Positions 1-64,000 of a stretch of DNA of 64,000 nucleotides are shown piece by piece (the first letter of the stretch is position 1; each line of letters opens with the position of its first letter). This DNA comes from Sipunculus nudus (lineage: Eukaryota; Annelida; Sipuncula; Golfingiida; Sipunculidae). The DNA is taken from assembly GCA_026874595.1 (NCBI GenBank), contig CM049307.1, forward strand, positions 33,522,862 to 33,586,861, read 5' to 3'. The notes below the pieces were generated by a model. It had not been told where the DNA came from and searched no databases. It worked only from the letters and a program-made list of their open reading frames with translations. A program made the position numbers and the translations under genes.

Positions 1-835
1 ATTTTTCTTAATTAACTTAGTAATTTTGTAAAATGGCTGAGCATTTGTCTGGGCATCCACATTCATATTTACATATAATGGTTCTTATATATACAGTTGG
101 TTCTTATATATATATATACAGTATATTGAATGATATTCAGACATCCTGCCATTTTAAACTAATATTCTCTAGACCTCTATGCCCTGAAGAGATAATACTA
201 TGACAAGTTAAGCTACATTTTCTGCCCCCTCCAATTTATTTTCTTGGATATGAACCAGGTAGAAGAACTTATTGACACAAGAATATATTTATTGTTCAGA
301 CTCGCAAGTTATGCTTGGCAGTTATGTGTAACACAGTCTGCCATCTGTGACGGGGTGATTACTTACTCTGTGGTTTTGATACAAGACATTTAAATACATA
401 TTAGTCTTGATTTGCACAAGCACCTGCTCAGCAGTAGTGCATGTCATTTCCCATACCATGCACCCATATTTGTCATTTACAGGGCTAAGATTAGTCAAGC
501 ACTGTGTCAGTGCTCAAGTCAGAGAGATCCAATCGTTGGCTGAGCATGATCAGAATACGTCACAAGCAATTAAAACTGATCCTGCACAATCCTCCTTTGC
601 ATGTTCCGACACCCTATATGCAGGGGTCCTGACCCCTGGCCACCATAAACGACCTGTTTCACACAGTGAGGGGCGACCAGCAAATCTGACCCATCTCAAT
701 TAAGCTGCATAAAATGATTTTCATAATTGGATTAGATGACCTCCTTTTGTTGGTTATCTGCCCAAACCCAACACCAGGGGACCTGCCTGCTCCATCTGGA
801 CTTGAGAACTTGTGCTGCCCATGCCTGTTTGACAG
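1..835. other. AT-rich sequence without recognised gene
   Basis: No coding exon is recognisable. A short TA-rich run lies at about 88-122. Open frames here are short and have no family signature. If the STPG-like gene further right begins before this window, this would be intron, but that cannot be decided from the sequence. Confidence 0.5.
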
Positions 836-1425
836 CAGAACTTGTTGAATGAATACCAGTAAAGGCAGCCCTTGATAAGGTCTGATGCCTCATTAAACTC
901 CAGATACTGCGGGATCTCTCTGTACGGGAAGAGAGGATGATCAGGAGTTCTCGTTTTAAGGCAGCCATTATGTATATGTGAGATGTACTTGATGTCGGGA
1001 CTTATTGAATGAACAACAGTAAAAGAAACGGAGCTGATAATATCTCATGCCTTGCTGATTACCAGACCAGCACATGTGGTCAACCAGACCATGCTGATGG
1101 TGTAAAGATTAATGCGACTGATCATTACAGCAGATCTTACAGTATACCTGATAATGTAATTACCTGCTTAATGTCTTATGTTAAGATGAATGTAACCAAT
1201 CATTGCAGGAGATCATTACAGTACGCTTGATAATAACATTATTTGGTCATCTCTTATGTTAAGATGAATGTGATGAATCATTATGAGAGATATTACTGTG
1301 TACCTGATAATATAATTACCAGCTTAATATCTTATGTGAAGATGAATGTGACTGATCTTTATGAGATATTATACAGTATACCTGATAATAGTATTACTTG
1401 TTTAATATCTTATGTAAGAAACAAT
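836..1425. repeat. Degenerate ~80 bp tandem repeat
   Basis: Near copies of a unit containing TATGTTAAGATGAATGT and CCTGATAATRTAATTAC recur at about 1149, 1229, 1305 and 1384, a spacing of roughly 79-80 bases. An older, longer-spaced pair (TTGAATGAAYAACAGTAAA-like) occurs at about 844 and 1004. Because the unit is close to a multiple of three, parts of the array read open as a 26-27 residue periodic peptide (YVKMNV...IPDN.ITCLIS). The frame breaks between 1230 and 1243. I see no start context or family match, so I treat it as non-coding. Confidence 0.75.
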
Positions 1426-3461
1426 ACAGCAAATAAAATGCAACAGAAAGATCAATGTCCATATCTGCATGTGTGTGATGTTATGTATTGGACAGTAACT
1501 AGGCAAATGTTTACATTTAGTTTTTTCTAACATAATTTATTCATGACTGACACAATAATTGTGTTTTCTTTCGGAGGGATACATGTTTTTTATTTTACTT
1601 ATACAGAATTTTCAGCAGAATTCTAGAATTTTCTAGAAAGTGTATGTGATGGTGAAGTTTGACAGTTACTGAAAAGTAAATGGTGCAGAGTTAACAATGT
1701 ACTGCAACTAGAGAGTTAATAGGGTTGAGAAATCTGGGAAAATTATTGAATCCATTATTATTTATAAGGCGTGAGAAAAGTAAATGAAATTTAGTATTAA
1801 CTTATTCAAATATTGCCACAGCTGATACCAGGGATATGTGGATAAAAACATCCCAAGAGGTTTCATTTAATAATAGGCATGGTATATGAAGCAAGACTTT
1901 ACAAACAATATTTGACAATGCATTCAATAATTATATTGAAACACATTTTTATGCCCTTCCCACTGAATCCTACAGATTTCTAATTTAACTAGAGTGCAAC
2001 AACAGTACACATGGACCTTTCACATCAGTTCTCTTGAACATTAATATTTGTCAGCTTTATAGTTCCAGGTCAACCTGGTGAAGGAACAGTCATATGTCAT
2101 ATCACATGATTTGTATGTCATATCATGTGACTGGTCATAAATGAAAATGAGGTGGTATGAAGAATACCCCATTTTTCTTTTCACTTGTTTGACCTATCCA
2201 TTGATGTGACAAAAGCTTCCATGTTAGAATCCCCATGACCTTGGTTATCCTCCTCAATTATTATTTTTATTACATACTAAAGAAACTTGTTTATACCTAC
2301 TTTGATGGAATTTAGTGAAACAAAAACTGTTTGGTTAATGATTGTAAAAACCCTGAGGATAGTAATATTTTCACCTGCTTGTCCATCTTTCTGTAGACAA
2401 GATATTTCAAAAGTCCTATCATGGGCAAAGGAAGAAATGATGATATAATGTTGCTGATCCACATGTAGATCTAAGGGATTGTATTGCAGGATTTCTATGG
2501 AACCAAACACTAGACCTTTGGCAAATATACAGGACACAATCCTCCTACGCCTCCCCATTTTCAGTGGTGGTGTTGTTAAATCACTGAAAACCTCAATATC
2601 AGTAATACAAATGGTTGGATGATATTCAAGTACATATTTGTTAAAATTACATTAAAAGATGAGCTCTTCTTTCATGTCCAGACAAGTTTCTTGGTACCTT
2701 TGCCAAAAGCTGTGTTAATCTGTTTAAATCCAGAATTCAGTTTCATAAATGTCACATAAATACCATTGAGCCACCTATTTCAGACATCACGTGTGTCATT
2801 CCCTTACAGTCTTGAACCATTCTTATACCAACCAACCCAGTTCTATTTTTGGATATCTGTTTTGATTAAGATCTCTTATTAAACATCTGTTCAGAGAGTC
2901 ATGTTTTCAATTATATTTGTCTGCTGGTCTTTTTAAATGACGGGTATATAAAACCCACATTAACAAAATTACAGGATTTATTCATTCTGAGTGGAGAGAT
3001 GTACCATATCTGTGATTAGTATGTAATTTCAAGTATTGGTTTTAAAAATCAATAGTTTATTTAATTTTTTAACACATATTTAAACTTGAATAGCCCCCCA
3101 AGTACTTGTGGATTCTGAGTGGCCAGGACATCTTAATAAGTCTCCTCTTGTCTAGACTTACAGATCAATTTTATAGATTCAACTTTCTGGCAGCCACCAC
3201 AGCCTTGAGTTCGTCTTTGCTTTTCATCTACAAAAACTCATTTATATTAAGAACTGGTGCAGCACTGTGTAAGCTGTTTGGATAGCAGACCCCCTGTAGT
3301 GGCCACTGTCACAGTCACTGTTCACATATTCTTCAAAGCTTCACTTAAATCTTCATTCGTTACCTTAACCCACATTGAATGAAAGATTCCTCCATTGCCT
3401 ATTTCATATATCCTTGAATTTTTTTTTCTGGAAAATTGCAAAATCCACATACAGTAACATC
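1426..3461. other. Unique AT-rich sequence
   Basis: No gene, RNA or mobile element recognised. A local inverted repeat (TCACATGAT / ATCATGTGA, about 2100-2135) is the only structure noticed and is probably chance. Confidence 0.5.
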
Positions 3462-4386
3462 AATTTTATAAGTGGTGGGCCGATCGAGTTTTTTCGAAAG
3501 TCAGTCGATTTGCTGCCACTTTCAAGCGCTCGATTACCAAAGGCAACTATAGATTACATCATACTCATGATTGTTTTTTTTTTCAGAATGTTATAGATTA
3601 AAATTATTCTTCCATATTTTACAACATTCCGCGCTTCATATAATAAGTCTATATTCCAAATTAATCTCCGTATCTAACTGAGTATGACACGGTAGATGAG
3701 AGAACGGATGACTTTTTAAACCTCTGTGAGCTGGCAGGGAGCTGCAGAATTAACGGAGAGTATTCTAACGAGATGTTCATTGCAAAATATGGGCAATATG
3801 GCGTTAAAATGCTCAATAATTCTCCAGGTCTATGCCAATTTTGCGAGATTCTTTTAGAAATAATCTCTTCAACTGATGCCAGGTGCCGCTGCCGCATAAG
3901 TAATTATATATGTTTAGCTTTCAATTACTTTTTTTAAATTTTTACCAACAATTATTTAGGTTTGTAATTTTCCTGGCGGCCCTGTGAAACCAGTATGCAT
4001 GTTGGCAGTCGTCATAATTGTTATAAAATGAAAGTCCTTGCTGGTGTTGAAGTTAAAATGATTCGCGGGAGTACCGGTATTCATGAGGGCCAGCAAGTAG
4101 ATGTCCTGGACTGTGGTTTAATTCTTGATTGTTATAATTAATAAAATGAAATTTGAATAGCATAGCTTAGTAATAATAGGTAAAAATATTCCTATTATAA
4201 AAAAAAAGGAAAAGACTTCTTTTCATAAGGAAAAATTACTAAGACATACGGGCTGGGTTAAGTTTCAAAGATAATTGCATATTTCTTTAAATTTGTCTGA
4301 ACCGATTAATAATCGATCATCGATCGGTTTGCCCAAACCAATGATGGATTATGAAAAAGGAACCGACTCCCACCACTAAATTTTAT
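3462..4386. mobile_element. Non-autonomous hAT-like transposon with 8 bp target-site duplication
   Basis: The element spans 3470-4378 (909 bp). It starts AAGTGGTGGGCCGATCG and ends CGACTCCCACCACTA, so the ends form an inverted repeat with core AGTGGTGGG. Both sides are flanked by the identical 8-mer AATTTTAT (3462-3469 and 4379-4386). An 8 bp duplication and a terminal YAGNGGTGGG-type sequence are characteristic of the hAT superfamily. There is no room for a full hAT transposase and I see no dimerisation-domain motif, so it would depend on a transposase encoded elsewhere. It contains an unexplained open segment, listed separately. Confidence 0.8.
3665..3937 (+). other. Unrecognised stop-to-stop open segment inside the hAT-like element
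   Basis: The + strand reads open for 90 codons between stops, with no well-placed ATG at the start. The predicted peptide is hydrophilic and Cys-containing (for example EYDTVDERTDDFLNLCELAG near the start and DARCRCR near the end), which looks more protein-like than the low-complexity ORFs around it. I recognise no family. It could be a captured host exon, a relic of transposon coding sequence, or chance: the opposite strand is also open for 78 codons (3661-3897), which weakens the coding case. A possible acceptor (a T-run followed by CAG) ends at about 3586, but no convincing donor follows. Confidence 0.25.
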
Positions 4387-5970
4387 TATGCAAAACACCA
4401 GTTATAACCCTTCCCCATACCCAAAAAATTATTTGATTTCGGTAGAGTTAACCAATTTTGAGCTGCTAAGTCATTCTTTCAAGAAAATAAAACAATATTT
4501 CAATCAAATTTCCTTTATTATGAAGTGCTATTAACTGTTTAGCAAAACGGTTTCTTAATCATCATGTTATCCCCCTGATCTAATGAAAATTTATCAAAAA
4601 CAGTTAAAAAAAATTACTCACCTGCACTGATTTATGAAAAAAAGTGCCAGGGAAACCAACTGAGAAACCGATCCCTTCTTTGGCATTATTTGAAAGTACT
4701 TTAGGGATAATTAACAGATATATGTCATTTCAATTTAATACTCATGCAGATAGTCTCCTGCATGATTAAAGAACAGACACTGTCACTGTAAAGTATATCA
4801 AAAGTGACTTTTTTGTTGGAAACATTTTTCCTCTTTGTAATGCAATACCTTTTACACCATTATCATTACAACAAATTTATCATTACCATTTATCAATTTT
4901 TGTGTATACTAATCTTTGATTGCATTATGATAACCTTTATTCAAATAAAATTTTCATCAATGAACGCACCCAGGCCATTAGTTACTCTGGCTAGCACCTG
5001 TATGTATCTGAATCCAGGATTATTTCTTCCTCCAAGGCGGTTATGTTTATACCAATGTCTGTTTGTTGGTTTGTGTTGGTTGTTACCAGAGTGATGCAAG
5101 AACTGCAGAACTGATTTCTGCAAAAATTTGTTCACAGGAAGGATGAACCCATTACTTTTTTATCCTCTCCCAGATATCAGGTCAGATCCATAAGGATTGT
5201 TTTGCCTTGGTTGAGGTATGCACTCTGCTGAGTGCTCTCTTGATTTCCCTGTATTTGTACACACCAAGCAGCACTGACTGCCTGACTGAAGCCCCCTACC
5301 CCCCCCCCCCCCCCCCCAACCCCTGTTGAACTGCTCTAGGCTGGTGGAATTTTGATAGAGCCGATAGGTATGATGCCACACAGGCCAAGCAGGGATACGG
5401 GATAGACTGCCACCATTGTCTGCACCGGACAACCAAAGAAGAGAGAGACATAGAAGGAAAGAGACACCACAGCACTGACACCCTCACAAAGTTTCCCAGC
5501 AGCACAAGTGCAGAACCTTTTGGAATTCTTGCTATACCCTGATGGGACTGAGCACAAGTCCAGTAGAGCACAGTGTTGTTGAGGTGATGTTATGCAGGTT
5601 GCTCAGGATGTAGATGAGCAGATGACAGGTGATGTCTGCCGTGATACCAGCAAAGGACTGAACAAGGTGGCTGCTACATAATGACTCAACTCCTGTGTAC
5701 AGTCACTCCGTATGTGTTGACTGGCCATTTGTTTCATCTCTTCATCACTCAGGGCATCTACTGGCACGGTGTTACCGTTCTCTTCACCTTTGTTTTTGTT
5801 TTGAATCCATTTAGTTATTGCTCGGTTTGTAATAAAATATAATGTGCCCTCTTTGTTATCAGTACTTCAGCATGTTTGTAATACCAGATTCCACACAAAA
5901 CAAATGTCCCATGCAGTGAAATATAAAACTGATGGTGATATTAACATCTTGAAATGTATACTGTAAAGAC
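4387..5970. other. Unique sequence with a 19-base poly-C tract
   Basis: No gene recognised. An uninterrupted run of 19 C lies at 5299-5317. The antisense ORFs across it encode poly-Gly and are artefacts of the homopolymer. Confidence 0.55.
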
Positions 5971-6672
5971 AGAACTAGGTGGCTATATAATATAGTTATA
6001 TGTAAGAACTAGGTGGCTACAGTGTAATATACTGTGAAAGTGGTTTTGTTAGCAGGGTTTTAATTTTCAAGCTTTTAGCAGGAGCTAGATTTGCGCTAAA
6101 TTATGAACACACATTATTTTCATACAACCTAGACAACATTACACCCCCCCCCCCCCACCTTGCCTATGATATATATGAAGGAGAGCCAGCCACAATTGTT
6201 GTCAGCTCTGTCTGTTGTTCACACATGGGGGACTGTTTCTATGTAATAATTACAGTTGTTGTTGTTTAGCCTTTCTACAACTGACTAACATGTCGAACAA
6301 CATGGTTGGATGCAGTACCATTGCATCATCAAACGTGATTAGTCCCGGTTAATTACGTATTGTTGACACCTTGCAGTTACAGTATACTAAGTCAGCGGTT
6401 GCATATATGCGGTCAACCAGAGCTTGTTAGGTGGTAATTAAGTTGCGCTACAAACCTTTCTTTTATATAATCATTTAAATATTGTTAATAATTTTATTCA
6501 AAATAAATTACCTATACATAGTGATTTGCGAGAAAATTCAAACTGTGTTGATGCTGTAAAATGAAAAAAGCACAAGAATTCAGACACGCCAAATTAACCA
6601 TTTCCACAGTATATGAACTAGGTGGCTACATGTAATACATGTGTGTAAGAACTAGCTAGCTACAATGTAATG
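5971..6672. repeat. ~30 bp minisatellite (AACTAGGTGGCTAC unit) split by a MITE
   Basis: Copies of a unit with core GAACTAGGTGGCTAC occur at 5971-6002 and 6003-6031, and again at about 6610-6640 and 6641-6672. The two halves are separated by the 578 bp TIR element described below. The repeat was therefore present before the insertion. Confidence 0.7.
6030..6611. mobile_element. MITE with TA target duplication
   Basis: Left end (from 6032) CTGTGAAAGTGGTTTTGTT and the reverse complement of the right end (from 6609) CTGTGGAAATGGTTAATTTG align as imperfect terminal inverted repeats. Each end abuts a TA dinucleotide (6030-6031 and 6610-6611), as expected for TA-targeting Tc1/mariner-like or related elements. 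Length is 578 bp with no coding capacity. A 13-base poly-C tract sits inside at 6144-6156. Confidence 0.65.
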
Positions 6673-9600
6673 TGTAATGAGTATCTTATTATGGCCTTTT
6701 CAAAACACAGTTGACTAAAGTATAAAGCTTGACTTGGATAAACCTATAACCTCCTCTGGATACACATTAGTTGAAAAAATATTGATATACCTGGTGTGAA
6801 GCAATATTTGTTTAACTGTATGCAAGTATTGTTGGTTTTTTATGACACAGTGCACACTCCTTGTCCAAAAAAATGTTTTCCACAATCTTTCATGTGCATA
6901 AAGGGCTCGCTTTTTTTTTTTATAAAAGCCAGTCCAAGGAACATTTCAACCACAACCATTGAAAGAACATCTAAGTTCCTCATTGACATTTTAAATCTTT
7001 ATCAGTTGCAACTTGTTTATAATTAATAGAACATATTACAACCAGATGTGAGCATGTTGTAGGCTTATAAAGAGTATTATAAAATTTAGTATGAAAGAGG
7101 TTTTTATGTCCTTAAAGTTCTCCAAGAAAACTGTTTATAAAGCTTGTGTTCCCTGAGGTATAAAGAACATATAATTCCCATTTGTAAACATATGCCAGTA
7201 CATTGATGAGGGAATAGTATCATTTAAGTTCAGATATTCAGTGACAAAAGTTCATATGGAGTATATGTACCTTTACAATTTACCAGACAATTTACATTAA
7301 AATATCAGGTATCCTTTCAGTACAGACAAATGCTTGCCCCACATAGAGCTGACTTTAAAGCCACGTTTCAAATTTTACAATTACCTAATAAATTTCCCAT
7401 GCAAACCAGGGCTGTTTTATATTTTTTCTTCATTTACTTAATGTATTATATATTCTTGTTTTGTTTTTTTTTTTCCTTAGGGGAGCACATTTTTTTGTCT
7501 TTGTTACAAGAAGAATAATGCTGACTGTTAGTATATATTTTTTAAGCTCCATATAGAGATTAAATGGCCAGTACTATAAAATGCTCAACCCTAGAAACCT
7601 GCCTTGATATGAACAGTTATTTATATTGATTTGTTTCAAACAAAAATGTAAACCCTAGCTTCCAGTTGATTCAGATTCTGCTTTTATTATAGAGGTTCTA
7701 TAACAAATTGTTTATTTGTAGATATTCAGTGTAGCTTTACTGAACAACAGCACCTTGAAGAAAATTAAGTTTATTTAATTTCAAGTCCAAGGAATGATGA
7801 GGACATTCTTGTATAGTCTTTCTGCTATGATTTGTGGGTGATTCCCCACACTCATATGAAATCCAGAAGGCTCATGTAATAACATTATCATCCATTGTTA
7901 CATTGATAATGTTCTCAACTTCTCATTCAGTAAGCAATACTAGCTGTGGGCGGCCTTTATAAAAATGTCTGTCTTGTTCATCATGATGACTGTCTTTCAG
8001 AACCGTTTCTTATGTTCGTTCAGATGTCTACGATTTCATCATGATGACATCACAGCTGTTTCATGTCATAGAAAGATGCTTATCCTCCAAACATGATATG
8101 TTCTTATTGATGAAAATCTGCTATGTTCAGCTTCTAGATTGATGTCTTGAAAGAATTGCTATTTCATGTTGAAGGTAAATGTTGGCTTGATAGTCTGACA
8201 TCCAGGACAATGTCAGTCTCATCTGACTTACACTTAACCTTCCTGATCTGCAATTCAATGCATGGATTCTTTGATGCATTGTTACACCCCTACAAAACAA
8301 CAACCTTGATCACAAGTCAAGCACTCTAACCATTGCATCGCAAAATGCTCACGCTCCATGCTCACTTACAGAATCTGTATAAATTTGATGGTGGTGGCAC
8401 TCAACTTGTTATGCAACTCCTTTGTGGCCACACCTAGGGAAACAACTGTTTTCTGTCTTGAAGTGTCTTGAATTATGCCAAGTGTGTCCTAAGTGGGGTA
8501 ATTTTCCATGTTTCCTCATAAATCCTGAGAAATTTGAAACTGATTTAATAAAGGGCTGTACTGCAGCAGCATCTATCAGAAGCTACAACAGTGTTTCCAC
8601 TGGTCACACAGGTACAAACTTGTCCCTTGGTTAATGCAGGAACCAGTAATATGCTAGAAGACTTAATAATCATTACATTTACCTCCATACATTGAATTAG
8701 TCTATAAGCATCATTAAAACCTCTGCATTTTGGTTGATTACAGTAATTAGTGCCAGTAGTATCAGGATGTATTATTTTCTGTGAGTTATTTAAGTAGTTT
8801 ATGCATTAACTGAGGTTTTGTACTCAGCAGCTGTATACCACAGGATTGTTTTTAGTATCTTTTCCCATAGCACGCATGCAAAATTGTGTGGATTGAACAT
8901 GTCAGTTACAACAATGTTTTAATGTTATTAAGATCAATGTCTCCATAATTATTGGTTTGTTATCTTGGATTGGTGGGGTTTATTGGGTACTTGGTACTTG
9001 TACTTTACATTGTCACATAAAAAGGAATATTGATATAAAAAAATCTTGAATGTCAACCCATACATAATACATATTTCCTTTAATTTACAGCTCCTCACTC
9101 TTTCTTTTCCCCATAAAAACTAGTAAACCAGTGCCAGTGAATACTTGCAATACATAGCCCTGCAGTGATCAAATTAACCAGTGACAAGTTCTCAGTTCCT
9201 TAATGAGCCCATTTTGATCCAGATGTCAACATCCACCATGGGATGCCCAGTTCCTAAATGAAATTTAATTAGATACAGTTGTCCGTACTTAACTGGGCTT
9301 TGCTGGTTAATTATAGTGCATTTGACTGGTGCTGGTGGTCCAGCACTGCATGATGCCCTGCTTATCAAGCAAAAAGCCTATGTCTATCAGTTGACAGCTC
9401 TACAGGGACCATAGCAGGAATCATTTACAACAGTCATTAACTGGATGCCTAATTAGGGGACCCTTTGCTGGTGTGTCCTGGATGTGCTTTACTTACAGCA
9501 GCAATGGAACTGCTGGCAGTCAATGGACTGCTGGCAGGATGGTCTTTTCTTTCTGGTTTTAAATGTTGTTAATGCCCTTAGCAATTATTCATATCCCAGG

Positions 9601-9790
9601 ATTAATTTAGTTTCACAAATAATTTGATTTTGAAAGCCACAAGAGAATTCTTTAATCTAACATAATATAGCATAGTAAAAGTAACATTATATTTCATTAT
9701 TTTTAAGTTTTTGTTTTTTAGGATATCATCTTCAATATCTTTTATTCATTTAACTTGGTAAGTTTGTCACTCTTCTTGACATTTGGTAAA

Positions 9791-9792
<2 letters not shown>
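6673..9792. other. Unique AT-rich sequence
   Basis: No exon, RNA gene or transposon that I can defend. Two copies of TCATCATGATGAC about 58 bases apart (near 7978 and 8036) and a 10 bp hairpin (AACATTATCA / TGATAATGTT, about 7881-7913) are minor local structures. Confidence 0.5.

Positions 9793-9836
<44 letters not shown>
9793..9836. repeat. (AT)n microsatellite
   Basis: Forty-four bases of perfect alternating A and T. The antisense reading gives an (Ile-Tyr)n peptide that is not a gene. Confidence 0.95.
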
Positions 9837-9839
<3 letters not shown>

Positions 9840-12657
9840 TGTAATGTTCAGCAAATTTTATGATAACACATACATTAAACATTTTCTCTGACCTTTGAAT
9901 AACATTACATTTCGAATTGCCCATTGCAGTAACTTGATATGACAAAACAGACATTTAAAACTTCTGCTCTTGTGCAACTACAGAATGAAGAATTAGACAT
10001 TACAATAACTTATCATTATTTTTGTTCCTTTCCTGCTATGACTACACAGACATTTAAACTTTCACCTCTTGTTTGACTACAGAGAGCCAGACTTTTTCTG
10101 CCTGCTGTATCATATTTTGATTAGTCTTACTCTTTTTAGTTTGTTTTTAGTTATGTCAAGCCATACCCATTGGGGACCCAAGTAAATGGAGGGCAAACTG
10201 GTTCATGTCTCCTAATCCTTGTTGACAGTAAATAAATGAAACTGACCACAGTTTGACTTGTAGTTTTTTCACAAAACCAAGACCTGTGGTTGTTATCTTG
10301 TTGTTTCTATTGTGCCTCATCCTGGAACCACTGCCCCATAAACACTTGGTCGGCCATGCTGTTATTCAGCCCAAAATATCATCAGAAGCTCCAACCAGCC
10401 CACCACAGATGCATCTAAAAGTCCAGATAGAACCAGCAGTCACGGATTTGATTGAGCTAGCATATAAATGCTCACTATCTGGGATTCCGTGCTTCAGATC
10501 AAATAAGACAGGACAAACCCACGGTTGAAGAGCGTCATTTGTCATACCGCTATGCAATGCCTTACTATGGCTATAGTTGCAAGGGATCATGGGATTTATC
10601 TCCTGACTTAATCTGCGTCTCATGGATGCTTTGCCACCAATCAATACAAACTCCTCTAATATCTGGACATGGCCACCCTCTATCTATTGATGAACGGTCA
10701 GAAACGGTGTATAAAAACATAAAGAGTTGCTTTGCTCATGAAGCATCCCATGAGATGCAGTGTAGCAAGGATACAGAAATCAATGTAATGTGTGGCCACA
10801 CTGAAATGTCATTATGTGCCCAATAATCATAATCTACATCATCAGTGTTTGTGTCCCACTCTCCGTCAAAGTCTTTATTGCCGACATTATTATTTTCATC
10901 AGAGTCAAAAAACAATGTTCCCCTTGCAGGAAGAGTCGCCCATTATGGAAATTTTCCCATATTCTCCTCATCTCTCATAACATAACACTAAATGGTTGAT
11001 TTTAATCTGTTTAAACAGCTCTTCATATTATTGACAGCTGATCATGGTTGCCCTTAATTGTTGGGTTTAATAAAAGGTTACATGGAGAGGATTGGAACTG
11101 TTGGGTTTACATTAACTGTTTGCAGAAGAAAGAAGCTGTACATTGGAATACTTTGTGCAATCTATCCAGCTGTTAAGTTTACTCATTTGTGTTCTCATTC
11201 TGGTACAGTGATACACAATTCATATTCCTCTCAGTTCATATTCCAGTGGTTTAATTTTGCCCGCTTGAAATGCAAACCCCCCAGCAAATGCCAAATATGG
11301 TAGCTATCAGCTTGAAAGCCTGTCAGTCACCCTACCATATAAATGACATGCAATGAAGAAGCACTGTTGCTAAAAACAAAAGTTTTGAAACCTTGTTAAG
11401 TCATATTTTTTATTAATTTGCCTTCATATGTTTGTTGTTTTTAGTATTATTAAAATTAGTTCACTGAAAAATAAGGTCATTTATGAAGAATTTTATGGAT
11501 TATGAATTCAGGTCTGAGACCTCTGACTTTATGTTCATCGGACTCAATTTTGTCAGTCCTTCTTGTGTATTTATTGGAACAGTTTTAACAGTCACTATGA
11601 GTTGAGTTCCAATTTTTCACTTTACATTTGGCCCACCAGCTGTTTAACAGTCTACCAGTAATAAACTGAAGCTGTTGTTGCCACTGACAGACACACTGGA
11701 AAGAAGTAGATCTCTTGTTGAGACTCAAATATCATAATTATCTTTTGGCTGGCATGGTCTGGACATGTTCATTGTCTTTCAAATGTATCTAAAATGTTAG
11801 TATGTTGAACACTTGTATCTTTTGATTGGAGGTTAAAGCATACTTTTATGTCCATTTTCTGCAAGAATCATATCTTTTTATCATGTGTGATGGTTAGTAA
11901 TATAAATCACAACAGACAAATTTTCCACTGGATAAAAATGTTGTAACTATGATTTATGTGACAGTCTGAGCAGCTACAGAGATCATGTTGTTTGATTATG
12001 AGTGTATTAAAATTAAACAGAAGCAAAACAAGTAGGTGTGCAGTCTGAGCAGTCTTCCCTCCAGCAATTATAGATAACTTTTTTAAATATCTTAACGAGC
12101 CTGGTGTAAGCTTCCATTCAGGATATCAACTAGTTCTATTATGAATAATTCACATTAGTTTTCAGATATTTTACTAAAAAATAAACCCATCTGCAGGAAT
12201 TAAGATATGTGCCAGTAGCAGGATACAATCCTGGAGAACATCAGGCTCACAGGAACTGAACTTGGTATGACCACATTGTGGTAGGAATACATAACAACCG
12301 TAGCATGAAGCCATTGATTATTTCAGCGTGGCCAGCTCAGAACTGGTTTCCTTGAAAGGGATGTGGCAAGTGTAAAAAGTGACCGTTTCATTTGTCATCT
12401 CAATTACGCTGAGTGTGACTTTGAGTTCATGTGGGCAGGCTAGTCAGTCCCGTGTCAATGCTAAAGATGACATTATTTATATTGCCAGTGCGGGTGTACA
12501 CCTTTTGGCTAGAACTTGATCTGCACACCAGTGCTGTTCTAAATTCTAGTCTCACAAGCCTTACAGCAACTGATTTGTATGATAAAAATAGCTAAGAATA
12601 TTAGCTGAAATCCAAATATAAAGCTCACATTTTATGAAAGCAACTTCTTTTTAACAG
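9837..12657. other. Unique AT-rich sequence
   Basis: Several 60-95 codon frames occur (for example 10253-10528, 10539-10826, 11058-11303). None shows a family motif, and they overlap each other in different frames and strands. Treated as non-coding, possibly intron of the STPG-like gene. Confidence 0.45.
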
Positions 12658-12720
12658 ATTGGCAGAAAAAAAGCCAACTCCTTCCTCATAGGCAAGGAAA
12701 CATCTGACAAATATAGCTTT
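12658..12720 (+). CDS. Candidate small coding exon, possibly of the STPG-like gene
   Basis: The segment lies between a pyrimidine-rich acceptor (CTTCTTTTTAACAG, ending 12657) and a near-consensus donor (GTGAGT at 12721). Only one of the three frames is open through it, with phase 0 at both ends. It encodes 21 residues including KKANSFLIGKETSDKYSF. The basic-then-SF.xG pattern resembles the linker between PG motifs in SHIPPO proteins, but no PG-x-Y motif is present. Its phase 0 end does not join directly to the exon at 17985, which needs one preceding codon base. If it is real, at least one further exon must lie between them. The 3' base of the exon is T rather than the preferred G. Chance is a serious alternative. 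Confidence 0.35.
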
Positions 12721-15700
12721 GTGAGTTTCCACAAATTCAGTAATGAATAGCCAATACACTATATCCATTCAGTTTTGATAAGGCCTGATTATGATCATAT
12801 TTTGAAGTCAAATAAAGTATATAGCTTAATATATTTACCATTAATTTGACTTAATTTTTAGCATTTTTATATATTGTCTGCAAGTTAAAATTATTAAAAA
12901 ACAATAGCATTATCCATGAGATTAGATTAACATCAGAATGAATAATACCCCAGAGGTTAGATGGAGTGGGGTTGGGGGAGAGGGGGAGGTCAATATAAGA
13001 AAGGCAGAAAGACATTTCACAAGGGGAGGATGATGACATGTCTACCAGGGGGAGCCACTTGTTATCTCATACAGCAAAGACTTTATTGTGATAAAAATCT
13101 TGTCTCTGCTGATCCATTTGGAAGGGTACAACAGATTAATTAACACATTTTTTCCTAGATATTAGAATTTTTTCACTTAAATGCATAAAATGGGGGATAT
13201 CCTTTTGTCTGACAAGTCTATGATTGATTATATCAACCAGCTTACATCAAATTAGCAAACATTGACCCCATGACCATAGAGGTCTTAAATCAGGTGCTAC
13301 TGTCAAGCAAAGATGTGACATCAATAGTTCTTGAAAAGTATAAAACAAACCAGGCTGTGTTTTTGTCATCATGATCATGTTAGCAACAAACACAAGGCAG
13401 TCTGAAGGGTCAGTCAATCAGTTTCAATAACTGTTACAGTAAAATCCTGGGAATTATAAACTTCTGCCTTCAGGTGTTCTTTTGTTTGGTAAATGCAGGT
13501 AGTAATGAGCCCTACAGATGCAGGGAAAGTCTTGAGTCCCTGATTGAATTCATCACTGGTTCAAGTGGCCATAGGTTGGTGAATCATGGTTTTTAAGTAG
13601 GGTCCAGGTATCCAAATATCGGAGAACGGGACAATTCATCAGTAAGAACCAGGTGTGACCGTTCCTTGTAGTCAGCGTGTGTGCTTATGATGGTCAAGAG
13701 GTCAGCCTGCCTTGACTATCAGTTGCCCCATCATTGACTGTACTATATTGATGTAATTAGGAGAGTCTTAGCAAGGCCAGGTCCACTCATGATGTTTGTA
13801 TCAGTCAACAAAGACAGGTGAACAATAACAATATTCCAGACTCTCAATGTCTGTCTCATTCAAATGATGTCTCAATCAGTGCACTTCAGGAATGATAACA
13901 AGGCTTCAGTGTCACTCATTAGCATCAGTTAGTGACTATTATCATGCATGGTGTAACATTTCAACATTTCTTTGAGACAGTTGCACAGTATTTATATCAA
14001 CTATCTTTGTATATATCTGCAACACTAATGAAGGATGCATATAATTTGTTAGGAAAAGATCTGTATAGAAATGCTGACTTCAGTTGTTGATTAAAATGTT
14101 TAAAGAAAAAGGCCAAAATGGAAAAAATAATAATTTAATCTCAGTACTCTAACATTTAACATTCAATTGGTACTTATCACTTTCAGTGTAGAATATTCAA
14201 GGCCAAATTAAACAAACAAAGTTGTCTAAAATCCCTAAGGTCTCAATTTGACCTTTGTAATAAAACGTAAAGAAATCTGGCTTAGAAGAATTAGGAAACA
14301 CTTATAATATATCCACTGTAGAACTCAGGTTGCTTTTGAGTTTGTTCTGTATCTTAATTTTTGGTCAGACTACTTGGTTCTATTGGCTAATTATCCCTTA
14401 TTACTTGCAGTCCACTCAGCTGAAACATTCTATGCAGAGCATGTTTTAAGTAGATAAGAAGCAGAAAAGTCTGTAAGATGGTTTATCCTGTTGATTATAT
14501 GTAATTCATATGTAATTTTAACTTGTCTAGATATGATAAAAGAATAAATTTTAATACCAGACAGCACCCACTGAATATTTTGTGGAATTTTTTTTTAGTA
14601 TACTTGTTGGATGTGTCTGGTACTTTTTTAATAGACCTGAATTCCTATTACCTGCATTGTTTTCATGTGTCCACCCATTTGGTATTTTCTTTTCTGGTGC
14701 ATTCCAGTTATATTTTACATATTGCAAGCATCCAAGGTGTCACATTGGGCCAGCAAAACACTGGTGTATATACATACAACCTGGCATGCCACCAGATCAC
14801 CTTGGGAAGACTTGCCATGCTTTTCACTCAGCTTGCCATCCCCAGTTCCACTCATGAAATAAATACTCATATTCGAGTTAAAGCTAGGACCATAAAGTAT
14901 AGCTGTCTTATAATCTCTCATGATCTCTCATTCTTTTTTTGTGTGACAGTTGGTGAAAGCATGGCATAAATTGGCACCTGCCAATGTTGGATTCAAACCC
15001 AAGTCTCCCTGTATACGAGCTCAGTAGCTGGCTACACGAAGCATTTGGCCTTCAGGGCTATGCACATGTACATTTTACTTGTTTCACAGCTTGACTGATT
15101 TTCATCTTTAGCTATGAATATTTGTTATTTCTGACTCTAACTAGTTTAAGACAATTGACAGTATGAGGTGCAATGAACTATGTCATTCTTTTATCAATTT
15201 TTTACTGGGTTCGATCCTTCAGGGCATAGTGGTTTAAATAAAAATTCTGTACAATATTGACAATTTCACAAGGTAAATGTGCTAGTATAATATTAAAATG
15301 CTGAACCTTTAAACATTTCATAAAAAGATATTCACAATTGGTCCTTTAAAAGTTTATGGTAACATAGAAATGTTAATGTTGTAGTTAACTTAATGATGAA
15401 CTTATTGTGTTTATTTTCTGATAATGTTCAACATGGTTTACAGAACACTTAAATCATGCCGTGCATATTAATATTGCCATGCCTGTTGAGTTTGGGTGAA
15501 AAACAGATTGTGTTATCTGCCATTATGGTGTTGTTACAACAAGTTTTTGCTTGGTTTGACAAGGGTGGATTGTCCTAAATGCTATTGTGTGTGACTCATG
15601 TTCAACTTATTCATTGGATGTTCTTTTCATAAACATAGAACCACAACAGGACACTCCCTTGGGAAGTGGAGGAACAAAAATCTACCAGTTTAATGTCATG

Positions 15701-16573
15701 AACTAACCCACTCGCTTAGTCACTCAGTCTCGCTTGTCAAAATTTGCCTTCAGAATTTAGAGGCTTGTTAAATAAAACTGGCCAACTTACCCTCAGTAGA
15801 TGTGTGATTTTACATATTCCATGGTAATAAAAATTTTGCAATATAACCTAAAGGAATAGTGTTACATATGAAATATACACACACACAAATATAAGTTTAA
15901 AGATACAGCTTAAAAAAATAGATGATTTATATATATACAAATATTACAAATATTTGTGGATAATATATCTCCGGCTCCATCAATAGAGTCAAGCTTATAC
16001 ATTCATTTTTTGCAGATCATATCATTAGGCACAGTGAGTAACATATATAAGGCATTGTTTTATCATTAACGTTTAATGCCTTTGGAGTCTTGATCATCAC
16101 AAAGACAAATAATAGCTGTTACAGCTCTCTCCAGACAGGCATGGATATGAAAGCACTATAAAAATCTCATAAGTCACCTTAAAGGACAAGACTGGTCTTT
16201 GTTAAAACTGAAGGGCTAGTAAGACCAGTAAACCACTTGGCCTGCCACAAGAACAGCTGTTGATTGCGGGAGTGTGTTTATCCTGTTAATGAAGCCATCT
16301 ACTTTGTAATTACACTGATTTTTGCTGCCTGAGATACAGGAACAATGGGCATAGTCTTCTGCCGGGCAGATGGTGCAAGGAGTTTGATGTGAGCTCCGCG
16401 TAATTACCTATTGTCATGGTAGTATGGGATGACAGGAAACATGGATACACAATCCTACTCCACTCCGCAACATTGCAACATCATTGGAGAAATAGCTTCA
16501 TTTCTGATTGTCACAGTTGAAAACTAATTGGACCTGGAATTGTCTCTCAAATAACTTGACCCAGCTTTGACAA

Positions 16574-16606
<33 letters not shown>

Positions 16607-17693
16607 AACACACACATATAATATATATACATATATATATATATATTGATGATCTAAACCTTGTTTCAGTTTTGATTCTCCTCTTTCATTCAGCACACCT
16701 ACAGCGTCCAGCATATAAGAGGCTTCCTCATAAGAAAATAAAGCTTTATCAGATAGAAAAATAGATGTTTATTGATATTTGTTTTATCCATAAATGGTCT
16801 AGACGGAGGAATCTTGTAAAGACAAATGCTCCCATAACAGATTATTGATTTATTTCAGAAATACAGTTTCGTTCCATAACAGATTAATGAAGGTGTCACT
16901 TACAATTGTTATCTGTCAAAGACAGCGATTAAAGAAGTAATGTTTCATCTAACTAGACATTATCTTTTTACTATAGGAAGCTAATTGTATCAATAATTAC
17001 CATGGTTGATGAAAACACATCCACCTACAAATTCTGTTTGATGAAAGCTCCACTTTGGTGAAGACCAGAATCCCTAAAGACTTGGGGTTTCTTCAAGTTT
17101 ATAAATAGAATGATGTATTGTATAAAAGTAGCAGTGATGATTATTATGACAAGGTTGTCAGAAAAATAAATACCAGATAATAATAGGCAGACATGTGAAC
17201 ATTGAGTTGACTTTGCTATTGTAACTTCCCTTAAATGGCTTTCCCATTGTAGTTCCTCAGTTGTCCACTGGTCCCAGACACACATTGGTTTTTGTCAGCT
17301 TTCTGTTATTCATTGATTTATCATTTCATGTTTAGGAGTCCTGTAGACAATTTTTTTTTTGTTCTTAGAGAGTTGCATCATCCAACTTAGAGGTCCTGGA
17401 GATAATGTGGTTTTAATTACTTTCCTGGTCTCCATTTCACACTTTTGTGAAGTCATCCTTTCATTGCCTAAAATAACTTTTTCACCAAGTCCTTGAGAAG
17501 AATTTGTTTTATACAAGCATCTTCCTCATACTTTCATTGACTGTATTTCCTTATTTAAAGATCCTAGAATTGATGACTTCACAAGTTGGCAACTAATTGA
17601 AATAATCATTATGTTTTCACTGGTTGTTCATCATAACAAGCTACAAGTTTGTAGATGACCTCATCTAATCTTGTTACATTTCTGAAATAACCA
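12721..17693. other. Probable intron with a (TA)n/(CA)n microsatellite
   Basis: No convincing exon was found, although one is expected if both 12658-12720 and 17985-18100 belong to one transcript. A compound TA/CA/TA microsatellite occupies 16574-16646. The 148-codon frame at 14523-14969 is AT-driven, overlaps other open frames and has no motif. Confidence 0.5.
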
Positions 17694-17984
17694 TGATGTT
17701 GTTATTTTTTCCATCTTTGCGGGTCCTGGTATTTAAAATGATTTTGTTATTTTTCTGTCTGTACAGGTCCTGGTACTTACAATAATGTTGTTATTTTTTT
17801 CCATCTTTGCAGGTCCTGGTTTTTTTTGATGATGTTGTTATTTTTTCAGATCCTAGTACTTCGATGATGATGTTATTTTTTTTTGTATTTGCGGGTCCAG
17901 GTACTTTTGATTATGTTGTTGTTTTTTCTGCCTTTGCATGTTCTGGTATTTTCGATGATGTTGTTATTTTTTCCATCTTTGCAG
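17694..17984 (+). repeat. Tandem array of duplicated 3' splice-site copies
   Basis: Seven degenerate copies, about 37-47 bases apart, of a unit reading GATGTTGTTATTTTTTCC, ATCTTTGCAG, GTCCTGGTACTT. The last copy is the real intron-exon junction at 17985. Copies start near 17694, 17738, 17783, 17828, 17872, 17912 and 17955. The unit therefore contains the polypyrimidine tract, the AG and the first codons (PGTY) of the exon. An intact AG is kept in the copies ending at 17766, 17812 and 17849. In the others it has changed to GG or TG. Splicing at 17849 would extend the exon by 135 bases, 45 codons in frame, with no stop. Splicing at 17766 or 17812 is out of frame. Confidence 0.85.
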
Positions 17985-18100
17985 GTCCTGGTACTTACAA
18001 TCAGAAGATGAAAAAGGACCATCCTGGAGGCCTGATGGTCACCAAAGACAAACGCTTTAAGGAATACAAAAGCGAAGTGCCTGGTCCAGGAACATACGAG
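17985..18100 (+). CDS. STPG1: Internal exon of a sperm-tail PG-rich repeat (SHIPPO/STPG) protein
   Basis: The exon encodes 38 complete residues beginning PGTYNQKMKKDHPGG and ending SEVPGPGTYE. It contains two PG-T-Y motifs, the second being the full PGPGTY signature of the sperm-tail PG-rich repeat family, separated by a basic segment with KDKRF, the usual xxRF position of these repeats. The acceptor is TTTCCATCTTTGCAG and the donor is GAG|GTCAGT. The exon starts after the first base of a Gly codon and ends on a codon boundary. Proteins of this family are associated with sperm tails and microtubules; STPG1/MAPO2 has also been linked to apoptosis after O6-methylguanine damage. STPG1 as the precise member is inference from the repeat together with the probable last exon. 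The acceptor is preceded by six degenerate copies of itself, which makes alternative 3' splice choice plausible. Confidence 0.75.
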
Positions 18101-21100
18101 GTCAGTCAGTCATACTGTCATCATACACATCTTAATAACATGGCAGCTAAGGGTTTCTTCAGATACATGATTATTCAGATTTAAAATTATTTGATAGCAT
18201 CCAAAATTAGGGGGGAAATCTGAATATTACATACAATAACTGACTTTCAGGCAACTGATATTCATGTAAATGATTCCCTGCTGATATATTAAATAACATG
18301 TGTGGTCCTGCTCTCACATTACATACACAGAATACAGAGGGGCTCATAATCATTAATGTATAAGTTTCTTTTCATTAACAGTGCAGAGAAAGATTCATAA
18401 CTACTTTGTTTATTTAAATCCTTATCATAAGCTAAACTGAACTTAATTTGTGTGACAAATGCAGACATTCATTTGAATTCATTATATCAGAGCTACAAAA
18501 AATCATGACTCAATATGCATTTCATAATTCATATAAATCTAATGATAATAAATTGTAAGAATTATACACACACAGAGAATATGTTAATTGTTAATCTGAA
18601 GCTATATATTGTAGAATCAATACCATTGTATCATAAAGCATATTTTATTTATACCTACACAACACACCACCTAAATTCCAACATCAGGCTGTCAGTTAGG
18701 TTAGGTCTTGCATTATCTATTTTCCATGCCCTAGTTAATATCTCCCATTAATTGTAGATAATAATATTACCAGAAAAGGAGGAAGATAAAAATATATGAG
18801 CATTTCCTGGCTAGATTATAGAGATAGATTTAGGAAGAAAATCAATTGTTTTTGACAGTTATTTTAGGATTTATTAGCCAGTCATATCCTTTCAGCAGTT
18901 AGCAGTCAAACAAGGGATTTTGACATAGTTTAAGAACAGATGGAGCAGAGATGAATGTTCCTTACCCGATGTGACTATGAAACTTTGTTTCCTTCATAAC
19001 TTTAGAATGTATCTTTAGTATTGCCTTATAAGAAAAAAAAGGAAAAAAGATTAAACATTGAATCTTTTAATAATTCTTTGAAATTGTTTAACCTTTAAAG
19101 AAATTTTAAATTCCTAAAACTTTGATAGATCATTTTACCTTAATAAAAAATTTATGTTTGTACCCGTTACATATACAGATAGAGAGATGCACTTTAGGAA
19201 GTGAAGTGAGTATTTGACACAGATATATAATTTGTTTAGTTCATGAATCAGTAGACATGGGGCATGGGGTCTATTTCTTTAGTCCCCATAATTAAACACA
19301 CCTGTGAAAGCCCGTTAATTTTCCCAGTATACATCACAGAGACGACCAGCAGGATTTGTGCAGTGACTCATTCAGCTGGTGGTGTATTTGCGGTGTTTAA
19401 ACAAATTTGCATCTTGCTGGTTGTCACGAGTGACACAGGCCTGATACTCCTCCTCTCTTGATATTTGAAGTCTAAATCAACTCCAGTATAACACACAGGA
19501 AGCTGGCTGTTCCATACAAGGGCAGCTGCATTTCGTTCGCTTCCTTCACATTCTCCTCAGGCTCTGTGACCATAGCTACCTTCAGCATCATAAAGTTTCA
19601 AGTTTATTGGGTTTTTTTATCACAAGTCAAGAAGTTTTCCAGAGTTATGACAGCTTATATTCCCCAGGACAATGCAAATATCATATTTATGATACATGTG
19701 AGATTAATGATGCTGTGTAGCAATGTCAAAAGGTTCTTGTAAACAAAACTTTCAAATTGTTTTCTTGCTCAGTTCTCATTTTGATACTTTGGCAAAAGTT
19801 TTAACATTTTTTTAATGAGTACATTCCTTTTCATCCTTTGTTAGAAATAAGTTCAAAGGTTAAGGTTTCCTTATTTTGCTTCTTTTTTTATTTTACCTAA
19901 AATAACACTCATTCTAGGAAAATGTGTGTCACATTCATTGATCATGTACAACTGTTTGCATCTGTATATCCTTGTGACAGCAGATAGTCATAGAGTTAAA
20001 GAATACAGTATTATCTTTTATTTGGGCTTCTGAAGTACCCAACTTTCTTGAAGCTGAAGTGGGAAGAACAGATATTTGAGACTGGATGGATGTCTGTCAG
20101 TCGTAAACTAAGTGTAAGCTGTGGAAATAATCTCTTAGTGCTGTTTAGTGACAGCTTCAGCCACTTGAGGACTGTTTACAGACTGTCAGTTTGGTGGATA
20201 GAATCATTCATTGTTTCTGTCAGGCAATGTAGTTGGATCCAGAGCTGATCTATAGCCAGATATACCACACAGACATTACAAAATCACCGTTCACCTCATC
20301 CCAACACTTGTGTCAATACTGGCGGCTTGTCGCTTCATGCTGGCTGAGACGCCTCCCCAGATGTAGCCTCACTTCAAGTCTGCCACTGAAGATGTCCAAA
20401 CAAACTTTATGGACAATTCCTGTCTGGTTCTGTCCTTTGGTGCGCCTGTGTGAGTCTGGGCCATGTTGTTCCTTTACAGCCAAGTCCTTGCTGTTAGCTG
20501 CAGTCTTATACTTTTTTGTATAGAACATAGAAGGCAGTAGATATTATTCAGGCTTTTTACTGATTTATTGACATGAGAAACTCTTTTTTTGTGTCATTTT
20601 CTATCAAGTATAATGGGATTTTCAAGTCTTATTTTCTCTTCTCAAGCTGCAGGAAGACCCATCCACAGCCTAAGGTCTTTGAAAATGGAGCTTGGTGCTA
20701 AGTTGGGTGTAAGAACCTAACCAAGCCAAAGAATTTAATGCACTTACAAAAAGAAGTAGGATCAGATATATTTGGTATTGATCTCTAGTGGTCTGTGTTT
20801 GGCAGTTTGTCTACAGATTTAAATCTGTGTTCCTTTGTGGATTCAGACATGTCTGCCATAAATCATCATTTGATGTTGAGATTTTCTGATTATCTCTTTT
20901 CACTTTTTCATTCCAGGGCATTTACACATGCAAACAAATTTTTACTCTGTCACCAAACAGTCATTTTTTCGTGTTACTTTGACTTTTTAATATAACAGTA
21001 TGCACCACCTTTCCCTTCTATAGCTTTGACCTGACCAAAATGAAATGGACTTTTCATTTGGATTGAGCAAAGGTCTATAGCTAATTAGACGAGAACCTGA

Positions 21101-23303
21101 TTCAATCACTGAAAAAAAGTAGTTCATTATAATTATTTCACCTACTTTATTTGTAGCCATGTGTAGTTATTTCAAGCAGGAAATTTCCTTAGTCAAATGG
21201 ATAGTATCCTTGAATGTAAAATTAAAAGAAATTAATCTAGCCAATTCCTTTGCATTTCATAGAATTTTGAGTACTTAGCAAGATATTAAGAGTTAGTATA
21301 AACCTGTGTATAAATTTTCTCTATCCACTTTTACCAGACATGTACCCAGAATTTTTTAAAGAGTTTCTTTTATTGGTAAACTGGTTTCTCATGCCAGTAA
21401 GGTCTTCTTTGTGCCTTTTATGATTCTGTGATCACTTGTTGCATCCCTCCAAGAGTGAGTGCAAACCACATCATATCGTGACATGGCTAGAACTTGATCC
21501 TTTTGTGCTTAAACTGTTAAGATCCTTGATCCTTTCTGCTGAAACATTGTTCCTCTCAAGGCCAGCGTTCCATTATAGGTACAAATGTTAATTATTCTCT
21601 GTCATTGTTTACTCAAAGTCCTTTGATACATAACTGTCAGCTCTGATATCACATTCAAAATCAGAATGACCAAGTAAAATCTATCAAAGAGGAAAAGTCT
21701 TCCTTTTCTCAATTTACATTTAGGTTATATGCTGTTTCCCTTGTATTGAATCTATTTATAGTTATGAAGTGCTTAATCTCTCATTTCCTTACACTGGTTG
21801 AATCAGGACTTAACACCTTCCTGACCAATGTTTGTAAACCTAAAAATTCAGAAAAAAGTCATAAATTTAAAATATGAAATTTATATCATGAACAATTTTG
21901 AATATTCAGAAAATGTTTTTAAAAAAGTTATAAAGATGTCATCAAATTCAAATTATTAATAGTTTTGAAATTCTCACATCATTCTTCTATTTTTTGTTGA
22001 AAATTAGAAATCTATAGCTGTTGAATGATTATGTAAACAATAGTTTACTAATAAACAGCATACAACTTTAGAGAAATAATATGCAACATAATTCTGAAGT
22101 ACAGAAATCATGAAAATGTCTTGAAATTTTTATCTGATGACTGTATGGATCCTGCTTATTTAATCCTAACTATCTTCTGATTCAAACACTCAACTGAATC
22201 TGGGCTCATGAATTTTCAATAGAATTATGGGTGTTCCCCTTGATACATAGCAACATCCGGGCCTGTAACTTTGTTTTGTCTAAATCTACCCTTTTATAGT
22301 AGGGCTGACAGTTTGCTTATTATTATCTAGTTCTTGTCTGAATCTTCTCTTCTCAACCACTGGTTAATCAATTAATCTTGGTTTTATTTCCAAATTGTTT
22401 CATCCCTTTTTTTATGGACTCTTACAGTTCCAATAGCATTCATTTGGCATTTTCAGCTGAACTGATGACTTCTGAACTCCTTTTAACTCTGAAGTCTTGA
22501 ATTGCACCCTGTGTTCTTGGCTTTTTGTACTCTGCCAGTATAGATTTGTCTGCAGTATGATGATTGGTTTGGTTACCAAATACCAACCAGGTGTTGTGTT
22601 AGGTACAGGTAGTCTCCTGTCTGAAATACACCACAGTAAACAAGTCCCTTAATAATAATGGATAAACCACTGATGTTCCTGTAATGCTTGCTGATAAAAC
22701 AGTTAATTAATCTGAACAATCCATCACAAAAAGGTTGTTTCATCTTACAATACTGTATGTGTACAATTTGTACAAAGCACCTTTTTCTGATACAACTTTA
22801 GCTTAGTCTGTTTTTACAGTATTTTATCCCTCATATGTGACTTGGTCACTTGAAAGAACCTAGTGCTTTAGGAGGGAATAGGCTGAGGACGTTGCAATAA
22901 GCTCCAGACCCCCCACCTATTGCCGTTCCTTGAAATTTATGACAGCCAATCAGCAGAGCCCAGAGTACTGACCTGTGTTACATCACAACAACATTAGTTT
23001 AAAAAAACATGAGGAACACATGCAGGGTAACACCACCTGTGTCAATAAGACCCAGAGATGTTTTATTAGCTTTTTCACCAGTTGCTAGCCAGCGATCTCA
23101 CCCAGCCTTGGTCTAGCTTTAAACAAACTACAGGCAGCTAGTTCCCTGTCCGGCTTCTGTTTTACAACTCTCAAGGGTCTGGTCCAGAAATATTGTGAGG
23201 TTAATGTTTCATATTTTGGTAATGTGAAGGTGAGGCTGGGGGTCCATGAATCAGCATCATCCACATCTCTCTAGCAGCATCTGCATCTTCCAGCATCTGT
23301 CAG
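18101..23303. other. Intron sequence
   Basis: AT-rich, with no recognised element beyond scattered short simple repeats. Frames at 20048-20528 are short and overlap on both strands, with no motif. Confidence 0.55.
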
Positions 23304-23384
23304 AAGTCCACCTGTGGCACCAAGTCCCAGCCAGGCGCCTACAGTGCTGATCACATTAACCAGCCACCACTGTACATGTCTTAT
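23304..23384 (+). CDS. Candidate internal exon of the STPG-like gene
   Basis: The segment encodes 27 residues including KSTCGTKSQPGAYSADHINQ, with a PGAY motif of the SHIPPO type. It starts after a CATCTGTCAG acceptor and ends before GTATAT. Its phase is 0 at both ends, so it would join exon 17985-18100 (ending on a codon boundary) to exon 44517-44648 (starting on one) without a frame shift. It lies in a patch that is visibly richer in G+C than its surroundings. Against it: the polypyrimidine tract is weak, several AGs compete just upstream, and the exon lacks the usual final G. A chance PGAY in a non-coding patch cannot be excluded. Confidence 0.4.
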
Positions 23385-26300
23385 GTATATGTGCCTTCCG
23401 GTGGAAATTCCAGATCCTTACTCCCAACTGTACTACTGGTGCTGATATAATTCCCAGTCACTCGATTCCTGACTGTGTCCCTATACATCACTGTTACTAT
23501 TACTTTTTAGGAAGTCCATTATATTTAGTAGTACTGAGGTTTGTGATTGTCTTCATTCTATTTCCCAGTTATTACTTTACCATGTAATAAATAACAAAGA
23601 TGTCAGCCCCAGGGTCTTGCTTTTTGGTATTTATGTTATTGTGATATTTTATTCTTTATTCTCAAGAGTCGGGTCTGTCCATATAAAACAGAAGAAGTAT
23701 ATATGTTTACCAGATTTTTTTCTCTTAGCTACATTGAATCTGACAGTGTTTATCATTCTGCAACAATATAATCTGTTACATGTTTTTAACCATCACACTG
23801 CAGTGTTCATAAGACATTTGTTTACACAGGTAATTATTGTTTTTCTCTTATTTATTTGTGAGTTTTGCTGAATTCTTAGTCTTAATTATGTGACCTGGTT
23901 AACAGATATGCAGAACTGGGGATTTATAATTTGTTTAATACATTAAATGTGTCATTCCTGAATCATATGTTGACACACAGTGCAAATCTCATGTGACCAG
24001 CAGGTTTTATATTATACATGTATGTCAGAAACTTTATTTCTGGCCTGAATTTATATTTTTAAAAAGATACAGAGTTTTAGCCATTTCATTTAATTGCTGT
24101 TTGATAGTAGTATAAGTAAATCATAATCTCTTCAGGCCATTGCAGTAAAGTTAACACTTAACAATAATGAAATGAATAACTTCAATTGAGCTTATTGGTT
24201 TAATGTTTTTAATCTTTTGTTGATGAGGCAGAGAAAATAGTCAAGTGACCGGTCACATGTATGGTCACATGGATACAGTTACACTTAACATTCCCCAGGG
24301 TTACTTCAGTCACACACTCTCATGTATTGAATTAGTGGAGTTATGTACACAGTTTATAAAACATTTGTTCCAGCAGCTTACTGGTCATGTAAGCAATCTG
24401 GACACCTGCAACATCAAACAATTCAGATTCATCCATCAATTTACTAAGGCTGAGTCTAACTGCCCTAACCCTGCAGCTGCTTGTCCAGAAAGGCCAGACA
24501 GGAGTTGACCAAAGGTCACTGATTGGTCATTACATTTCATGGCTGGCTGATGGTGACCACAGATGCTTTTTCTGGAGATGTCTTATGGAGTTTTGGATTC
24601 CACAGAAGCTGGAAGTTATTAAATGAACAGACACTGATTTGACCAGAAGTCATGCTGAATCGGTCATTTCCTGTATTGCATTTCATAGCCACAGGGGTTT
24701 GTCAGCCCTAAAGAGGTTACATCTTTTAATACCAGCTTCCTGTTGTCTATCTTTTTTGTTACTGTTCATTAAATACAGCTCCATAAGTCAGGCTGTAGTT
24801 ATGTTTATGTGCTCTTGAATACTGAAATTCCCAGCTATGTATAGAACCCAAGGAAGAGGTTTTAATTTGTACGTCATTAACTTAGTGATCAATGTTGTAC
24901 TGGAATAGACAGGTGAAACGTGTCAGAATGACTCATTTGCATCAAAATACTGTTATTAGTGCATAGATATCATGTATTTTTCATGCCTTTAACAGACAAA
25001 GGTTTGTTGTGCATTGTGACATCAAATATTTTGTAACTTTTTACTGCTACATTAGGCTCAGAATTTTCTTTTATTCTTATGCATCATGGAATAAAATCTC
25101 CATATTCTTTATCATATTCTAGCTCATTTACTAAGGGACTTAGCTCATTTGCTAAGTTAATTAAAGGTCCCTAGTGCAGTCACAGCCACCACTTTCAAAG
25201 AGAAAATGGTGACACTGGCCTTATCCAAACCTCAGAAATTCAAAAATAATATTAGGTCAAAAGAATAATTCAGATGAGCATATATCCAAATTCAGTTGGA
25301 TAGTCCTGAAATTTTCATCTGAGTGTTCCAGAAGAAGAAGAGTGGTTGTCCTCAGTTCAGAAGTATCAAGATTCTCACACAGACAAAATGCTTAACTCCA
25401 GCAGTGCTTTAGAGACTTGGTGTAATGACCTCTGGTTTTATTTCTAGCCCCCATTCATAGTAAAACAATCTGGATGGTTAAATTATATCAATTGGTCACT
25501 CTCATCACCACTTAGTAGCAATTAATCAGTGCATGGACCTATCTTAAGTAAAACAAAAAGGAAAGGAAAAAAATACCCTAAAATGAATATAGATGTTGTG
25601 GTGGTAAAATATAACAGGTGACAGTTGGACACTGATACCAGCTCAGCACATGGAGCCTTGCATCATTGCAGCATGCTTTATATTCCGGTGTGTTAAACTT
25701 TTTCTCTACCTCCCTCTGTGCAGGCCTGTTGCTCTTTTGTTGCTAATAACAAGCTGAAATAGCAGAAGGACTAAGATATCCTACAATGTCAATGAGGAAT
25801 CATAATCATTATGGTAGACGCCTGATGGTCTGAGTGTACCCCAGCCCAGGTCGTGAGGAAGGCTCAAGCATAAAAACATGAAACTGTAACCAGAGCTTTG
25901 CGACAGTGACTTCCTGTTCATGCCATAACTCTGGAATCCTTTCCCCTGACACGAGAATACTGTGGTGGCTCACAAATACGTGAGATTAATTTTGGCGATT
26001 TTCCATTTTCATTGTTTCTTGAGGGTTCAATTTTCACAACCTTACCATGCAGAAACCAATACAAAGATCATTAAAATATGGATTATTTTGTCACAAACTG
26101 GACACTGACGGGACATTACTTATTGACAGACATTATGAAATATCTCATCATTTATCATATCACTCAAGTTTTATGTGTTACTTAAAAGATATGTAATTAT
26201 TTATAATATCCACCTTTTTAATATTTTTATTAGCTTATATAATTTAAACTTACAGCCACATTTTTTAAACATCATTTGAGCAAACATGGATATGTCCAGC

Positions 26301-28469
26301 CCAGGTAAAAATTAACCTGTCCAGGTGAATAAAGGCCCTATATAGTTTATCTGGTCCTGGTGTTATTTGACTTGAATGAGGCCCCAGTAATGCTGGTCCC
26401 ATCACAAATACAGGTCTTTGCTAGTGCTGTAACAGCCTTCATATCAAGGTCCATTCCTGTGGATGTAGCCTGCACCATACTCATACTAACCCCCTATTAA
26501 CCTGTCCTAGACAGTCTATTTACTAGCTTGCCCTGTGCCCCCATCTGGATAGGGTCAAGCCACAAGGAGAGTCTCCCAAGAAATGTCAAATTACTTCAAG
26601 GAAGCGTGGGAACCAAAGAACTCTGTACCATTTCAGATTAACGGTCTAGACTGTCTTTCTGATGACTCAACACATAACCTTTTGATTTGTATACCAGGGG
26701 AAACCAAACTTTTTATATATGTTGTTCTCCTTGTTTTATTGGATCTCACATCTTAGCCAGTGCTGGCTTTATTGAAGCCTAGCTGTGTCATAAAAACCAT
26801 TGAACACTTCCGTAGATGCAGACATTCGTTGTTCTTTACATGTTCTTTGTTATAAGTTTTATTTTAAGTGGTTTTGAACATTGCCCTTAGGTGGCACTGA
26901 CAGCTGAAGTTGACTATGAAGGCATAAAGTGTCATTTTGGATGCTCTGTTTTCTAAGGCACTCCAAAGGTCTCCATGTACAATCCTCGCTGTACCACAAA
27001 AGCTAAAAATGAGTCTTCATTGTTATCACCCTGTTAATTAGAGTCTTAAAAATGATAGTTACATAAACAAGGTTCGATAATAACACTTCATAATTGTATG
27101 ACTTTTCTAATATTCATTCAGTAGATGCACCATATGTGGTTCTGCTATCAAAATTTTAGTGTTTTACTTTTAGAGCTTTTACCTATTATTCTTATGGCAA
27201 TGAAGGCAGCTGAGTGTATTGGTAGGTTAGGGATTGAACTGATTAGTCTGTTTAGTCTATGACCAGGTTCTGTAACATATCTTGTGCTTTTACAGGCCTG
27301 GTTGGCCTGTTCCCAGTTAAATGAAATATTAAAGATGTAGCACATGAGTGCGAATCATTCCATAAAATATTGATTGTACTGTAGTGGTAATTTTTTTCTC
27401 TATGTCAGGATTAGTATAAAATAATGTATGTTCTTCACCATAATCACAGGTCATGTAACCTGCAAACTTCACATAGTATATTTTCAGATTTAAAAAATAA
27501 AATTTTAAATGTACAAATTAAGTTTAATTATAAAGTTACAATGCATGACCCCCTAATATTCTAGAAAAAAGATTCTTAGGCAAGATGAACAGTTTTTACC
27601 AAATTTGTTTATGTTGATCCAGGGCTAAATTTGACACTGGATTATGTGTCCTGGACGCACCCCCCCCCCCCCCCCAATTAACCTAAAACCAAACAGCAAA
27701 CCTCTGCCTCCCTATTTATTTTAAGCTCATGTGCATGAAAGTCTAAGATGAACCAAGATCATGCAATGCCAGACTCAAACTAGTGCCTTCCAGTACACTG
27801 GATTATAAATCCAGACAAATATAATGACCACAGGACCACAAAACTGGTCGTTTGATGGTAACAACTGGTATTTATATCTGGTATATAATATTTGTTCCTT
27901 CCTCTAGCTATTTTCAGTGGCATTGTTTGCCTTTAATCATAGGTTCATTCACATATGGAGCATTATCCAATTTTTTGTTCAGCTGTCTTTAATATGGACA
28001 CATCAACCACACTTCAGTTGCTTTTTCCTGTCATGACTGATGGTGACATTATAATGCCTTTGGCAAGGATACTTTCATTTCTCATCATGTTGGCCCAGTG
28101 TTCTTTTAATCTGTAAACAGCCCATGAACAAATGAGCACATCACAGTTATTAAAGTGCCACCATCTTTACAGTTTGGCACCTATTATCACATAGGACACC
28201 AATTAGACACTCTACAAAGTGATTAAGGACTTTCATTTTTTTTATCTTGTTGAGGTTGTACAGTTCCATGATAGTTGTTCAACATCACAGGAAGCTGTGG
28301 TTGTTTACTCACCCTGTACAGCAGAGGTTTGATTCATCTGATAATTTGGTAGGCCAGTAGGGCCTCCCTGTCTTGGAGACCATGCAGCTGACCTATTTGT
28401 TAGAAAACCTGTGAGTTAGCAATGGCACAGCGTCTCCGTGGTCCATATGCCGACATCCATATTTTAATC
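23385..28469. other. Intron sequence with a 16-base poly-C tract
   Basis: No exon recognised. A run of C lies at 27660-27675. The sequence around 27740-27850 has a faint tRNA-like look but no complete box A and box B pair. Confidence 0.5.
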
Positions 28470-29420
28470 CATGCTATCTCAAAAACAGTTGGAGCTAGCA
28501 GGGCCAAATTTTATGGAAGAATCAGTCACGTGTCAAACTTATAGGGTTGAGCTGATTTTGGCGCCGTCTGCATTTATCTGCATTTTACAGGAAAAAGCTA
28601 AAAAATTTTTAAATCTTCTCCTCGGAAACTTTCCAGCCAAATTGTTCAGTATTTAACAGAAATAAGTCCAGAAGCAATCTCTCTCAATTTTGAATGGTTC
28701 CAGTTCGATGATTTTGGGGCGGAGTTCAGGAAGCTGAACTTGGTCATTTGGCCAATAAAGCATACTAAAATGACAGTCTCAGAAACAGCTGGAGCTATCA
28801 TCACAAAATTTTTGCAAAAATGTTGGTCACATGACATATTTAAAAATGAGGTATTGGTGGCGCCACCTGCATCAGCTTTGTGTGTGTGTGGGGGGGGGGG
28901 GGGGAGGGGGTCATCAGTACATTAACAGATAATTTCTCAGACAAGCAGGAGCTGGCATCCCCAATTTTTATGAAAAATTTGTTGCATGTCAAATGTTGTG
29001 GTATTGAGCTTTTTGTGGTGCCACCTGCATCATCTTACATTTTATTGGAAAAAGCTGGAAAAACTTCTTCAGTGAAATCATTCAGCCAAATTGTTTAATA
29101 TTTGAAAGAAATCATACTAGCGATGACTCTCTTGAGTTTGTTCAAATGGTAAATGGTTTGGGTTCAATGAATTTGGCCTACTTACAGGAATTTGAACTTA
29201 ATCATTTGGCTAGCAGAGTTACAGGAATATGAACTTAATCATTTTGCTAAGTAAGCATTCTAAGAAAACTATCTCAGAAACAATAGGAGCTAGCATCACC
29301 AAGTTTGGGCAAATATTGGTTAATGACTCATTTGAAATTGAGGTTTTTGTGGCGCCACTCCCATCAACCTGTTTTTTACGGGTAAAAACCTTGTAATTTT
29401 AGCCTCTCAGGTTTTTATTT
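28470..29420 (+). repeat. Tandem degenerate repeat with GGTGGCGCCACC core (array 1)
   Basis: The phrase CTCAGAAACAGCTGGAGCTA recurs in variant form at about 28478, 28776, 28934 and 29272. It is followed some 80 bases later by a palindromic core: GGCGCC at about 28560, exact GGTGGCGCCACC at 28856-28867, GTGGTGCCACC at about 29016 and GTGGCGCCAC at about 29350. Most core copies are followed by CTGCAT-like and T-rich sequence. A 15-base poly-G run (28890-28904) has grown beside the exact core. All units point the same way. It is non-coding; short ORFs here are fragments. Confidence 0.7.
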
Positions 29421-29618
29421 TGAAGATATTTTATGATGATACTGTCAAGCTGAATTGTTTAATTTTTCACAAGAATTATCCTAGGGTAGGGTTCTCTCAA
29501 ATGTATAAGAATAGATTGAGTGCATTGATTTATGGTAGATTCATAGAAAGCTGAAGTTGGTATTGTGGCCAAGTAAGCCTATATCAAATGAAGGCTGCAA
29601 AAGTCTTCTTCTGCAAAC

Positions 29619-30076
29619 CTGTTGTTTCAATTTTGTAACACTGTACAAAAATTATTTTTTGGTTTTCAAACCAGCTTCTGTGGCTCAGGGGTAGAGCACA
29701 GGACTCAAAGCCAGGAGATTGTGGGTTTGAATCTCAGCCGAGGCGGTGAGGTTTTTCAGAGTCGGTCCCCACCCAGGGTGAGCACTCTGCAGTCTTAATG
29801 GAAAGGCTGTGCCCCACAGCTGTGTATCATTCACATACGAGTGCATCTTTGGCGGTTCCTCGGTGTTAAGATGCCAGGATACAAAATAAATACAATTGGA
29901 AGTGAGTGCTACCACCCGGTCAAGTAGTCCTAAACCAAAATGGAAACTCTGCAGATGTACATACTTAGGTAAAGAATTAGACAAGTCAGCATTAAAAAAT
30001 GGAGGGGTTTACCTCCACCAAAAAAAAAAAAACTGTTGTTTCATTTTTGTTACACTGCACAAAAATTATTTTTAGG
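29619..30076 (+). mobile_element. tRNA-derived SINE flanked by a 44 bp direct repeat
   Basis: The head carries an RNA polymerase III box A (TGGCTCAGGGG from 29681) and a box B (GGTTTGAATCT, 29724-29734), followed by a body without tRNA similarity and an A-rich 3' end (30020-30032). A short hairpin GGAGG/CCTCC lies just before the A tail. The element itself is about 29672-30032. On both sides lies nearly the same 44-mer, beginning CTGTTGTTTCA and ending TTATTTTTNGG (29619-29662 and 30033-30076), with four mismatches. That is much longer than an ordinary SINE target duplication. The 99-codon antisense frame over the body is not a gene. Confidence 0.8.
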
Positions 30077-30362
30077 TAGCCTTTGTTCAATTTTACTTTT
30101 GTGGCTGAAATATTGGACCTTTAACAAAGAAAGGACTTTCAGATTCTTTAGTAAAACAATGCTAGTAAATTTATTGTAGTAACAGATTGAGCTCTGTTGG
30201 TATATAGGCAGAGCTGTACAGGCAACATAAATAATTGGTGTCCATATCCAATTTATGTGCAAGATAAATCCATGAATAAATCATATCTGTAATCTGATTT
30301 TGATTTCAAAAGGCCAACGTTATTATTCTAAACATTTTTGATAAAAAAAGCATTGTAGCCAA

Positions 30363-31065
30363 AGTCTTTTAGTATTTCTAAACAGATTTGACAACAGACC
30401 AAGATTTTGCCTGTATCTGTAAATAGCTTGGCAGACTGCAAACTATTTCTGTTTTGGCAACAGGCCAAGTTTCAGTCTGTATCTATATATAGCTTTGGCA
30501 GACTGCCAACTGTATGAGATTAGGCAAGAGGTCAAGAGTTCAGTCAGTGCAGTCTGGTACAGGTCAAGTGTTCACTCAGTGCAGTAGCTACACCTGTCAT
30601 TTTGCCACCATTGACTTAGGGGCAACTGCCTTCCTTAGCTGAGCTTTGTCAGCTGAATGGACCCAACTCAAGAGAAGTTTGATGTATCTGCTTGAAATAT
30701 TAGCATGTCCATGCATCTTAGATGGCTTTTTCCTTCACAAGACTCGCCACCTACCATGATATTTGCACAGTGTATGTCCCTGCTTATTTCTCAGGGGGAA
30801 TTAGATATATCAGCCTGAAATTGTGCATATCTGTACATCTCAGATAGCTTTATCATAAACTAGATTTGTGGTGCCATCTACAATAGTTCATGGGTTTCAT
30901 GCGTCAGTGCACATAACTCACTTGTTGTTTGAAGTATGTGCCAGAAATTTTACATGTCCATACGTTTCTGATGGCATCCTCATACACAAAACTGATGGTG
31001 CCACCTACAATCATTTTTGTGTTGTGTACATCCATGCCAGTATTTCAGGTGTAACGTTTGTTTAA
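30363..31065 (+). repeat. Degenerate tandem repeats with GGTGCCACCTACA motifs
   Basis: Three layers are visible. A ~90 bp unit (CAACAGRCCAAG, then TGTATCT, ATAGCTT, GGCAGACTGC) occurs twice at about 30387-30515. A ~32 bp unit (AGGTCAAG.GTTCA.TCAGTGCAG) occurs twice at about 30530-30590. A ~125-135 bp unit (GAAATTNNNCATGTCCATRC, then TCTNAGATGGC) occurs three times from about 30679. The last copies carry GTGGTGCCATCTAC and GATGGTGCCACCTAC, linking them to the GGTGGCGCCACC family. Confidence 0.6.
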
Positions 31066-31309
31066 TTGGTGCTTGTACTCAGGTTCAAAATGTTTAGTAC
31101 TTGCTTTGTACATGTATGTGTCACACATGTACTTGAAAAGTAATCAAGTGCTTTTCCAATAATGGTCAAGCATGTTATCTTGGAAGCATTATACCTGATG
31201 TATATCCAATTGCACAGATTTGCCTTAGGCCTATAGGCCTTGTTTCAGAATTATATGATGGTTTCTTATTGATCCTCAACAATGCAGCTGTACTTCTTTA
31301 TGTAACAAA

Positions 31310-31673
31310 TAATCATAAGGTTGCCCGGTTCTAGGGGAAGAGCACAGGACTCAAAGCCATGGTGAGTGCCCTGCAAGCATAATGGGATGGTCATGCCCCA
31401 CGGGCATGTTTCACTCACAAAAGAGTTCGCCTTTGGAGGGTTCCTTGGTGGTATGACCCACCAATGGGGAATGTTTCCTACCCAGGGCCTGCAAGGACAG
31501 TAGTCACCAGGCCTGATTAACACCAGGATATAAAAATGAGAGGAAGCGTTTGCCTACTGTATGCCTTGGCATGTAGTCCTAAATTGGAAAGGAATTCTGC
31601 AGATGTACACACTTAGTTAAGCTAGCATTAAAGATTAGAAGCAGTCCCCTCCAACAACAAACAGTAATCATAA
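31310..31673 (+). mobile_element. Second, internally deleted copy of the same SINE
   Basis: It shares with the SINE at 29672 the head (AGAGCACAGGACTCAAAGCC), the body (TGCCCCACnG, CATTCAC/TCACTCAC, GGnGGTTCCT) and the tail (CCCCTCCA). The head is mutated and the interval that held box B is missing, so it should not be transcribable by polymerase III. TAATCATAA flanks both ends (31310-31318 and 31665-31673) and is a plausible target duplication. Confidence 0.7.
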
Positions 31674-32990
31674 TATTTGACAGTTTTGAAGTTTTGATAA
31701 ATCTCTGAGAACACTGTGAACTTGTTAGTTAGTATTCATCAGGAAACCAAAATTTAATCAAATTCACCAGACAATTGACTAAAATTTACCAGGCTCATAT
31801 AACTACAAATACTACAGGCTTCAGATCTATGGTTCCATTATAATCTACTCCCTGCTTTAGTGAAAGCATGTGTTTTTGAATGTACATAATAAGGGATGCT
31901 ATCTCTGGATCCCCCACTGTGTGATGTAATATAACCCTTTGACATGAAGCCATAGAAATAAAGACTGCCAGAAAAAAAAAGAAAGGCAATTTCCTACACA
32001 AGGCTAGTACCTGTACAGTAAGCTAATACTTCTATCAGTGGATATCAAATGATGACCTTAATAGCATGCAAGACTGGATACCTGATTCCAGTATGTTAAG
32101 GTTTTAGAAGATCCCTGGAAGACAAGTCTTTGAGCCACTTTAACACATTTGCCATTTCACTAAGTCATTGTTCATTACAGGGAAGACAACCTACCCTCAC
32201 ACGGTCTGAAATAAGTCACCACCCATTAAGACTAAGCGCTTAAACTGTCGAAAGACAGAGAAAAATTGTTCATATACTCATACACAAGAAACTGATTGAA
32301 CATAAAGCATGTCTTGCTTGAGGTTTGTTCAGTCCTTGAGCTGCCTGCAATTATGCAGTGTTCACAACTGTGCTTTGCAGTTGGTATTATTCAGGAATCT
32401 GACATGTACAGAGACATTATGTATGTGTATTGTAGCATAATCTATTCCCTCATGAACACAGTGCCTTGCTGATCACAACTACTTTTTAAGCTGTCATTCT
32501 AACGAGAGACCAGGTAGCCTAGTAATGTGTGGTATATGTGGACTATTATGCTCAGCTTCAGAGGAGCCTTTTATTTATACGTAAAATGACAGAAACCTGC
32601 CACAACCAAATGAACATCCATTACATGCTCCAAATCCTGAAGGTGTTGTCCTTTTGTACTGTGGTAAATGGCGAGAAATGCAGTGTAAACAGATATGCAT
32701 CTGTGTGTTTTTATCTGGTAATTTGATTGTTTCACGCAGATTAAATTGATAATTTTGTTAATACAGTAATACATGACTGTATTGTTGCTGCATGGTTCTC
32801 AAAGTAGCAACCTAGCTATAATGGTGACCTCATGTTCACCTCAAAACAGTCCCTCACCTGCATATTCTGCAACTAAAATCAGAAAAAAATAGAATACGGG
32901 TAGTCGACAAGTGACTACATGTATCCGCCAAAACCAGTTGGGACGGGTGAAGTGAGGCATGGATTGAGTGTCAAGGGGAAATAGAGAGAG
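31674..32990. other. Intron sequence, no recognised feature
   Basis: Short unrelated frames on both strands, with no motif, RNA or transposon end recognised. Confidence 0.5.
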
Positions 32991-34560
32991 CTGGACCTGG
33001 AATCTTCTCACTTTACATCCAGAGAGGTCCATGTAAAGTTTCCTTGGAAACCTAGAATTAGGTCTCTAATACCCATATTCTTCAAGCTATGGGGCTCCGA
33101 AGTACCCCCTAGAATAATAAAAAATTTGATACAAAAGCTCAAATATCTGAACAACTAATGCATTGATCATGATGATTCTTTGCATGGATATTGATCAGGC
33201 AGTGATTCATCAGTTTCTGCAGACTGGTGCCGCCATCTGTATTTTTTTTCTTTTTTTTTACGATTTTTTTTCTCTATTTTGAGACCTTAAAAGATGCCGT
33301 CATCTGTTAACAGGGCACAATCATAAACTCCTGACCTGGAATCTTCTTATTGTACATCCAGATAGGTCCATGAAAAGTTTCCTTGGATAAATGGAATTAG
33401 GTCTCTGTTACTGATATTCTTCAAGCTATGGGAATCTCAAGTACACCCACTCCCCCCCCCCCCCCCCAATTACGAAAAATTTGATACAAAGGCTCAAGTA
33501 TCTTAACAACTAATGCATTGATCACCATGATTATTTGCATGGAGATTGATCATGGGGTGTTACATCATTATTTGCAGAATGGTGGCCCCACCTGTATTTT
33601 TTTATTTTTTACGATTTATTCCTTTCTTTGAGACCTTAAAAGATGCTGTCATCTGTTAACAGGGCACAAGTCGTAACAACTAGACTTAGAATCTTCTGTC
33701 TTGACATGCAGGGAGGCCCTTGAAAAGTCTCCTTGGAATCCTGGAATTAGAATAATAGAAATTTTTATACAAAAGCTCCAGTATCTGAACAACTGTTGCA
33801 TTGATCACCCTGATTCTTTGCATGCATATTCATCTTGGAGTGTTTCATCAGTTCTTGGGGACTGGTGGCACCACCTTAATTTTTTTTTTAATTTTAACAC
33901 ATTTTTTTCTCTATTTTTTAGACCTTCAAAGATGTGATCGTCTGTTAACTTGGCACAAATTGTAACCAATGGTCCTAGAATCTTCAAACTTGACATCCAG
34001 GGAGGTCTGTGAAAAATATCCTTGGAGACTTGAAATTAGGTCTCTGTTACCCATATTCTCTGAGCTATTGGGCTTATAAGCACACCCCAGCATAATTAAA
34101 AATTTGATACCAAAGCAGGGCATAAATCATAAACATTGGACCTGGAATCTTCTAACCTAAAATCCAGGGAGGTCTATGAAAAGTCTCCTTGGAAACGTGA
34201 ATTTAGGTCTCATTGATTATCAATGGCCAAGTATTACTTCATCTGTTACCTATATTTTCTGAGCTATGGGGCTTATAAGCACCCCTCAAAATAATTGAAA
34301 TTTGATTAAAAAGTTGGGCCCAGGATCTTCTAACTTGACATCCTGGGAACTCCTCAAAAGTTCTTCCCAGAAACATGAAATTGGGTCACAGTGACCTTTA
34401 TTATCAGAGTTTTGGCGTATGTTTGAGCACCCCAGAAATAATGCAAAAACCACACAAAAATTGCCAGATTCCTCATGAAAGGCTGGTTGGATTGTCATCA
34501 AATTTGTTGTGCTTATGGGTCTTGATGAACTTAAGCTAATATGCATGAACAATAATGCCA
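32991..34560 (+). repeat. Tandem degenerate repeat with GGTGGCGCCACC-type core (array 2)
   Basis: The phrase GACCTGGAATCTTCT, then ACATCCAGGGAGGTC, then GAAAAGTCTCCTTGGAAAC recurs in variant form at about 32993, 33339, 33683, 33970, 34139 and 34316. The first two steps are about 345 bases and later ones are shorter because of deletions. The longer units also carry AATTTGATACAAAAGCTC and a core variant (GGTGCCGCCATC, GGTGGCCCCACC, GGTGGCACCACC). The second unit contains a 16-base poly-C tract (33452-33467) where the others have only four or five C. All units are in + orientation. No coding potential. Confidence 0.75.
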
Positions 34561-37034
34561 CCTACATTAACTTAATTAGTTGTCTGTGCAAGGACATATT
34601 ATCAACATGTCAGTTGGCTTAGCGTCATGACCCATAGGTCACTTGTTAATGTATGTTATAAAGCTAAACAAGGGCTACATTTGTGCGTAATATTTTTCCT
34701 GATTGGTCAAACCAGTCCGAAGATATGTGGGTTAATGTGTCAAAACAGACACACAGATGGACGCACTGGAGAGAGGAAAGGTCAGAGGTCAACGCAAAAT
34801 ATTTTGGCACCAGTTCACATGTGACCCGATAATCGTGTAAAGGTTTGGAAAAGTGGTCCCACAGTTCTATTCCTGAAATGAACGCCGCCGCGGCGAAACC
34901 CGGTCAAAAACAAAGTATCCTTTCTCCTTCCTGCACTACTATAATTGACCTGTGGATGGTCCTGTCTTTTGATATTCACTAGTAAGTTATGTTTAGCACA
35001 CTGTAGATTTTTTTTTTCACATTAAAGGATTTTGCAAACTGAACAAATGGACAAATAGAACTAACATATCTGCTGTGGTTTGTAGGTCTGATCCACAGTG
35101 TACTGGTATATTAGGCAGATTATTCCATAATTTATTTCATTATATGAATATGAGTGTGATATGGATATCAGATGTCTTCTAGGTTTGGTGCAATTACAAC
35201 ATAAATAGATGTATCAGAGACTGAACAACTTGCATAGTTCCTCAAAAATACCAACCACCTTCCGACCAATTAAGTATTATTTCTCAAATATTGTTAATTG
35301 ATTGACTTTGAGTTTTCAAAGTGTTGACAGTAAATGTTGAACAATCAGTAACAGGCCTATACTGATTTAATATACTTTTTAAAAAATTGATGACATAGTT
35401 GATCAGAAAAGATCAAACAGTATCATCTTAAATGTGTATAGATGTTTGAATACTGTTGTTTTATAATTCAACCATCTGGTCTATATACAGTATATAATAC
35501 ATAAAGAATATATAACACATACAGAGTCTGCATCAAAGTTTGTTACAAAATAGATCTAGACAGTAGAGATAGATATAGATTGATCCCTGATGGATAGCGT
35601 GGGCCAACTAGGGCAAATATCCAGTGACATTGGAACAGCATTCCAATTAGCTCAACTGGGAAAAATAGCTAGATATCACGAAATTACAGTCTCATTTATT
35701 ACACATAGACCTGCTGTTACCCAGCCTCATCAACTAGCTTTGTTGGGGCAACATTTTTTTTCATTTATGCACATACGCTGACAAACGACAGCTTCAGGCA
35801 ACTGGTGCATTTAGCTGCCCACAGATAATTTGTCATATGTCAGATTGTCATATGGTCAGAATTTAGACCTTTTCCATCTCACAAGCGCCACCTGTCAGTG
35901 ATGTCTGACACTGAGGGTTCAGGGCAGTTGTACTTACATGAAATTTATAATTTGTTATATTTCAAATGTTAAAAGTTAAAAATTGTATCTTATCTTTAAT
36001 GGTAAGGCTACCACCAGATATTTCAGAGATTCAGAATTTTACTTAACAAAAATCACTTTACCCAAACACTGTAGCTGAACATTACATACAGGGCACATGC
36101 TTGTGGAAAACATCTATTTTATAAGCTGTGTACATTTTCTGTTACCATCCACTAACTCAAGGTTGGTTGAAATGGACAGTCAGGTGCTTGAATAAAAAGA
36201 GTGAAAGGAGGAATTTGTTTGCAATATGTTATGGACCTAAATCATGAATTTGTAAGTCATGTACTAACAGGCATCTAAGTTTCAGCGATATACAACCATT
36301 GATATACATGCTGCTTTAGAGAAATGGACACCAGGGGGCGCAGCAAACTTAGGTCACTTCATGTTGTCTCCTGTGATAAAAATTTTTGTGATTCGGTTCA
36401 CCATATGAGAAACATTTTCTGTCATCTTTTAAGGTTTATCTGTTTATTCCCAGAGATTGTTTTGGTCTGGATTAACTATTATATTTTATTCCACAATTTA
36501 TCTGCATGGTAAGAGGAGTACCAGTGTATCAACTTGTCTACATGTGAATGGGATATTTTTATCATTTGAATACCATGCAGAACAGTATTTTCTTTGATGT
36601 ATTTATAATTCTGTGTGGTATACATATAGTTCAATTCTTTCATCCTGTCTTTTGTAACTATTAAGTTTGTTATGTGAACTGATCCGATGGTGGAGCATCC
36701 ACTGTCAACCATCCACCATCTACTATTTGTTACCAAATATCTCCACTGCCACTGCATCTATCTTTATGAAGGCTTATTAATCATGAATATACAGCTTAAT
36801 TTTACCTATTTTGACTGAATTGTCTTCTTGCAAATTAATCTTTTCCCAGTTATTAATCAATATTAATATTTTAACTCTCACATACTACTATTAGGTAACA
36901 GTTCCTTAGAGAAAGTGAAATAAAATGACAATGAATTGGGTTAAATAATTTTTAATATGGCATTTTTATGGAACTTTAAATTAAGTAAATTGCAAAATTT
37001 AAAATTTGATACATTTGCAAATTAATGTTTGTTA
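34561..37034. other. Intron sequence with a small CpG-rich patch
   Basis: No gene recognised. The 25 bases from 34881 contain CGCCGCCGCGGCG, an unusual cluster of CpG in otherwise CpG-poor sequence. A perfect AGGTCA-G-AGGTCA direct repeat lies just upstream at 34779-34791. Confidence 0.5.
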
Positions 37035-37800
37035 CCAAATCCCTCAGGAATGGTTGCAGCCATGAGCACCAGTTTTCTAAGTAAGGTTGATCTTGTAACT
37101 GCCATGTGATTATTAGCTAGTGGTGGTGCCACCTATGTTGACCTACTATATCTGATGGCTGAAATGATATTATCCACTTTTCTGCAGTTCAGTCAGAAAA
37201 AAATTAACTTTTTACCTCTCATTTCATATTTAAAACTTCTCTACAGAAAGGGAATTGTATGAGCATGAATTGAGTCATTTTTTTTCAAAATGGAAACTGT
37301 ATGGAACTTCAAATTTGGTTAGTCAGAAAATGTAACAGTTCATGTGTAAGTGTGTAATGTCTGTTGTCAATTATCTAAAGAATAAAACAGTTGCAGCTAT
37401 AAGCACTAAACATCACTAAATAAACGAATATCACCATGTGACTTGTATGTGATTTTGAGCTGCTTCATTGAAGCACCTGTAGTGCCCCATATGTTGACCT
37501 ATACTTTCAGATACTTAAAATTATATTTCCCCACTTCTTCCTTAGTAAGCCAGAAACAATTAACACATCATGATAAGCTATTCTTTTAGGCAAGTGAAAT
37601 TGTATGAGTAGGAACTGAGTTTTATTATTTTTTAAAATTCTATTTTCAAAATTCTTTTTTCATGGAATTTCATGGATCATAAATTTTATGAATTCATGTG
37701 ACTGCATAAATAGTGTAATGACTGTCACCAAATATCTCAGGAGTTGCTGCATGTCATTGGTATAAAGCTGATATAAATTACAAATGGCACCACCTATGTT
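37035..37800 (+). repeat. Tandem degenerate repeat with GGTGGCGCCACC-type core (array 3)
   Basis: Three units start near 37035, 37368 and 37727 (AAATNTCTCAGGANTNGTTGCAGC). Each is followed by a core variant: GGTGGTGCCACCTATGTTGA at about 37122, a decayed copy near 37478, and ATGGCACCACCTATGTTAGA at about 37782. Unit spacing is 330-360 bases. Orientation is the same as in arrays 1 and 2. Confidence 0.65.
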
Positions 37801-37838
37801 AGACTACTTTAGAAATGCAACATTCAGATTCACTGTTT

Positions 37839-38386
37839 TTATACGCCTGTCATATGACCAGAATGTAATGGTGTACCCACTATCAGTCAGTCTGTCCGTC
37901 TGTCTGTTAACTTTTAATGTTGCCGCGATAACTTACTTGGGTTTTTATGGATTTTCACGAAACTCACCGTAACTACTAACCAACAGATTATCTGGCCCGA
38001 GTTCGACTATGAGCATTATCCAAGCATATTTAATAAGGTCACGGTCACTAGGCTACTTTGTGGTGTCACCGCGATAACCTTCGAAGAATATGTAGGATTT
38101 TGATAAAACTCATCAGAAATGTTAATAAAAAAAATCTCGCCTAAGTTCGATTTTTCAGCAAAATCCATGCATATTTAATAAGGTCAGAGGTTACTGCACT
38201 TTGGAGGCACCCTGGTGACCTTGGTAACCAAAAATCCTATGGATTTTCATGAAACTCATTATCCATATTTACCAATAGAGTTTCTCACCTAAATTACCGT
38301 CTCATCAAAATCCATGCATATTTAATGAGGTCAGAGGTCACCAGATACACAACTAGCATATTATGCACGTTTGCGGTGCACTTGTT
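37839..38386 (+). mobile_element. Low-copy interspersed element, copy A
   Basis: It starts ATACGCCTGTCATATGACC and ends GTTTGCGGTGCACTTGT. It is clearly alignable with copy B at 46787-47314. Inside are three imperfect ~145-150 bp subunits, each with a CGCGATAAC/GGTAACC start, TGGATTTTCAYGAAACTCA, and TCCATGCATATTTAATAAGGTCA. AGGTCAGAGGTCA occurs in the last subunit (38328-38340). Known to me only as a repeat type common in bivalve-like genomes. It has no coding capacity and no superfamily could be assigned. Confidence 0.7.
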
Positions 38387-38889
38387 ATTTTATGGTTACC
38401 CACTATCATGCCCAGTTTGGCATTATTTTAAACTTGTTTATGACAAGCAGATAGCCTTGTTCTGCTCAGCGTTAAAGGGTTTATTTACATCCCTGTGGAT
38501 TCATAGTTAAGGATCGATATTACCAGAATCTTTATTTGAAGAATATGGCTTAACATGTTGTTTTCAAGCAGTAGAAACACAGGGCAAAAAGTGCAGATAT
38601 GACAGCATGTTGATTGGCACCTGTCACTATTACCTTGGAAACGTACAGACTGATAAAATATAGATCTGTGCAAGTGACTATGCATGCCATTGACTTATGT
38701 GCCTTTTTTTCATCCTGTTAACCTGCATTGGATCAATATGTTTTAATGAGCTGCTGTAACTATATGCCATGGTGCTTCCACCTCAAGTGTACATTCCATA
38801 TTTTACAGAAGTAAACCAGTATGCACACAAAGTAGATGAGAAACAGTCTTTCAATAATACAATGAATGTACATCAAAATTTAATACAAT
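38387..38889. other. Intron sequence, no recognised feature
   Basis: Nothing recognised apart from short random frames. Confidence 0.5.
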
Positions 38890-39734
38890 TACAGCAAAAC
38901 CTGTCTGAACAACCATCTGTCTATTAAGACCACCCACCAGATACATTCACATTGGTTATAACTTACCTGTTTATCACCAGTGTGATAATTCTATGATAAT
39001 TCAAATCATTATAGTTTACCAATTTTCTTTAGATATTATAAGGTGATCAGTCTTATGGAATGAAACAGGTATTTAGCAGACTTCTGTGCAGGATAACTTT
39101 ATAATTACAATTCAGTTTATTATTTAACTGCCAACCCTTTGCTAAGTGTTCACAGAGAATTCATAAATAAGCATGTTCATACATTTGACTGGGTTTACTC
39201 TTAAAGTGACAGGCACAGATAAACTAATTAATTAACAGCTTAGATATAGGTGTTCACAGTAGGGCAAGACAGGTGTTTAATGTATTACACAATATGTCTT
39301 GTATTAATGTTGTAAGAAATTCCTTAATTGCAATTATTATTTTGGGCAAATGTATAAATAGATATACTGGTTACTGAACAAGACAGATAAGGTCAGAGCT
39401 AAAGAGAGGAGAGTCAGAGAGTTAGAGAGCTAGGAGAGAGAGAAGAGACAGGAATATAAGGACAGGAGAGAGAGATGGAGAGAACAGAAACAGTTAAGTG
39501 GAAAATAGGGCAAACTGTCCATGTATATTTTAGACATTTGTTATTGTTAACTTTGATTGAATAAACTTGGAAGTAAATTACATCTGGATGAAAGAATTCT
39601 TCTGAGAAATCAGCAACCTGTGAACAAAAGCACATAAACAAGTGGACGGTGATATGTCTAATAAGACCACTTGTGAATTAATACCACTATTGACCAGTCC
39701 TACAGGTGGTCTTTATTTCACAGGTTTTACTGCA
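38890..39734. mobile_element. Non-autonomous TIR element (CAGYAAAACCTGT ends)
   Basis: The left end from 38892 reads CAGCAAAACCTGTCTGAAC, followed by TATTAAGACCACC. The reverse complement of the right end reads CAGTAAAACCTGTGAAATA, followed by AAGACCACCTGT. The ends are thus imperfect inverted repeats. The left is preceded by TA; the right is followed by CA rather than TA, so the target duplication is imperfect. Length is about 840 bp without coding sequence. A purine-rich (GAGA-type) simple repeat lies inside at about 39411-39486. Confidence 0.65.
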
Positions 39735-42389
39735 GTACATAATTTTGTGGATATATAAGAAGAAGAATGTTAAATCCAAAATTCAAAATGTACGAAATGC
39801 AAACAAAAAGTGCACAGAGGGATAGACACATAGGTACTAAATATGGCATTAAACAAATGATATGAGTGAGTTGTTTCATATGATGGAATTTTGCAGTCCT
39901 TTCATCTGTATTGTTATACTGTTATTCACAAGCCCTATAACATTATCTGTGAAACAGAAATCTACACACTCACTGACATGTACATGTCAACATATGTACA
40001 TAAAAAACTCATGTCAAAGGGACTTACAATATAATTTCTAAGTTCCTGAGGCTTTAAACAAGCAGGTTTATTTGGTAATGTAAATTTCCCTTTGAATTAT
40101 GAGCTAAAGCTTTGAAAGATGTGGGTTTTTGATTATTAAAGGAGCTGGACACAACAAGGTTTCAATGTATTTACATAGAGGCAATAAATATTGAGGAAAT
40201 ATATACATGCATATATGTATGTATAAAGCATCATTCCAATGGGAAGCTGTTTAATTATTCATCGAATGTGGAATATATTTATCATTATGACCGTGGTTGT
40301 CAGTAAAGCACAGCCCGGCGTGTTACATATGGGCACAATGTAAGTGCATAGTGGTTACATCAGTAATCTCTGTTTATTGACTGCTGGGGTTTTATTGACT
40401 GCTTGGGTTATAGTAAATGTTGACCTTCATTCAAGAATCTAAATACTACATCACATAGATACCTGTCTCGCCACAGCCCTGGAATCAGATAGTCACAGTG
40501 GTCAAGCTATCTCTCCATGTGGTCAGAGACTGGACAGAGAAGGTACAACCACTGACCGATGGCAAGTTCTGCTCACCCCTTTGGTCCTTGCCAGGACCCT
40601 GCATATATACCTGACACATGCTTTCATATCCCATGAGAACTGGGCACAGAAACTGGTCAGCATAGACCATGCCACATCAAATACCACTTATTCCTGTCTT
40701 TCCTGGTCTGGAGATGCCTATATCAAGTACAATGTAGGTAGATAAAATCACAATTTGCAAGCAGATCGAGAAAGGGCCCTCAAAGCAGGCTTGCAGCTTG
40801 GCCATTAGCCCAGGAGAGCTATTGAATTTTGATCTCCACTTGATATGAAGGGGACGCAGGCTTGCAGTCAGGCCCTATCGGGCAGTTAATGGTCATTTGG
40901 TTTCAGGGAGGTGCAACAAATGATGACGTTGCTGTTACACGCAAAGGATGAAGGAAGGGAGAGGGGGCTTGAAGATGACCGGACATGATACCAATGCTGT
41001 ACTTCCAATAACCCAGTGGGGACTCCCAATCCAGCTCCTCTGTCATTGATTTTTCAGCTCACTAGATATCTGTTGCTTCTCACTTTCAAGCCTATGACTT
41101 CTGATTGGGTTTGGGTTTCTCAGGCAAATTTGTCTGTGGCTATGGTTTTTTATTGAATAACTGAGGCCAGAGGTTAGTCTCAGCAACAGGCTGTGTGTAG
41201 TTTGATGGTCAGCTAGTCAGTTTTATACACTGTTCATCAGCTGACTGATTGTTCTTTATGCCTGGTTGTGCAGGCTTTAAGGGTTCAAAACTGCAGTTCC
41301 TGGTGGTGCTGTTCAGTCAATTGGTTTTGTGTTCAGTCACTGCAGGATCTTGTTGTTCTTTTTCACACCAGCTCTGCTGTTACAAGACCTCTCTGGATTA
41401 TTAGTCACATTTCTGCACCCTGCAAAGAAATCATGCAGGGACACTTCGTACAAAATTGAAACTCATTTTTAGATTGGAGTTATACAACAAATATTCTTGA
41501 GCTTCATGGATTTTTCTACTCTGTAGATAATTGTTAGGTTTATTGTGTAAGTAGTGTAAAAATAAAATAATTTTTTAACAAAAATAAATGATACAGTAAG
41601 TCTCCAATCAAAGAAAATTAGATAGCTCTCTGCCAGGCCAAATGATTTGCTTTAGCTGTAATCTCATAAAAATGGAATTCTAATAGAACAAACTGCTATA
41701 GGTCTAATGAAAGAAGTTCAGAAGGGAAGATGCTTCTTAACAAGCAAACAGCAAGTAAGGTCTTCTTTAAACTTTGCCATCAACTTTTCAAGGCGGGTTA
41801 CTGGTTGTGTATTAAAGAATGTAAGGTTTATTTTTCTTCTTATAATATGATATCTACAGCTGAACATGCCAGCTATTTAGGTCTAAGTAACAGTGTCATA
41901 ATATTATCATTCCTCCACCACATTATATATACAAGCACAGGTTTGTTTCTCAGTCCTGCAGTACTGAATATCAAACCTACAATGTGGAATAGGTTTTGAA
42001 TAACAGCTTTAAAAAATGATATACCTTGTTTACTTTGATATAATAATGGTGTGGCAGACTCGCTGACTGATCCTCCGCTAAGTAGGGCTGGTGCTGGGCT
42101 TCAGGTGAGATGCTGCGTAAACTGTTTGACAGCAGGGATGTAGCTTAAGGCTCACAGCATCATGTTATCTCAAATAACTGGTAACAAAACTTGGTGTGTG
42201 AGACATACAAGCAAAGAACTTTATCTTAAGGTTAACAAGCTAGCAAAAATTAGCATTATAATGTTACACTGGGTGGTACCTTTGTACTCTTAGACTCTTC
42301 ATAAGAAAACAACTGTTTCATGTACAATAGAAAGACAGTGTTTAAGCCCTTGAGGATTTCTTATGTTACCATTGTGTTAAGGAAACAAT
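39735..42389. other. Intron sequence, no recognised feature
   Basis: Includes somewhat more G+C-rich stretches (about 40480-41050) but no exon with acceptable splice sites and frame was found. Confidence 0.45.
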
Positions 42390-42668
42390 GTGCAGTCTAA
42401 AGTATCTGGCCTTTTAGAAACCTGCAATAATTGGCCTGATTTTTTACCACTGTGCCCCCTTGACATATTTGGTAAATATCATGACTCTTGTTGCCTTGTA
42501 TGTCTCGGTGAAGAGAAACACTACCCAGTCTGTCCTACAGCTGGTTTAGAGGTCACTCACACTCTTAGGAATTTTCTTGAACCCACATTGATGGGTCAGT
42601 TTTTCCTCTTCTGTGTTGTTCACAAAGTTGGAGATACAACTGTGAACATCCCCACATTTTATCTATAG
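42390..42668 (+). pseudogene. Possible retroelement Gag zinc-finger relic
   Basis: The 92-codon frame includes GKYHDSCCLVCLGEEKHYPVC. This resembles the H-x2-C-x2-C-L-G-x2-H...C segment seen in Gag-like proteins of some DIRS/Ngaro-type and related animal retroelements, though with one extra residue in each of two intervals. No reverse transcriptase, recombinase or terminal repeat is visible nearby. If genuine it is a short decayed fragment inside the intron. It could also be chance in a Cys-rich stretch. Confidence 0.3.
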
Positions 42669-42913
42669 ATAACTCTTGGTTCCTGTGATTGTTCCTGTTC
42701 TGTGTCACATGATATTGATGAACCCACAGTACACCATGTTTTACGTAATATACATAAATGTCAGTCATTACATTTTATCTTTGTAGTTCCGCATATAACA
42801 TTTTTCTTTTTACATATTGTGCATTTATGAACATAAGCAGGCGATGGAGTAGAGGAGTTAGAAAAATTGTGTAGCATTTTTTCATTTGACTATGTTGATA
42901 AATTTTCTAAATG

Positions 42914-42987
<74 letters not shown>
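42914..42987. repeat. Compound (TC)n(AT)n microsatellite
   Basis: A run of alternating T and C (about 24 bases) passes directly into about 50 bases of alternating A and T. Peptides of the Ser-Leu and Ile-Tyr type read across it are artefacts. Confidence 0.95.
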
Positions 42988-42988
<1 letters not shown>

Positions 42989-42989
<1 letters not shown>

Positions 42990-43046
42990 AGGGGTTGTAA
43001 TAACCCCTTTCTGCCTGTCTCAGACAGGCAAACGTGCACAGAAAGG
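42989..43046. other. Cluster of perfect overlapping hairpins
   Basis: AAGGGGTT (42989-42996) pairs with AACCCCTT (43002-43009) around a 5-base loop. Directly after it, TGCCTGTCTCAGACAGGCA (43012-43030) is a perfect 19-base palindrome with 9 bp arms. An alternative outer stem CCTTTCTG (43006-43013) with CAGAAAGG (43039-43046) would enclose the second hairpin and compete with the first. The cluster begins one base after the (AT)n tract. Confidence 0.7.
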
Positions 43047-44516
43047 CATTTTTCATTTTGTACTAATCCATTGGAAGGGTGAATACCTAGATATTTCCCA
43101 CATTAATAGCTGATAATTAGTAACAAACATGACACAAAACATTTTACAGGTGGTGTTCCACCTACTACCCATATTTCCTATATTTTTTATATAAAAAAAT
43201 GAATAAATAATATATAAAACCTGATTATAAATGAAAAGGTTCCCTGCTATTGGTCACTTTTTCATAATAACAGCTGTGAACATCTAATGAAAGCTACTTC
43301 AAAGTTCAGATTGAGGAAAATAGGTCACAAACAATTTCTTATAATCCCAGGACTTCCCTTGAAACCAGAAACATATTTTTAATAAAAATGTATGGCATAG
43401 AAAACATAAGTACAACTATGTTTACTACATCTTTGTAAGACAGGGTTTTCTTGTCAGATTTTACATATTTTTTATTTCTTATAATGTTACTCTGCCTGGT
43501 ATACTGCTTTACAACTGAAGCTTTACCTATAAAGGGTCTCTGTTGTGCTAGCTGTTAGACAGGACCTACATACTACCAGCGTACCTTAATTGTAATAAGT
43601 CACAGTATACTGAAAGTTCCAAGTTCATCTTGCCTTTCATGGCAACAGATAATTAGAGAAAAGCTTCAGCTACATAAAGCTGGTGTTTTTGGTGTTTACC
43701 CGAGTCACCTCTGTGATGTTACATGATTCCTGAATCACCAGAGTTTTGCTTTGATTCGGCCACTTCTACTGACTTAGATGATAGAGCATTTTTCAAAGAA
43801 ATAGCCTCTCCACACCAACCTATGAACTTTATACTGTGATAGATTGTTCCGGGAGAGAGATCACACAGTTGAAAACTTATATACGTAACTTCATGTATAA
43901 TTAACATACAATTGCAAACCTTGTACCAAAGAAAACAAAACATTTAAACAGTCCTTTGGAAGGGAACGATAATTAACTATCCTTTATATATATCTAAGCA
44001 AATTTACAACAACAACAAATTATGATATAATAATTAATTGTCGCATTCAGGAAATAATTTGGTAATACTAAGAAATGGACATCAGCATGTCATATAATCT
44101 ATAGGAAGTCTGTATCTGATACCTTAGCAACATTCAGACATGGGGACAGTTCATCCTTTGTGATAAACACAATGAACTCCACAGCTGAAGACTTCCTGCA
44201 ACAGCTTCAGCATACAGCAAATTACAAAAACCTTGATAAAAGCCTCAGAGATTCACTTTTATGTCTTAGCTAAAGGGTATAGCTTTGAGATTACTAGTTC
44301 TGTGCTCAGAACCCTTAAATTAGAAGATTCATTATGTCATGCTTGTCAAGTGATTTATGGTTGTTTTCATTTAACATATAGTTGGACTAAAACATGGACC
44401 AATCTGTAATTTTTTTTTTTAATTTAGATATCATAATTCACCACTGCTTGTTTAGTATTTCCTGTCTATGACTGATACGGACAACTATACCTTATTTATT
44501 TTTATTTTATTTTCAG
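43047..44516. other. Intron sequence upstream of the probable last exon
   Basis: No recognised feature until the pyrimidine-rich TTATTTTTATTTTATTTTCAG acceptor region that ends at 44516. Confidence 0.55.
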
Positions 44517-44648
44517 TTCTCTCCAATGGTGCAAGACACAGTCCTTAAGGGCACCTTCAATGCAACCTTGAATAACCCAGTGGCGCCACAGATGGACACC
44601 TTTGGAAGGAGTTCGGCAGCAAACCAGGCTTTTCTGCTTGGAGTCTAA
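44517..44648 (+). CDS. STPG1: Probable last coding exon of the STPG-like gene
   Basis: After a strong acceptor (TTATTTTCAG) the sequence is open for 43 residues to a TAA at 44646-44648. It begins FSPMVQDTVLKGTFNATLNN and ends in SAANQAFLLGV. The KGTFN.TL.NP segment is what I would expect near the C-terminus of STPG1/MAPO2-type proteins, although I cannot verify this by alignment. It starts on a codon boundary, compatible with the exon ending at 18100 directly or through the candidate exon at 23304-23384. A canonical AATAAA follows 18 bases after the stop. Unlike the surrounding sequence, codon use here is not AT-driven. If it does not belong to the same transcript as 17985-18100, it would be the last exon of an unidentified gene. 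Confidence 0.65.
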   Translation, partial: FSPMVQDTVLKGTFNATLNNPVAPQMDTFGRSSAANQAFLLGV

Positions 44649-44666
44649 GGGCCATCTGACTGTTTG

Positions 44667-44672
44667 AATAAA
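44667..44672 (+). promoter_or_regulatory. Polyadenylation signal AATAAA
   Basis: The hexamer lies 18 bases after the stop of the probable last exon, implying a very short 3' UTR. Further T- and GT-rich sequence downstream (about 44711-44800) is compatible with a cleavage region. Confidence 0.6.
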
Positions 44673-46786
44673 AACTGCTGATTATTATTATTTACAATAC
44701 AGACTCTCATAGACCTCACAATATAAGGTCTCTGTTTAGTTCTCTTGCCAGTTTCCAAGATAGAAATACCTGAGAATTTTAATATGTTTGTTAGTTGACT
44801 CTTTTTAATATCAGTCCATCCTTTTTTTTATTTTTATTAGTTTTGTTCAGTATTATTATACACCTGGTGTTATATTTATTGTATTCCACAGAAATATTAT
44901 GTTTATCTGCTAGTTTTACAGAAAGGCTGTTTAATGTGGATCTTTTTATCAGCTACAAGTATAAGTTTTTAGCAGTTTGTAAAAAAAATTGTTTTATTTT
45001 TATTTTCGAATTCTTTTGTTTTATACTGCACCAATGTTTCAGGATCCCTGTCACTGACTAGGCATGATTATAAAGCTAGAATTATTTTAATTATTTATTG
45101 AGCAATTATGATAATATATGGGATCAATTTTGTAATGAAATCCATGTTTCATAGATATAACTGACATGCAGTCCTCTAATGAGCTGGTTCAGTCAGTATT
45201 TGTATGCTTTGCATCATATCACAGTACCCCTGTATGCCATCTAGAGAACGCATGCCCTTTCTTTGCTTGGCACAGTTACAAAAGTAAGGTACATGTGGTT
45301 TTTCCTATCAGTAAGTACAGTTTCAGATAACTGTCTGTCTTATTGTGAGGCTGCTCTACACAATGCCTGTAATAAAACCACTACATACAGGCATTCTCAC
45401 AGACCAGACTCCCAGTTCCTTAATTTGAGTCATGAAATTAGGTCAATGGATTGGATTGTTATGGTCTGAGGACCTGGACCATTGGAAGAATACCTGTCCC
45501 CTCACCCTGTCTGTGTGTAACATAAGTCTCCAAGACATAAACCAGATGACGCAGGTGGTTGGTACCATCTAAGACAATCTGGACAACTCTGGCCATTTCA
45601 TACCTTTGAACATGTTACACGCTTCACTGAGTGGAAACATCCAGTGAAAGCCGGACTGTCAGCCATGTGTGTTGTGTAAAAGTCTGAAAGTATGTGGCCC
45701 CAAGGCCTTGGCATGAAAGCAACTTTACTTTCATAGCAGACTCAACAATGGGGAGATTTCACAGTATTATAATGGTTAAACTGGCCATGCTCACCTGAGA
45801 AAGCAGAATTGCTCATCTTTTTGTGTAGATTCAGGGAAAGAACTCCTGTTTATTGATCAGGAATTTGGTTGCTGGTTACTCACTTGTGTCCACTGGAATG
45901 CACCACAAATGGGGCAGAGAGAATTGATTGACTGGTAACTTGACTAAATGAATATTACAGTATTATAGGCACATTGCCAGTATTATGAATGTAGGTGTGA
46001 TGCTTCCACTATAGAATTTGTCATTAGAGCTGGACATCTTTCCTCAGTTTCTCCAAGCAGTTGGCTTTGACCTTTTCCTGGACAGTTCTATTTGATTATA
46101 GTCTCTTGTGGCTGATCACACTGTCCAAACTAAGTTATTGTGTACTTTTGATAAAAAAGTATATCATCATTTAACTTTGCAAATTATATGGTCCGTCCAT
46201 GTTATCTCCAGAGGAATTCTCATCACAACAAGTACATTATTTGTTTTCAGGTTACTGATGTTCCGTCCAATTTATTTTAAAAAGTATGTACACACAGCAT
46301 ATCGTGGTTGACTGTGATAATATTATTGTTGTTAATTTTTACCACCTGTAAAAATACAGAGGTCAGTATTTTATTGTGTGTATATCATTATATTCAAATA
46401 TATTTTGAACTTGCAGACTGAATAAACTATAGAAGACACTGTTGATCTGTCTTACTTTTCTGTGCACTCTTGTTCTTGTGTTGTTCTTGCATCAGACATG
46501 TTTAAGCATTATGATAACATATTTAACCATATACTTATTACAACTTACTCTACAAGATGGTTCAAATTCACCTAATTTATATCAGTATGTTGAATGTTTT
46601 ACTTTCTTTTCAGATTTACAGGAATATCATTTTGTTACTCTGATATTTTTAGATAGATTTTCATATGCTAAATTCCATCTTGATGTCAATATTAATGAGT
46701 ATATTGAGAGTACAAACTGTTTGTCTTGCTTGTCTTATTATAACTAAATAATATATATTGATTTTATGTTAATGATCCTTTTTTTG
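44673..46786. other. 3' flank, no recognised gene
   Basis: AT-rich with scattered 65-100 codon frames lacking any motif (for example 44795-45061 and 46442-46747, which are Phe/Leu-rich by base composition). Confidence 0.5.
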
Positions 46787-47314
46787 ATACACCCGTCATA
46801 TGATGGGAGTATTATGATATACCCACCGCCTGTCATGCCATCTGTCTATTAACTTTTAATGTAGCTGCAATAACTTAATGGACCTTGGATGGATTTTAAT
46901 TAACTCACCAAAACTACAAATCAACAGATTATCTCGCATGAGTTCGATTATTGGCAACATCCACACATATTTAATAAGGTCACGGGTCACTAGGCTACTT
47001 TGTGGTGTCACCGCGATAACTTTTGAAGAATAAGTAGGATTGTGATAAAACTCATCAGAAACGTTAATCAATAAAATATCTCCCTAAGTTCGATTTCCAG
47101 CAAAATCCATGCAGGTCAGAGGTCACCACACTTTGGAGGCACCTTGGTGACTTACCAAAAATCCTGTGGATTTTCATTAAACTCCTACATATTTACCAAC
47201 AGAGTTTCTCACCTGAATTACCTTCTCATCAAAATTCAAGCATACCATATTTAATTAGGCCAGAGGTCACCAGATACATGACGGGCATATTATGCTCGTT
47301 TGCAGTGCTCTTGT
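46787..47314 (+). mobile_element. Low-copy interspersed element, copy B
   Basis: It aligns along its length with copy A at 37839-38386: start GATACACCCGTCATATGATG, shared AACTTTTAATGTNGCNGC, TCACTAGGCTACTTTGTGGT and CCGCGATAAC, and end GTTTGCAGTGCTCTTGT. The same three-subunit layout is visible with small deletions. AGGTCAGAGGTCA is present at 47113-47125, and a one-mismatch version at 47257-47269. Confidence 0.7.
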
Positions 47315-48635
47315 CTACTTTGTTAAAATAGAAAGGTGTTCACGCATAATTTTTACAAATCTATGATTTGTTCATCCTCAGATTTACCCAAGTCTTTTAT
47401 GTGACCCTTTTCACCCTGATCTATTCCTCCTGTTTCATTCTTTATATGAATTTGAATTTTGAGGCTGAATTGTTCCAAATGTTAATTTTTGTGCAAGATA
47501 GTCATGGATCAAATTTCCATATGGGTTTAATTATGGATTTTAATGTCCAGACTTCATTGTTACAGATATTCATTTCTATGTATGTGTGATTGCATGTATG
47601 TATATTTAATGCTTCTGTGCCCCCATACAGAATGATAATGGATTTAATTCTAAAGTGATTTATTCAGGATTTTTTATGTCTGTACAGAAAAGTCTCTAAT
47701 GTATTTTTTCACAATGGTTACAGATTAAGTTTTCTGTATGAATGGTTACATATTTTTAAAGGGCTTATAATTTATAACATGACTGTAGTCAGTACTGGCA
47801 GTCAGAAATCCAGCCTCCACCAGGTAACATGAACTTGTATTGTGACTGGGCAGACAGCATGGTCCAAGACACCTGTCCACCATGCATTGATGCTGCAAAA
47901 ACCCAGATCCAACACTGGCCACTGGGCCAGCTGCTGTCTCCTTGTACTTGAACAAACACAACTTTTCTTTCCTACCAGAGTCTCAAGGTTCCTCCCACTT
48001 GGGGTGTACAATCAAAGTCATTTAGTTGTCCACAGTTGAGTTTATCCAGATCCCCCTCTACCCCCTGTGCTGGAGAGAGGGCTGGGTTACAGGGGGCATA
48101 TGTTATGCTGACCTATGACCCGCCCAGAATGTATACCACACCTTTATGTGTTATCTGATCATATAAAAAGTTAACTTGAGAAGTTTTGTGCAGTTAAAGG
48201 CAAATCAGACACTGAAAATGCCAGTGCTCACATAATTTCCTGTTTGTCTGGCAATCATGTCTTGAAGGCTGTTACTTTTGAGACCTAACCAGCGAGAAGC
48301 GTATTTATTTTGCTTTGGACAGACAAATTAGAAATGTTCAAACACCTGCACTTATACCTACTGACCTTATCTTCTGTAAATCTTGTCGCGTCTTTAATTT
48401 CTCCATCTCGTGAGTCACGTTGAAAACATATAAACGTGCATACCAATCACCTGAACATATATACCAAGTAAAACTGCTACCCGGTTGGATGGATGCCCGG
48501 CATAATATCAGCTGGAAAAGGGTTGTTGCATAATCAGTGGAATTATTCCAGGTCATAACCCTAGCAAAATGCACTGTTGCTTGTTAAAGCTTGCATCTTC
48601 AAAGCTATTGTGTTTGTATGTGAGTATTTATATCT

Positions 48636-48640
<5 letters not shown>
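47315..48640. other. Unique sequence, no recognised feature
   Basis: A moderately G+C-rich stretch at about 47790-48070 has overlapping frames on both strands. None shows a family signature or splice support. Confidence 0.45.

Positions 48641-48695
<55 letters not shown>
48641..48695. repeat. (TA)n microsatellite
   Basis: Fifty-five bases of uninterrupted alternating T and A. Confidence 0.95.
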
Positions 48696-48698
<3 letters not shown>

Positions 48699-49072
48699 CT
48701 TAATTTTAAATCAGTGTCAGACATCTCATTAAAGAAATAATTTTATATCATAAATTATGACATTTTTCATTCTTTATGTTTGTGGCTCATTTCTACACTA
48801 GCAGATATCCTCAGGGTGATTACAAGAACATGTTCAGTGAAACTTCAAAATATGAATAACATTGCATAATATAAGTTGTGCAATGTTACAATTTCTGCTT
48901 ACATGAAGTCAAATCATTCTATTGTCAATATAAAAGATCAAATCTTTAACCCTATAACTGGTTCCATCCAACTTCAGGCTTCTCATATAGGTTATCAAGG
49001 ACAACCAGTATTCATTCTTCTGCTCAGTGTAGCTTGACCAGCCACTACCAGTTCACTCTTCAAGAGTGCAGA

Positions 49073-49210
49073 AGTTTGGGGGGGGGTGGGTTCTCCCTTT
49101 CAACCACCAACCTGTCTTTTTTTAGCCATGACATGTAAATTTCTCAGAATAATCACACAATGACTCCCGTTGTCCCCCCTCCTGCAAAAAATCCTGGATC
49201 CGCGCCTGCT
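49073..49210 (-). mobile_element. Possible DNA-transposon terminus
   Basis: Read on the - strand, 49208-49185 gives GCAGGCGCGGATCCAGGATT followed by a T- and G-rich stretch. GGCGCGGATCCAGGA-type sequence is, from general experience, a recurrent transposon end in invertebrate genomes. The + strand G run at 49078-49086 may belong to the same remnant. A matching opposite end was not found. Confidence 0.35.
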
Positions 49211-49396
49211 CTTTTGTGCTGGAGATGCAGCCCTTGTGGTATGGTAAAGATCTTTGCCAAGGGTTGGGGGAGAGAAAATTTTGAATTTCATGTGATCCTA
49301 CAAGCAGTGGTCACAAGTCCAGCTCCCTGAACATAACAGCTCCATGATCCACTTTAGGTAATGGTCAGTTAGTACCAATCATAATTAATTCTTCCT

Positions 49397-49413
49397 CCCC
49401 CCCCCCCCCCCCC
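49397..49413. repeat. 17-base poly-C tract
   Basis: Uninterrupted run of C, immediately before the GATCTTCAAGGTCA repeat block. Confidence 0.9.
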
Positions 49414-49454
49414 AGGAGAGATGTTGTCATCAGTATCAGTGTCAGCGTCTGTAG

Positions 49455-49945
49455 GATACTAGTATCTTGTGAACCCCATAAGTTTTGAAGTGCTTCAGAT
49501 TTTGTCCCCACATTTGGTCCACAAATTGTTCCTACCAAGTTCTTCGTTGATTTTGAAAACAGGTGATCTTGACCAGGATCTTCAAGGTCAAATCAGCCGA
49601 ATTATAGTTATTGTCTTGTCAACATGATATTTTTGAAGGGCTGCATATTTTCCCCACAAATTTGACGCACTGATGGTTCCCACCAAAATCTTGGACGAGT
49701 TTGAAATTTGATGACCTTGACCCTCATCTTCAAGGTCAAATCTGTTGAAATGTAAAATTTTTTGAAACCCCATAACTTTTGAACCACTTCACACTTGGTC
49801 TTCAAATCTGGTACACAAATTGTTCCTACCAAGTTCTTCCCCAAGTTTGTCAAATGGTGACCTTGACCACGATCTTCAAGGTCAAATCAGCTGAATTACA
49901 GTGTTTGTCTTGTAAATGTGACAACTTTTGAAGGATTATTGTGAC
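49455..49945 (+). repeat. ~148 bp tandem repeat carrying inverted TCAAGGTCA pairs
   Basis: Three units, spaced 146-149 bases, each end with TGAYCTTGACCNNNATCTTCAAGGTCAAATC (given here only as a pattern): TGATCTTGA at about 49563, TGACCTTGA at 49712 and 49858. Each is followed 18 bases on by TCAAGGTCA (49582, 49730, 49876). Other shared text is TTTTGAANNNCTTC, ACAAATTGTTCCTACCAAG and TTCTTC. The tandem layout, rather than coding, explains the 81-codon antisense frame. Confidence 0.75.
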
Positions 49946-52424
49946 CCCTCTCACTTCGGAAGTACTGAAGATAACCTACATGCAATGGGGGAGACATCTG
50001 TTTTTGCAAGTGCAAAAAACAAGCCATTCTAGTTACAACTGAGAATCAATACTCATGAGCATTTCCTTCTCCCCAGTCTCACATGGTAATTATTCATGAT
50101 AAAGGATTAAGAAAACAAATAATTGAACAAACCATTCTGTCAAATTCTGTCTTTCTGTGAAGAAAAATTATAGACAGCTGTTGCAAGATTAAAAGTATAA
50201 ATAAAGGATTGTATTACAGAAAATGTGATTTATTTACCAAGCCAAAGAAAAGTTCAGAGACCCATGTACTGGTGCTGTATGTGATAAAACCCCAGACTAT
50301 ACATGACCCAATTTTCAGCTGATCTATCGCATCCTGTTTCTGGGCGTGATTATGGTTGGAAGAATCTTCTTTAGAAATGTCACATATCATCATGACTGAC
50401 TTCAGCAGAGAGTGTGGCAGTTTCTCAAATTATATATAATTTTTGTATTTTATGGTGTTTCTATTTTGGGACACCTTGTAGATGTTACATGGGGGAAAAT
50501 TAGTCTTATTAGAGACTTAGATAATTTCTTGGAATAAGTAGCCTGTGGAAGCATTTGCCTTTCTATTAGCAAGTGAGATCCATACTTCTGGAAGCAGAGA
50601 ACAGTTTTGTTCCATAAAATGCACCTCCATTTTCCTGGATAAATTTTCAGACTTAATATTCATTGTATATAACCAGATATCTTGGGGTATTCAGGGTTTT
50701 CTTTCATTGCTTATTAACTTAACATTGGCTTAATCAGATTAAGAAGATTTGCTGGTAAAGAATCCCTTGTTCAGATTAATTTGTTGTAATTTGTCTTCCT
50801 CCACAACATTATAAAAATATGTATCTAAACATAGCTTTCTACTTTTATGTATTTACCTCTGCCAAAGAGATTATGTTTTCATTCCTGTTAATTTTTTGTT
50901 TGTTGGATTTTTTTGTTAGCATTATTACACAAAAACTACTGAACTGATTTTGAAAAAAAACTTTAGGGATTGGTGGGGCATAAGCACATAATATCTTTCC
51001 TCCATGATTTTTTATAGCTTTCTGAGCTATAGCAATCATCATTTGTCCCTCTGCCTTTCAGTTGTATGTTGATTAACATGGCACAAATTGTAACCATATG
51101 ACATGGAAACCTCTTGACTGAATGTCCAGGGAGTTCCTTAAAAATTTCTTTGAAAGTAGTTGTGTTAGTTATCATCCATTTGCCCAAAACCTGGTATGAT
51201 ATGCTTATTGATCATGAACAGGTTATACCCTGGCACACATTAATGCCTGTGTTCCTGGATCTGTCCTACCATTGGTCTTGGCTTGTCGGTTACTGGATTG
51301 TTAGCAATTTTTGAGTCAAACCTATCTTTCACATACAGCTGAACTACCAACAGTTGCTGGAAGTGCTCTGTGGATTTTTAGAACACATGGTCAAAGGTCA
51401 AGGTCACAGGACTTCTCCTGATTTTTATACTGACCAAGCATCAGTTCATAATGTCATTTTTTTTAATGCTGAACATCTTGGTGCTGTTGACTTTTAGTTA
51501 CACATGCAGGGACATGCTACCAGTGCATCGTTCAGCTAAACATCACTTCATGCATGTCTTTTCTCACCTTCCTTAATAATATATTTGTAGTAGCCTTAGT
51601 AGGTACTGAAAGAGCTTTTGTTTTACATTTGGCTGCAGGCTATAACCAGTACACATGAAATACATGCTTAAGACCTTTTTTAGGGTCCCAGGGTGGGGAT
51701 AGGGGAGGGGGTGGACAAATCTGAACAATCCAAAGGGGATAATACATACAACAAGTCTATGGTCTTAATTTTTAAATCACCATGCTCCACAACTGCTTCC
51801 AGACATTTTTCTTGTTATTTGTCTAGTACATCCAGTATGTTTTCTGCCCTGGGAGATACTTAGTGTTATGGATTAACAAACAGGCTATAGCATTAAGAGT
51901 AAAAACACCCAGTGAAAGAGTTAAGAGTAAAATGACCCAGCGAAAGAGTTGATTTCTCCTCGCAGGGACAAGCTGAGCTCTGGTGATATCAATGTTATGG
52001 CGGGGCAGACTGTAAAAAGAAAAACAAAATCTCATGTCTATATTCATGATACACAGGGTCTCCAGCTGAGACAGATCAGTTGTAGCCTGTAAACTTATCA
52101 GGCCTGTGGGTGGAATCACCCAATTAGATGCTATTCTTGTAGGAGCTATATTTATGAACCTTTATGTAAAGATTGTGTCACATCTAATCAGGATCAAACC
52201 TTAACTTGATATTTCTGATATACTCCACCCTTTAGATCAATAAATCTTAATTAATATGGCTCCCTGCAAATTCATTGTTTGTATGTAGCATTCTTTTATT
52301 ACTGCAACCCATATGAGGCACCAGTAAATCTAATTTGATAAAAATTCTTCTGATGTGGTATATTTTCATCCCAGTGGTATAAAGGCCAGAGCTTGGCATT
52401 AGTGATCTATCTATACAGGTTCTG
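49946..52424. other. Mostly unique sequence with decayed repeat fragments
   Basis: A decayed relative of array 2 lies at about 50845-51410 (GCACAAATTGTAACCATATG, TGTCCAGGGAGTTCCTTAAA). It ends with TGGTCA-A-AGGTCA-AGGTCA at 51388-51406. Nothing gene-like recognised. Confidence 0.45.
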
Positions 52425-52625
52425 TCTGCATCTCTTGGTCTTTCATGCTCTTGTCGCTGTCCATCTCCCTCCATTGCTGCATGTTTGTCTCTGCATCTTC
52501 CCATCTAACTTTTGTACTTGTACTTTTGTCTCTATCAATTTTCTCTCCCTCTGTGTCTCATCATCCTGTCTCTGGTCTGTTTCAGTCTTTATTCTGTGGC
52601 CTTGTCTCTGTGTTTCTTAATCAGG

Positions 52626-53379
52626 TTGTAGCTTAGCTGACTGTAAGTCATAGTGATGCTCCTTTGTCCATCATCAGTCTGCCCATTAAAGGCTGTTAAC
52701 AGAGCATGTTTTGGACCCAATGGACCTATAAAAAGTCACTGAGACTTCATTTCTTTTCCAGTTAAATCCTATTGTTACACTTCAAGAATGCCAAATATCA
52801 AAACCATTGGTTTCATTATGTTCATATTTGGCATAACTACTCCTCTATATCTTTCCTATGTATTTGCCTGAAATAAGGTCAATATTGCATAATTTTTAGG
52901 AGTTGTATGGACCCAAACAAACATAACATATATTGTCGAAATAACGGGAAAGATATTTACCCACTTCACATAGTAACTGTTAAGGCTAGAGAGCCTTTAT
53001 CAAGTATGTAACAGTATTTAATTTAGATTTATTTGTATACCAGAACTTTGACCATGAATCATTTGTTTTCTGTGAGTACTGCTGATTTTATTTTCCCATC
53101 ATGCAAACATAAGGTTATAATCTTTTATAATTTGAAATTTGAAAGCATTAGGTAAAAAACTCTAGCTTTTATTAAAGTTTTTTAGAAGTCACTCATATTT
53201 TACTGCACAGAGGTGGGCATTGAACTTGTACTAATGGTTACTTTAACTGTTATTGATGTACAGTTCATTTTAGGATATAAATAATTTAAGTTTGTCGAAG
53301 CATACATTTCAGATAGATTTTGTAAATTATAGAAAATATGAGATTTAATTAAAAACAACAGTTTTTGCTCTTTTTTATG
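52626..53379 (+). other. Block interrupting the minisatellite (AGCTGACTG-type start)
   Basis: It begins TTGTAGCTTAGCTGACTGTA and continues GTGATGCTCCTTTGTCCATC, matching the start of the next block at 54053. It carries a weak array 2-like segment (CTGTTAACAGAGCATG at about 52691). After about 52850 the sequence is AT-rich and unrecognised; the right boundary is uncertain. Confidence 0.45.
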
Positions 53380-54052
53380 TATCTCTCTATCAGTATCATT
53401 TTATCTGGTCTGCTTCCTTCATCTGTCCTTGCCTTTGTCTGTCTCCTTTAACCTGTCTCTTTAGGTCTTTGTTTCTGACTCCCTTTATCTGTGTTTTGTG
53501 CTATTTTTTTCTTTTTGTATGTTTTCCTCCATTTCATATTCCATTTGTGTCTTCCTCCAACTGATCTGTGTACTCTTTGTTTCTGTCAGCCTCAATCCAT
53601 TTCTCTTTTGCTTTTTCTTTCTGTCTTCCTGCATTTGTCTCTTTTGCTCTTGTTTCTGTTTGGTCTCCCTACATTTGTGTCTTGTCTTTGTCTGTCTCCT
53701 TTCATCTGTCCTTTGTACTCTTGTCTTAGTCAGCCCCCTCTATCTGTCTCTTGCCTTTATCTCTGTCTCCATCCATCTGTATCTCATCTTGTTTCTGTCT
53801 CCATATAAAATCAATATGCTCTTATCAGTCTGTCTCTGCTTCTTTATCAAATGCTCCTGTCTTTGTCTTTCCCATCTTGTTTGTCTTTCTCCCTCCACCT
53901 GTCTCTTGCGCTCTTGTCTCTGTCTCCCTCCAACTGTCCTACATGCAATTCCTCCATTTGTCTTCCTCCATTTGTCTCTTGTCTTCTCTGTTTCCCTCCA
54001 TCTCTGCCCCATGCTCTTGTCTATATCTCTACCTGTCTGCCTCAATTTGTTT

Positions 54053-55126
54053 TTAGTTCAGCTGACTGAAAGTCAACTGAGGTATAGGTATGGTGCTTTG
54101 TCCATCAGCCAGCAGGCTGGTCATCCGTAAGCAGGGCTGGACCCAGAAACTTCTTAGTGTACATCCAGGGAGGTAAATAAAATATCTCCTTTGAAACCTG
54201 AAAGTAGGTCAGTGTGACCTATATCCTCTGAGCGATGAAGCTTGTAAGTACCCCCCCCCCCAGAATAATTAAAAATTTGACACAAAGCCTCCAGTATCTT
54301 GATAATTATTGCATGGATTGCCATGATTCTCACCTTGAATATTGACCAAGACTATTTTCGTCAGTTCCTGAAAACTGGTGCACCACCTGTATTTTTTCCT
54401 TCTGTTTTTGAGACCATCAAATGACTGCAATTATGTCTGGTTCTCAGCTATGGTTTCATCCAGTGTCCTTAAACCAGGTGTGATTATTGATTATGATTGG
54501 TTTCTTCAGTTCCTGAAGACTGGTGGCGCCACCTGTATATTTTTAAGTTTTCATGCATTTTTCCTTTATTTTAAGACTGCCAAATTATATTGATACTATC
54601 AGATGTGCGACTGTGGTTTCATCTTTGTTCTGAAACCTTGTGTTGTTTATTAGGGCCCCACTTGAATAAGTGGATGCCCATTATTAATTACCCTCTCGGT
54701 CTGTCATTTTGTCTTTCTGTATGTCCATAAAATTTGTTTCCTGATGATAACTCCAGTTTGGATAGACATATGGATTTCAAACTTGACTTATGTATGGCCA
54801 ACCTCTAACACAAGAACTCTATTGATTTTGGTGTCATGAGGTCAAAGGTCTTATTTAGAAGAATGTGGATGCATTTTAAGCCAAATATTTCATCCCAAAC
54901 CTTTCTGTCTTCCATGTGGCGCACCTGCCAATAGGGGAAGGTTCCTTTTGATTTTGGGGTCACTATGTCAAAGTTCAAGGTTACAGGGCCCATCCATTGA
55001 CAAATTAGTTAATGGATGAAAACTCTAGTAGACAGGTTACCTTCAAACTGATCACAGGACCCATATTTTGAAAAAAACTCCTTATAGACAAATTCAGCTG
55101 AGCATTGAGACCCATGGGTCCCTAGT
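54053..55126 (+). mobile_element. Interspersed element within the minisatellite
   Basis: It starts TTTAGTTCAGCTGACTGAAA and ends near AATTCAGCTGAGCATTGAG plus ACCCATGGGTCCCTAGTTG. This pattern of an AGCTGA-containing start and an ACCCATGGGT-like palindrome at the end is one I associate with abundant bivalve repeats. Inside is an array 2-type unit (from 54139) with two core copies: GGTGCACCACC at about 54379 and exact GGTGGCGCCACC at 54522-54533. An 11-base poly-C (54251-54261) sits at the same unit position as the one at 33452. AGGTCA-A-AGGTCT lies at 54839. Confidence 0.6.
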
Positions 55127-56283
55127 TGTAGTTTTTTTTTCTATCTGTCTCTCTCCACCTTACTTCTGTGCTCTTTACTTTCTCTTTTTCCATCTTCCTC
55201 CCACTATCTCCCTCCAGCTGGCTCATCTTTTTCACTGTATATCTTGCTCCATATATCTATTGTGCTCTTGCATTTCTCTCTGTTTCTCTGTCTGTATTCT
55301 TTGTTATTTTCTATGTCTATTTGTGGCACATACTCCTAGCTATCTGTTTTCTTTCGGTCTCCTGTGCACTTGTCTCAGTCTCCCTCCACCTTTCTCTTGT
55401 GTACTTGTCTATCTCCCTCAACCTGTCTCATATGCTCTTTTCTCTTGTTTGTCCACCTCGACCTGTCTCTTGTGCTCTTTTTGTTTCTCAATTTGTCTCT
55501 TGTCTTAATGTGTCTGTCTCTCTCCCTACACCTGTCTCATGAGTAATTGTCTCCATCTCCTTTCACTTGTCTATGAGCACTTGTGTCTGTCTCCCTCTAC
55601 CTGCCTCTCATGCTTTTTTCCCTGTCTGTGTCCCTTCACCTGTCTCTTGTGCTCTTGTCTCTGCTCCTCCCTCCATCTGTCCTATATGCCCTTGTCTCTG
55701 TCTGTCTTTCTTCTTTCATTCAACTCTTGTATTCTTTATTTCTGTCACCCTCCATCTATATATATGTCCCATTCTCATGTCTATGTCTCCATCTATCTTC
55801 ATCTATCTGTCTTTTGTGCTTTTTTTCTTTGGCTGTCACCCTTCCATTGTCTGACTTTAGCTGTTTCTTATCTTTGTCTCTGTCTTGCTCCATCTGTCTC
55901 TTGCATTCTTGCTTCTGTCTGACTCCATCTGTATTCTTTGGTATTGTCTATCTATCCATCTGTAGCACATGCTCCTGGATATCTGTTTCCTTCTGTGTCT
56001 TGTACACTTGTCTCTGTCCATCTCATTCCAGCTGTCTCTTGTATATTTGTCTCTGTCTATCTCTTGATCACTTGTGTATATCCCTCAACCTGTCACTTAT
56101 GCTCATCTCTGTCTGCCTCCTCAACCTGCTTCATTTGCTCCTGTCCCTGCATGTCTGCCTCCACCTGCCTCTAGTACTTTTGTCTCTGTTTATCCATCTT
56201 CCTCCATTTGTCTTTTGTGTGCTTAGCATCTGCCTCTCTCCTTTCATTGTCTTTTGTGCTCTTTTCTTTCTCTGTCCCTTTTT

Positions 56284-57286
56284 AGCCCTCAGCCCTTAGG
56301 CTGATGGGCTATTGTCGTCACCCAAGCTGTCCGTCCGTCCGTCCGGCGTCCGTTAACTTTTACCTTGTGAGCGGGATATCTTGAAAAGGATTCACCATCA
56401 GAATTTTATTTCCTCGGTAAAGATGTATATCGACAAAATCTCGGTCAAGTTCGAAATTGGGTGACCTTGACCTATTTTTCTACATTTTAGAGCTGATTAT
56501 AGAAAAACACTTAGATGCTAATTACTCAGGAACCATTTGGTGGATTTTCACAAAACTTACTATGATTATTGGGACTGATAATCTGTACCTGCTTCACAAG
56601 TTTGGTGGCGCCACCTACAATATCTGATTTTTAATGAATTTTTATCGGAATTTTTAACTTTGTGCTTGTGAGCGGGATATCTCTGAAAGGATTAACTGTA
56701 GGAATTTTATTTTTTCAGTGAAGATGTATATTGACAAAATCTCGGTCAAGTTCGAAGATGGGTGACCTTGACCTATTTTTCTACATTTTAGAGCTGATTA
56801 TAGAAAAAACATTTAGAAGCTTATTTCTCAGGAACCATTGGCTGGATTTTCACAATACTTACTATGATCATAGGGAGTGATGGTCTGTAACTGCTGCACA
56901 AGTTTGGGGGCGCCACTTGCAATTTCTCCTTTTTAATGAATTTTTCTTGGATTTTTCAACTTTGGCCTTGTGAGCAGGATATCTATAAAAGGATTCACAA
57001 TAGGAATTTTATTTCTTTGGTGAAGCTGTATATCGACAAAATCTGGGTCAAGTTCAAAGATGGGTGACCTTGACATACTTTTCAAGGTCACAGAGCTGAT
57101 AATAGAATAAAACTTAGAAGCTTATTTTTCAGGAAGCATTTGGTGGATTTAAATGAATCATGGTACATGCCTCTCCATTTTAAATTTATAACTGAGACAT
57201 GTACAGATATACATCCATGTGAGAACAGATACTTAGTACTTGTTACTGTTACCACCTCTAAACACTGTTCTTTTTGGCTGAGGGCT
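56284..57286 (+). mobile_element. 1.0 kb TIR element with three ~300 bp internal repeats, inside the minisatellite
   Basis: It begins AGCCCTCAGCC (56284-56294) and ends with the exact reverse complement GGCTGAGGGCT (57276-57286). TTT flanks each side. The left end is followed by GGCTGATGGGCT, so the terminus itself can fold. A (GTCC)n stretch follows at about 56329-56345. Three units start with GTGAGCGGGATATCT-like sequence at 56367, 56668 and 56970 (period 301-302). They carry TGACCTTGACCT, CTCAGGAACCATT and, in the first two, GGTGGCGCCACC (exact at 56604-56615) or a variant. The third has TGACCTTGA (57065) and TCAAGGTCA (57082). No coding capacity. Confidence 0.75.
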
Positions 57287-57769
57287 TTTGTCAGCTTCTA
57301 CTGATATTCTAGTTTCTGTTGTCTCCTTCCAGTTATCTGTCATCTTTCTCTTGCTTTGTCTCTGTTTATTTATTTCTTGCACTCTGGCCTTTGCCTCTGT
57401 CCTTCCATCTGTATATCATCTTCTTGCCTCTGACTCCATTGGCATTCTTTGCTATTGTCTATCTATTCATCTGTAGTATATGTCCCTGTCGGTTTGTTGC
57501 CTCCACCTGTTCCTAGTGCTGTTGTCTTTGTCTGTCTCTCTCCATTTGTTCTTTGTGCAACTGTCTCTGTGTCTCTTCCTTTGGTTGTCTCTTGTATTCT
57601 TAGTTTCTGTCACCCTTCCATCTGTCTTTTGTGCTCTTGTTTTTTTTTTTTTTCTTTGTCTTCCTCCATTTATCTCTTTGGCTCTGTCTGTTTGTTTGCC
57701 TCTTATTTGTTTCTGTATGTGCACTTGTCTTTATCTAACTTACTCAATTGGCTCTGATGGTCTCTTATA

Positions 57770-57806
<37 letters not shown>

Positions 57807-58290
57807 TTCCTTCTTTCTTCACTTGTCTCTTAATTGTACCCTTATCTTTGTCTCTGTCTGTCCCCTCCATATGTTTTTTGTGTTCTCCCTAATCATCTTG
57901 TCTTGTCCTTGTATCTCTTTCTCCTGTGCTTCTTTCTCTGGCCAAACTTTGTCTTGTATTCAGGATTTCTTGTTCTTTTGTAACATGTGTCATCTTTTTA
58001 CAGCTCCATTTCTCTTGTTCTTTCCTTGTGTGCTTCACAGTGTCTCTTACTCTTGTACTATTCTATGTCTTTTTCTCTTGTACTCCTCAATTTATCTTTT
58101 TCTTTAACTTTTCCAAGTCAGTTCCTTATCAGCCCCTTCCTATCTTTTTTTACTCCTACATTTCTCTTATTCTTGTGTGTTTCTATGGTTTCTCCTGAGT
58201 TCTTTTTCATCTCTCTCTTTCTCTCTGTCTGTCTCTGTTGGTCTGTCTCTGTCTCTCTTGTTCATTTGATTGTGTTTGTTGCTACTTTGT

Positions 58291-60276
58291 CTTTTCAAAG
58301 TTTGCTTCATGTGTCTTTTAAAGTGTGCTTCATGTCTCTTTGGCTGTTGCTTACACATTTATCTAAGTCTTGTGCTTTTCATGTCTTCAAATTTGTATGC
58401 CAGTTCCATTTTACTTCCTCTCCTCCACCCTCAACCATTTGTTCAGTGTTTTTTTTTTTTTTGCTAAATTATCATTGTGTGCATGTGAGTGTGTATATGT
58501 TACTTCATGTCCAGACATTCATAAAGATATTGAAGAAAAAGGTAATGAAGAGTGTGGGTTGGGGGGGGGGGGGAGGGATGTTGTAGGGAATCAGCCATGT
58601 CACCAGTTCCCATTGTGAAGTACATTCATTTCTAATAGCTGCCAGTTTTGTCTTGTATCAGTAATACTGTAGATTGCTCATCCAAACATTTTGGGGTTAT
58701 TTAAGATTTTATATGTTAAATGAGGGATCAGATTTTTTTTCCAGATTTTATTATACAATTATTTTGATATATTTAGGTAACAGTATATTAAATAAACAAT
58801 ATAATCTTAGATCTACAGACATACTCAAGTAAAGAAACAAATCTAATGCACAAATGTAAGCAGATATAGTAATAACAAGGTTAAAAAAGAATGCTAATAA
58901 ATATGTGTTGAGGTGTAGTTCTTCTGGGTATTTTGTCTAAGGAGAGCATATCATTGTTCCCTGTGGCGAGTTACAGGTGAGCAGGGCTGGCTATTGGGGA
59001 TAACAATAATTAGTGTAGACCTTGGTGTATTGAAAATACTGATATGATATACTAAAGATATTCATGAGGGTTTCAATTCATGTTATTCACAAGAGATAAA
59101 ACCATGATGAGGATATGAAACCTTTGTGAATAAGACACTTATATAATGACATCAATCGTCTCACCATTGTTCAGTTATTCAAAACATATTGTCCAGTCAT
59201 CAGTCATTAAAAGGATTTATTTGCTTGTACAGTGAGAATTCAGTAGCTTTTTCCAGATAATTGTTGTAATGTTTTACACTAAGATTGATAAGATATAATG
59301 TATTTCAGGGATGATGATCAACATGTACAATTATCAAAAATTTAGGAATCCCAGACAAATAGACAGTCTTCATGAAATACAGATGATAATATCAACTGAA
59401 AAAAATCACTACCAGTCGGTACCAATTGATAAAGATTGTCCCTATATAGGTATTGATTCTTGTCGGAGCCAACATTTATTCTTTAGACCTCTTACATTAC
59501 CTGATATACTGATAAATTGTGCCAGGCCTACAGATAAGTTAATCTAAGATAGACCAACCACTACTGAAAATACAACAGGAAACCTGTCTTTATGCTAGGC
59601 CAGCCAGGAAGAATTGTATGCATGATTAAAGCAAGTATTTGACAGAATAGTTTAATAAAATATGTTATTGTGGTATGTATCTCTAAGATCAAACAAAGGT
59701 TTTTTATTTATATGAGTCTCAGAAGAGAGTGCTGGACTCTGATAGATCCTTTTAATCAGTGGGACACAGGATCACAAATGGATTACAATCATGTAATGAC
59801 CAAGGTGTCTGTGACCAAGAACAGGGTCACGTGTAACATACCAACCATTAGCTGATTATCTGCTTTTAGGACATCAATCTTTAGATTCCGCTTTCAGATC
59901 TGCTTGTAGCTGGGCCATAACTGATTACTTAAGTAACTATGTTTATTTTTTAGACAATGTGCGATATAACCATAGTATAAACTGCCAAGACAGATTAACA
60001 ATTGCATAAAAAGCATAAACAATCCCATACACTTCTGAACATGAGCATTTGAAAGAAACACCTGTCTATTGTTTCTTAAAATGGTTCTGGATTTAAAAGA
60101 AAATATAATAATTTCTCACATATTTTCATTTAAGACTCTTCTTGATTATGTTTTTGCCAAGTCATATATTTTAGTGAACAGTATATTTAGTAATGGCATG
60201 ACCAATATTATTCATTACAGAGTTGGCCTGTACATATCCAGTATTGGCATGGCCAGTATAATTCAGTACAGGCAAT
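58291..60276. other. Unique sequence with a poly-G tract
   Basis: Sequence past 58290 loses the minisatellite pattern. A 13-base G run lies at 58561-58573. No gene recognised; the 78-codon frame at 59311-59547 has no motif. Confidence 0.5.
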
Positions 60277-60480
60277 GTAGGGCCCTGTGCGGGTCGAAAA
60301 ATTGAACCCCCACCCGTCCCGCATCATGCCTTGTCAGCCCGCCCCGCAATCAAAGAAAAAAATTCTGCCCACCCCCCCAGCAGTCACTATGATTCTTACC
60401 CATCTTGCAAAATTTTCTTTCAGCCCTCACCTGCCCTGCATTTTTTAAGTTTCCAGCTCGCAGTCCAGCCAACAAAATAA
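60277..60480. mobile_element. Possible DNA-transposon end (TAGGGCCCTGTGCGGGTCG)
   Basis: A G+C-rich patch beginning TAGGGCCCTGTGCGGGTCGA and containing CCCACCCGTCCCGC and CAGCCCGCCCCGCA stands out from the AT-rich surroundings. It resembles the terminal parts of hAT-like repeats in which CGGGTC motifs recur. No second end or target duplication was found. The antisense frame through it is a by-product. Confidence 0.4.
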
Positions 60481-61309
60481 TTAAAAAAAAAAAAGTTTTC
60501 AGATCCAAAGGTTTACATATCAAGAAAATTTTACAGCACATATATAAGCCATACTTATTATTAATATAATATGAAATGCTTGCTGATTGGAATGAAAAAT
60601 TAATTTTAATATGTTTTTTGCAATCATTCAAACCATAATTCATGAAATATTTAAAGACATGTTTGATTGGTTAAATGGATTTAATATATACATAATAATT
60701 TAACACACCTTAAATATGTTTACATAAGTAACAGGGGAAATAAACAAACCTTTGGTTTATTGTGTCTGTTTCTGCTTAAATTTATAAAAAAAAGTAAAGA
60801 AAAAAATTAGATTTCTTCAAAGTATGTATATACCCAAAGTTACCTTTTGGAATAGTATTGGCTAATCACATGCCATCAAACTACTGAGATTTGTTGCTGG
60901 ATAAAATCTTTTCAGTCATAATCTGCTAATTATCTGAAACTGAGACTAATCAGGTCAAGGGAGTAAAGGTGTAATCTGACCAATGTGGCTTTAGGTTCAG
61001 GATGTTCATTTAGACAGACATGACCAGAGGAGTGTTTCTTATAGCAGTCATCACCACATTATGCAGTGCCCAAACAGGGATTTGACCAGCCAGTGGTCAA
61101 TGTCAGTTACAATTAGACAGCACATGGAGTTACAATTAGATAATGAATCCACCTTAGGTGGAGTTCTTGGTCAATTGAGTCACCTACAGAGCCAGCTGTA
61201 GCCACACACTTTCTATTGCAAGATCAAAGGTAATCAAGCCCTTGCTTCAAACCAGCCATATTATGTAATAAGTGAGACCTGACACAGGTACAGGGTTACA
61301 GTCCATACC
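60481..61309. other. Unique AT-rich sequence
   Basis: No recognised feature between the G+C-rich patch and the satellite array. Confidence 0.5.
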
Positions 61310-63310
61310 CAGTCAAGACGTGAGCTAACGGTGATATCACTGTGAGATCACACAAAACTCACACGGTGAGCTCACAACAGTGAGATCCTGATGATCTCAC
61401 TGTGAGCTCATCTTGCGATATATCATATTGTGACGACACTGTGATGTCACTGTGTGGTCACCATACACTTACACTCATATGGCTAAAAGGCAAAGGAATG
61501 TAATACAAGAACATTGGGTCATAAAATTTAATGTGTATTATTGCTTACTACAATTTTTATGCGATCTGATCGAAATCTGAATAAACAGTCACAGTGAGCT
61601 CCCGATGACCTCACTGTGACCTCATGTTGTGATATATCATATTGTGACAACGCTGTGATGTCACTGTGAAGTCACCATACAAACACATGCATATGGTTAA
61701 CAAGGCAAAGAAATGTAGCACTAGAATAATTTGATATAATATTTAATTAGATTTACTGCATATTACATTTTTTATACGACCTGAGTAAAATCTAAATAAA
61801 CATAACAGTGAGCTCTCCATGACCTCACTGTGACCTTATGTTGTGATATATCATATTGTGACGACACTGTGATGTCACTGTGAGGTCACCATATACTCAC
61901 ACACATATAGCTAAACAGGCAAAGAAATGTAACACTAGAATAATGTGATATAATATTAAATGAGATTTATTGCATGATTACATTTTTTATGCGGTCTTAT
62001 CAATTTTAAATAAACAGTCATAGTGAGCTCTCAATGACCTCAATGTGACCTCATGTTGTGATTTATCATATTGTGACCACACTGTGATGTCACTGTGAGG
62101 TCACCATACACTCACGCGCATATGACTGAAAAGGCAAAGAAATGTAGCACTAGAAAAATGTGATATAAACTTAATTGATTTTTATTGCATACTACAAATT
62201 TTTTTCATGCTGTCTAATAATTTTTAAATAAACAGTCACAGTAAGCTCTTGATTACCTCAATGTGACCTCATGCTGTGATAATTTGTATTGTGACGACAC
62301 TGTGATGTCACTGTGAGGTCACCATACACACATGCGCATATGGTTAAAAAGGCAAAGAAATGTAGCACTAGAATAATGTGATATAATATTAAATGAGATT
62401 TACTGCATATTACATTTTTTATACGACCTGAGTAAAATCTAAATAAACAGAACAGAGAGCTCTCCATGACCTCACTGTGACCTCATGTTGTGATATATCA
62501 TATTGTGACGACACTGTGATGTCACTGTGAGGTCACCATACACTCATACGCATATAGCTAAACAGGCAAAGAAATGTAACACTAGAATAATGTGATATAA
62601 TATTAAATGAGATTTATTGCATGTTACATTTTTTATGCAGTCTTATCAACTTTGAATAAACAGTCATAGTGAGCTCTCAATGACCTCACTGTGACCTCAT
62701 GTTGTGATTCATCATATTGTGACCACACTGTGATGTCACTGTGGGGTCACCATACACTCACGCGCATATGACTGAAAAGGCAAAGAAATGTAGCACTAGA
62801 ATAATGTGATATAATATTAAATGAGATTTATTGCATATTACATTTTTTATATGATCTGAGCACAATCTAAATAAACAGAACAGTTAGCTCTTGATTACCT
62901 CACTGTGATCTCATGTTGTGATATATCATATTGTGACGACACTGGTTAAAAGGGCAAAGAAATGAACCACTAGAATTATTTGAAATCAACTTGAAATGTA
63001 AAGGGTTTATTGCGCAGGCCTACTACGAGATTTATCTTATGATCTCTAAAAAATCTATATATACAGTAAGAGTGAACTATTTATTTCCTCACTGTGACCT
63101 CATGTTGGGATATATTATATTGTGACGACATTGTGATGTCACTGTGGGATCACCATACACTGGCATGCATGTGGTTGAAAAAGGAAAAAACGTGAACCAC
63201 CAGAATTATTTGAAATAAAATGTAAAGGGGTTTATTGCATACTGCAAGTTTTATCATGCGATCTCTTAAATTCTAAATAAACAGCCAACTCTCGATGACC
63301 TCGGCGGGGC
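61310..63310. repeat. 214 bp satellite array with trimeric higher-order structure
   Basis: The phrase TGACGACACTGTGATGTCAC (with variants) begins at 61431, 61645, 61859, 62074, 62292, 62506, 62720, 62934 and 63123. The period is 214-218, except the last step (189), where an internal deletion follows 62944. Units 2, 3 and 4 resemble units 5, 6 and 7 respectively more than their neighbours, giving a ~647 bp trimer. Examples: ATACGACCTGAGTAAAATCT in units 2 and 5; CATATAGCTAAACAGGC in 3 and 6; CGCGCATATGACTGAAAAGG in 4 and 7. The left edge (61310-61430) is rich in GTGAGCTCAC-type palindromes. The array ends near TCGGCGGGGCGTTAGC. No coding capacity. Confidence 0.9.
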
Positions 63311-63365
63311 GTTAGCAGGCAGGCAGGTTTTTATTATTTGTGCTTGCTACCCAAACACGAATGTT

Positions 63366-63538
63366 AAACATAAATATATATATAAATATATATATAATAA
63401 GTTATGTAATAATTTATAAAATAATATATATAATTAATTGTATTATATAATATTTATGTACAATATAAATATATTATTTCATTTAAGTAAAATATAGATT
63501 AAAATTATGTAATTATTAATATTGTATATAATTAATGT

Positions 63539-63591
<53 letters not shown>

Positions 63592-63600
63592 GTAATATTA
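63366..63600. repeat. AT-only low-complexity block with (TA)n
   Basis: Almost entirely A and T, including a long alternating TA stretch at about 63543-63590. It lies directly beyond the satellite array. Confidence 0.9.
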
Positions 63601-64000
63601 ATGTTATTTGGTAAATACAAGTGAAAACCAAACATTAAAAGTACTTGGGGGGGGACATATTTCAGTCAGGTCTTTACTGGACACAGCTGACCATATACCC
63701 CCTCATTAATCATATCATCAGCAGACCTGTTGCACTGGCTCTGTCCAGAGCGCAGGACAGCCCCAAGCTTGACACTATCAGCATGTGGTCCCACTCTGAC
63801 CTGTTACTGGATGCCTTACAGTTTCATTTTGAATAAGAACCTGCTCAGCCGTTATCTGGACATTTGGGCTGGCTTTTCAATCAGCCTTGTACTGTATGGC
63901 ATGTCAGGGAACTTCTAATGTCAGAGTGTTACTTCACAAAGACCTGAACCTGCAATAACCCTTTGACTACATAAGCCAGACAGGCTCAGATCATTTCTGT
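63601..64000. other. Unique sequence at the window end
   Basis: An 8-base G run near 63648. Two overlapping ~62 codon frames (63645-63918) have no recognised motif. Nothing else seen. Confidence 0.45.

Follow-up and report, generated by a model that had tools for sequence, protein, structure and literature searches.

Mirage minisatellites are tandem repeats of intron-exon boundaries, and the accessible part of the amphioxus report describes them in Adh3 and in the globin genes BflGb6 and BflGb9 (PMC3087553). Further mirage cases from lancelets are PGBD5, Adh, and troponin C, according to an excerpt of PMC3902484. RT-PCR suggested that the amphioxus arrays leave splicing undisturbed (passages of PMC3087553 and PMC3902484), and it has been suggested that junction arrays supply the material from which new introns arise (PMC3087553, same part). 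In potato, an RdRp gene gained an intron when a segment spanning an intron-exon boundary was duplicated in tandem, a gain that the excerpted article supports with RNA (PMC4974935). A model of intron gain by duplication of AGGT proto-splice sites was put forward by Rogers in 1989, as summarized in sections of PMC4974935 and PMC2891723. The available portion of a report on earthworm metallothionein describes intronic minisatellites and mentions none over a junction (PMC12783039). A limited and partial literature search found no printed case of junction minisatellites outside cephalochordates, and priority is not claimed.

A comparable array is found in Sipunculus nudus, in a stretch of 64,000 nucleotides (the window) that has a single match in the assembly, at C2:33522862-33586861; a C2 coordinate is the window coordinate plus 33522861, negative window coordinates included. 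The array covers 17693-17998 at the start of exon 10 of a gene that we take to be STPG2-like. It is quite likely a mirage-type minisatellite in which the working junction is at 17984/17985 and the upstream copies are spliced out and decay neutrally.

With 100 kb added on each side of the window, ten exons found by profile, motif, and phase join in phase to give 540 codons without a stop. Exons 1 to 4 are located at -76415..-76304, -75745..-75624, -72001..-71837, and -71367..-71203, exons 5 to 7 at -69448..-69221, -68525..-68412, and -61576..-61417, and exons 8 and 9 at -46401..-46148 and -2604..-2421. Exon 10 (GPGTYNQKMKKDHPGGLMVTKDKRFKEYKSEVPGPGTYE), placed by Pfam profile and phase at 17985..18100 of the plus strand, is entered in phase 1 and left in phase 0 with the donor gtcagtca. 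The same octamer follows exons 7 and 8, and the gene appears to extend past 18100. A simple scan 3' of 18100 gave four candidates for exon 11, none of them convincing. The spliced protein of 540 residues matches SHIPPO-rpt (PF07004) with 74.3 bits (E 6.3e-21), above the Pfam gathering score (cut-off 20), and exon 10 alone reaches 21 bits, barely above the cut-off. Exon 9 ends with DPSNP and the first base of a Gly codon, and the remainder from 17985 gives PGPGTYN; the resulting repeat across exons 9 and 10, DPSNPGPGTYNQ, is the best SHIPPO match of the protein (residues 500-516). A PDB search with the whole protein gave no match at E 0.01, and exon 10 alone gave a single weak match, 9y6s chain 4F (E 1.5e-4). 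Searches of the literature on STPG2 and on duplicated splice sites with the scanning model returned nothing bearing on the exon 10 array.

Tandem Repeats Finder reports 17693-17998 as a tandem array with a period of 45, 7.0 copies, 70% matches, 10% indels, and a score of 270. Each unit features a polypyrimidine tract, an AG, and GPGTY codons, and the last copy ends at 17984. With the junction set by the phased exons, the unit of ~45 bp consists of ~28 nt from the 3' end of intron 9 and ~17 nt from the start of exon 10. The junction equivalents of the seven diverged copies, all on the plus strand, are spaced 44, 46, 37, 45, 45, and 45 bp apart. The AG is kept as CAG in copy 2 (17765..17766), copy 3 (17811..17812), copy 4 (17848..17849, with a 9-nt deletion in the tract), and copy 7 (17983..17984), that is, in 4 of the 7 copies; the sequence reads CGG in copies 1 (17721..17722) and 5 (17893..17894) and CAT in copy 6 (17938..17939), so AG has been lost to GG, GG, and AT in 3 of the 6 upstream copies. 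Chance likeness of T-rich sequence is ruled out as the source of the array, as comparison of the exon 10 junction segment with the 300 bp upstream of it gives a score of 79 and the best of 60 dinucleotide shuffles scores 30. Gapped identity to copy 7 is 93, 89, 93, and 91% for copies 1 to 4 (42/45, 39/44, 38/41, and 32/35) and clearly lowest, 79 and 78%, for copies 5 and 6 (34/43 and 35/45). Copy 4 is only 66% identical to copy 7 when compared ungapped, the 91% being reached apart from the 9-nt deletion. The earlier note on this DNA had described a seven-fold tandem duplication of the 3' splice junction with the last copy as the true one and with AGs kept upstream at 17766, 17812, and 17849; the count of 7.0 copies, 17985 as the best junction, and the sequence itself bear this out.

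The splice signals of the copies were compared with an acceptor weight matrix trained on exons 2-9, which is rough, as it rests on only eight sites. Copy 7 scores 12.6, copy 3 scores 9.8, and copies 2 and 4 score 7.4 each; among the 14,846 AGs in the 264-kb region, 0.13% score as high as copy 7, 0.59% as high as copy 3, and 1.9% as high as copies 2 and 4 in each case. The leave-one-out scores of exons 2-9 reach only -0.1 to 7.7, and copies 2, 3, and 4 therefore look usable. Array copies without an AG still score 6.3-8.9. The highest acceptor score, combined with the PGPGTYN that spans exons 9 and 10, supports 17985 as the best junction, and copy 7, which completes the phased ten-exon frame, is most likely the authentic 3' splice site. 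Copy 3 features a branch-like CTTAC 33 nt upstream of its AG; this motif belongs to the exonic ACTTAC of copy 2. For copy 7 the nearest yTnAy motif is TTGAT at a distance of 74 nt, and the AG-free stretch before it is 83 nt. The placement of branch-like motifs varies across exons 2-9, and in the range of 15-80 nt exon 4 lacks one. The idea of AG exclusion is discussed in the excerpted text of PMC1431707. Since copy 3 combines CTTAC with a strong tract and AG and the motif of copy 7 is distant, copy 3 would be preferred if AGs were chosen in order from upstream, and some use of it, with a frameshift, is possible. Copies 2 and 3 were rejected as productive splice sites: joins at 17767 and 17813 break the phase and meet stops.

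The copy at 17849 is a different case. It adds exactly 135 nt to the exon (17850-17984), in frame and without a stop, as the earlier note had stated; the claim is correct but weak. The note had also regarded the array as a visible intermediate in the gain of repeats by the protein, in which 17849 would serve as an alternative acceptor and 45 in-frame residues would be included in some transcripts. Such an ongoing exonisation would be favoured by the intact AG, the T-rich tract, the acceptor score of 7.4, which is at the top of the range of exons 2-9, and the frame that is open over 45 codons. However, chance suffices for an open frame. With the observed differences of 22, 10, and 0 from the last 45-nt block, the frame of 17850-17984 survives 60% of random trials; it is open in 58-85% of simulations at a uniform divergence of 15-30%, and under AT-biased change in 70% at 20% divergence and 48% at 30% divergence. 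An open frame expected by chance at ~0.6 is therefore no evidence of coding, and frame preservation was rejected as a sign of it. The differences look neutral, as 11 of the 51 pairwise differences among the three 45-nt blocks are synonymous (0.216, against 0.222 expected at random), a count that comes from three block pairs that are not independent. The would-be extension consists mostly of copies 5 and 6, the two that have diverged furthest from the true junction, and neither they nor the synonymous share shows coding constraint on the added segment. When exon 9 is joined to 17850 the phase is kept, but the product (NPDPSTSMMMLFFF; ...DPSNPDPSTSMMMLFFFVFAGPGTF...) lacks the PGPGTY motif, which is broken, and the extended exon scores 18.8 bits for SHIPPO-rpt versus 21 for the plain exon with a cut-off of 20. 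The 45 added residues have a GRAVY of 1.35, whereas no window of this length in the protein exceeds -0.29, and PG motifs are spaced 15 residues apart in the array versus 33-65 in the protein (the search pattern misses the first motif of the protein). Only one of the three upstream AGs is in frame. These tests speak against a coding role of 17850-17984; the proposal of an intermediate in repeat gain is not supported, and an exonisation in progress is considered unlikely, although 17849 may be used as a minor acceptor.

The extra acceptors could instead tune expression, with occasional use of copy 2 or 3 leading to a frameshift, stops, and decay of the transcript. Copy 3, with its strong score and well-placed branch-like motif, would be suited to this role, and both copies lead to early stops; however, the AG has already been lost in three of the six upstream copies and conservation is unsupported, which makes such tuning very unlikely. 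An assembly artefact is the least probable explanation: tandem arrays are prone to misassembly and the draft genome of amphioxus contained the BflGb6 array (PMC3087553, accessible part), but the copies here differ mutually at 9-47% of 32 ungapped positions and stuttered or collapsed reads are therefore an unlikely source, although the copy number itself could still be wrong.

The reading preferred here is thus that of spliced-out, decaying copies of a working junction. Unequal exchange or replication slippage, which we infer to have made the copies, would have duplicated, head to tail and towards the intron, ~28 nt of the end of intron 9 together with ~17 nt of the start of exon 10. The exon-proximal copy at 17984/17985 would remain the working splice site because it alone among the copies is held by selection, and the six upstream copies would be intronic, removed with the intron, and free to decay at the neutral rate. 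Splicing presumably takes place at 17984 almost exclusively. The exon 10 array is probably a decaying and harmless repeat of the kind known from amphioxus and not a sign of a protein gaining repeats. A gain of an intron by the AGGT route was also considered at this array and rejected; GTs such as CAGGTCCTG appear by eye to be poor donors, and no new exon is implied.

A scan of 19 junctions of the ten exons (the start of exon 1 being left out) against 300-bp flanks, with 60 shuffles each, revealed two that stand out, the exon 10 acceptor with the scores given above and the exon 2 donor, which scores 84 against a shuffle maximum of 23. The exon 3 acceptor is slightly above its shuffles (24 vs 22) and the other 16 junctions are not. 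Tandem Repeats Finder places the exon 2 donor array at -75646..-75447 (C2:33447215-33447414, locus L034), with a 48-bp unit, 4.2 copies, and 87% match. The donors GTAAGT, GTAAAT, GTAAGT, and GTAAGT follow -75624, -75576, -75528, and -75480, so GT is kept in all four, and they score 10.8, 5.1, 10.8, and 10.8 in the same order. The donors are in frame and the sequence between them is open; use of the later donors would therefore add 16, 32, or 48 residues. For this array the frame stays open in 39-72% of simulations, and 6 of its 19 differences are synonymous versus an expected 0.211, too small a number for a judgement. Of the two arrays, the one at the exon 2 donor is the better candidate for a possible gain of repeats by the protein.

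Relatives of the gene were collected by a PF07004 profile search of the genome, which gave at least 34 matches, 30 of them as loci. Sixteen further junctions in the relatives were placed by eye as open frames ending at AG or GT and are putative; they were compared with 100 shuffles each. Left out were near-identical gene copies, the C7 locus, a weak C5 match, the unclear donor of L027, and the donor of L030, which lies at the very end; for the first acceptor of L019 the upstream flank is too short for the test. Arrays were found at 2 of the 16 junctions, both on C6. The L019 donor (20 vs 19) and the L030 acceptor (23 vs 22) are one point above their shuffles and were not counted, and two L053 junctions, for which Tandem Repeats Finder alone was used, show no junction array. 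In one C6 gene (L029/L022) the donor AAAG/GTACAA lies in a 33-bp unit that is present in ~52 copies at C6:19626881-19628581. This array of 1,700 bp is almost all within an intron of 2,137 bp (C6:19626893-19629029), the only one among the relatives in which the phase was checked, by eye; it makes up ~80% of the intron, and 44 AGGT remain. Within the GT, the G agrees in 88% of units and the T in 100%, compared to a mean of 88% for the other positions, and the donors are therefore not clearly held or removed. A second C6 gene, likewise of the PG-rich repeat type, features a putative donor, CCAC/GTGAGT, within a 41-bp unit of 1.9 copies (L020 1608-1686; copy L021). Four neighbouring genes at C1:92.05-92.09 Mb (L003-L005, L009-L013, L015-L018) are rich in PG repeats, with open frames of 256 codons, and feature 25-bp arrays of a junction-like AACAG/GTAAATC upstream of the ATG, with ~3-19 copies in the stretches seen.

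In total, an array is present at 4 of the 35 junctions compared by alignment (19 of the gene and 16 of its relatives), a count that includes the exon 10 array itself and comes from genes of one family. Minisatellites with a unit of 20-100 bp and a score of 100 or more account for 1.75% of the 264-kb region, or 2.2% when the relatives are included. By this coverage the probability of 4 in 35 is 0.008, or 0.002 when the coverage is computed without the four arrays; by the coverage of the gene's own span (3.5%), 2 in 19 has a probability of 0.14. The exon 2 donor array and the two arrays in the relatives point to a general process at junctions. A stronger proposal is that junction arrays are a common and ongoing feature of this genome and a standing source of alternative splice sites, in which the exon 2 donors, 48 bp apart, would already give isoforms with 0-3 extra repeats of 16 residues, and 17693-17998 would be their more decayed counterpart towards the opposite end of the gene; this is regarded as improbable.

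Among the 19 minisatellite entries for the 264-kb region, AG/GT motifs are too scarce for an interpretation. A 56-bp minisatellite of 18 copies in intron 6 (-63731 to -62701) has a minus-strand consensus with a strong donor-like TGGGTAAGT and adjoins no known exon. A 52-bp minisatellite of 25 copies in intron 7 (-49784 to -48506), ~2 kb before exon 8, has a consensus with CAGGTGGGA and CAGGTATAC. Within the window, at 61377-62944, a 214-bp tandem repeat of 7.3 copies has a consensus rich in TGACCTCACTGTGA-like motifs.

What is new here is the gene's second array, at the exon 2 donor, and the two arrays in relatives, in one of which an intron repeats its own 5' splice site ~52 times. Of more interest than the exon 10 array are the apparent frequency of junction arrays in the genome and the array at the exon 2 donor. 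Arrays of duplicated junctions are natural versions of the choice that the spliceosome makes among near-identical sites, and four of them in a small sample, one with ~52 copies, would offer a system for measuring site choice and evolutionary fate by RNA-seq.

The closest likeness is to the amphioxus mirages, in which boundaries are repeated at either end of an exon and many copies keep AG or GT (excerpts of PMC3087553 and PMC3902484). Mirage units are tandem, span both intron and exon of a junction, and may range from ~10 to 160 bp; the unit here is ~45 bp. AG or GT is expected in many copies and not necessarily in all of them, and here AG is found in 4 of 7 copies at exon 10 and GT in 4 of 4 at the exon 2 donor. 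As judged from these features, the exon 10 array fits the structural definition of a mirage. The Adh3 units of 10-72 bp are of the size seen here and the PGBD5 copies are imperfect, as they are here (same parts of PMC3087553 and PMC3902484). In contrast to amphioxus, the present gene is a sperm-tail PG-rich repeat gene in a 1.43-Gb genome, it has two arrays, and a relative has ~52 copies. For amphioxus the accessible text reports length instability and undisturbed splicing, whereas the present array is known from its sequence alone. The potato RdRp case is alike in that the duplicated segment consists of the 3' end of an intron and the 5' start of an exon and that branch site, tract, and AG are inherited; however, the potato copy became a new exon and intron (PMC4974935, excerpt), and the extra copies here lie within the old intron, where no new exon is seen. 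The AGGT model shares with these arrays the tandem copies that feature AG/GT (sections of PMC4974935 and PMC2891723). It differs in that the present arrays derive from a splice junction that already existed and not from DNA internal to an exon, and that no gained intron position was found.
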